A DNA stretch of 36,285 nt, taken from the NCBI GenBank assembly GCA_012522085.1, contig JAAYLE010000012.1:1-36285 (forward strand), given 5' to 3'. The stretch is from Bacillota bacterium. Its GTDB lineage: Bacteria > Bacillota > Limnochordia > JAAZLZ01. This document shows, piece after piece, positions 1 through 36,285 of this stretch; position 1 is the stretch's first letter; each line of letters begins with the position of its first letter. The position numbers were made by a program, and so were the translations under genes. The notes beneath the pieces were generated by a model. It did not search any database and was not told the DNA's origin. It worked only from the letters and a program-made list of their open reading frames with translations.

Positions 1-17
1 CAAGGGCAAAGGCCAGG

Positions 18-46
18 TTGACAGGAGGAGCCCCATGGGGTAAAAT
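18..46 (+). promoter_or_regulatory. Sigma-A promoter of the tRNA-Pro gene
   Basis: A perfect -35 box TTGACA (18-23) and a -10 box TAAAAT (41-46) are separated by exactly 17 bases. The expected start, about position 53, lies just ahead of the tRNA 5' end at 57, so the primary transcript would need only a very short 5' trim. Confidence 0.85.
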
Positions 47-56
47 ACGATCGTGT

Positions 57-134
57 CGGGGCGTGGCGCAGTTTGGCTAGCGCGCATCGTTCGGGACGAT
101 GAGGCCGGAGGTTCAAATCCTCTCGCCCCGACCA
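57..134 (+). tRNA. tRNA-Pro (anticodon CGG)
   Basis: A complete cloverleaf can be folded by hand. The acceptor stem is CGGGGCG (57-63) with CGCCCCG (124-130), then discriminator A131 and an encoded CCA (132-134). The D arm stem is GCGC/GCGC, the anticodon stem is CATCG/CGATG with loop TTCGGGA (anticodon CGG at 92-94), and the T arm is GGAGG-TTCAAAT-CCTCT. A C1-G72 first pair is typical of bacterial tRNA-Pro. It reads the CCG proline codon. Confidence 0.93.
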
Positions 135-150
135 GATAATAGCAGATAAG

Positions 151-180
151 AGGGCATTCGGTGTCACCGCCGAATGCCCT
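151..180. terminator. Hairpin between tRNA-Pro and spo0A, probable two-way terminator
   Basis: A perfect 11-bp inverted repeat (151-161 with 170-180, 8-base loop) sits 16 bases after the tRNA CCA and 22 bases after the spo0A stop codon. The flanking T-runs are weak on both strands (TTCGTTATT on plus). Termination is therefore inferred mainly from the strong stem and its position between convergent genes. Confidence 0.6.
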
Positions 181-202
181 TCGTTATTACCCGACGTCAA
201 GA

Positions 203-988
203 TCAACCAGCTCGCAGCTCCAGGCTAATCCGATCGGCCAGTTTCGCTATGACCAGGGAATTGGTCGGGAGTCGATCTTCCGCTTCCGGCCAGCTAAGAC
301 TGCCTGTGAGCCCCTCCACAAACTCCTTGTTGCCCTTGCGCCAAGCGGAATTGATGGCGTTGCGGATAGCCGCTTCCACCCCACCGACCGTTGTCCCATA
401 CTTTTCTGCCAGTCGTGGGTAGAGTTCCTTAGATAGTCCGCCGCCCATCAGCCGACGGTTGCGGCAAACCATCAAGACTGCCTCCCGAAGATATGTATAA
501 CCCTTGAAGTGTGGTGGCACACCCATGTGGTGCAAAAGCTCTGTGATCAAGATTTCCGGCTCATGGCCGTGGGAGGCATAGTAGGATGATTTGTCTTCCT
601 TAACGAAGGTCAAATCACTGTGGGGGGCAAATTGCCTGATCCGATCGACCAACACTTCCAAATCAAAAGGTTTGACGATAAAATAGTCCGCCCCCATATC
701 GGTCAGCAGTCGCACCATATCATCTTTGGCGAAGGCTGTTAGAATGATGATTCTAGGTCGTCGGCTCAATTCCATGGATTGCAGGCGCTCCATGACGCCG
801 ATGCCATCTAGTTGGGGCATGGTCAAGTCCAAAATGACCACATTGGGCAGAGCTTCCTGGATCTTCTCTAGTGCCTGCTCCCCATTGTAGGCGAGGCCGA
901 TCACTTCCATGTCTTGCTGTCGATTGAGAAACTCCTCTAGAATCCGGCAAAGCTCGATATTGTTGTCCGCTATCAGTATCCTGACCAC
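203..988 (-). CDS. spo0A: Sporulation response regulator Spo0A
   Basis: Master regulator of entry into sporulation, a DNA-binding response regulator phosphorylated by the phosphorelay or by orphan kinases. It is 261 aa, the usual length. The receiver domain (about 1-120) has D8, the phospho-acceptor D54 (VILDLTMP), T84 and K106 (VKPFD). The Spo0A-specific C-terminal domain (about 150-261) is well conserved, with the GVPPHFKGYTYLREA segment and the recognition-helix region VEAAIRNAINSAW. The start is GTG with an AAAGGAG site about 10 bases upstream. Oddity: the second acidic-pocket residue (D11 in B. subtilis Spo0A) is Asn9 here. The gene sits downstream of rsmB rather than after spoIVB, and has its own sigma-H-like promoter. 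Confidence 0.95.
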   Translation of the reverse strand: MVRILIADNNIELCRILEEFLNRQQDMEVIGLAYNGEQALEKIQEALPNVVILDLTMPQLDGIGVMERLQSMELSRRPRIIILTAFAKDDMVRLLTDMGADYFIVKPFDLEVLVDRIRQFAPHSDLTFVKEDKSSYYASHGHEPEILITELLHHMGVPPHFKGYTYLREAVLMVCRNRRLMGGGLSKELYPRLAEKYGTTVGGVEAAIRNAINSAWRKGNKEFVEGLTGSLSWPEAEDRLPTNSLVIAKLADRISLELRAG

Positions 989-1030
989 ACCTATCGCTCC
1001 TTTGATAGCAAGGCTAGTTATAAAAACACA

Positions 1031-1057
1031 ATTCTCGACTATTCACTATATTCCTCC
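1031..1057 (-). promoter_or_regulatory. Sigma-H-like promoter of spo0A
   Basis: Read on the minus strand, GGAGGAATA (1057-1049) fits the sigma-H -35 consensus RnAGGAwWW in full. After an 11-base spacer, CGAGAAT (1037-1031) fits the -10 core RnnGAAT except at the first base. The predicted start near 1024 leaves about 35 bases of leader before the GTG of spo0A. Sigma-H control of spo0A is established in B. subtilis; its use here is inferred. The same AAGGAGG could also act as a ribosome binding site for a 10-codon ORF. Confidence 0.5.
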
Positions 1058-1071
1058 TTGAAAAATGCAGG

Positions 1072-2415
1072 TTAACAGGAATCGAAGGCGGCCAGGAAAA
1101 AACCGTCAGTTCCGTGGATGTGGGGAAACAAAGTCAGGGTGCCGGGTAGGCCTTCAACGGCCGGCTCCACATTAATGAGACCGGCAAGGTTGACAGGCCG
1201 CAAAGGGAAGTTTTCGAGCAGCCAAGCCACATTAGCCAAGGTTTCCTCTCGTTCAAAGCTGCAGGTACTGTAAACGAGGCGCCCGCCGCGGGCCAGGAGC
1301 TTCATCCCTACCGCCAACAGCTGTCGTTGCAGCTTGGCCAAAGCCGCGGGTTCCGCCGGGTTTTTTCGCCAACGGGCATCTGGTCGGCGGCGCAATACGC
1401 CAAGTCCACTGCATGGCGCGTCGATTAGTACCCGCTGCACCTGTCCGGCCAACTCTGGAACTTTGGTGAGGAGATCCCGAGCATCACCATGTAGGGTCTC
1501 AACACATTGGATCCCCAGGCGCTTGCAAGTTTGCTGCACCAAGGTTAGCTTATGGGGATGGATGTCCAGGGCCAAAATCCGTCCCCGATCTTCCATCAGC
1601 GCCGCCAAGTGCGTAGTCTTCCCTCCGGGGCCGCTGCAAAGGTCCACGACAAAATCACCAGGCTTGGCCTCTAAGGCCGGCGCCACCAGCATCGAGGATT
1701 CATCTTGAACCGTAAAATGCCCCTGGATGAAAAGGTCCAGATCGGCCAGCCGATCGAAGCCCTTGATCGACAGCCCATGGGGCGAAAGAGTAGTCGGCAG
1801 TGCTTCAATTGCCCTCTCGGCAAGGTCGCTGGCGAGCTGCTGCCTCGTGGTGATTAAGGTATTGACCCGGATGGTTGTCGGGGCTGGTTCGTTGTTCGCT
1901 TGGCACAGGCTTGCCGTAAAGTCAGCCCCAAAGCGCGCCACCCACCTCTCCACTAGCCATTGGGGGTGGCTGTAGGTAATGGCGATGTGCTCGGCCGGGT
2001 CCTCTGCCAATGAGGGGACCGGCTCGCTGCCTTTTCTTAAGAAAGAACGGAGGACTCCGTTGACTAGCGAAGCAGTCCCTCGGTGGCCGTACAACTTGGC
2101 CAGTTCAACAGCTTGATCGACGGCCACCGGAGGAGGTGTCTGGGTGTAAAGGATCTCATAAAGGGCAAGTCGCAAGATGGCCCTGATGGGGCCGGAAAGG
2201 TCTTGCAGGTCCCTTTTGCAGTGGGGAGTGAGATGTCGGTCGATGGTCCCTAAGTACCTGCTGGTACCGTAAACAAGATCGGTAATCCGGGCCCGGTCTT
2301 CTTTGGTGATGTCCCCCGTCAGCCGGGAATTTAGGGCAAGATTAACGTAGCTTTTCCGCCTCTCGGCGCTCTCGAGGACCTTAACGGCAATCCGTCGGGC
2401 TAGGGTCGCAGCCAT
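1072..2415 (-). CDS. rsmB: 16S rRNA m5C967 methyltransferase RsmB
   Basis: SAM-dependent cytosine-5 methyltransferase of 16S rRNA (C967 in E. coli numbering). It is 447 aa, full length. The N-terminal NusB-like RNA-binding domain spans about 1-140. The C-terminal Rossmann domain has the SAM loop DLCSGPGGKT (259-268), the motif IV cysteine C335 (DAPCSG) and the motif VI catalytic cysteine C385 (STCS). The ATG lies 3 bases past the yugP stop, so the two genes are translationally close. In B. subtilis rsmB is followed by rlmN, prpC and prkC; here spo0A follows. Confidence 0.95.
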   Translation of the reverse strand: MAATLARRIAVKVLESAERRKSYVNLALNSRLTGDITKEDRARITDLVYGTSRYLGTIDRHLTPHCKRDLQDLSGPIRAILRLALYEILYTQTPPPVAVDQAVELAKLYGHRGTASLVNGVLRSFLRKGSEPVPSLAEDPAEHIAITYSHPQWLVERWVARFGADFTASLCQANNEPAPTTIRVNTLITTRQQLASDLAERAIEALPTTLSPHGLSIKGFDRLADLDLFIQGHFTVQDESSMLVAPALEAKPGDFVVDLCSGPGGKTTHLAALMEDRGRILALDIHPHKLTLVQQTCKRLGIQCVETLHGDARDLLTKVPELAGQVQRVLIDAPCSGLGVLRRRPDARWRKNPAEPAALAKLQRQLLAVGMKLLARGGRLVYSTCSFEREETLANVAWLLENFPLRPVNLAGLINVEPAVEGLPGTLTLFPHIHGTDGFFLAAFDSC

Positions 2416-2418
2416 AAC

Positions 2419-3120
2419 TTAACGTCTATCCCGATGCCCTCGCAGCACCAGCAGGCGAATCAGCTGCAGAACGGCCATGGCCGTGGCCGCTAGGTACGTC
2501 AGGGCAGCCGCATCCAAAACGCTCTTGGCTTTCGGCGCCTCATCGGGAGCTAGATAGCCTCCTACCTCCAATAGGCGCATCGCCCTGGAGCTCGCGTTGT
2601 ATTCCACCGGCAAGGTGACCACCTGGAAAAGAAGGGCCGCCACGAAAAGCAGGATGCCAAGATCCATCAACAGCGGGCCGTTGAACAAAAACCCGAGGAA
2701 GAACAGGGGAAAGGCCATTTGGGAGCCGAAATGGGCCACCGGGAACAGGTTGTTGCGGATGCCCAAAGGAACGTAATTCTGGGCGTGCTGCAAAGCATGA
2801 CCTGTTTCGTGGGCGGCCACCCCCAAGGCGGCCAAAGAGGTGCTGTGATATACATCCCGCGACAAACGAAGCACTCGGCTGCGGGGATCATAATGATCGG
2901 TTAAATGGCCCGGCGTCATTTCAACCCGCACATCGTGGAGGCCGTGGCTGTCGAGAAGCTCCCGGGCTACTTGACTGCCTGTCTTGCCTCGGCGGGAAGG
3001 AATGCGCAAGTAGCGCTGGAAGGTGCCGGAGACTTTCGCCTGGGCATACATTGCCAGGATCACAGCGGGAATCAAGATGACATACGTCCAATCCCAGTAA
3101 AAAGGCATGAAATAAGGCAT
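2419..3120 (-). CDS. YugP-family zinc metallopeptidase (membrane)
   Basis: Predicted integral-membrane zinc peptidase of the neutral zinc metallopeptidase family (YugP, PF04298), 233 aa. An N-terminal membrane segment (about 12-27) is followed by the zinc site HETGH (104-108), which supplies two His ligands and the catalytic Glu. A VEYNAS segment further on probably carries the third, Glu, ligand. Two hydrophobic stretches lie between these sites and one near the C-terminus. The ATG has a strong AGGAGG site 7 bases upstream. It sits between the DUF116 gene and rsmB, an arrangement I recall from several clostridial genomes. Substrate unknown. Confidence 0.88.
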   Translation of the reverse strand: MPYFMPFYWDWTYVILIPAVILAMYAQAKVSGTFQRYLRIPSRRGKTGSQVARELLDSHGLHDVRVEMTPGHLTDHYDPRSRVLRLSRDVYHSTSLAALGVAAHETGHALQHAQNYVPLGIRNNLFPVAHFGSQMAFPLFFLGFLFNGPLLMDLGILLFVAALLFQVVTLPVEYNASSRAMRLLEVGGYLAPDEAPKAKSVLDAAALTYLAATAMAVLQLIRLLVLRGHRDRR

Positions 3121-3149
3121 GACCCAACCTCCTGTCTGGGTAGTTGTAG

Positions 3150-3941
3150 TTAACTGGACGCCCCTTCTTCTAACATATTACCCTTTGGGAGGCATATACT
3201 CTCCTGTTCCCCCAAAAGATTGCGCACAGCTTCTTCAACCTCGGCAAGATTCACCTCGGTCTCAAAGCAAGGTCCTCGCGGCCGTTCATTCGTCACTCCT
3301 AGGACTTTGAGGGGGCGGGTATCTTGAATGCCACTAGCCAGGTCACGTTCACAGGCAATGGCCACAACCCCCTTAGGCTTCAGTTCTTTGACCAACTGCC
3401 GGGCCCTAGTCCCTCCGGTGCTCACCGCCAAATGGAAGCCATACTCATCTTGCAGGGCAAGGAGGCCATTGACCGGACATCGCCCGCATCGACGACAATT
3501 ACTTACCTCTACACTTATTTTATACCGACAATCGGCTTTTTGCAAACAAATGGGCGCCAAGACAAGGATCTCCTGGCTTGTCAGACGGGATTTTTCCCTC
3601 TTAGTCAGTTCGTTGTGAACCTGGAGGAAAGAACGGCGCACCACATCCTCTTCGATGCCGAACATCTTCGCCAGCTTCAGGGAGACGGGAAAGATGGCCG
3701 CCACAGCCCGGGCTGTGATGCCCCAAGGGATCCCCTTGTTCCAAATCAAGGCCCCCGTCAGAGATAGAATGCCCGTACTTAAGAAAACAAAGACTGCCCC
3801 GAGGACGATTAAGAGTCCCCAGGCAAGCAGCTGGGGCCTTCCTTTGCTGATCACATAAAGGATGGCCAAGGACCCCATGAAAAGCACCAATAAAGCGATG
3901 ATGCTAAAACCTAAGAACACACGTTTCCGTCCCCGCGACAC
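3150..3941 (-). CDS. DUF116 family membrane-anchored cysteine-rich protein
   Basis: Recognised as a DUF116 family protein; no function is established. It is about 263 aa. Two N-terminal hydrophobic segments (about 8-30 and 40-62) precede a cytosolic domain holding a cysteine cluster C-x6-C-x10-C-x2-C-x2-C (APICLQKADCRY...NCRRCGRC), which suggests a metal or Fe-S site, and one more Cys in AIACERDL. I take GTG at 3941 as the start because AAGGGAG lies 8 bases upstream. TTG at 3944 is an alternative, and the longer form from 3995 would overlap fmt with no ribosome site. It lies directly after fmt and before the yugP-type peptidase. Confidence 0.82.
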   Translation of the reverse strand: MSRGRKRVFLGFSIIALLVLFMGSLAILYVISKGRPQLLAWGLLIVLGAVFVFLSTGILSLTGALIWNKGIPWGITARAVAAIFPVSLKLAKMFGIEEDVVRRSFLQVHNELTKREKSRLTSQEILVLAPICLQKADCRYKISVEVSNCRRCGRCPVNGLLALQDEYGFHLAVSTGGTRARQLVKELKPKGVVAIACERDLASGIQDTRPLKVLGVTNERPRGPCFETEVNLAEVEEAVRNLLGEQESICLPKGNMLEEGASS

Positions 3942-3945
3942 CAAC

Positions 3946-4884
3946 CTAACTCCCTTCTCGGCCGAGGATCTCCCCCACCTGCAGTTGATAACCATTGATG
4001 TAATCCCGGCCGCTCATGCGCTCCTTGTTTGCCGGCTGCACCCCTGTGATTAAGAGGCCACCTTCGCCACAGCTGACGACAAATCCTTCGTCTTCGATGG
4101 AAGATATTTCTCCCGGGTTGGCTTGTGGACAGGGATGCAAGGATGCTGCCCAAATCTTCAGGGGCCGTCCGCGGTGGCAAGTCTGGGCACCGGGCCAGGG
4201 AGCCAAGGCCCGCACCAGGCGCTCAATGACGACCGCAGGAGCCGACCAGTTGATCACTTGCTCCTCTCTGCTCAGCTTGGGGGCCGTGACGGCTTCCTGG
4301 TGGTTTTGCGGCTTAGGAACGGCTTTGCCCGAAGCTATAGCTGTCAAGGCTTCTAGGAGCAGCTCCGCTCCCTCCTTAGCCAGCTTATCGTGCAGACTGC
4401 CCCCTGTTTCATCTGGTTCAATGGGTACTTCCCGCTGGCAGATGATATCACCCGTATCCCAGCCTTCATCCATCAGCATGATGGTCACGCCCGTGATCTC
4501 ATCCCCCGCCATGATGGCCCGTTGGATGGGGGCCGCCCCCCGCCAGCGGGGAAGCAAGGAAGCATGTACGTTGATGCAGCCATGGGGCGGCAGCTCAAGG
4601 ATGGCGCGCCCGAGTTTTTGGCCGAAGGCGGCCACCACAATTACATCTGGACCGGCTTCCTTGATGGCTGCCAGGGACTCAGCGGCGTTGACATCCTGGG
4701 GCTGGAAAAGGGGAAGGCCCGACTGGCTGGCGAACTTCTTTATCGGTGAAGGCCGGTGGCGTTGGCCGCGCCCTGCCGGTCGATCCGGCTGGGTGATTAC
4801 TAGGGCAACCTCGTGTCCATCTGTCACAAGTCCCTGCAGGGACGGCACAGCAAAATCAGGTGTGCCGAGGAACACCACTTTCAT
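3946..4884 (-). CDS. fmt: Methionyl-tRNA formyltransferase
   Basis: Formylates initiator Met-tRNA using 10-formyl-THF. It is 312 aa. The N-terminal formyltransferase domain begins KVVFLGTPDFAVPSL and carries the INVHASLLPRWRGAAPIQ motif with the catalytic Asn and His, and GWDTGDI with the catalytic Asp. A C-terminal OB-like tRNA-binding domain follows from about residue 205. The ATG at 4884 is preferred because a run of GGAGGAGGAGAAGG lies just upstream; a longer in-frame reading has no family similarity. It overlaps the 3' end of def by 29 bases, consistent with the classic def-fmt pairing. Confidence 0.95.
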   Translation of the reverse strand: MKVVFLGTPDFAVPSLQGLVTDGHEVALVITQPDRPAGRGQRHRPSPIKKFASQSGLPLFQPQDVNAAESLAAIKEAGPDVIVVAAFGQKLGRAILELPPHGCINVHASLLPRWRGAAPIQRAIMAGDEITGVTIMLMDEGWDTGDIICQREVPIEPDETGGSLHDKLAKEGAELLLEALTAIASGKAVPKPQNHQEAVTAPKLSREEQVINWSAPAVVIERLVRALAPWPGAQTCHRGRPLKIWAASLHPCPQANPGEISSIEDEGFVVSCGEGGLLITGVQPANKERMSGRDYINGYQLQVGEILGREGS

Positions 4885-5353
4885 CAGCCTTCTCCTCCTC
4901 CTCCACAGCCACGATGCTCGTTGCCTTGTCAGTGAACAGGACGCCATCCAAGTGGTCTATTTCGTGCTGGAGGGCCCGCGCCAACAGGTCAGTCCCTTCG
5001 ATCACCAGCGGTTTTCCCTTGGCATCGAGGCCTGCCACTTTCACCCACGCCGACCTTTCCACATAACCATTTACTCCGGGTATGCTGAGGCAGCCTTCCA
5101 CATCCACATCCTGACCATCCCGGTCAATGATTTCAGGATTGAAAACAACGATGGGACCCTCGCCTACGTCGAGCACGATCAGCCGCACGCCCACCCCTAC
5201 CTGGGGCGCCGCCAAACCCACACCAGAAGCGGCCCGCATGGTCTCTTCCATGTCGCCTGCCAGTTTCAGTAGACGTTTGGTTATTTTCTTCACGGGAAGG
5301 GCCTTTTGCCGCAACAGCGGATGCCCTTCAGTGAGGATCTCTAATTGAGCCAT
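4856..5353 (-). CDS. def: Peptide deformylase
   Basis: Metal-dependent enzyme that removes the N-formyl group from nascent proteins. It is 165 aa. All three signature motifs are present: GVGLAAPQVG, EGCLSIPG (Cys metal ligand) and QHEIDHLDG (two His ligands and the catalytic Glu). The ATG at 5353 has GAGAGG 9 bases upstream, whereas the in-frame ATG at 5362 abuts it, so the shorter form (MAQLEIL) is chosen. The acidic C-terminal tail is encoded over the start of fmt. The upstream priA stop is only 14 bases away. Confidence 0.95.
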   Translation of the reverse strand: MAQLEILTEGHPLLRQKALPVKKITKRLLKLAGDMEETMRAASGVGLAAPQVGVGVRLIVLDVGEGPIVVFNPEIIDRDGQDVDVEGCLSIPGVNGYVERSAWVKVAGLDAKGKPLVIEGTDLLARALQHEIDHLDGVLFTDKATSIVAVEEEEKADESGVPRHT

Positions 5354-5367
5354 CACTATCATCCTCT

Positions 5368-7581
5368 CTATAGCATAAATGAGGGCTCGACATCAATGGA
5401 CAGATTCACCTCGGTCAAGGAGCCTTGCGCAGCACAATCGCCCAGCAGCTCTTTGATGGGCAGCGGGCCTTCCGGAGGTACTTTCAACCATAAATGCCAC
5501 CGATATCGGTCCCGCAGTCGACTCAGGGGAGCAGGGGCCGGCCCAAACATTTCCCAACCCCGGGGACGGACCTTTGGCCCCAGGAGCCGCGACCAAAGGT
5601 GGGCCGTCCTTTGCACCTCTGCCTCGCTTTCACCTTGAAACAGCAGGCGAACCAAACGGCAAAAGGGAGGGTAATGAAGGGATTCGCGAAACGACAGCTC
5701 CCGTCGGTAGAAGGCTTCATAGTCGTGCTCAGCTGCCTTCAACACTGCATAGTGCTGCGGATTGTACGTTTGGATGACGACAACGCCACCGTCTGGTCCT
5801 CGTCCCGCCCGTCCAGCCGCTTGGACAAGCAATTGAAAGGTGCGTTCACTACTGCGATAATCCGGCAGATTGAGAATGGTATCCGCCGCCACCACGCCGA
5901 CCAAGGTTACTCCTGGGAAGTCGAATCCTTTGGCCACCATCTGGGTGCCCACCAAGACATCGAGCTTTCGGGCGGCAAAAGAACGCAGAATCTCAGCATG
6001 GGCTCCCTTACGGCTCGTGACATCAGCATCTAAACGGGCTGCCCGGGCTCGGGGAAACAGTTCCTGCAAGGCTTCCACCACTCTTTGCGTCCCTGCACCG
6101 AAATGCCGGATAGCCTGGCTGCCGCAGGCCGGACAGGTCTGGGGGGGCCGCCGGGTATTCCCACAGTAGTGGCACCGCAGCTCCCCTTCCGGTTGATGAT
6201 AAGTCATACTCACCGAGCAGTCCGCGCACCGCATCACCTCGCCGCATTCGCGACAAAAGATGAAGGTCGTGTAGCCCCGCCGGTTAAGGAAGAGGATGGC
6301 TTGCTCTCCTCGGCCCAAGCAGCGGGCAAGCTCCCTTTGCAGCCGTCTGCTGAACACCGTTCGGTTGCCCCGCTTCAGCTCGTCGCGCATGTCAACTATC
6401 TCTACCTTAGGCAAAGGCAGGTTCTCCACCCTTTTGCTCAGGATGAGCAGCTTCGACGAACCTTCTTTACTTCGGTAGTAACTTTCTATGCCCGGCGTCG
6501 CCGAACCTAAGACGACGACCGCATTCTCCAACTCTGCCCTTTTCATGGCCACTGTCCGGGCATGATAGCGGGGATGCCTATCATCCTGTTTATAACTCGG
6601 CTCGTGCTCCTCATCGATGACTATCAGTCCTAAATCCTGCACCGGCGCAAAAACTGCTGACCTGGCACCGACGACGACCCTAGCTTCCCCCCGCCGCAAG
6701 CGCAGCCATTCATCATGCCTTTCTCCCAACGACAGGTTGCTGTGGAGAAGGGCAACCTCATCGCCGAAGCGGGCTTGAAACTCGCCCATGATCTGGGCTG
6801 TCAAAGCTATCTCCGGGACCAGCACCAAAGCCCCTAGTCCTGCACGAAGGGCAGAGGCGATGGCCCGCAGGTACACTTCTGTCTTGCCGCTGCCAGTCAC
6901 CCCATGGAGCACGAACACTTGGTTTTGACCAAGGGCGTCCGTGATAGCCGCGAGGGCCCTCTCCTGCTCAGGGGTTAATGTGATCTCTTGGCTGCTTCTC
7001 TCGAGGGCCTGATCGTCGGGCCGTCTGGTGATGACGACCCTTGTCTCCTGCAAAATGTCCCTCTTAACCAATGATTGAACAGTCGTCCGGCCAATTCCTT
7101 GCTCCTCTAGGGAAACGACGGTTAGTGTTTGACCGGGCGCCCTGCGAATCAGCTCCAATGCCAATTCCTGCTTCGGACCCAGCCCCCCAAGACAGCCGCG
7201 CCCAGTCAAGCGAACAGCTTTCAACGTTCGCACGGGTGCAGGACCCTTTGCCCTCGCTCCCGGGGGCAGCATGCAGCTGATCGCCTCAACCAACAGACAC
7301 CCGTAGTAGTCAGACATCCAATGGGCCAGCTCCAACAGAGTCGGTGTGATGAGGGGTTCTTCATCCAGGATCCGGAGGATATCTCTGATCTCCCGGACAT
7401 CTTCGGGAGGCGAGGAAAAACCCACCACATAACCCACTACCCGGCGACGGCCAAAGGGGACCAGCACCCGATGTCCCACTTTGAGCGATGGCTGCAGGCT
7501 GGGGGGGACGTGGTAGTGAAACTCCCGATCGACGGGAAATGCGGCAACATCGACGATTATCTCAGCGTATTCCTTGCTCAT
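5368..7581 (-). CDS. priA: Primosomal replication-restart helicase PriA
   Basis: 3'-to-5' DNA helicase that reloads the replisome at stalled forks. It is 737 aa from the ATG at 7581. After the N-terminal fork-binding domain come Walker A GVTGSGKT (227-234), the DEEH box (323-326) and eight zinc-binding cysteines (443, 446, 452, 455, 470, 473, 483, 486) in the expected insertion. The reading frame stays open upstream into rpoZ in another frame, but that part has no PriA similarity. The ribosome binding site at 7581 is weak. Def and fmt follow closely. In B. subtilis coaBC lies between rpoZ and priA; here that gap holds only a terminator. Confidence 0.95.
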   Translation of the reverse strand: MSKEYAEIIVDVAAFPVDREFHYHVPPSLQPSLKVGHRVLVPFGRRRVVGYVVGFSSPPEDVREIRDILRILDEEPLITPTLLELAHWMSDYYGCLLVEAISCMLPPGARAKGPAPVRTLKAVRLTGRGCLGGLGPKQELALELIRRAPGQTLTVVSLEEQGIGRTTVQSLVKRDILQETRVVITRRPDDQALERSSQEITLTPEQERALAAITDALGQNQVFVLHGVTGSGKTEVYLRAIASALRAGLGALVLVPEIALTAQIMGEFQARFGDEVALLHSNLSLGERHDEWLRLRRGEARVVVGARSAVFAPVQDLGLIVIDEEHEPSYKQDDRHPRYHARTVAMKRAELENAVVVLGSATPGIESYYRSKEGSSKLLILSKRVENLPLPKVEIVDMRDELKRGNRTVFSRRLQRELARCLGRGEQAILFLNRRGYTTFIFCRECGEVMRCADCSVSMTYHQPEGELRCHYCGNTRRPPQTCPACGSQAIRHFGAGTQRVVEALQELFPRARAARLDADVTSRKGAHAEILRSFAARKLDVLVGTQMVAKGFDFPGVTLVGVVAADTILNLPDYRSSERTFQLLVQAAGRAGRGPDGGVVVIQTYNPQHYAVLKAAEHDYEAFYRRELSFRESLHYPPFCRLVRLLFQGESEAEVQRTAHLWSRLLGPKVRPRGWEMFGPAPAPLSRLRDRYRWHLWLKVPPEGPLPIKELLGDCAAQGSLTEVNLSIDVEPSFML

Positions 7582-7638
7582 GATCGGTCCGACACATCCA
7601 TCCTGCGGCGCCCTTGCCCCCTTCTTGGCGGCAACGGC

Positions 7639-7666
7639 AAAAATGCCTGCAGTATGCACTGCAGGC
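7639..7666 (-). terminator. Intrinsic terminator after rpoZ
   Basis: On the minus strand an 8-bp perfect stem (GCCTGCAG/CTGCAGGC, 6-base loop, 7645-7666) is followed by A and five T. It lies 18 bases after the rpoZ stop and 57 bases before the priA start, and probably separates the yicC-rpoZ unit from priA, at least partially. Confidence 0.75.
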
Positions 7667-7684
7667 AGCGTTCCGCCGTGGCAC

Positions 7685-7894
7685 TTACTTGATCCCCGTC
7701 TTGGTACGTTCGTAACGAATCTTGTCATCGCCGATTTCATGTAGGGCAACGGTGACGGGTTTGTCCGAATCCACCTCCACCAGGCTGACCGCCCCCTCCA
7801 GGAGCTGACGGGCTCGCTTGGCACAAGCCACCACCAAAGTGTAGCGGCTGTCTGTTTTCTCCAGCAGCAGCTCCAGCGGCGGTTGGTTCATCAT
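7685..7894 (-). CDS. rpoZ: RNA polymerase omega subunit
   Basis: Small RNA polymerase subunit that assists assembly of beta-prime. It is 69 aa, the normal length for Firmicutes. The SRYTLVVACAKRARQLLEG segment is the conserved omega core, and VTVALHEIGDDKIRYE matches the usual C-terminal half. The tandem ATGATG start overlaps the gmk stop codon, so translation is probably coupled. Gmk upstream is the standard neighbour. Confidence 0.93.
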   Translation of the reverse strand: MMNQPPLELLLEKTDSRYTLVVACAKRARQLLEGAVSLVEVDSDKPVTVALHEIGDDKIRYERTKTGIK

Positions 7895-8523
7895 TCAAGC
7901 ATTCCCCCTAGTACTTGGTCCATGATCCGTTGACAGTCAATACGGGTAACGCGTTGTCTTTCCGCAATTATTATAGCCTTCATTCTCTCCACTGCCAAGT
8001 CCAGGTCCTCATTAACGATCACATAATCATAATCCGTGAGGGCTTGTACTTCGCAAAGGGCTTTTTCCAGACGCCTTCGGATGGCTTCCTCCTCTTCGCT
8101 GGCCCGGCCCACCAGACGCTGATGGAGGACCGCCATGTTGGGAGGCAAGAGAAAAACCGAGACCACCTCCGGCAGCTGGCTCTTGATCTGGGCAGCCCCA
8201 CGAATATCCACATCCATGATGACAGACTTGCCTTCGGCTAGTCGTTCATCAATAAAACGACGGGGCGTTCCGTAATAGTGTCCGCAAAACTCCGTCCATT
8301 CCAGGAACTCGCCGGCTTCGATACCCTGTTGGAATCTTTCCGGCGAGATGAAAAAATAATTACGGCCATTGATTTCCCCTGGACGGGACGGACGGGTGGT
8401 TGCCGATACGGAATAGTGGACTTCGGGGACCTTTTCGAGTACGGCGTTGAGAAGGGTATTTTTGCCGGCCCCCGACGGCCCCGACAATACAAATAAAATC
8501 CCCTTCTTAAGTGCTAGTTGCAT
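7891..8523 (-). CDS. gmk: Guanylate kinase
   Basis: Converts GMP (and dGMP) to GDP with ATP; in Firmicutes it also sits in the (p)ppGpp-sensitive GTP pathway. It is 210 aa. The P-loop reads GPSGAGKNTL, with Asn in place of the common Ser or Gly after the Lys. The GMP-binding region contains VSATTRPSRPGEINGRNYFF, and a lid and C-terminal helix follow. The ATG overlaps the remA stop codon (TAATG) and its stop overlaps the rpoZ start, giving a tight remA-gmk-rpoZ cluster as in B. subtilis. Confidence 0.95.
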   Translation of the reverse strand: MQLALKKGILFVLSGPSGAGKNTLLNAVLEKVPEVHYSVSATTRPSRPGEINGRNYFFISPERFQQGIEAGEFLEWTEFCGHYYGTPRRFIDERLAEGKSVIMDVDIRGAAQIKSQLPEVVSVFLLPPNMAVLHQRLVGRASEEEEAIRRRLEKALCEVQALTDYDYVIVNEDLDLAVERMKAIIIAERQRVTRIDCQRIMDQVLGGMLE

Positions 8524-8789
8524 TAATCCCCAGCTTCTCCTCCTGCTTCTTTTGCCGCCACGCGGTGGGCTACCGTTTCCGGCTGAACTGCAGACAAGAT
8601 GATGTGACCGCTGTCGGTGACGATGACTGCCCGCGTCCGTCGACCATAAGTGGCATCGATGAGCATACCTCGCTCCCGAGCCTCCTGGATAATCCGCTTA
8701 ATAGGCGCCGACTCCGGGCTGACGATCGAGATGATCCGGTTGGCAGAAACAATGTTCCCAAAACCTATATTGACCAGTTTGATCTCCAT
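8523..8789 (-). CDS. remA: Extracellular matrix regulator RemA (DUF370)
   Basis: Small DNA-binding regulator, 88 aa. It begins [20 protein letters not shown], the family signature, with a basic [15 protein letters not shown] segment in the middle. In B. subtilis RemA activates biofilm matrix and osmoprotection genes; in other Bacillota its regulon is unknown, so only the family is certain. GGGAGGAAG lies 7 bases upstream of the ATG. It lies between yicC and gmk as in B. subtilis. Confidence 0.92.
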
Positions 8790-8823
8790 TAGTTTTCTTC
8801 CTCCCGTAGATCAGATTTGCCTG

Positions 8824-9705
8824 TCATTCAATGTTTTGCACTTGCTCCCGAACTTTCTCCAACAGGCTCTTCACTTCCACCGCCAGGGCTGTGCTAACAG
8901 CATCATTGGCCTTTACTCCGAGGGTGTTGATTTCCCGGTGCATCTCCTGCAAGAGGAAATCGAGCTTTCTCCCCACCGATCCCCCTTCTTCAAGTTCGCC
9001 CCACATCTGATTCATGTGGCTATTCAGCCGGACAAGTTCCTCACTGATGTCACAACGGTCAGCGAGGATGGCTGCCTCTACTGCCAACCGGTCGGGATCG
9101 ATGGAGACTCCGTCTGGAACCAGGTCAGCGAGACGCGCTGTCAACCGTTCACGGTAAGTCTCCGGCAGCAATGGAGCTCGTACCTCCAATGTTCGGATCA
9201 ACCCCTCGACAGCTTTCAGTTTATGTACTATATCCGCCTTGAGCTGTTCGCCCTCGGCTTGTCGCATGATCACGAGCCCATCGAGGGCCTGCTCGGCAGC
9301 CTTCTCCAAAGAAGACCAGAGGAGCTCTCGATCCCAAGCCTCCTCTTCCAAAACGAACAGTTCGGGAAAGGCCAAGAAGTCCTGGACACGCAACGGCTCC
9401 CTTTGGCCTAGAAAGTCGCGCAGCCCTTCCAAGGCCTCACGATAGCCGGCCAAAAGGCCCTCATTCAAGGTAACCCTTCGTTTTCGGCCGCCGAATTCCT
9501 CCCTGGAAGCAACAACCTCTATCCTGCCTCGGGACAGATAACATCGGACTTTTTGGCGCAAGGGGTCCTCGAAGACGCTCAGTTCCCTGGCCATCCGAAT
9601 CTGGATGTCAAGAAAACGGTGATTGTAAGAGCGGACTTCAACTTTCCAGTAACCTTGGGCGTCACTGTACTCGCCTTCCCCATAGCCAGTCATGCTGCAA
9701 AGCAT
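8824..9705 (-). CDS. YicC/YloC family endoribonuclease
   Basis: Member of the YicC/YloC family, 293 aa, the usual length. The N-terminal YicC-like domain starts MLCSMTGYGEGE and continues with WKVEVRSYNHRFLDIQIRM. The C-terminal DUF1732 domain ends with GRKLDFLLQEMHREINTLGVKANDA, the most conserved block of the family, followed by a helical tail. E. coli YicC is an endoribonuclease involved in small-RNA turnover; the role here is inferred from family. It is first in the yicC-remA-gmk-rpoZ unit with a good promoter just upstream (9738-9766). Confidence 0.92.
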   Translation of the reverse strand: MLCSMTGYGEGEYSDAQGYWKVEVRSYNHRFLDIQIRMARELSVFEDPLRQKVRCYLSRGRIEVVASREEFGGRKRRVTLNEGLLAGYREALEGLRDFLGQREPLRVQDFLAFPELFVLEEEAWDRELLWSSLEKAAEQALDGLVIMRQAEGEQLKADIVHKLKAVEGLIRTLEVRAPLLPETYRERLTARLADLVPDGVSIDPDRLAVEAAILADRCDISEELVRLNSHMNQMWGELEEGGSVGRKLDFLLQEMHREINTLGVKANDAVSTALAVEVKSLLEKVREQVQNIE

Positions 9706-9737
9706 CCACCAAGCCCCCTGGTCTTGGATTTAAGCCC

Positions 9738-9766
9738 ATTGTACTACAATCTCGCCGGAAAGTAAA
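9738..9766 (-). promoter_or_regulatory. Sigma-A promoter of yicC-remA-gmk-rpoZ
   Basis: The minus strand carries TTTACT (9766-9761), a 17-base spacer and TACAAT (9743-9738), in the 103-base gap between the Ca2+ ATPase stop and the yicC start. The -10 is a near-perfect match and the -35 is moderate. Confidence 0.7.
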
Positions 9767-9808
9767 CTGAAAAGCCCTTATATGCCGTATTTCACCCCTA
9801 GAGCCGAA

Positions 9809-12517
9809 TTACCCCTTAACTGGGGCAAAGCGTTTGAGGGTCTGACGGCGCATGCTCCTCAGCAACCCTTCCAAGATAACGGACCAGGAGGAAAAGACAA
9901 ACACCATCAGCCAGTCGTTCAAGTCGAGAGGAACAGTCCGAAAGACGGGCTGCAGCTGGCCAACATGAACAGCGGCTACCTGCATAGCGGTCGAAAAGAG
10001 GACGGCCAGAGCCAATTGGGGATTGGAAAAAAGACCGAGCTCAAAGACCGAGTAGCGTTCGGATCGGCATTGGAAGACGTACAATAACTGGGCCATGACA
10101 AGCGTGGAAAAGGCGATGGTTCGCGCTTTATCCAGATCTCCTTCCTTCCAGTGCAAACTCAAGGAGAAAACGATGAGGGCGCAAAGAGCAAATAAGACTC
10201 CGCGAACCACTATTTTCCAGTGGAGTCCCTGGGCGAAGATTCCTTCCTTCGTCGATCTTGGCCGCCGAAGCATGATATCTTGATCCCCCGGGTCTACGCC
10301 CAAGGCGATGGCCGGGAGCCCATCGGTCACCAAGTTCATCCAGAGGATCTGCATGGGAATCAACGGCAGGGGCATGCCAAGGAGGGTCGCACCAAACATG
10401 GTTAAGACTTCTCCCACGTTACAGCTCAAGAGGTAGCGGATGAACTTGCGGATGTTTTCGTAGATTTCCCGCCCCTCCTCCACGGCAGCAACAATGGTAG
10501 CATAGTTGTCATCGACGAGGATCATAGAAGAGGCTTCCTTCGTTACATCTGTACCCGTTTTACCCATGGCGATGCCAATATCTGCCTCTTTGACCGCCGG
10601 GGCATCATTGATCCCGTCCCCAGTCATGGCGACCACGTGTCCTTTAGCCTTCAGAGCCCGGACTATCCGCAGCTTATGCTGGGGTGTGACCCGGGCGTAG
10701 ACGGTAATGCGTTCTACTAATTGACTAAGCTCCCTATCCGTCATTCGGTCCAGGTCCACCCCAGTTAAGATCTCTCCTTCTCCCTCTAACAGGCCGAGTT
10801 CTTTGCCCACGGCCGCGGCCGTCCGGTAGTGGTCCCCTGTAATCATGACCGTCCTAATCCCCGCACGATTTGCCACTTGCAGGGCTTCTTTGGCCTCGGG
10901 CCGGGGCGGATCGATCATCCCCACAAGGCCTAGAAAAACCATCTTCTCCTCTACTTGCCGAGGGGATGTTCCTGGCTGCACATCGCGATAGGCCAAGGCC
11001 AATACCCTCAGTCCTTGATCGGTCAGATGATCATTAGCTCTCAGGATCCTCTCCCTTTCGGCAGAGGTTAGGGGACGGAAACCTTGACCGGTTAAGATGT
11101 GCGCGCAACGGGGAAGCACCATCTCCAAGGCCCCTTTGGTCAGGGCCCGCCGACTATGATTGTCCCCGACAATGACCGTCATCAGTTTGCGATAGGAGTC
11201 AAAAGGGATCTCCGCCAGCACCGGATGCTCCCTCTCCAGCTTGGTTCTGTCAAGACCCCCTTTCATGGCTAGTGACAGCAAGGCGCCCTCTGTAGGGTCC
11301 CCGATCACTTCCCAGGTATCGTTCCTTGTCGATTGGATGTGGCTGTTATTGCAAAGGAGGCAGACTTCCAAGGAGAGCTGGAGCACCCTATCTTGCTCGG
11401 GTGAAACCGAACGACCCTTCAAACTGATCTGCCCCTCCGGTCGATACCCGTGCCCTGTGACTGTCAAAGTGCCGTGGGCGAACCACAGGTGTGTCACCGT
11501 CATTTCGTTTTGGGTCAAGGTGCCTGTCTTATCGGAACAGATAACCGTTGTACACCCTAAGGTCTCCACCGCAGGGAGTCGCCTGATGATAGCTCTGCGG
11601 CGGCTCATTCGCTGAACGCCGACCGCTAGGGCAATCGTCACCACCGCGGGCAGCCCCTCGGGGATGGCGGCAACAGCCAAGGTCACCCCGATCATGAACA
11701 TTTGATAAATCGAGTAGCCGCGGACAACTCCGGTTCCGACCACAGCCGCGACGATCACTAGACAAAGGGCGATCAGCCAGCGGCCCAGCCCTTTGAGGCG
11801 TTTTTGCAGAGGCGTCAAGTCCTCTTCGGTCTCTCGGATCATCCCCGCGATCTGACCTATTTCCGTCTCCATCCCCGTGGCGACGACCAACCCTCGCCCG
11901 CGGCCTTTAGTCACCGTTGTGCCCATGAAAGCCATGTTGCACCGGTCGCCTAAGGTGCAATCAGTCTCACCGATCCAGCTCGACCGTTTTTCAACGGGCA
12001 CCGACTCGCCCGTCAGGGCAGCCTCGTTTATTTCCAGGTTCAAGGTCTCCACCAGCCGCATGTCGGCGGGGACCCGATTGCCCGTCTCCAGCAAGACAAG
12101 ATCGCCGGGCACCAACGCGGCGGCGGGCAGCTGAAGGAACTTGCCACCCCTGATGATGGTTGCACTGGGCGGTGACAAGGTTTTCAGGGCTTCGAGGGAC
12201 CTTTCGGCACGATACTCCTGGGTGAAGCCCAAGACGGCGTTCAGAATAACGATCATTATGATCGCAATAGCATCTAAGGTCTCGCCCAATAAGTAGGAGA
12301 TACCAGTTGCCCCCAGGAGGACGAGCACCATGAAATCCTTGAATTGAAGGACGAAGCTGGCCAACAGGGACCGCCGGCCCCCGCTCTCCAGCTTGTTGTC
12401 GCCGTAATGTCGAAGTCTTCGTTGGGCTTCCTTTTCCGTCAGGCCCGTCTTCAGACTGGTCTTCAGCCTGCGTTCAACTTCACCAACTTCCATGGTAAAC
12501 CAGGGCCTAGTCTGCAC
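9809..12517 (-). CDS. P-type Ca2+-transporting ATPase (SERCA-like, YloB type)
   Basis: P2A-type ATPase expected to export Ca2+ (possibly Mn2+), 902 aa. Motifs in order: N-terminal cation ATPase domain, TGES (169-172) in the actuator domain, the M4 motif AAIPEGLP (about 283-290), the phosphorylated D329 in CSDKTGTLTQ, the hinge MTGDGINDAP, the M6 motif WMNLVTDGLPA and a C-terminal membrane bundle. The PEGLP and N-x2-TD residues match the Ca2+-binding sites of SERCA pumps. The GTG start has GGAGGG 8 bases upstream. B. subtilis yloB lies at the same place next to yloA (rqcH) and yloC (yicC). It is probably co-transcribed with the upstream TPR gene. Confidence 0.93.
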   Translation of the reverse strand: MQTRPWFTMEVGEVERRLKTSLKTGLTEKEAQRRLRHYGDNKLESGGRRSLLASFVLQFKDFMVLVLLGATGISYLLGETLDAIAIIMIVILNAVLGFTQEYRAERSLEALKTLSPPSATIIRGGKFLQLPAAALVPGDLVLLETGNRVPADMRLVETLNLEINEAALTGESVPVEKRSSWIGETDCTLGDRCNMAFMGTTVTKGRGRGLVVATGMETEIGQIAGMIRETEEDLTPLQKRLKGLGRWLIALCLVIVAAVVGTGVVRGYSIYQMFMIGVTLAVAAIPEGLPAVVTIALAVGVQRMSRRRAIIRRLPAVETLGCTTVICSDKTGTLTQNEMTVTHLWFAHGTLTVTGHGYRPEGQISLKGRSVSPEQDRVLQLSLEVCLLCNNSHIQSTRNDTWEVIGDPTEGALLSLAMKGGLDRTKLEREHPVLAEIPFDSYRKLMTVIVGDNHSRRALTKGALEMVLPRCAHILTGQGFRPLTSAERERILRANDHLTDQGLRVLALAYRDVQPGTSPRQVEEKMVFLGLVGMIDPPRPEAKEALQVANRAGIRTVMITGDHYRTAAAVGKELGLLEGEGEILTGVDLDRMTDRELSQLVERITVYARVTPQHKLRIVRALKAKGHVVAMTGDGINDAPAVKEADIGIAMGKTGTDVTKEASSMILVDDNYATIVAAVEEGREIYENIRKFIRYLLSCNVGEVLTMFGATLLGMPLPLIPMQILWMNLVTDGLPAIALGVDPGDQDIMLRRPRSTKEGIFAQGLHWKIVVRGVLFALCALIVFSLSLHWKEGDLDKARTIAFSTLVMAQLLYVFQCRSERYSVFELGLFSNPQLALAVLFSTAMQVAAVHVGQLQPVFRTVPLDLNDWLMVFVFSSWSVILEGLLRSMRRQTLKRFAPVKG

Positions 12518-12581
12518 AGAAAAGTCCCTCCACTTCCCGTAGGTCTTCTAATCCTTATGACGGGAGGGAGGGGATAATGAA

Positions 12582-13319
12582 CTACTGTGGGGAGATCTTG
12601 TCGAGGAGAGCGGCTGCCCCAGAATGATTGGGAGCCAGCTGCATCACCCGCTGGGCTGCTTGCTGGGCCTTGTTGGGGTCGCCCGCCGCGTAATAGGTAC
12701 AAGCAAGCTCGTAGAACACCTCGGGACTCTCGTTGTAGCGGGCGGCTTCTTCCAGGACCGATGCGGCCCGCTCCGTTTCGCCCCCTTCCAACAGCAAGCG
12801 TCCGAGACGAATGCTGTTTGCAGTCAGATCAGGGGTCAATTCTTGAACCTTTTCATAGCGGCGAAGGGCTTCCTCCGTCCTGCCCCAGCGCTCCAAAATG
12901 ACACCGCTGCCAAAATGGGCCCGGCTCAAGTCCTCCGCCTCAGTCAAGGCTTGATCGTATTGGTTGTAAGCTTCTAACAGGCGATCCTGGGCCAAAAGGG
13001 CATCACCTAGCAAGACCCGCAGTTCCGCCTCCCCCGTTGCCCTGATCAGAGCTTTGTAATGCTCCACCGCCTCTTGATAACGTCCCCATGAATGAAGGGC
13101 CATCGCCAAGGCGAGCCTCGGTTCAACAGCTTCCGGTTCTTTCTTGACGGCTCGCTCTAGCTCCAAGAGAGCCAGGGATTTCAGTGCTTCGCTGTCGCGC
13201 TCAACGCCTTGGAAATAGTAGGCAAGACCTAGATAAAGATGACTAGGCTCCCCTTGGGCGAGGACTATTGCTGAAAGGGAGAGCAAAAGGAGTAAGGACC
13301 AGACAATTCTGGTTCTCAC
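12582..13319 (-). CDS. Secreted or membrane-anchored TPR protein
   Basis: About 245 aa. A basic N-terminus and a hydrophobic run (SLLLLLSLSAIVLA) form a probable signal peptide or anchor. The rest consists of tetratricopeptide repeats, for example YLGLAYYFQG, HSWGRYQEAVEHYKAL, YNQYDQALTEAEDL and YELACTYYAAGDPNKAQQAAQRVM. This suggests an extracytoplasmic protein-binding scaffold; no specific function can be assigned. GTG at 13319 is preferred, since AAGGAGG lies 8 bases upstream but abuts the GTG at 13328. It stands between rqcH and the yloB-type ATPase, where B. subtilis has no gene, and its transcript has a long structured leader. Confidence 0.85.
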   Translation of the reverse strand: MRTRIVWSLLLLLSLSAIVLAQGEPSHLYLGLAYYFQGVERDSEALKSLALLELERAVKKEPEAVEPRLALAMALHSWGRYQEAVEHYKALIRATGEAELRVLLGDALLAQDRLLEAYNQYDQALTEAEDLSRAHFGSGVILERWGRTEEALRRYEKVQELTPDLTANSIRLGRLLLEGGETERAASVLEEAARYNESPEVFYELACTYYAAGDPNKAQQAAQRVMQLAPNHSGAAALLDKISPQ

Positions 13320-13370
13320 TCTCCACACCTCCTTCCCCTTGGGGGCGAATAATGACTGGGAACAAATAAC

Positions 13371-13399
13371 GGGCTGCCTTGGCTAATTGGTGGCAGCCC
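13371..13399 (-). terminator. Candidate leader terminator upstream of the TPR gene
   Basis: On the minus strand an 8-bp stem GGGCTGCC/GGCAGCCC with a 13-base loop is followed by GTTATTTGTT. It lies inside the leader, between the promoter at 13512-13540 and the coding start at 13319, so it could be an attenuator. The T-run is imperfect. Confidence 0.5.
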
Positions 13400-13505
13400 C
13401 CATTTAGCTACTAACAACGTAAGACGGCCCTAAGACTCGGTGGGCTAAGCCCAGCATCCTTCCATCAATCACTGCCGCCTGCTCCCTTCTGCTAGACAAG
13501 CCTTC
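13400..13505 (-). other. Unexplained transcribed leader, possible structured RNA
   Basis: The stretch between the predicted start (near 13505) and the candidate terminator at 13371-13399 has no convincing ORF. It contains short self-complementary pieces (GGGC-TTA-GCCC near 13442-13452, TTAG-TAG-CTAA near 13404-13414). I could not match it to a riboswitch class: there is no T-box sequence, no full yybP-ykoY GGGGAGUAG motif and no ykkC core. Confidence 0.35.
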
Positions 13506-13511
13506 AATAGC

Positions 13512-13540
13512 ATTCTACCATGGTCTTTTCCGGGAGTCAA
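13512..13540 (-). promoter_or_regulatory. Sigma-A promoter of the TPR-ATPase unit
   Basis: Minus strand TTGACT (13540-13535), a 17-base spacer and TAGAAT (13517-13512). It is divergent from the rqcH promoter. About 185 bases separate the predicted start from the TPR start codon. Confidence 0.7.
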
Positions 13541-13567
13541 AAAAGACCTTGCCGGCAATAGAAGGTC
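13539..13567 (-). terminator. Intrinsic terminator between the divergent promoters
   Basis: The minus strand reads GACCTT, an 11-base loop, AAGGTC, then six T (13544-13539). The T-run merges directly into the -35 box of the TPR promoter. No annotated minus-strand gene lies immediately upstream, so it may shield the promoter from antisense transcription of rqcH. The same segment holds an imperfect direct repeat (13545-13556 and 13564-13575, 10 of 12 identical, sharing CTTGCCGGC). Confidence 0.55.
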
Positions 13568-13585
13568 TTGCCGGCGGGGCTCAAA

Positions 13586-13613
13586 TTGACTGGCGCCTCC
13601 AATGTGCTATACT
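13586..13613 (+). promoter_or_regulatory. Sigma-A promoter of rqcH
   Basis: TTGACT (13586-13591) and TATACT (13608-13613) are separated by 16 bases. The predicted start near 13620 leaves a leader of about 20 bases containing GGGAGG before the ATG at 13639. Confidence 0.75.
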
Positions 13614-13638
13614 TTGATCGTGCAAGGGAGGCAGGCCA

Positions 13639-15333
13639 ATGGATGGAATCATGTTGTTTGCCCTGGCCCGGGAGTTGCAAGAGAAGATCCTTGGCACGCG
13701 TGTAGGGAAGATCTACCAGCACCCTAGCGGCGAGGTCATCTTGACCTTGCGGCGCCCCGGTGAAGACTATCAGTTGCTCCTTTGCGGAGGCCCCCATTTT
13801 CCCCGCGTCTACTTGACCACTCGCCAACGGGAAAACCCCAAGACCCCGCCTGCCTTCTGTATGCTGCTGCGCAAACACTTGGAGGGCGCTCGCCTGCTCA
13901 GCATTCGCCAGCCTGGGGTTGACCGAGTATTAGAGCTGGTTTTTGAACCCGGCTGGTCGGGCAAAGGACAGGTCCAACCGGCCCTGATCCTGGAAATCAT
14001 GGGCCGCCACAGCAATCTCATCCTAGTTGATGAGCTGACTAATAGCATCCTAGGAGCTCAGCGCACCATCACGGGGACCATGAGCCGCTATCGGCAAGTG
14101 GCGCCTGGGCTGCCTTATTTGCCTCCCCCGGCCCACGGCAAGCTGGACCTGACCCGGGCGCCGAAGGAGGAAATCGAGTCGTTGGCTGCATCGATGGCGG
14201 GCCCAACCGACCGCGAATTCATCACTGCCTTAGCTGGTATCGGCCCCTTCACCGCGAAGGAACTGGCTCATCGCAGCCAGGAAATAGGTCCCTTAGAGTG
14301 TCTCCTGGAACTGGCGCAGCGGCTCCGGGAGAGCTCCTTTACTCCCGTAGTGTTGGGCCGCGAGGGTGATCCTTTGGGAGTCTGCGCCATCAATGCAACC
14401 TACTTGCCGCAAGATGAAGTTAGGGTTTTTGCTAGCCCGAGCGAGGCCCTGGAGGCTTACTACGAAGCCCGATTGACAGCCGTAGAGCTCGAGGAGATCC
14501 GTCGGCAATTGCTCACTCACGTGAACACACATTTGGCCAAGGTCAAGTCGCGCCTAGTCAAACAGTCGGCGGCCCTGGTGAAGGCCGGGCGGGCGGAGGA
14601 GATGCGGCTGAAGGGTGAGCTGCTCATGAGCCACTTGCACCTAGTGGCCAAGGGTGCTGAAACCGTCTCTTTACCCAATTACTATGCGCCCAACGAGTTA
14701 GTTGAAGTCGACCTCGATCCCCGCCTAAGTCCTGTTCAGAACGCCGAAGCTTATTTTCGGCGCTACCGTAAGGCCAAGAAGGGCGAACAGATTATCCGCC
14801 GCCAACTCGATCGTACCCAGGTGGAGATGAAGGTCTTGGAAAGCCTTGCCGGGGAGATCGTACATGAACAATCCCTCGAGGGCCTGGAAGCGATCAAGGC
14901 CGAGATGGAGACTGAAGGATACTGGCCCGTGCAAGGGGCAGCGCCGCGCCGTCCGGCCAACAAACCCCGTCACTTTTATTCGCAGGACGGCTACTTGATT
15001 TTGGTTGGTCGCAATAGGCGGCAAAATGATCAATTGACAAACCGGATGGCCAATCCGGACGATATTTGGATGCACGCCAAGGGCATCCCCGGCTCCCATG
15101 TCATCATCCGCACAGAAGGCAAGGAGGTGCCCCCCACCACACTCATGGAAGGAGCCATGCTCGCTGCCTATTACAGCCCTGCGCGCACTTCTAGCAACGT
15201 ACCGGTAGATTATGTCCAGCGCCGACATGTGCGAAAGCCAGTGGGAGCTCCCCCCGGCATGGTCATCTATGATAACCACAAGACCCTGTTCGTCACCCCC
15301 CGGGAAGAGTTGCTCCCCAAGGAACAAAAATGA
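13639..15333 (+). CDS. rqcH: NFACT family ribosome-quality-control factor RqcH
   Basis: Homologue of eukaryotic Rqc2/NEMF. It binds obstructed 50S subunits carrying peptidyl-tRNA and recruits tRNA-Ala for C-terminal alanine tailing. It is 564 aa, typical. The NFACT-N domain starts DGIMLFALARELQEKI, a helix-hairpin-helix region lies around 170-230, a coiled coil spans about 280-430, and the NFACT-R domain (about 448-540) contains the DIWMHAKGIPGSHVII block. A GGGAGG site lies about 8 bases upstream of the ATG. It is the only plus-strand protein gene in the window, convergent with purD and divergent from the TPR-ATPase unit. B. subtilis yloA has the same neighbours on the yloB side. Confidence 0.95.
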   Translation: MDGIMLFALARELQEKILGTRVGKIYQHPSGEVILTLRRPGEDYQLLLCGGPHFPRVYLTTRQRENPKTPPAFCMLLRKHLEGARLLSIRQPGVDRVLELVFEPGWSGKGQVQPALILEIMGRHSNLILVDELTNSILGAQRTITGTMSRYRQVAPGLPYLPPPAHGKLDLTRAPKEEIESLAASMAGPTDREFITALAGIGPFTAKELAHRSQEIGPLECLLELAQRLRESSFTPVVLGREGDPLGVCAINATYLPQDEVRVFASPSEALEAYYEARLTAVELEEIRRQLLTHVNTHLAKVKSRLVKQSAALVKAGRAEEMRLKGELLMSHLHLVAKGAETVSLPNYYAPNELVEVDLDPRLSPVQNAEAYFRRYRKAKKGEQIIRRQLDRTQVEMKVLESLAGEIVHEQSLEGLEAIKAEMETEGYWPVQGAAPRRPANKPRHFYSQDGYLILVGRNRRQNDQLTNRMANPDDIWMHAKGIPGSHVIIRTEGKEVPPTTLMEGAMLAAYYSPARTSSNVPVDYVQRRHVRKPVGAPPGMVIYDNHKTLFVTPREELLPKEQK

Positions 15334-15374
15334 CAGGAAATGGGCGGAGACCAACTCTGCACCCATCCCCTGTC
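15326..15374 (-). terminator. Strong terminator of the purine operon
   Basis: On the minus strand a 13-bp stem with two adjacent G-U pairs (GACAGGGGATGGG with CCCATTTCCTGTC, 15374-15332) is followed by ATTTTTG. It lies about 60 bases after the purD stop. The distal arm and U-run lie over the last codons and stop of rqcH. A second minus-strand hairpin without a T-run (TCTGCCTCC/GGGGGCAGA, 15382-15402) precedes it. Confidence 0.8.
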
Positions 15375-15436
15375 GGACTGATCTGCCCCCTGTGGAGGCA
15401 GAACCCTAGCTCTAGCTTAAACTTTCTATTCGTTGC

Positions 15437-16723
15437 CTAGCGGTGGATTCCTCCCTCTCTGCGCCCGATGTCCCTGCGGAAATGACAATTCTTGAACTGA
15501 ACTAAATCGCAAGCCGCATAGGCGCGTTTTGCCGCGTGGGCTAAATCGTTCCCCAGGGCTGTGATCCCCAACACGCGCCCCCCATCGGTTAGGATCTGAC
15601 CACCGCGGCGGGTCGTACCCGCGTGGAAGATGATCACGTCCTCCATCCCTTCCGCCGCCTCTAACCCCTCGATGGTGTAGCCGACTTGGTAGTCCCCCGG
15701 ATAGCCGCCGGAAGCGAGGATGACACAAACGGCCGAGCGAGGATCCCACTCTAACTCCGTTCCTTCCAGCTCTCCCCCAACTGTCTTCGCTAAGATGGTG
15801 TAAAAATCAGTTCGCAGCCGGGGAAGAATGACTTGGGTTTCGGGGTCGCCAAAGCGACAGTTGAACTCGACTACCTTAGGTCCAGTGTTGGTGATCATCA
15901 GACCGGCATACAACACCCCTACATAAGGTCGACCTTCCGCGGCCATTCCCCTCAGCGCGGGCCCGATAATTTGTTCTTCGACTTGCTTCTGCATTGCGTC
16001 TGTGATGATGCTAGTGGGACAATAAGCGCCCATCCCACCAGTGTTCGGCCCTTGATCCTCGTCATAGGCTCGTTTGTGGTCCCTGGCGGCGGCCATGGTG
16101 ACGAAGTTGTCGCCGTCACAAAAGGCGAGGACGCTGGCCTCTTCGCCTTCAAGGTAAGTTTCGATCACGACGGTGCTCCCCGCCTCACCGAAAACACCTT
16201 GAACCATCATGTTGTCCAGAGCGGCCTCTGCCTCGGCCAAATCTCCGGCGACAGTGACGCCTTTGCCGGCCGCAAGTCCATCGGCTTTGATCACCAAAGG
16301 CAGCGGCTGCTTCCGCACATACGCCAGGGCTTCCTCGTAATCGGAAAACACCTGGTAGGAGGCTGTTGGGATCCCATGGCGGGTCATGAACTCCTTGGCG
16401 AAGACTTTACTAGTCTCTAAAGCGGCGGCCGCCTTGGTAGGTCCAAACAGTCTAAGGCCCCGCCGCTGAAACTCATCGGCGATGCCTAGGGACAGATAGG
16501 CCTCGGGGCCAACCACCGTCAAGTCGATCTCCTTTTCCTCGGCAAACTTGGCAAGCCCAGTTATACCTCCATCCACCTCGAGGCAGGTGCCAATCTGGGC
16601 AATCCCGGGGTTGCCTGGAACACAGAAGATGGTTTCGACTAAGGGGCTTTTGTCTAGAGCCCAAGCCAAGGCATGCTCACGCCCCCCTCCTCCCACAATG
16701 AGTACACGTTTGCCGCGAGCCAC
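15437..16723 (-). CDS. purD: Phosphoribosylamine-glycine ligase (GAR synthetase)
   Basis: Second step of de novo IMP synthesis: phosphoribosylamine + glycine + ATP to GAR. It is 428 aa. The N-terminal domain starts RVLIVGGGGREHALAWAL and is followed by the ATP-grasp domain with KADGLAAGKGVTVA and FNCRFGDPETQVILPRL. GTG at 16723 is taken as the start because GGGAGG lies 8 bases upstream, immediately after the purH stop; the frame is open further upstream but only over purH. It is last in the pur operon, before a strong terminator. Confidence 0.95.
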   Translation of the reverse strand: MARGKRVLIVGGGGREHALAWALDKSPLVETIFCVPGNPGIAQIGTCLEVDGGITGLAKFAEEKEIDLTVVGPEAYLSLGIADEFQRRGLRLFGPTKAAAALETSKVFAKEFMTRHGIPTASYQVFSDYEEALAYVRKQPLPLVIKADGLAAGKGVTVAGDLAEAEAALDNMMVQGVFGEAGSTVVIETYLEGEEASVLAFCDGDNFVTMAAARDHKRAYDEDQGPNTGGMGAYCPTSIITDAMQKQVEEQIIGPALRGMAAEGRPYVGVLYAGLMITNTGPKVVEFNCRFGDPETQVILPRLRTDFYTILAKTVGGELEGTELEWDPRSAVCVILASGGYPGDYQVGYTIEGLEAAEGMEDVIIFHAGTTRRGGQILTDGGRVLGITALGNDLAHAAKRAYAACDLVQFKNCHFRRDIGRREGGIHR

Positions 16724-16736
16724 ACCAATTACCTCC

Positions 16737-18281
16737 CTAATGCTTGAAGTGCCGCATGCCCGTAAACAGCATGCTGATCCCCGCTTCATCGGCGGCCTTA
16801 ATAGACTCCTCATCCCGCAGGGATCCTCCCGGCTGGATGATAGCCGTGATCCCAGCGGCTGCCGCTGCCTGCACCACATCAGGGAAGGGGAAGAACGCGT
16901 CGGAGGCCAGCACCGCTCCACGTGCTTCATCCCCCGCTTGTTTCAAGGCAAGCTGCGCGGCAGTGATCCGGTTCATCTGGCCCGCTCCAACCCCGAGCGT
17001 CCGCTTGCCCTTGGCCACCACGATGGCGTTAGATTTAACATGCTTCACTGCCCGCCAGGCGAACAGCAAGTCCTCTTGTTCGGCGGCAGTAGGCTCCTTG
17101 CGGGTTACCACCTGGGGCGCATCCCCGAGCAGCTGGACATCCGCCTCTTGGACAAGGAGTCCCCCGGGGACCCGTTTGTAGTCCATGTAAGGCTCACGCT
17201 TGACATCGGCGGGGAGCTCCAAGAGGCGCAAATTCGGCTTTGCGGCCAAGGTCTCCAAGGCCGCCGGGGTGAAAGACGGGGCGATGATCACTTCGAGGAA
17301 GATCTCCGTCAGTAGCGCCGCCAGCTCCTTGTCAACCGGCCGGTTTAGGGCCACGATGCCGCCAAAGATCGAGACCGGGTCCCCTTCCTTGGCCCAGATG
17401 AAAGCAGTCTCAATCTCCTGAGCGCTGGCAATTCCGCAAGGATTAGTATGCTTAACCGCTACCGCAGTTGGTTCATCGTATTCCAACAGGATTTCAAGCG
17501 CCGCACTGGCATCATTGATATTGTTGAATGACAGGGGTTTGCCTTGCAGCTGGCGCGCCGCGGCCAAAGAAGGCACGGGAAGGGATGATTCTCTGTAGAA
17601 AGCGGCCCGTTGATGGGAGTTTTCCCCATAGCGAAGCTCCGCCACCTTGTCCAACTGCAAGTTGAGCTTGGCCGGGAAGGGCTCCGAGTCCCCCCTTTGT
17701 TTGGCGAGGAACGAGACGATCTGACCATCATAGGCGGCTGTGCGTTCAAACGCCTCCAAGGCTAATTCCATACTCAGTGAGAGGGGGATGCCACCGTCTT
17801 GTCTCAAAGCCTCAAGAACAGCCTGATACCTGGAGGGGCTGACGACCACAGCTACCTGGGGAAAGTTCTTCGCGGCGGCCCGGATCATGGCCGGACCACC
17901 GATATCGATATTCTCCCGGGCTTCATCCATGGTCACACCGGGTCGACTGACAGTAGCCTCGAAGGGATAGAGGTTGACGACCACTAAATCGATTGGCTCA
18001 ATGCCGTGGCGAGCCAAATCTTCCATGTCCTGAGGAGTCTGTCGACAAGCCAAGATGCCGCCGTGAATCTTTGGATGCAGACTTTTTACCCTGCCCCTTA
18101 AGATCTCGGGAAAGCCCGTTACCTCAGAGACGCTTGTGACTGGAATGTTAGCTGCGGCCAACCTGGAGTAGGTGCCGCCAGTAGATAGGATGCGGATCCC
18201 CAACTCAGCAAGCCCTCGGGCAAAGCCCTCTAATCCTTCCTTGTCATAGACGCTAAGCAGCGCGGTGCGAACCTTAATCAC
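16737..18281 (-). CDS. purH: Bifunctional AICAR formyltransferase / IMP cyclohydrolase
   Basis: Last two steps of IMP synthesis. It is 514 aa. The N-terminal MGS-like cyclohydrolase domain (about 1-195) includes LLSVYDKEGLEGFARGLAELGIRILSTGGT-type sequence, GRVKSLHPKIHGG and NLYPF. The C-terminal transformylase domain includes LRYGENSHQRAAFY, the catalytic KHTNPCG block and SDAFFPFPD. The GTG start overlaps the purN stop (GTGTGA) and has AAGGAGGAG just upstream. Confidence 0.96.
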   Translation of the reverse strand: MIKVRTALLSVYDKEGLEGFARGLAELGIRILSTGGTYSRLAAANIPVTSVSEVTGFPEILRGRVKSLHPKIHGGILACRQTPQDMEDLARHGIEPIDLVVVNLYPFEATVSRPGVTMDEARENIDIGGPAMIRAAAKNFPQVAVVVSPSRYQAVLEALRQDGGIPLSLSMELALEAFERTAAYDGQIVSFLAKQRGDSEPFPAKLNLQLDKVAELRYGENSHQRAAFYRESSLPVPSLAAARQLQGKPLSFNNINDASAALEILLEYDEPTAVAVKHTNPCGIASAQEIETAFIWAKEGDPVSIFGGIVALNRPVDKELAALLTEIFLEVIIAPSFTPAALETLAAKPNLRLLELPADVKREPYMDYKRVPGGLLVQEADVQLLGDAPQVVTRKEPTAAEQEDLLFAWRAVKHVKSNAIVVAKGKRTLGVGAGQMNRITAAQLALKQAGDEARGAVLASDAFFPFPDVVQAAAAAGITAIIQPGGSLRDEESIKAADEAGISMLFTGMRHFKH

Positions 18282-18907
18282 ACAATCTCCTCCTTGCCAG
18301 GCGCCGGGGGCAGAATGCGCACTCGGCGACCTTCGATTTCCAATCGGCCTTGGGCAAAAAGTTGAACGGCTTTAACGTAAGTGCGATGCTCCGCCTCAAG
18401 GATCCTCTCCGACAAGCTGTCCAAATCATCTCCCTCTAGGACCGGCACCGCCTCCTGGAGAATGACGGGGCCTGTGTCCATCCCCTCATCGACGAAGTGA
18501 ACTGTACAGCCCGTCACCTTCACCCCGTATTCGAGGGCTTGACGTTGGGCCTGCAGCCCGGGGAAGCTGGGCAGCAGGGAGGGATGGATATTCATGATGC
18601 GACCAGGAAAAGAGTTGATGATCGAGGAAGACAACAAGCGCATGAACCCGGCCAGTAGAATGAGATCGGGCCCTAGAGCACGAAGGCAGTTCAGGAGAGC
18701 CTGTTGAAAAGCCTCCGGGGGGGACTCTTCGATGACGATGGTTCTAATGCCGGCCCGCTCAGCCCTTCTTAAGGCATAGGCTTCCCTTTTATCGCTGATG
18801 ACGGCGATGATTTCCCCATTTATCTCCCCTGCCTGGATGCCGTCGATGATGGCCTGTAGGTTGCTGCCTCGTCCCGAGACCAGCACAGCCATCTTGAGCC
18901 CGGTCAT
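18278..18907 (-). CDS. purN: GAR formyltransferase (10-formyl-THF dependent)
   Basis: Third purine step: transfers formyl from 10-formyl-THF to GAR. It is 209 aa. It starts MAVLVSGRGSNLQAIIDG and contains the catalytic set NIHPSLLPSFPG (Asn and His) and HFVDEGMDTGPVI (Asp). The ATG overlaps the purM stop (ATGA) and the stop overlaps the purH start, so translation is coupled on both sides. Confidence 0.95.
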   Translation of the reverse strand: MTGLKMAVLVSGRGSNLQAIIDGIQAGEINGEIIAVISDKREAYALRRAERAGIRTIVIEESPPEAFQQALLNCLRALGPDLILLAGFMRLLSSSIINSFPGRIMNIHPSLLPSFPGLQAQRQALEYGVKVTGCTVHFVDEGMDTGPVILQEAVPVLEGDDLDSLSERILEAEHRTYVKAVQLFAQGRLEIEGRRVRILPPAPGKEEIV

Positions 18908-19935
18908 ACTAGCTCCACTCCCCTTCTCCCGGGGACTACTTCACCGATAATGCAGGCCTCTTCCTCCATGGAACGCAAAGCGGCGACTACACCATCGGCC
19001 TGGTCCGAGGGGACGATCAAAGCCATGGCAATGCCCATGTTATATGTCTTGTACATTTCGTCGTTTCCAATTTGGCCGTGGTGCTGGAGGAAGGGGAAAA
19101 TAGCGTGGGGCTCCCAGCTTTGAGTGCGGATGACCGCCCCTAGATTCGGTCCGAGGATCCGGGGGATGTTCTCCGGCATCCCTCCCCCGCTAATGTTGGC
19201 AATGCCGCGCAACGAGAACTCCCGCGCGAGGTTCAAGATGGGCTTGGCGTAGATTCCAGTTGGTTCCAGGAGTTCCTCCCCAAGGGTGCGTCCAAATTCG
19301 GGTACATACGCGTCTAAGGACAGCTTCGCATCAGCCACGACTTTTCGGGTCAGAGAATAACCGCTGCTTTGCAGCCCTGTGGACCTGATGCCCACGATCA
19401 CGTTCCCGGCTTCGATGCGGCTGCCATCGATGATCTTTTCTTTGTCAACAACGCCTACGACAAAACCGGCCAAGTCATAGTGGTCCGGCGGATAAAACCC
19501 GGGCATTTCCGCAGTCTCACCACCGATCAGAGCGCATCCGGCCATCCGGCAACCCTCGGCAACACCCTTGACGATGAGTTCTGCTTTTTCCGGATCCAAC
19601 TTGCCCACGGCCAGGTAATCGAGGAAGAATAAGGGTTCAGCGCCATGGCAGATGATGTCGTTGACACAGTAAGCCACCAGGTCGATACCGACCGTATCGT
19701 GTACATCCATCATGAAAGCAATCATCAGTTTGGTGCCTACTCCGTCGGTGCCCGCAACCAACACGGGCTCCCGCATATCCCTCAAGGCGAACAAGCCTCC
19801 GAAACTGCCGATATCCATCAGGACTTCTGGCCGAAAAGTGGACTGGACATGGCTCCGAATGCGGCGAACCGTTTCATAACCCGCCTCAATATCCACTCCT
19901 GCCCGGCGATAAGTCATTCCTTCTGGCTCTTTCAT
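18904..19935 (-). CDS. purM: AIR synthetase (FGAM cyclo-ligase)
   Basis: Fifth step: closes FGAM to AIR with ATP. It is 343 aa, standard. Conserved blocks include DIGSFGGLFAL, VAGTDGVGTKLMIAF, the NDIICHGAEPLFFLDYLA metal-binding region, GCALIGGETAEMPGFY and NISGGGMPENIPRI. GGGAGG lies 10 bases upstream of the ATG; the in-frame ATG at codon 7 is a possible alternative. It lies between purF and purN as in B. subtilis. Confidence 0.96.
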   Translation of the reverse strand: MKEPEGMTYRRAGVDIEAGYETVRRIRSHVQSTFRPEVLMDIGSFGGLFALRDMREPVLVAGTDGVGTKLMIAFMMDVHDTVGIDLVAYCVNDIICHGAEPLFFLDYLAVGKLDPEKAELIVKGVAEGCRMAGCALIGGETAEMPGFYPPDHYDLAGFVVGVVDKEKIIDGSRIEAGNVIVGIRSTGLQSSGYSLTRKVVADAKLSLDAYVPEFGRTLGEELLEPTGIYAKPILNLAREFSLRGIANISGGGMPENIPRILGPNLGAVIRTQSWEPHAIFPFLQHHGQIGNDEMYKTYNMGIAMALIVPSDQADGVVAALRSMEEEACIIGEVVPGRRGVELV

Positions 19936-19960
19936 GCTGATTCAACCTCCCGCAGGACGA

Positions 19961-21355
19961 TCATTTGTCTTCTTTGGGGTGGGGGTAGCTCCCAGTGAAA
20001 CACGCGGTGCACAACTTATCGGCTGGCAGACCAACCGCCGCCATCAGTCCATCCATACTGAGATAGGCAAGCTTGTCAGCCCCAACGTACCGCCGGATCT
20101 CCTCCACCGTTTTGTTGTTGGCCAACAGCTCCCGCGGCGAAGGGGTGTCAATGCCGTAATAGCAGGGGTGGATGTAAGGAGGTGAGGCGATGTACATCAT
20201 GACCTCAGCCGCTCCTGCTTCCCGCAACAGTTCCACCGTCTTGACGCTGGTTGTTCCCCGGACGATGGAGTCATCGATGATGATCACCCGTTTGCCCCGC
20301 AACAGGGCGTCGATGGGATTAAACTTGATTTTGACTCCCAGGTGCCTGAGGGACCTTTCCGGCTGGATGAAAGTCCGTCCCACATAACGATTCTTGACCA
20401 GGCCGATTTCAAAGGGAATCCCACTTTGTTCGGCAAATCCTAGGGCGGCCGATGTGCCAGAGTCGGGTGCGGCGATGACCAGGTCGGCCTGGGCCGGTTG
20501 TTCGATGGCCAATTGACGCCCGATGGCTTTGCGGACTAGGTGAACGTTGCGACCTTGCAGGACGCTGTCCGGCCGGGCAAAATAGATGTATTCGAAGACG
20601 CAGAAGGCTTGGGTTGATTCCTCCGCCAATTGATAAGATTGGGGGCCCTTGTCGGTGATGATCACCATCTCACCTGGTCGGATTTCCCGGATGTCTTCTG
20701 CGCCAAGGTTGCTCAAAGCGCAGGTTTCCGAGGCAAACAGATAAGTATCTGACCGCAGTCGACCCATGGCCAGGGGGCGCATCCCCGACGGATCCCGCCA
20801 ACCGAACATGCTGTCCGGGGTCATGCCCACAACGGCAAAGGCCCCCCGCAGGCGAGCATAGGTACGTTTCAGGGCTTCTTCCAAGGGAATGCGTCCATGC
20901 CGGGCAATGAGGTTGATGATCACTTCACTGTCGGTGGTCGTCTGGAAAGCAGAGCCTTGGTCCATCAGTTCCCGACGCAGACTCCTTGCATTGGTCAGTT
21001 CTCCATTATGGGCTAGAGCCAATCGACCGAAGGAGCATTCTACCAATAGGGGTTGGGCATTGATCACCATACGCTCATCTGCTGTAGTGGAGTAGCGGAC
21101 ATGGCCCACAGCATGAGGACCAGGCAAATCCCGGAGCTGTTCCCCACCGAAAACCTCCGATACCAACCCCATGCCCTTGTGCAAGCGAATTGTGTTGCCG
21201 TCGCCAACGGCGATCCCACAGCTCTCCTGCCCTCGATGCTGCAGGGCGTACAGCCCCAGGTAGGTAAAATGGGCGGCCTGCAGCGCCTCATCGGTGCTGT
21301 AGATCCCAAACACCCCGCATTCTTCCCGGGGCTTGTCTATCCGTATGCCATCCAT
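19961..21355 (-). CDS. purF: Amidophosphoribosyltransferase
   Basis: Committed step of purine synthesis: PRPP + glutamine to phosphoribosylamine. It is 464 aa. A 12-residue propeptide precedes the Ntn nucleophile C13 (EECGVFGI). Glutaminase residues follow in LQHRGQESCGIA, GHVRYST and LAHNGELTN, and the PRPP loop is VIIIDDSIVRGTTS. Four cysteines (FCVFEY, PCYYGID, LCTAC) match the [4Fe-4S]-binding B. subtilis type. The glutaminase site is intact, unlike that of the carA homologue in this window. AAGGGGG lies 7 bases upstream of the ATG. Confidence 0.96.
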   Translation of the reverse strand: MDGIRIDKPREECGVFGIYSTDEALQAAHFTYLGLYALQHRGQESCGIAVGDGNTIRLHKGMGLVSEVFGGEQLRDLPGPHAVGHVRYSTTADERMVINAQPLLVECSFGRLALAHNGELTNARSLRRELMDQGSAFQTTTDSEVIINLIARHGRIPLEEALKRTYARLRGAFAVVGMTPDSMFGWRDPSGMRPLAMGRLRSDTYLFASETCALSNLGAEDIREIRPGEMVIITDKGPQSYQLAEESTQAFCVFEYIYFARPDSVLQGRNVHLVRKAIGRQLAIEQPAQADLVIAAPDSGTSAALGFAEQSGIPFEIGLVKNRYVGRTFIQPERSLRHLGVKIKFNPIDALLRGKRVIIIDDSIVRGTTSVKTVELLREAGAAEVMMYIASPPYIHPCYYGIDTPSPRELLANNKTVEEIRRYVGADKLAYLSMDGLMAAVGLPADKLCTACFTGSYPHPKEDK

Positions 21356-21367
21356 TCTCTGACCCCC

Positions 21368-23584
21368 TTAACCTATTTGCAGCCGCTTGGAGATAGCCTG
21401 ACTGTAAATATCCCGGGCCCGTTTCAAGGACATATCAATGATCTCCCGTTGTCCCTGGCAGATAACCAGTTCTTGTTCGCCAACCTTCCCGAGGGTCACA
21501 CACGGCACACCGTGGGCCGCAGCCAATTCCTGAACCCTGTCCACTAATCGGGGACGGCAGCTGACAACCACGCGGGAAGGCGTTTCGCCAAACAAGAGTG
21601 CATCCAATCTGATATCATCCGGCGGAAGGTCAATCTGGGCTCCCATCCCGCCGCTGAGGCAGCATTCCACCAGTGCTATGGCCAGGCCGCCATGACTCAA
21701 ATCATGGGCGGAAGCTATTAGGTTTTCCTTGTGGGCAGCCAGCAATAAAGTCAACAGCCGTCTTTCCGCGTCTAAGTCCAGCTGCGGCAGCTTGCCGGCC
21801 ACCAAACCGTGGACGGCCGACAGATACTCACTTCCTCCAAGCTCCTCCTGGGTTTTGCCAAGGAGCAAAATGACATCTCCGGCCTGCTGCCACCCCATCG
21901 GACAGTAAGATTCGCCTTCAATCACGCCGACAACGCCGATGATGGGGGTGGGATAGATGGACTCCCCGCCTGTCTCATTGTACAGGCTGACATTTCCACC
22001 GGTCACGGGGATTCCCAAGGCGCGGCTGGCGGCAGCAATTCCTTCAACGGCCTGGCTAAGCTGCCAATAACTCTCTGGATTCTCTGGGCTGCCAAAGTTC
22101 AATCCGTTGGTGAGCCCCAAAGGGCGACCACCGACGCAGACTACATTCCGAGCCGCCTCTGCTACCGAACCGGCGGCCCCTTGGTAAGGATCTAAGTAGC
22201 AGTGGAGGCTGTTCCCATCGACGCTAACGGCGATCATCTTGTCCGTCTCTGGAACTTTTAGAACCGCAGCATCACAGCCAGGTCCAACGACGGTGTTGCC
22301 TTGGGCTTCATAATCAAACTGCTGGTAGACCCAGTCTTTGCTGGCAATGTTGGGACTGTCCAAGAGCTTCGTGAGGACGGCATGGTAATCCTCGGGGAGG
22401 GGCAAATCCGTCTGTCGCCACAAACGGATCTTGCGCAGATATGCTGGTTCCTTGGCTGGGGGGGTGTAGGTGGGCACGTCTTCCGTCAGGGCTCGGGCAG
22501 GAACCTCGGCCACTACCACTCCCTTTTCCTTAACCCGGAGAAAGCCGTCATCGGTCACTTCACCTATCTGGGCACAATTCACATCCCATTTGCGGCAAAT
22601 CCGCTGGATACTCTCCTCGGCTCCTCGCCGGGCGATAACCAGCATTCTTTCCTGGGATTCCGACAACATGATCTCATAAGGGGTCATGTTCTCTTCCCTG
22701 ACCGGGACCTGCGCCACGTCGATTTCCACGCCGCTTCCGGCCCGGGCGGCTGTTTCCGCACAGGAGGATGTGATCCCCGCTGCACCCATGTCCTGGATCC
22801 CCACCACATCGCCGCTGGCCACCAATTCCAGACATGCTTCAATGAGCCGTTTAGCGTATGCCGGGTCGCCGACTTGCATCGAAGTCAGCTCCGTCTCCTC
22901 CGCAAGGTCGGCGGAGGCGAAGGTAGCGCCGTGGATGCCGTCCCGACCGGTGGGCGCTCCCACCAGGAAGATGGGGTTGCCTTTCCCGGTCGCCACTCCC
23001 TTGGTTAGCCGCTCTTTCGGCAGGAATCCTAAGCACATGACATTACACAAGGGATTATCGCTGAAGGTAGGGGCGAAAAAGACCTCGCCGCCAACGGTGG
23101 GCACCTCCACCGTATTCCCGTAATCGGACATGCCCGCCACCGCTTCAGTGAAATGCCAGCGGGCCCGTGATTCCTCAAGGGGTCCGAAGCGCACCGAACC
23201 GAGCAAGGCTGCGGGACGAGCCCCCATGGACATAATATCCCGGAGCATCCCGCCAACGCCGGTTGCAGCCCCTTCGTAGGGGTCAACGAAAACAGGGTGG
23301 TTGTGGGACTCGATCCTGAAAGCAATCGCTGTATCCGTCCCCACGTCTACCACCCCAGCGTTCTCTCCAGGGCCGACAAGAACATGCTCTCCCTCCGTGG
23401 GCAGCTGCTTCAGTAGTGGGCGAGAGTGTTTATAGGAACAATGCTCTGACCACAGGACGGAAAACATCCCCAGCTCCGTCCAAGTAGGATCCCGCCCTAG
23501 CAACGAAACGATCCGCTCATACTCCTCATCCTTGAGTCCCAGCTGACGCCAAGCCTTAATGCGAATGATCTCTTCCCTTAGCAT
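21368..23584 (-). CDS. purL: FGAM synthase large subunit PurL
   Basis: Fourth step: ATP-dependent amidation of FGAR. It is 738 aa, the short PurL type that needs separate PurS and PurQ (glutaminase) partners, in contrast to the roughly 1,300-residue single-chain form. Signature blocks are FSVLWSEHCSYKHSRPLL, ESHNHPVFVDPYEGAATGVGG, GAAGITSSCAETA and LTNGLNFGSPENPE. A GAGGAGGGG site lies 5 bases before the ATG. It is the first gene after the PRPP-type riboswitch. No purQ or purS is present anywhere in the window. Confidence 0.96.
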   Translation of the reverse strand: MLREEIIRIKAWRQLGLKDEEYERIVSLLGRDPTWTELGMFSVLWSEHCSYKHSRPLLKQLPTEGEHVLVGPGENAGVVDVGTDTAIAFRIESHNHPVFVDPYEGAATGVGGMLRDIMSMGARPAALLGSVRFGPLEESRARWHFTEAVAGMSDYGNTVEVPTVGGEVFFAPTFSDNPLCNVMCLGFLPKERLTKGVATGKGNPIFLVGAPTGRDGIHGATFASADLAEETELTSMQVGDPAYAKRLIEACLELVASGDVVGIQDMGAAGITSSCAETAARAGSGVEIDVAQVPVREENMTPYEIMLSESQERMLVIARRGAEESIQRICRKWDVNCAQIGEVTDDGFLRVKEKGVVVAEVPARALTEDVPTYTPPAKEPAYLRKIRLWRQTDLPLPEDYHAVLTKLLDSPNIASKDWVYQQFDYEAQGNTVVGPGCDAAVLKVPETDKMIAVSVDGNSLHCYLDPYQGAAGSVAEAARNVVCVGGRPLGLTNGLNFGSPENPESYWQLSQAVEGIAAASRALGIPVTGGNVSLYNETGGESIYPTPIIGVVGVIEGESYCPMGWQQAGDVILLLGKTQEELGGSEYLSAVHGLVAGKLPQLDLDAERRLLTLLLAAHKENLIASAHDLSHGGLAIALVECCLSGGMGAQIDLPPDDIRLDALLFGETPSRVVVSCRPRLVDRVQELAAAHGVPCVTLGKVGEQELVICQGQREIIDMSLKRARDIYSQAISKRLQIG

Positions 23585-23662
23585 CTAGACCCCTCCTCTG
23601 CATGACCTCGCCTTTATATAAGTCTTTCTCCGACGATGGAATGTCACACGTTTCCCCGCCAT

Positions 23663-23712
23663 AAACAACGAGCGGGCAGGATTCACCGTTCATGCCAATG
23701 AAACCTGCCCGC
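23663..23712 (-). terminator. Riboswitch-controlled terminator upstream of purL
   Basis: On the minus strand GCGGGCAGG (23712-23704) pairs perfectly with CCTGCCCGC (23680-23672), followed by TCGTTGTTTATG. The 5' arm is also the conserved 3' end of the riboswitch aptamer, so aptamer folding and termination are mutually exclusive. This implies ligand-induced expression. Confidence 0.8.
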
Positions 23713-23807
23713 CAGGGTTTTTATCCCTCTAGGGTGTAGCGCCTCCCATAGGCGCCTGCATCACTCGGTCGCGGACCCCAACTGGGCGGAACCCTAGATG
23801 CACTTTC
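23700..23807 (-). promoter_or_regulatory. PRPP riboswitch (ykkC subtype 2b) controlling purL-F-M-N-H-D
   Basis: Read on the minus strand, the leader contains the ykkC-family core in order: GAAAGTG, CTAGGGTTCCGC (from 23797), a short hairpin CCCAGTTGGG, GTCCG, GAGTGATGCAG, a GCGCCT/AGGCGC hairpin, TACACC, AGGGATAAAAACCC and GGCGGGCAGGTTTC. GTGCATC pairs with GATGCA. The GAGTG...CAG and GGCGGG-AGGTTTC features resemble the PRPP class rather than guanidine-I, and the gene context (purine synthesis) fits PRPP. The class is recognised by recall of the family, not by a covariance search; ppGpp or guanidine sensing are less likely alternatives. Confidence 0.85.
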
Positions 23808-23834
23808 AAAGCTGTATGGGTTATGTCAGTTTGG

Positions 23835-23863
23835 ATCTTAGCAGATCCCGCCTCGGGTGTCAA
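23835..23863 (-). promoter_or_regulatory. Sigma-A promoter of the purine operon
   Basis: Minus strand TTGACA (23863-23858, perfect), a 17-base spacer and TAAGAT (23840-23835). The start expected near 23828 is about 20 bases before the riboswitch. A small hairpin (AGGGAC/GTCCCT, 23868-23884, then TTT) just upstream may weakly end the preceding amidase transcript. Confidence 0.85.
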
Positions 23864-23951
23864 CTAAAGGGACGGCTTGTCCCTCGCCAAGATCGAATAC
23901 GCGGATGGTAGTTCCAGTAAGAATCGACCATTGCCTCGCTTTTTGGCGCCC

Positions 23952-24644
23952 CTACCGGACAGATACCCCCGCCTTCGAACCGAAGTAGCTGGCAATACCA
24001 TTGTAGATCCCCTGAGCCGCTCGCAGCCGGTAGGAAGGATCCACCAACAACTTCTCTTCGTTAGCATTCGTAATGAAGCCTACTTCCACCAAGACGGCGG
24101 GCATGTGGGTCTTACGAATTACGTAAAAGGGAGCTTGCCGGATGCCGATGTCGTTGGAGCCTAATGCCCTGACTAGTTCCCGCTGGACTGAGGCCGCCAG
24201 GGGCCTGCTGACTGCATTGTAATAATAAGTGGTCGTCCCCCGAATTTGCCTGTTCAGATTGGCATCATTGTGGATGCTGACGAAAATGGCGGCCCCCCTT
24301 TGATTGGCTAGACGAACCCGAGCATCTAATGTTAGATAATGATCCCCATCCCGGGTCATGATTACCTCCGCCCCTTCCTTCTCTAACAAGTTCTTCAGGT
24401 CGCGGGCGATCCAAATGACATTGTATTTCTCCAAGGTCCGACCGCTGACGCCCACCGCGCCAGGGTCCGGACCGCCATGTCCCGGGTCGATGACGATCAC
24501 TTTGCCGGTCAACGCTCCACCGGCCGGTGAACTGCTTTGGGGGGTGCTCTTTCCCGACGGTCCCGACATGCCGGTCAGGAAAAAGATGATCAGCAACAGC
24601 AAAGTGATCAGGGGGTTGGCCTCCAGTCTCCTCCCATAAACCAA
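23952..24644 (-). CDS. N-acetylmuramoyl-L-alanine amidase (Amidase_3, CwlD-like)
   Basis: Zinc amidase that cleaves the lactyl-peptide bond of peptidoglycan outside the membrane. It is 230 aa. A hydrophobic N-terminal segment (about 11-26) acts as signal or anchor and is followed by a Ser/Gly/Pro-rich linker. The catalytic domain begins KVIVIDPGHGG, with zinc ligands H56, E72 and H125 (SIHND) and catalytic E187 (VEVGFITN). Size and single-domain layout resemble B. subtilis CwlD, which makes spore-cortex muramic lactam, but this cannot be proven from sequence. The start is TTG with GGGAGG about 11 bases upstream. It follows purE after 99 bases and occupies the place where purK, B, C, S and Q would be expected. 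Confidence 0.88.
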   Translation of the reverse strand: MVYGRRLEANPLITLLLLIIFFLTGMSGPSGKSTPQSSSPAGGALTGKVIVIDPGHGGPDPGAVGVSGRTLEKYNVIWIARDLKNLLEKEGAEVIMTRDGDHYLTLDARVRLANQRGAAIFVSIHNDANLNRQIRGTTTYYYNAVSRPLAASVQRELVRALGSNDIGIRQAPFYVIRKTHMPAVLVEVGFITNANEEKLLVDPSYRLRAAQGIYNGIASYFGSKAGVSVR

Positions 24645-24743
24645 AAAAGGGTCCTCCCTCCGACTTTGTCAATCTCTCCAGGATTTCGTGTCGGTTGGTA
24701 AGAACCCTTCAGGCAATTTCCAGAGGGAAAGGCAGCCTTTGGC

Positions 24744-25259
24744 TTACGTCGAGTATCCCCGGAATCCCTCGTCTTGCAAGCGACGATCCTTGTCGACCAC
24801 TGACTGGGCCAGGGACTCCCGGTACTCAAGCAGCCTCTCTCTAATTGTTGGGTCGTTTAGACTTAGAATCTGGGCCGCCAGCAGTCCAGCATTGCGACCA
24901 TTATTCACTCCGATAGTGGCTACGGGGATTCCTGGCGGCATTTGCACCATGGAAAACAAGGCATCCATGCCTGCTAGAGACCGGCCGAGGATGGGCAGCC
25001 CAATTACCGGCAATAAAGTGTAGGCCGCCAGCACCCCAGCTAGATGGGCAGCTCCACCGGCCGCCGCAATCAGGACTTGAAGGCCGCGTTTTTCGGCCTG
25101 GGTTGCATACTCCATCACCTGGGCTGGGGTCCGATGGGCGGACATGATCCGCACCTCAGCCGGGATCTCCAATTCCTCCAGGATGAGCAGACAGTCTTTC
25201 ACTACAGGCAGATCCGAATCACTGCCCATGACCACGCCAACTAAAGGCTCTGCTTTCAC
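24744..25259 (-). CDS. purE: N5-carboxyaminoimidazole ribonucleotide mutase (class I PurE)
   Basis: Converts N5-CAIR to CAIR in purine synthesis. It is 171 aa. Class I motifs are VGVVMGSDSDLPV, MSAHRTPAQV, AAAGGAAHLAGVLAAYT and PVIGLPI. The start is GTG with GAGAGGTGA about 7 bases upstream. It lies 14 bases downstream of the Clp-fold protease gene and apart from the other pur genes, so it probably belongs to the pyrimidine transcription unit. Class I PurE needs N5-CAIR from PurK, which is not in the window. Confidence 0.94.
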   Translation of the reverse strand: MKAEPLVGVVMGSDSDLPVVKDCLLILEELEIPAEVRIMSAHRTPAQVMEYATQAEKRGLQVLIAAAGGAAHLAGVLAAYTLLPVIGLPILGRSLAGMDALFSMVQMPPGIPVATIGVNNGRNAGLLAAQILSLNDPTIRERLLEYRESLAQSVVDKDRRLQDEGFRGYST

Positions 25260-25273
25260 CTATCGTTCACCTC

Positions 25274-26104
25274 TCATGATGCTTCATCATCGCCATAGCC
25301 TTCGCCGGGCTGGGGAATGTATTGGACTGACGGTCGTCGTCGGCCCGGCTGGGGATACAAATCCATCAACTCGTATACCTCCGAGGGCAGCCCGCATTTC
25401 ACCTTTAGTCCCAGCCTGGCCAGTTTGGAACAGGTGATGGGATAATCGTGGGTCCACCGTCCCTCGGTCAAAGCCTGGGCGATCGCCCGGGCCTTCTCTT
25501 CTTCCATCCGGTCCAGGAGCAGCTCATAGACCAGCTCCCGCACCTGGGCGATGGCCTTCGAAGCCATGTCGGCCAAGATAAGTGTCTCATCATCAATTCG
25601 ATTGCGATCCTTTTGCTCAACTACTTTGAGAATTGAAGCCGCCGGCCACGAGCCGAGCTGGGGGTCGACGGGACCCAAGACGGCGTTTTCATCCATGATA
25701 ATTTCATCGGCGGCCAGGGCGAGCAAAGTGCCCCCCGACATCGCGTAGTGGGGGACCAGGACGGTGACCGGAGCAGGGTGGCGGCGAATTGCATGGGCGA
25801 TTTGTTCGGCCGCGAGGACAAGTCCTCCCGGCGTGTGGAGGAGGATGTCGATTGGCGTATCATCCGGTGTTCGTCGAATAGCTCTTAGAATAAGCTCCGA
25901 GTCCTCGATGTCTATGTACTGTCGGAATGGCACACCAAGGAAACTGACACATTCCTGCCGATGAATGAGGGTAATCAGGCGGGACTTCCGTCGCTTTTCG
26001 ATCTTGCGGATTAAACGCAGCCGGGCCATCGCCAGTTGCCGCTGTCTGATCATCGGCAGGAAAGCCGACATAATCAGAAAAAAGTACAATAGCTGGATTA
26101 CCAA
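25274..26104 (-). CDS. SDH-family Clp-fold serine proteinase, membrane-anchored
   Basis: About 276 aa, matching the serine dehydrogenase proteinase family (SDH_sah, PF01972), which has a ClpP/crotonase-like fold. A hydrophobic N-terminal segment (about 2-18) should anchor it, followed by a basic region. Core motifs are DILLHTPGGLVLAAEQIA, PHYAMSGGTLLALAADEI (probable nucleophile Ser) and DENAVLGPVDPQ. TTG at 26104 is preferred because GGGAGG lies 8 bases upstream but touches the GTG at 26113. Substrate unknown. It stands between the UPF0016 pair and purE with gaps of about 14 bases. Confidence 0.85.
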   Translation of the reverse strand: MVIQLLYFFLIMSAFLPMIRQRQLAMARLRLIRKIEKRRKSRLITLIHRQECVSFLGVPFRQYIDIEDSELILRAIRRTPDDTPIDILLHTPGGLVLAAEQIAHAIRRHPAPVTVLVPHYAMSGGTLLALAADEIIMDENAVLGPVDPQLGSWPAASILKVVEQKDRNRIDDETLILADMASKAIAQVRELVYELLLDRMEEEKARAIAQALTEGRWTHDYPITCSKLARLGLKVKCGLPSEVYELMDLYPQPGRRRPSVQYIPQPGEGYGDDEAS

Positions 26105-26118
26105 GGTCTGCACCTCCC

Positions 26119-26406
26119 TTAATCAGTGCTGCTGCGTAGACTTTGATAGAGAATCATCACCCCAAAAACCCAAAAAAGTAGCCCGGCGGCAATGCTCAGG
26201 TACTTGACCGGAACATAATTGGTAATGTAGCCGCCAACAAAAGACCCCAGGAGAGTGACCAAGACTATGGCTACCGACCCGCCGACGAAGACTGACCAGG
26301 GAGCCTTGGTCCTGCAGGCCATGGTAACGACTGCCAGCTGGGTCTTGTCGCCAAGTTCCGCAAGAAAGAGCATGCCAAAGGTCAAGGAGAACACTTTCCA
26401 GTCCAA
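26119..26406 (-). CDS. Half-size UPF0016/TMEM165 (GDT1) transporter, copy B
   Basis: About 95 aa with a single UPF0016 repeat: three hydrophobic segments and one signature LAELGDKTQL (E-x-G-D-K-T). Full-length members carry two such repeats and transport Ca2+ or Mn2+. The next gene upstream is a closely similar half, so the two probably form a heterodimer that rebuilds the two-repeat pore. TTG at 26406 is chosen because it gives M-D-W-K, matching M-D-W-R in the partner, with AAAGGA 8 bases upstream. Confidence 0.85.
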   Translation of the reverse strand: MDWKVFSLTFGMLFLAELGDKTQLAVVTMACRTKAPWSVFVGGSVAIVLVTLLGSFVGGYITNYVPVKYLSIAAGLLFWVFGVMILYQSLRSSTD

Positions 26407-26428
26407 ATCCAACTTCCTTTCAACAAGG

Positions 26429-26707
26429 CTAGCCCATCAGCGTCTGATATAGGATCACAGTGCCAAAGCCCAGAAACAACAGTCCAGCCGCGATGTTGAT
26501 GTATTTGATAGGCACATACTTGGTAATGACATCCCCCAATAGCGCTCCTAACAGGGTCACCAGCACCAAAGCCGCGGAAGCTCCAAAGAATACGGACCAA
26601 GGAGCTTGGGTTCTAGCCGCCAGAGTAAAGACGGTCAGCTGGGTCTTATCCCCCATTTCCGCCAGGAACAGCATACCAAAGGTTAGGCCAACCGCTCTCC
26701 AATCCAC
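26429..26707 (-). CDS. Half-size UPF0016/TMEM165 (GDT1) transporter, copy A
   Basis: About 92 aa with three hydrophobic segments and the motif LAEMGDKTQL. It shares the layout DW-x3-LTFGMLFLAE-x-GDKTQL, APWSVF and P-(I/V)-KY with copy B, indicating an old tandem duplication. The GTG at 26707 has GAAGGGAAG a few bases upstream and lies 13 bases past the pyrE stop; the frame is open further upstream but only over pyrE. Predicted role: Mn2+ or Ca2+ homeostasis, inferred from family. Confidence 0.85.
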   Translation of the reverse strand: MDWRAVGLTFGMLFLAEMGDKTQLTVFTLAARTQAPWSVFFGASAALVLVTLLGALLGDVITKYVPIKYINIAAGLLFLGFGTVILYQTLMG

Positions 26708-26720
26708 GCCATTCTTCCCT

Positions 26721-27323
26721 TCAATGGGGCTCGTTTGCGATTTGCCGACTGCCCCGTTTGGTGATGGGCACGTTCGCTCGGCACAAGGGGCAGTCGGACG
26801 GCTGCCAGACTTCAATGTCCAGTTGCAGCAGCGCTTCTGTCCGCACCCCAAAATCGACTTTGCCGCCGCTGCGGTCGATGAGGAGGCCGACTCCTGCAAT
26901 CTGACCGGGCGTCTTCTCCAGAACCGCCAAGACTTCCTTGACTGACCCCCCTGTTGTGACGATATCTTCAACCACCAGGACCTTTTCCCCTGGGTTGATG
27001 GCAAACCCTCGCCGCAAGCACATCACTCCATCTTCCCTCTCGGTAAAGATGGCTCGCGCCCCCAATTGACGGGCCACTTCATAAGCGAGAATAATGCCGC
27101 CGGTCACTGGGCCGACCACAACATCCACACCCTCGTCTGCGAAGCGGCGGGCCAGCTCCGCACAAAGACGCTCAGTATGCTTGGGATGCTGGAGGACCTG
27201 GAATTTTTCCAAGTATGTGTCGCTGTGCAGACCGGAGGTGAGAAGAAAATGTCCTTTGAGCAGGCCGCCTGCATCCGCGAAGATGTCCAGGACCTCCTGG
27301 GGAGTGAGTGGATTCACGATCAT
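26721..27323 (-). CDS. pyrE: Orotate phosphoribosyltransferase
   Basis: Orotate + PRPP to OMP. It is about 200 aa. The phosphate/orotate loop appears in GHFLLTSGLHSDTYLEK and the PRPP-binding motif in VLVVEDIVTTGGS. The C-terminal extension DCPLCRANVPITKRGSR, with two cysteines, occurs in a subset of bacterial PyrE proteins. ATG at 27323 has AAGGA 5 bases upstream; the adjacent GTG at 27326 is an alternative. It follows pyrD in the operon. Confidence 0.95.
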   Translation of the reverse strand: MIVNPLTPQEVLDIFADAGGLLKGHFLLTSGLHSDTYLEKFQVLQHPKHTERLCAELARRFADEGVDVVVGPVTGGIILAYEVARQLGARAIFTEREDGVMCLRRGFAINPGEKVLVVEDIVTTGGSVKEVLAVLEKTPGQIAGVGLLIDRSGGKVDFGVRTEALLQLDIEVWQPSDCPLCRANVPITKRGSRQIANEPH

Positions 27324-27332
27324 CACCTTCCT

Positions 27333-28244
27333 TTAGGGATGGGCCGCTCCCACCAGCGAAGAGAGTCCATCCAATCCTTGTGATTCGATGTATGCCTCAA
27401 GTTCCCGGATAATCCTTACGCTAATCCTAGGGTCAACAAAATTGGCACTGCCCACCGCGATAGCCCCGGCCCCAGCCAAGATGAACTCCAAGGCATCCTG
27501 TCCGCTAGTAATTCCCCCCATGCCGATGATGGGCACCCGCAAGGCCGCATAGACTTCCCAGACCATTCTGAGGGCAATGGGCCTGATGGCCGGACCTGAC
27601 AGCCCCCCAAAGGTGTTGGCCAAAACAGGCCGCCGGGCCTGGACATCAATGCTCATCCCGAGGACTGTGTTAATCAGGGACAGGATTTGAGCTCCGCCTT
27701 CCACGGCCGCCTCGGCTATCTGGACAATGTCACCCACATTGGGGCTGAGTTTGCAGATCAGGGGCAAAGTAGTCGCTTCCCTGACGGCTTGGACCACGTC
27801 CCGGACCATGACGGGATCGGTTCCAAAAGCTAGCCCCCCTTCTTCAACGTTAGGGCAGGAAATGTTTATTTCCAACGCCGCCACCGACGGTTGGCCATTT
27901 AACCGGGCGGCAACCTCAGCATATTCACCGACGGTGCTGCCAGCGATATTGACGATGACGGGACACTTAAGACCCGTGAGCTTTGGCAGCTCCTCCCTGA
28001 TGACAGCATCTACGCCTGGGTTTTGCAATCCGACGGAGTTGAGCAGCCCCGCAGGGGTCTCCACTATCCGGGGCGGCCTGTTGCCCCCTCGGGGATGAAG
28101 GGTAGTGCCTTTGACCACCAATCCACCCAGCTGATTAAGATCAATGTATGTACCATATTCTTCGCCGTACCCGAAGGTGCCCGAAGCCACCAGAACCGGG
28201 TTTGGCAGCTTCAGCGGTCCCAGGACGGTGGTCAAGTCAGCCAT
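27333..28244 (-). CDS. pyrD: Dihydroorotate dehydrogenase class 1B, catalytic subunit
   Basis: Oxidises dihydroorotate to orotate using FMN, passing electrons through PyrK to NAD+. It is 303 aa. Motifs include NPVLVASGTFGYG, GLVVKGTTLHPRGGN, GLLNSVGLQNPG and NISCPNVEEGG, whose Cys is the class 1 catalytic base. ATG at 28244 overlaps the last 8 bases of pyrK and has GAGGAGG upstream; the frame continues upstream only over pyrK. The presence of pyrK confirms the NAD-linked 1B type. Confidence 0.95.
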   Translation of the reverse strand: MADLTTVLGPLKLPNPVLVASGTFGYGEEYGTYIDLNQLGGLVVKGTTLHPRGGNRPPRIVETPAGLLNSVGLQNPGVDAVIREELPKLTGLKCPVIVNIAGSTVGEYAEVAARLNGQPSVAALEINISCPNVEEGGLAFGTDPVMVRDVVQAVREATTLPLICKLSPNVGDIVQIAEAAVEGGAQILSLINTVLGMSIDVQARRPVLANTFGGLSGPAIRPIALRMVWEVYAALRVPIIGMGGITSGQDALEFILAGAGAIAVGSANFVDPRISVRIIRELEAYIESQGLDGLSSLVGAAHP

Positions 28245-29001
28245 GCAGGTCCACCTCCTCAGCCCAAAACACGGGCCCTTCAGTACAAACCCGTACGTAC
28301 CCGTTCGGGGTGGGGCAGGCGCAGCCAAGACAAGCTCCGATCCCACAACCCATCCTTTCTTCCAACGAGACCTGCAGGGGCGCTCCCGCCTGTTGGCAAG
28401 CATCTTTTAGGGCCGACAGCATCGGCCTTGGACCACAAGCATAGACAGCATCTTCACTGCTTAAGTGTTTTTCCAGGAGGGTGGTTACTACGCCGCGAAA
28501 GCCGACGCTGCCGTCTTCCGTTGCGATCTCCACCTGGCAGCCCAAAGCCGCGAAATCTTCGCTGGCAACCACATCCCTTCCTCTTCTAAAGCCTACCAGC
28601 ACCGCCGGCCTTTGTCCAGCCTCTCGCAGCCTCCGGGCGAGAAAAAGGAGAGGAGCGAGGCCCATGCCGCCGCCGACCAAAACCGGCCGACGCCCGGGAA
28701 CTAGGGTAAACCCTCTCCCCAAGGGTCCCAAAAGATCCACCTCGTCCCCTGGCTGCAGGTGACTGAGCAGATGGGTTCCCCTGCCCACCACCTCATACAA
28801 CAAGGCGATCGTCCCTTCCTGTGGGCTGCATTCATGGATGCTCAAGGGACGCCGCAAAAACGGATCCCTAGACATCTGCGGAGCCGTCTGCACATGGACG
28901 AATTGTCCGGGCTCAGCATCGGCTGCCACTTGTGGGGCCGACAAGATTAATCGATAGATACCATCAGCCAGCATCGTGTTCTTGCGAACGGTGGTCAGCA
29001 A
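28237..29001 (-). CDS. pyrK: Dihydroorotate dehydrogenase electron-transfer subunit
   Basis: FAD and [2Fe-2S] subunit that links PyrD to NAD+. It is 254 aa. The FAD domain contains FLRRPLSI, the NAD domain LVGGGMGLAPLLFL, and the iron-sulfur cluster uses the cysteines of ERMGCGIGACLGCACP and RVCTEGPVF. TTG at 29001 is preferred because AGGGGGAG lies right after the carA-like stop with good spacing. A longer in-frame ATG at 29037 lies inside the carA-like gene without a ribosome site; GTG at 29007 is another option. Confidence 0.93.
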   Translation of the reverse strand: MLTTVRKNTMLADGIYRLILSAPQVAADAEPGQFVHVQTAPQMSRDPFLRRPLSIHECSPQEGTIALLYEVVGRGTHLLSHLQPGDEVDLLGPLGRGFTLVPGRRPVLVGGGMGLAPLLFLARRLREAGQRPAVLVGFRRGRDVVASEDFAALGCQVEIATEDGSVGFRGVVTTLLEKHLSSEDAVYACGPRPMLSALKDACQQAGAPLQVSLEERMGCGIGACLGCACPTPNGYVRVCTEGPVFWAEEVDLHG

Positions 29002-29014
29002 CCCCACTCCCCCT

Positions 29015-30082
29015 TCACGATGAAATGCCCAGCTCATGCAGCCAACGGGTCAAGGGATTCTCTTCCTTAGGGGCCATGGGGCCGAGGGGCAGTCGATACT
29101 GGACCGACGCTATCGGCAGGCGTCGATGCCTCAGTCCCTCGATGGTGCCGTCGTTGAGGTTGCGATGGGTAATGGCTAAGTCAGTGCCGACGACGCTCTC
29201 CTCCTCAACCACGTAGCCGTGGCTTTGTCTGGAAATAAACACTCTGCCCCCTTCTTCCTTGACCGGCAAGTTATGCCCGCGATGTCCCTGAGCCATCTTG
29301 ACCACTTTCGCCCCAGCGGCCATGGCCAAGAGTTGATGTCCCAGCCCTACGCCGAAAAGGGGCGTTTTCGACAAGATTTGGGTTAAGTCCCCGATAGGGG
29401 CCGCCTGAGGTGCGCCAGGGCCGTTGGAGATGACCGTAAGCAAAGGATTATTCCGCACTACTTCCTCTACCGGAAAGGCTGGCGGAAACACGGTCACTCC
29501 CACGGGAAAGTCCCTCAAAGTCGCCAAGATCTCCGCTGCTCCGCCAAGATCGATCACGTTGATCTGCCTCGAACCTTCTTGGGCTACGTACGGATGTTTG
29601 GTGGCCACTTCGTCTACCAGGTCTTGCTCTTCAATAGTCGGCAGGCTCCGCAAGCGCTCCAAGACGGCTGCCAAGTTATCGATGTTGCGGGTAATGATTC
29701 CCCGCATGGGGCCCTTGTCGCGCAAATGACGGGTCAAGGCCCTGGTATCTAGGCCCTGCAGACCAACGACGCCGCTTCGACGCAAGAAACTCGCCAAGCT
29801 CTCCTGGGAGCGCCAATTATGGGGAAAAACGCAGAACTCCTTCACGACCAGGCCGCGCACATGGGGGCGTTTTTCCACCAATTCGGTTGGATCGATCCCA
29901 TAATTGCCGACCAAGGGGTATGTTAGGACAACGATCTGGCCCAGGTAGGCCGGATCGGTAATGATATCTTGATATCCAGTCACTGCCGTGTGAAACACTA
30001 CTTCACCCCATACTTCGTTGGGGGCGCCGATAGTAGTGCCCACGTACACTTCACCATCTTCCAAAACGAGGAATCCTTTCAT
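29015..30082 (-). CDS. CarA-like protein with a lost glutaminase triad (pseudo-amidotransferase)
   Basis: Homologue of the carbamoyl-phosphate synthase small subunit, 355 aa, full family length and undisturbed frame. The N-terminal CarA domain is well kept (GYQDIITDPAYLGQIVVLTYPLVGNYG, GLDTRALTRHLRDKG). The C-terminal class I glutaminase domain has lost its active site. The nucleophile motif G-x-C-L-G-H-Q reads GVG246LGHQ (codon GGG), and where CarA has QYHPEASPGP it reads QYRLPLGP, so the His is R330 and the Glu is P332. It also has SNGPGAP for SNGPGDP, and DLGGAAEIL where CarA has a DFGxKxNIL-type segment. It cannot hydrolyse glutamine by the known mechanism. No carB follows. It may support an ammonia-dependent synthase or be regulatory; this is inference. 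The ribosome site is weak. Confidence 0.9.
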   Translation of the reverse strand: MKGFLVLEDGEVYVGTTIGAPNEVWGEVVFHTAVTGYQDIITDPAYLGQIVVLTYPLVGNYGIDPTELVEKRPHVRGLVVKEFCVFPHNWRSQESLASFLRRSGVVGLQGLDTRALTRHLRDKGPMRGIITRNIDNLAAVLERLRSLPTIEEQDLVDEVATKHPYVAQEGSRQINVIDLGGAAEILATLRDFPVGVTVFPPAFPVEEVVRNNPLLTVISNGPGAPQAAPIGDLTQILSKTPLFGVGLGHQLLAMAAGAKVVKMAQGHRGHNLPVKEEGGRVFISRQSHGYVVEEESVVGTDLAITHRNLNDGTIEGLRHRRLPIASVQYRLPLGPMAPKEENPLTRWLHELGISS

Positions 30083-30114
30083 GGACAGACCCTAGCCGGA
30101 TAGCCTCCTCTCAG

Positions 30115-31020
30115 TCATGCGCCAAGCCCTAAGGCCTGGTTGATGTCCACCTTCATGTCTCTGGCCGCATCCTTTGCCGCTCGGGCAAACTCCTTCGCCC
30201 CATATCTTTCTCGATAGGCGAAGATGATGCCTCGGGAGGAGTTGACGATCGCCCCCGTCCCATCAGGATGGAAGCAGCAAGCCACATCCTCTGCTGTTCC
30301 CCCTTGATGCCCGTAGCCTGGCACCAAGAAGGGCAGTCTGGGCAGCTGCTGACGAAGCTGACGAGCTTCGTCGGCATAGGTGGCTCCCACCACCACTCCC
30401 ACCGATCGGTACCCCCCTTCCCCTTCCGTTCCCTGGCTCCAACCATCGATCAGGTCCGCTAGATGAAGATAAAGGGGTCGGCCTTGGACTAGCAGATCCT
30501 GAAGATCGCCTGCGGAGGGATTTGAAGTCCGCAGCAGGATGAACAGTCCCTTGTCCCCGTCCCGACAGCGGTCAATGAAGGGTTTGAGGCCGTCTTCGCC
30601 CAGATAAGGATTCACCGTCAGCGCATCCCCGGCCAACGGGCCGTCGCCCAGATAAGCCTCCGCATAAGCAGCGGCCGTTGAGCCAATGTCGTTGCGCTTG
30701 CCGTCGACGATGACTAATAGTCCTGCCTCTTTGGCCATGGCCAACGTCTTTTCCAAGGCCAGAAATCCCCATGCGCCGAGCCGTTCGTAAAAGGCCACTT
30801 GGGGTTTGACGGCCACCACATCTGCGGCAATGGCTTCGATAATGGCTTCGTTGAAGCGAATGATTGCCTGTGCTACGGCCTCGGCCCCTTCCCCATGCTC
30901 TAGGTACGCATCCTCGAGCAGGTGGGGAGGCATCAATTGGAGGTGGGGATCGAGTCCAACCACAACACGGCTGTTTTTCCGCTGGATAGCTGACATCAGC
31001 CTATCGGCAAAGCTTGCCAC
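30115..31020 (-). CDS. pyrF: Orotidine 5'-phosphate decarboxylase (group 2)
   Basis: Decarboxylates OMP to UMP. It is 301 aa, the longer group 2 type rather than the roughly 240-aa B. subtilis type. Motifs are RVVVGLDPHL, VVAVKPQVAFYE, the catalytic LVIVDGKRNDIGSTA (Lys-x-x-Asp) and PFLVPGYGHQGG. GTG at 31020 has GGGAGGTGAG a few bases upstream, overlapping the pyrC stop. It lies between pyrC and the carA-like gene, not between pyrD and pyrE as in B. subtilis. Confidence 0.94.
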   Translation of the reverse strand: MASFADRLMSAIQRKNSRVVVGLDPHLQLMPPHLLEDAYLEHGEGAEAVAQAIIRFNEAIIEAIAADVVAVKPQVAFYERLGAWGFLALEKTLAMAKEAGLLVIVDGKRNDIGSTAAAYAEAYLGDGPLAGDALTVNPYLGEDGLKPFIDRCRDGDKGLFILLRTSNPSAGDLQDLLVQGRPLYLHLADLIDGWSQGTEGEGGYRSVGVVVGATYADEARQLRQQLPRLPFLVPGYGHQGGTAEDVACCFHPDGTGAIVNSSRGIIFAYRERYGAKEFARAAKDAARDMKVDINQALGLGA

Positions 31021-31024
31021 GACC

Positions 31025-32308
31025 TCACCTCCCGCTCTCATCGCCCCATTTAATCTGTCCACCGACAATCGTGTAGACTGGCCAGCCTTGCAGTTCCTGT
31101 CCGATGAAGGGAGAATTCTTGCCCTTGCTGACCAGGAGCTCCTCCGTCACTTGCTGCTTCTTATTCGGATCGAACAGTACCAGGTCCGCAGGCTCTCCAA
31201 CCGCTATCCGTCCCCCGGGCAAGTTGAAAAGGTCTGCCGGTTGGCGAGTGAACAGATCGATGGCCTGGAGGAGGGACAAAGCTCCCGTGAGCACCAGGTG
31301 AGTATAGATAACGGGCCAAGCCGTCTCCAGTCCAACCATCCCCCAGGCTGCATGGGCGTACTCAACATCCTTATCATCGCGGGAGTGGGGTGCATGGTCG
31401 GTTGCAATACAGTCAATGGTGCCATCCAACAGCCCAGCCCGCAAAGCCTCCACATCCTCCCTCGTGCGCAGGGGAGGACTCACCTTCGTATTTGGGTCGT
31501 AGGTGGCAACTTGCTCGTCGGTCAAAGTCAAATGGTGGGGAGTTGCCTCCGCACTCACTCGTAGTCCCAGCTCCTTGGCCCTGCGGATCAAGTCAACGCC
31601 CTCTTTAGTGCTGACATGGGCGAAATGGATTCGTCCGCCTGTCAAGCGAGCAAGCTCCACATCCCGGGCGATAATCACACTTTCCGCTGCTCGGGTTTGA
31701 CCCGGCAGGCCCAAGAGGGTGGACATGCGCCCTTCGTTCATCAAACCCTGCCCGGCAAGATGGACATCTTCGCAGTGAACCGACAGGGGCAAGTCCAGCA
31801 TTTTCCCATACTCCAACGCTCGGCGCATAACTGCGGCATTCATGACCGTATTGCCGTCATCACTGAAAGCGACAACACCAGCCGCGGCCAGGTCCGCCAT
31901 TTCCGAGAGCTCCTCGCCTCGCCTTCCTTTCGTAATCGCCCCGATGGGGTAGACCCTCACTGCACCGTTCCTGGCCGCTTCCGCCAGGATGAACTCCACC
32001 ACCGCCCTGTTATCCACTGGGGGGTTGGTGTTCGGCATGCAGACGACCGAGGTGAATCCCCCGCGGGCTGCAGCCCGCGTGCCGCTGGCGATAGTCTCCT
32101 TATACTCGAATCCCGGCTCCCGCAAATGAACGTGCAAGTCAATGAATCCGGGAGCAACAACTAACCCCTGGGCCGAGATCTCCTCCTCGGCTGCCGGTAG
32201 ATCTGTTCCCACGCCGACGATCTGGCCACCTTCGATGAGAACGTCGGCGGGAGCATCAATTCCCCCGGCGGGGTCGACGACCCGTCCCCCTTTAATCAAC
32301 AGGCTCAT
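31025..32308 (-). CDS. pyrC: Dihydroorotase
   Basis: Zinc amidohydrolase that cyclises carbamoyl-aspartate to dihydroorotate. It is 427 aa, type I. Zinc ligands H59 and H61 lie in FIDLHVHLREPG, further metal residues in SVHCED and HFAHVST, and the catalytic Asp in CIATDHAPH. All sites look intact, so this is an active enzyme rather than the inactive PyrC-like form of some bacteria. The ATG overlaps the pyrB stop (ATGA). Confidence 0.96.
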   Translation of the reverse strand: MSLLIKGGRVVDPAGGIDAPADVLIEGGQIVGVGTDLPAAEEEISAQGLVVAPGFIDLHVHLREPGFEYKETIASGTRAAARGGFTSVVCMPNTNPPVDNRAVVEFILAEAARNGAVRVYPIGAITKGRRGEELSEMADLAAAGVVAFSDDGNTVMNAAVMRRALEYGKMLDLPLSVHCEDVHLAGQGLMNEGRMSTLLGLPGQTRAAESVIIARDVELARLTGGRIHFAHVSTKEGVDLIRRAKELGLRVSAEATPHHLTLTDEQVATYDPNTKVSPPLRTREDVEALRAGLLDGTIDCIATDHAPHSRDDKDVEYAHAAWGMVGLETAWPVIYTHLVLTGALSLLQAIDLFTRQPADLFNLPGGRIAVGEPADLVLFDPNKKQQVTEELLVSKGKNSPFIGQELQGWPVYTIVGGQIKWGDESGR

Positions 32309-33234
32309 GGGATATCCTTCCCCCCCGATAAGAGATAAAGTACAGCCATGCGGACAGCCACCCCATTGGTGACTTGTTCATTGATGCTAGCACGGGGATC
32401 CTCAGCTACATCGGAGGTGATCTCCACCCCCAGGTTAGTGGGGCCGGGATGAATAATCAACACGTCATCTTTAGCTCGGTCGAGGCGCCTGCGATTAAGT
32501 CCGTAGAGGGCCGAGTACTCCCGTAGAGATGGAAACAGACCGGCGACTTGCCTTTCCTTTTGGATGCGAAGCATGTTGATTACATCCACGCGGGGAATGA
32601 CCTCATCGAAATCATGGCTTACCTCCACGCCCATCTCCTCGATTCCTTGGGGAATCAAGGTGGGAGGGCCAATCACCGTTACTTTGGCTCCCATTTTCGT
32701 CAAGCCCCAGATATTGGAGCGAGCCACCCGGCTATGTAGAATATCGCCCACGATGGCCACATGCAACCCTTCGATGGAGCCCTTCTTGTCCTTGATGGTA
32801 AACAGGTCAAGCAAGGCTTGGGTGGGATGTTCATGGGCCCCATCACCCGCATTGATCACGCTGATTTGGACTGTTTCGGCAAGCAATCTAGCACTGCCCG
32901 CAGCATAATGACGGATAACAACAAAATCGGCCCCTAGGGCCTCGATGGTCTTGGCAGTGTCCTTGAGGGACTCTCCTTTGGCTACACTGCTCAGATTGGT
33001 AGAAATGTTGACTACATCGACACTCATCCACTTGCCCGCCAGTTCAAAGGAAGTACGGGTTCTAGTGCTTGGTTCGTAGAAAAGATTCACCATTACCCGG
33101 CCCCTTAAAGTGGGGAGTTTCTTGATGGGTCGGGTGAAAATCTCTTTGCAAGGTTCTGCCGTATCCAAAATCAGTTGGATTTCATCTCTGCTGAGGTCCT
33201 GCAGACCCAAGAGATGCTTGCGTGTCCAAGACAT
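32305..33234 (-). CDS. pyrB: Aspartate carbamoyltransferase catalytic subunit
   Basis: Carbamoyl phosphate + aspartate to carbamoyl-aspartate. It is 309 aa. The carbamoyl-phosphate loop is EPSTRTRTSFE (54-64) and the second signature is GDGAHEHPTQALLDLFTI. There is no pyrI regulatory subunit, as usual in Bacillota. GGGAGG lies upstream of the ATG. The gap from the pyrR stop is only 14 bases, leaving no room for the second attenuator found in B. subtilis. Confidence 0.96.
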   Translation of the reverse strand: MSWTRKHLLGLQDLSRDEIQLILDTAEPCKEIFTRPIKKLPTLRGRVMVNLFYEPSTRTRTSFELAGKWMSVDVVNISTNLSSVAKGESLKDTAKTIEALGADFVVIRHYAAGSARLLAETVQISVINAGDGAHEHPTQALLDLFTIKDKKGSIEGLHVAIVGDILHSRVARSNIWGLTKMGAKVTVIGPPTLIPQGIEEMGVEVSHDFDEVIPRVDVINMLRIQKERQVAGLFPSLREYSALYGLNRRRLDRAKDDVLIIHPGPTNLGVEITSDVAEDPRASINEQVTNGVAVRMAVLYLLSGGKDIP

Positions 33235-33248
33235 GAGTGCGCCTCCCT

Positions 33249-33788
<540 letters not shown>

Positions 33789-33810
33789 TTAGTCGCCCCC
33801 TTGCTGTCAC

Positions 33811-33887
33811 AAAAAAAGCTTGCCATTACCGGCAAGCCTAGGATGTCCATACCATATGCCAATTCCTTGCCAGTCTCGCCGGACTGG
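33811..33887 (-). promoter_or_regulatory. PyrR-dependent attenuator upstream of pyrR
   Basis: On the minus strand the anti-antiterminator CCAGTC-CGGCGA-GACTGG (33887-33870) carries AGTCCGGCGAGACT, which matches the PyrR-binding consensus ARUCCNGNGAGGYU at all but one position. The terminator GCTTGCC/GGCAAGC plus seven T lies at 33837-33811. An alternative antiterminator can form, because ACTGGCAAG of the first hairpin pairs with CTTGCCGGT of the terminator arm. When UMP is high, PyrR would stabilise the first hairpin and allow termination. Confidence 0.88.
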
Positions 33888-33917
33888 ATTAAAGGAAACC
33901 GATGGATATCTGGATAG

Positions 33918-33946
33918 ATTATAACAGGTATGAGGAGGATATTCAA
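33918..33946 (-). promoter_or_regulatory. Sigma-A promoter of the pyr operon
   Basis: Minus strand TTGAAT (33946-33941), a 17-base spacer and a perfect TATAAT (33923-33918). The -35 box overlaps the stop codon of the rluD-family gene. The expected start is near 33911, ahead of the PyrR attenuator. Confidence 0.85.
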
Positions 33947-34863
33947 TCACCTTTGTCCCTACTTCGCATTAACTCTAAGAGCGCGGCCATGTCTTCAGGG
34001 ACCGGAGACTCAAACTCCATGTATTCCCCACTGCGGGGATGCTTGAAACCTAGCACCGCGGCATGAAGAGCTTGGCCCTGGAAATCCCACTCATTGGATT
34101 TGGGTCCGTAGACCGCATCACCAACAAGGGGATGACCAAGATGGGCCAGGTGCACCCGAATTTGATGGGTGCGTCCCGTCTCTAACCGGCACCGCAGCAG
34201 CGAATACCCCTTGAACTCTTCCAGGACTTGAAAGCAAGTAATTGCTTGTCGTCCTTTCCCCTCAGGAAGAACAGCCATTTTCTTGCGATGCCGAGGATGC
34301 CGTCCGATGGGAGCGTCGATGCAGCCCCTAGGCGCGCGTAAATGCCCATAGACAATGGCAAGGTATTCCCTCTTGACCGTTCGCCTTTGAAACTGACCTC
34401 CGAGGCGATAATGGGCGTAATTATTCTTGGCCACCACCAACAGCCCCGAAGTATCCTTGTCTAGTCGGTGAACGATCCCGGGCCGGTCAGTCCCCCCGAT
34501 ATCCGATAGGTTGCCGCAACGGCCCAACAGGGCATTAACCAAAGTCCCGCGCAGATTGCCCGCGGCGGGATGGACCACCATCCCCCTCGGCTTGTTCAAT
34601 ACCAACAGATCATCGTCTTCGAAATAAACGTCCAACGGCAGGCGCTCGGGCTCAAGGTCCAATGGCTCAGGCGGAGGCAGCGCAACTTGAATCAAGTCAT
34701 TCTCCCGCACTCGATAGCTGGCTTTGACGGGCTTGCCGTTGACCTGTACTTCTCCTTCTTCGATGAGGCGCTGAATAAAAGTCCGGGAAAACTCGGCCAG
34801 CTCTCTCCGGAGGAAGCTGTCTAGGCGTTCGCCGCCCTCTTTGATGCGAAACTCCCATCTCAT
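33943..34863 (-). CDS. RluD/YlyB family 23S rRNA pseudouridine synthase
   Basis: RluA-family pseudouridine synthase, 306 aa, orthologous by position to B. subtilis ylyB. An N-terminal S4 RNA-binding domain (about 10-60) is followed by the catalytic domain with HRLDKDTSGLLVVAKN (132-147, catalytic D135) and RTHQIRVHLAHLGHPLVGD. The exact uridine targets are inferred only from the RluD resemblance. The ATG overlaps the lspA stop (ATGA), with GGGAG upstream. Confidence 0.93.
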   Translation of the reverse strand: MRWEFRIKEGGERLDSFLRRELAEFSRTFIQRLIEEGEVQVNGKPVKASYRVRENDLIQVALPPPEPLDLEPERLPLDVYFEDDDLLVLNKPRGMVVHPAAGNLRGTLVNALLGRCGNLSDIGGTDRPGIVHRLDKDTSGLLVVAKNNYAHYRLGGQFQRRTVKREYLAIVYGHLRAPRGCIDAPIGRHPRHRKKMAVLPEGKGRQAITCFQVLEEFKGYSLLRCRLETGRTHQIRVHLAHLGHPLVGDAVYGPKSNEWDFQGQALHAAVLGFKHPRSGEYMEFESPVPEDMAALLELMRSRDKGD

Positions 34864-35300
34864 TTCGCTGCTCTCCCGCCGAGAAGCTCCCAAAAAAGCA
34901 GCGCCACACCAATGACAATGGCTCCGTCAGCCACATTGAACACCGGCCAAAAACCTACATCGATGAAGTCAATCACCCTGCCTACACGCAAACGGTCAAT
35001 CAAGTTGCCAACCGCCCCGGCCAAACCAAGAGACAAGCCGCAACACAGAAGCGGACTTCGCTTCGTCATTGGGTAGACCAGTTTGACAACCAAGACTACC
35101 AACAGAACCATCACGCCGAAGAACAGCCAGTTCTGATGGGGAAATAAGCCAAATGCGCCGCCCGGATTTTGCGCATGGGTTAGGTAGACAAGCCCCCCCA
35201 ACAAGGGTCTTGCATCCCCTAGGGCGACATGGCGTTGGATCCAGAGTTTAGTCAGTTGATCGACGGCAACGATACCAAAGCCCAGGCCAAGATAGCGCAC
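34860..35300 (-). CDS. lspA: Lipoprotein signal peptidase (signal peptidase II)
   Basis: Integral-membrane aspartyl protease that removes signal peptides from diacylated prolipoproteins. It is 146 aa with four hydrophobic segments. The conserved blocks are QNPGGAFG, GNLIDRLRVGRVIDFIDV and FNVADGAI, with catalytic aspartates D111 and D125. GTG is the start; the CAGGGGG site about 11 bases upstream is distant. The order ylyA-lspA-ylyB-pyrR matches B. subtilis. Confidence 0.95.
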   Translation of the reverse strand: MRYLGLGFGIVAVDQLTKLWIQRHVALGDARPLLGGLVYLTHAQNPGGAFGLFPHQNWLFFGVMVLLVVLVVKLVYPMTKRSPLLCCGLSLGLAGAVGNLIDRLRVGRVIDFIDVGFWPVFNVADGAIVIGVALLFWELLGGRAAK

Positions 35301-35334
35301 GAGTACTCAGCCCCCTGACGATCAGTCCCGTCAC

Positions 35335-35363
35335 ATCGTACCATAACAAGCATCTTTTCTCAA
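35335..35363 (-). promoter_or_regulatory. Sigma-A promoter of lspA and the rluD-family gene
   Basis: Minus strand TTGAGA (35363-35358), a 17-base spacer and TACGAT (35340-35335), in the gap after the ylyA-like gene. The -35 overlaps that gene's stop codon. Confidence 0.65.
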
Positions 35364-36025
35364 TCGCGCCGGGACTCTTCTTCGCTCGGGGGAGGATAGA
35401 TATCGTCTAAGTCGGTGACTCCTTCACCTAAATCCTCGATCCCATCGATGGCCGAGACTAATCCTTGAGCTTCGTCAGCTTCGATGTACACATCTTCGTA
35501 ATCGATGGCCCCGGGGACATCTTGAGGCGAATTGGCCGTTCCGTAGCGGGCAAGGTCTTGCCACGTGTCCTCGCCATCGTAGATGACGCTGTCTTGCCGG
35601 TCGGTAAAGCTGCGGTGAAAAGATAGGACCTCTTCCTCTACGGGGCGACGTCTTTCGGCCTCATCTTCAGCCAGCTCTTGACAGCGTACACAAGTGGTGG
35701 CAGCAGGCAATGCCCGCAGTCGGTCAATATCGATGGGCAGCCCGCAGCTTTCACAGATCCCATAGGTACCGTCCTCTAGTCGTTCCATGGCCTCATGGAC
35801 CATGGCCAGCTCGAGTCGAGCATTATCCCTCAGCCCCACGTCCTTGCTCCGCTCAAAAGTCTCTGAGCCCAGATCTGTTGAATGTTGATCATAACTAGAC
35901 AGCTCCTGGACTGAGTCTTTCTGGGATTGGGCAAGGTTTCGCTCCAAATTGGCCAAAGTCTCCTCTAGTCGCCCTTCTTCCCTTTCCAGGAGACGCCGAA
36001 ACTCCCTCTTGCGTTCTTGTTCCAT
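35360..36025 (-). CDS. TraR/DksA family zinc-finger protein (YlyA/YteA type)
   Basis: About 221 aa. A long N-terminal helical region (about 1-85, coiled-coil like, highly charged) leads to a DksA-type zinc finger ICESCG...CVRC with C91, C94, C112 and C115, then an acidic C-terminal tail. The YteA/YlyA family is linked to sporulation; B. subtilis YlyA affects sigma-G-dependent transcription by contacting RNA polymerase. The same role here is inferred from homology and position next to lspA. ATG at 36025 has GAGGAGG 6 bases upstream, overlapping the stop of the preceding gene. Confidence 0.88.
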   Translation of the reverse strand: MEQERKREFRRLLEREEGRLEETLANLERNLAQSQKDSVQELSSYDQHSTDLGSETFERSKDVGLRDNARLELAMVHEAMERLEDGTYGICESCGLPIDIDRLRALPAATTCVRCQELAEDEAERRRPVEEEVLSFHRSFTDRQDSVIYDGEDTWQDLARYGTANSPQDVPGAIDYEDVYIEADEAQGLVSAIDGIEDLGEGVTDLDDIYPPPSEEESRRD

Positions 36026-36036
36026 GATTAACCTCC

Positions 36037-36279
36037 TCAAATCTGTCGGAGGGTGAGAGTCTCATGGACGATCCTAACGATCTCAGCGATGAAGCGGCCG
36101 ATGACAGGCAGATTCAGCGAAGCAAGTCGCCCAAGGCCGATCAAAAAGATCGAACCGACCACGGAAAAGCCGACGGCAATGCCAAAACCCCGCATCAGAC
36201 CGGCCCAAAAATTAATGAAGAGCAAGCGGCGCGGGCGGCGATAAAGCTCTATATGTTCTGCCAAAGCGGCCTTTTCCAT
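36037..36279 (-). CDS. DUF5665 family small membrane protein
   Basis: An 80-aa protein with a charged N-terminus (EHIELYRRPRRLLFINFWAG) and one or two hydrophobic segments (about 29-52, including GFGIAVGFSVVGSIFLIGLG), matching the DUF5665 layout as I recall it. Function unknown. The ATG is only 6 bases from the window edge, with GAAGGG upstream, so a longer form cannot be excluded. It ends 12 bases before the ylyA-like ATG. Confidence 0.75.
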   Translation of the reverse strand: MEKAALAEHIELYRRPRRLLFINFWAGLMRGFGIAVGFSVVGSIFLIGLGRLASLNLPVIGRFIAEIVRIVHETLTLRQI

Positions 36280-36285
36280 CCCTTC

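Follow-up and report, generated by a model that had tools for sequence, protein, structure and literature searches.

A CarA homologue without its glutaminase triad in a bacterial pyr operon, a probable subunit of an ammonia-fed carbamoyl phosphate synthetase

The pyr operon of a Bacillota bacterium (class Limnochordia) carries a complete carA homologue, here called the window carA, whose product has lost the glutaminase site of its family. The protein is in all likelihood a CarA by descent and a pseudo-amidotransferase by function, a view that we hold as part of the best overall explanation of the data. It probably still docks on the single CarB of this organism, forming a carbamoyl phosphate synthetase (CPS) that would take free ammonia, not glutamine, for the synthesis of both pyrimidines and arginine. 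Judged from its sequence, the protein has no working glutaminase; selection maintains the gene, and the CarB encoded elsewhere in the genome is intact. The window, i.e., the whole stretch of DNA analyzed, comprises 36,285 nucleotides (contig JAAYLE010000012.1), and the features discussed below are:

33249 to 33788, minus strand: pyrR, first gene of the operon (syntenic matches in relatives)
32305 to 33234, minus strand: pyrB, aspartate transcarbamylase (PF02729 match)
31025 to 32308, minus strand: pyrC, dihydroorotase (syntenic match in relatives)
30115 to 31068, minus strand: pyrF (TIGR02127)
29015 to 30082, minus strand: window carA, CarA homologue of 355 aa; predicted dead site G246 (for Cys), R330 (for His), P332 (for Glu)
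29345 to 29347, minus strand: Gly246 codon GGG at the nucleophile position, within 29333-29362, which encodes PLFGVGLGHQ
29087 to 29095, minus strand: R330-L331-P332 codons, replacing His353-Pro354-Glu355 (computed from the ORF start at 30082)
28237 to 29037, minus strand: pyrK ORF, directly after carA in the slot expected for carB; the profile match begins at residue 16, and translation probably starts within the ORF
27333 to 28244, minus strand: pyrD (TIGR01037; match from near residue 55 of a longer ORF)
26721 to 27326, minus strand: pyrE (TIGR01367)

As originally predicted, the window carA is full length and in frame among pyr genes. The intact ORF of 355 aa scores 351 bits against TIGR01368, the profile of glutamine-hydrolyzing CPS small subunits (EC 6.3.5.5), with a cut-off of 307, and both expected domains are recognized, PF00988 (CPSase_sm_chain) with 165 bits and PF00117 (class-I GATase) with 108 bits. 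Alignment to E. coli CarA (1c30/1a9x) bears out the claim that the whole catalytic triad is replaced: C269, H353 and E355 correspond to G246, R330 and P332, and the congeners agree on the Gly. The E. coli segment GICLGHQ is GVGLGHQ in the window CarA, and FQGHPEAS is VQYRLPLG. The C-terminal part of the triad can be aligned in two ways: MAFFT shifts a gap and puts a Pro at position 354, and the ungapped segment reads R330-L331-P332. His and Glu are gone both ways. Three further replacements, S47 by A, K202 by A and N311 by S (E. coli numbering), affect what we take to be glutamine-pocket residues; among 123 Cys-type CarAs, Ser47 and Lys202 are each present in 122 and Asn311 in all 123. The GATase domain has no Cys whatsoever, the single Cys of the protein being N-terminal (KEFCVFP), and the oxyanion segment NGPG and the GHQ are retained. 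The loss extends beyond the triad, and, as described below, the change is widespread rather than peculiar to one strain.

The N-terminal domain was said to be well kept, and 31 of its 34 well-conserved columns are indeed retained. An AlphaFold2 model of the window CarA (pLDDT 90.9, pTM 0.91) finds E. coli CarA as its first match in the PDB (TM 0.89-0.91), followed by the glutaminase-like domain of human CPS1. The protein is a CarA by family that lacks the defining catalytic features. The closest congener whose gene is complete shares the Gly and Arg and also lacks the Glu (VQYRLPIG); in the third congener the gene is interrupted by a contig end, with the Gly present and no stop codon. Sequencing error is ruled out because the congeners share these changes.

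The operon order is pyrR-pyrB-pyrC-pyrF-carA-pyrK-pyrD-pyrE, with carB absent. Profile searches of the window genome (92.7% complete, 223 contigs) recovered one PF00988 gene and one PF02787 gene. The latter, the sole carB, encodes 1097 aa and lies on contig C20, ~84 bp behind argD and without an adjoining carA; both congeners have the same split arrangement. The original prediction had proposed a search for carB and for an intact second carA. It yielded this one carB and no second or intact CarA in the three genomes of the genus, each of which has one PF00988 gene (MAGs, 87-93% complete). Class relatives with an intact CarA show the same split, their carA lying among the pyr genes and their carB behind argD (L093/L094, L097/L098; G025), so the window carA stands where the ancestral carA stood and is no stray paralogue. 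PyrG, the only other class-I GATase above cut-off in the window genome, keeps its Cys, His and Glu; the loss is therefore specific to CarA, and a genome-wide decay of glutaminases is rejected.

Two other features of the window were recorded. Immediately behind pyrE, a pair of successive ORFs at 26119-26412 and 26429 to ~26700 encodes half-size membrane proteins of the GDT1 family (PF01169), which probably form one transporter. A tRNA-Pro (cgg) is present at the window edge (57-134); nothing else in the window matched Rfam, and hence neither a PyrR-type leader nor any other Rfam leader was detected upstream of pyrR.

The window carA is maintained by purifying selection, dead domain included. 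Its dN/dS values among the congeners are 0.09, 0.09 and 0.15 (Nei-Gojobori), with 0.05-0.11 for the N-terminal domain and 0.08-0.15 for the GATase domain. These values lie in the range of pyrC, pyrF, pyrE and carB (e.g., carB, 0.04-0.08; pyrC, 0.07-0.09; pyrF, 0.08-0.17). The suggestion that the replacements might be clade-wide and under purifying selection is thereby upheld.

All ATP-grasp catalytic residues of CarB that were checked are intact, whether CarA is active, dead or absent. A difference among these groups is found in the motif VYKxVDTC (E. coli CarB 525-532; K527xxD530TC532), in one of the two domains that contact the glutaminase subunit, the other being the carboxyphosphate domain (PMC6245113). 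If minor variants are included (N for K in one, DTN in two, DSC in one), 21/21 CarBs whose CarA is active and 9/9 whose CarA is dead have the motif, and 16/16 orphan CarBs have lost it. The contrast recurs inside single genomes that hold both kinds of CarB (G018, G051, G054, G060, G062). On the tree, CarA was lost four times independently and the motif is gone each time; all four contrasts agree, although a sample of this size does not reach significance (p = 0.125). Set aside from the motif counts were G034 (91% complete), which keeps the motif with no carA detected and whose carA may be unassembled, and the second carB of G012, which has no motif. Given this pattern, the simplest reading is that a dead CarA still docks and that the docking site decays once CarA is gone. 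The four losses of CarA in the class with CarB kept also show that a CarB can persist where no glutaminase subunit is left. We found no convincing signature of ammonia use in CarB; a single position, E. coli site 274, is shifted in both the group with dead CarA and that with absent CarA. The intact catalytic residues and the retained CarA-linked motif support the proposal, made originally, that the window CarA may be the partner of an ammonia-using CarB.

Several other CPS arrangements occur in the class. Orphan CPS operons with the order pyrB-pyrC-carB-pyrK-pyrD-pyrE and no carA are present in several families (L066, L068, L069, L070, L071, L072, L346), and G018 has a glutaminase-free pyrimidine CPS beside a normal carAB arginine CPS. 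In a third CarB type (L347, L351, L355), WExVPVSGV replaces VYKxVDTC, with no carA or pyr genes recognized alongside. At L104 (G062), CarB homology beside carA falls into two tblastn pieces of unequal identity with a break at ~residue 430, and this carB is possibly frameshifted or split. G006, G010, G014 and G022 have two transcarbamylase genes (PF02729) and neither carA nor carB was detected in them; their carbamoyl phosphate may come from carbamate kinase or arginine breakdown.

Cys-less CarAs are not confined to the genus. We searched 68 genomes of the class (≥85% completeness) and found carA in 26, carB in 37 and carB without carA in 11. Nine genomes have a Cys-less CarA, eight with Gly and one with Ser (L018 in G008; codon TCC, a replacement like that of human CPS1); in a 99% complete member (G003), the one CarA is also dead. 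A scan for PxFGx?LGHQ, in which any codon beginning with A, C or G was allowed at the Cys position, matched 10 of 399 Bacillota genomes, including the window (29333-29362), and the codon specified Gly in 10/10. In an even draw of Bacillota, 102 of 109 CarAs have the full triad and five have the Cys replaced, each time by Gly; 5/109 is a low estimate because the fetched set was skewed to high scores. Scanning contigs for the Gly form gave at least 118 stretches, and among the matches listed are Sporosarcina, Lederbergia, Allobacillus, Oceanobacillus, Syntrophomonas, rumen Clostridia, Alistipes and Opitutales.

Dead CarAs are common to whole genera, and most Gly-CarAs outside the window genus adjoin carB. 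Among the cultured genomes examined, a Gly-CarA is the sole CarA in seven; Sporosarcina cascadiensis and Oceanobacillus rekensis are species in this state. In four species (Lederbergia lenta, L. galactosidilytica, L. panacisoli and Siminovitchia fordii), the pyr-operon CarA and a divergent paralogue (L384, L385, L386 and L387, in the genomes of L119, L125, L142 and L122, respectively) are both of the Gly form, which leaves these genomes without a Cys-type CarA. The His is also altered in most Gly-CarAs and the Glu in fewer, consistent with Cys to Gly first and erosion later; the window CarA, with all three residues gone, would be the far end of this loss series. For L022, the presence of Glu at 355 depends on which of two alignments is used. 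L168 was rejected as a CarA, having no CarA homology and a chance match to the pattern. Blocking of the tunnel at position 293, where human CPS1 has Gln318 for E. coli Gly293, was also considered; the residue is His in the window CarA and Asp in G001, and tunnel blocking is no general rule because most Gly-CarAs keep Gly, Ala or Ser there.

The Gly form has arisen repeatedly. On a CarA tree of 75 rows, built with the triad columns left out, the Cys/Gly label needs 14 changes, of which at least 10 are forced by well-supported branches. A tree forced to unite all Gly rows is worse by 533 log-likelihood units (p-AU = 8e-9), so that a single ancient loss is rejected. The changes are read as losses since Cys is the catalytic and near-universal state. 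The window CarA would accordingly represent one of many independent conversions of Cys to Gly.

Other explanations of the window carA can be weighed against these data. The ammonia might be supplied by another glutaminase, either a second CarA in the unassembled 7% of the genome or a trans-acting GATase such as TrpG/PabA. The genomes are incomplete MAGs, which keeps a second CarA conceivable, and class-I GATases of other systems are able to share their partners. However, none of the three congeners has a second CarA, PyrG is the sole other GATase above cut-off, and the nearly complete G003 likewise has a single, dead CarA; we judge this explanation unlikely, albeit the least unlikely of the alternatives. 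Less probable still is that the window CarA acts independently of CarB in a new role within the pyr operon, e.g., as a regulator or a scaffold for other pyr enzymes. Its gene does lie beside pyrK and far from carB, and the former glutamine site would be free for another ligand, but a carA in the pyr operon with a carB in an arg operon is normal in the class even where CarA is intact, most Gly-CarAs elsewhere are neighbors of carB, and both the conserved N-terminal columns of the window CarA and, in 9/9 dead-CarA genomes, the CarA-associated CarB motif are kept.

Lower again in our estimate is a decaying pseudogene, in which the glutaminase is unneeded and the gene is drifting to loss. Loss is evidently tolerated, as carA is gone entirely in several related lineages, and in one comparison the window CarA varies most in its C-terminal tail. 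Drift would not yield Gly for Cys in every match of the codon scan, however, and the low dN/dS extends to the GATase domain; furthermore, the gene is full length in the two genomes that have it whole and free of stops in the contig-cut third, the fold is predicted with high confidence, and dead CarAs are old enough to span whole genera. Finally, an active glutaminase with a different nucleophile is extremely improbable: GHQ and the oxyanion NGPG persist, but the only Cys is in the N-terminal domain, and His, Glu, Ser47, Lys202 and Asn311 are lost together with the catalytic Cys.

We therefore favor a CPS in which the window CarA accompanies CarB. The CarA pocket has been dismantled while selection keeps the N-terminal docking domain and the fold, and the protein would sit on the CarB encoded behind argD as in E. 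coli, as a structural or regulatory subunit. Ammonia would come in from the solvent, either by way of the old glutamine site, now open, or along a side path, as has been suggested for CPS1 (PMC4655335). CarB would make carbamate and then carbamoyl phosphate for PyrB and ArgF. By the account given in PMC6245113 (citing Rubino 1987), E. coli CarB carries out NH3-driven carbamoyl phosphate synthesis in vivo at high NH3, and NH3 use by the E. coli enzyme requires very high, likely unphysiological concentrations (PMC6245113). The CarB of the window organism would thus need a better NH3 affinity. Many hosts of Cys-less CarAs come from digesters or guts or are species of Sporosarcina, some of whose members are ureolytic, which makes high ammonia a plausible setting; the Cys-less state may be of benefit in ammonia-rich habitats. 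More tentatively, and at somewhat less than even probability, ammonia-specific CPS may be common and repeatedly evolved in bacteria, with Cys to Gly as an adaptive switch in high-ammonia lineages after which CarA becomes a non-catalytic subunit or is lost. Perhaps the Gly opens an ammonia entry or unlocks CarB, rather than reflecting mere decay.

The closest known parallel is vertebrate CPS1 (5dot/5dou), which also retains a glutaminase-like domain without the nucleophile (Ser294 in human) and uses free ammonia (PMC4655335), and the fold of this domain is matched by the model of the window CarA. The two differ in that CPS1 is one fused chain that requires N-acetylglutamate and serves the urea cycle, whereas the window carA and carB are separate genes on different contigs in a setting of pyrimidine and arginine biosynthesis; in addition, CPS1 has Cys to Ser, while the window CarA has Cys to Gly plus the loss of His and Glu. 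We read the window CarA as a convergent bacterial counterpart of CPS1 with an independent origin. Bacterial CarAB (CPS II; E. coli 1a9x, 1c30) is homologous in sequence, domains and fold, and for CarB over its whole length with catalysis apparently intact, but the window CarA is without the triad or glutamine pocket and the two genes belong to separate operons. E. coli CarA C269 mutants and CarB alone (Rubino et al. 1986, 1987, as cited in PMC6245113) are engineered glutaminase-free, NH3-driven forms, of which the window CarA would be a natural case. NadE without a glutaminase domain (PMC3376133) is likewise an ATP-dependent amidating enzyme that runs on ammonia; its single-domain form is held to be ancestral, while in the CPS discussed here a glutaminase is dead or lost. 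The orphan CarBs of relatives in the same class offer CPS without a glutaminase, differing in that there is no CarA protein and VYKxVDTC is gone.

Bacterial CPS has been treated as glutamine-dependent (PMC6245113, PMC6022934, PMC3376133). A review names glutamine as the physiological nitrogen donor for the E. coli enzyme and, by extension, for all bacterial CPS (PMC6245113), and Table 1 of a 600-genome survey has no CarAB lacking the glutaminase (PMC3376133). We found no reports of a Cys-less bacterial CarA in the literature surveyed, which covers a minority of the subscription journals, and the pattern of convergent glutaminase loss in bacterial CPS is apparently unreported. Judged from sequence, the glutamine-donor rule would fail in whole genera, including cultured Sporosarcina, Allobacillus, Oceanobacillus, Pseudogracilibacillus and Lederbergia. 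Metabolic models built on TIGR01368 would assign the wrong nitrogen source, since this profile labels the window CarA ‘glutamine-hydrolyzing’ above its cut-off. In bacteria with Gly-CarAs, free ammonia is very likely the substrate of the supposed ‘glutamine enzyme’, and the ten or more parallel Cys to Gly events, along with active, dead and absent CarAs in one class, would make the evolution of CPS1 testable in culturable bacteria.
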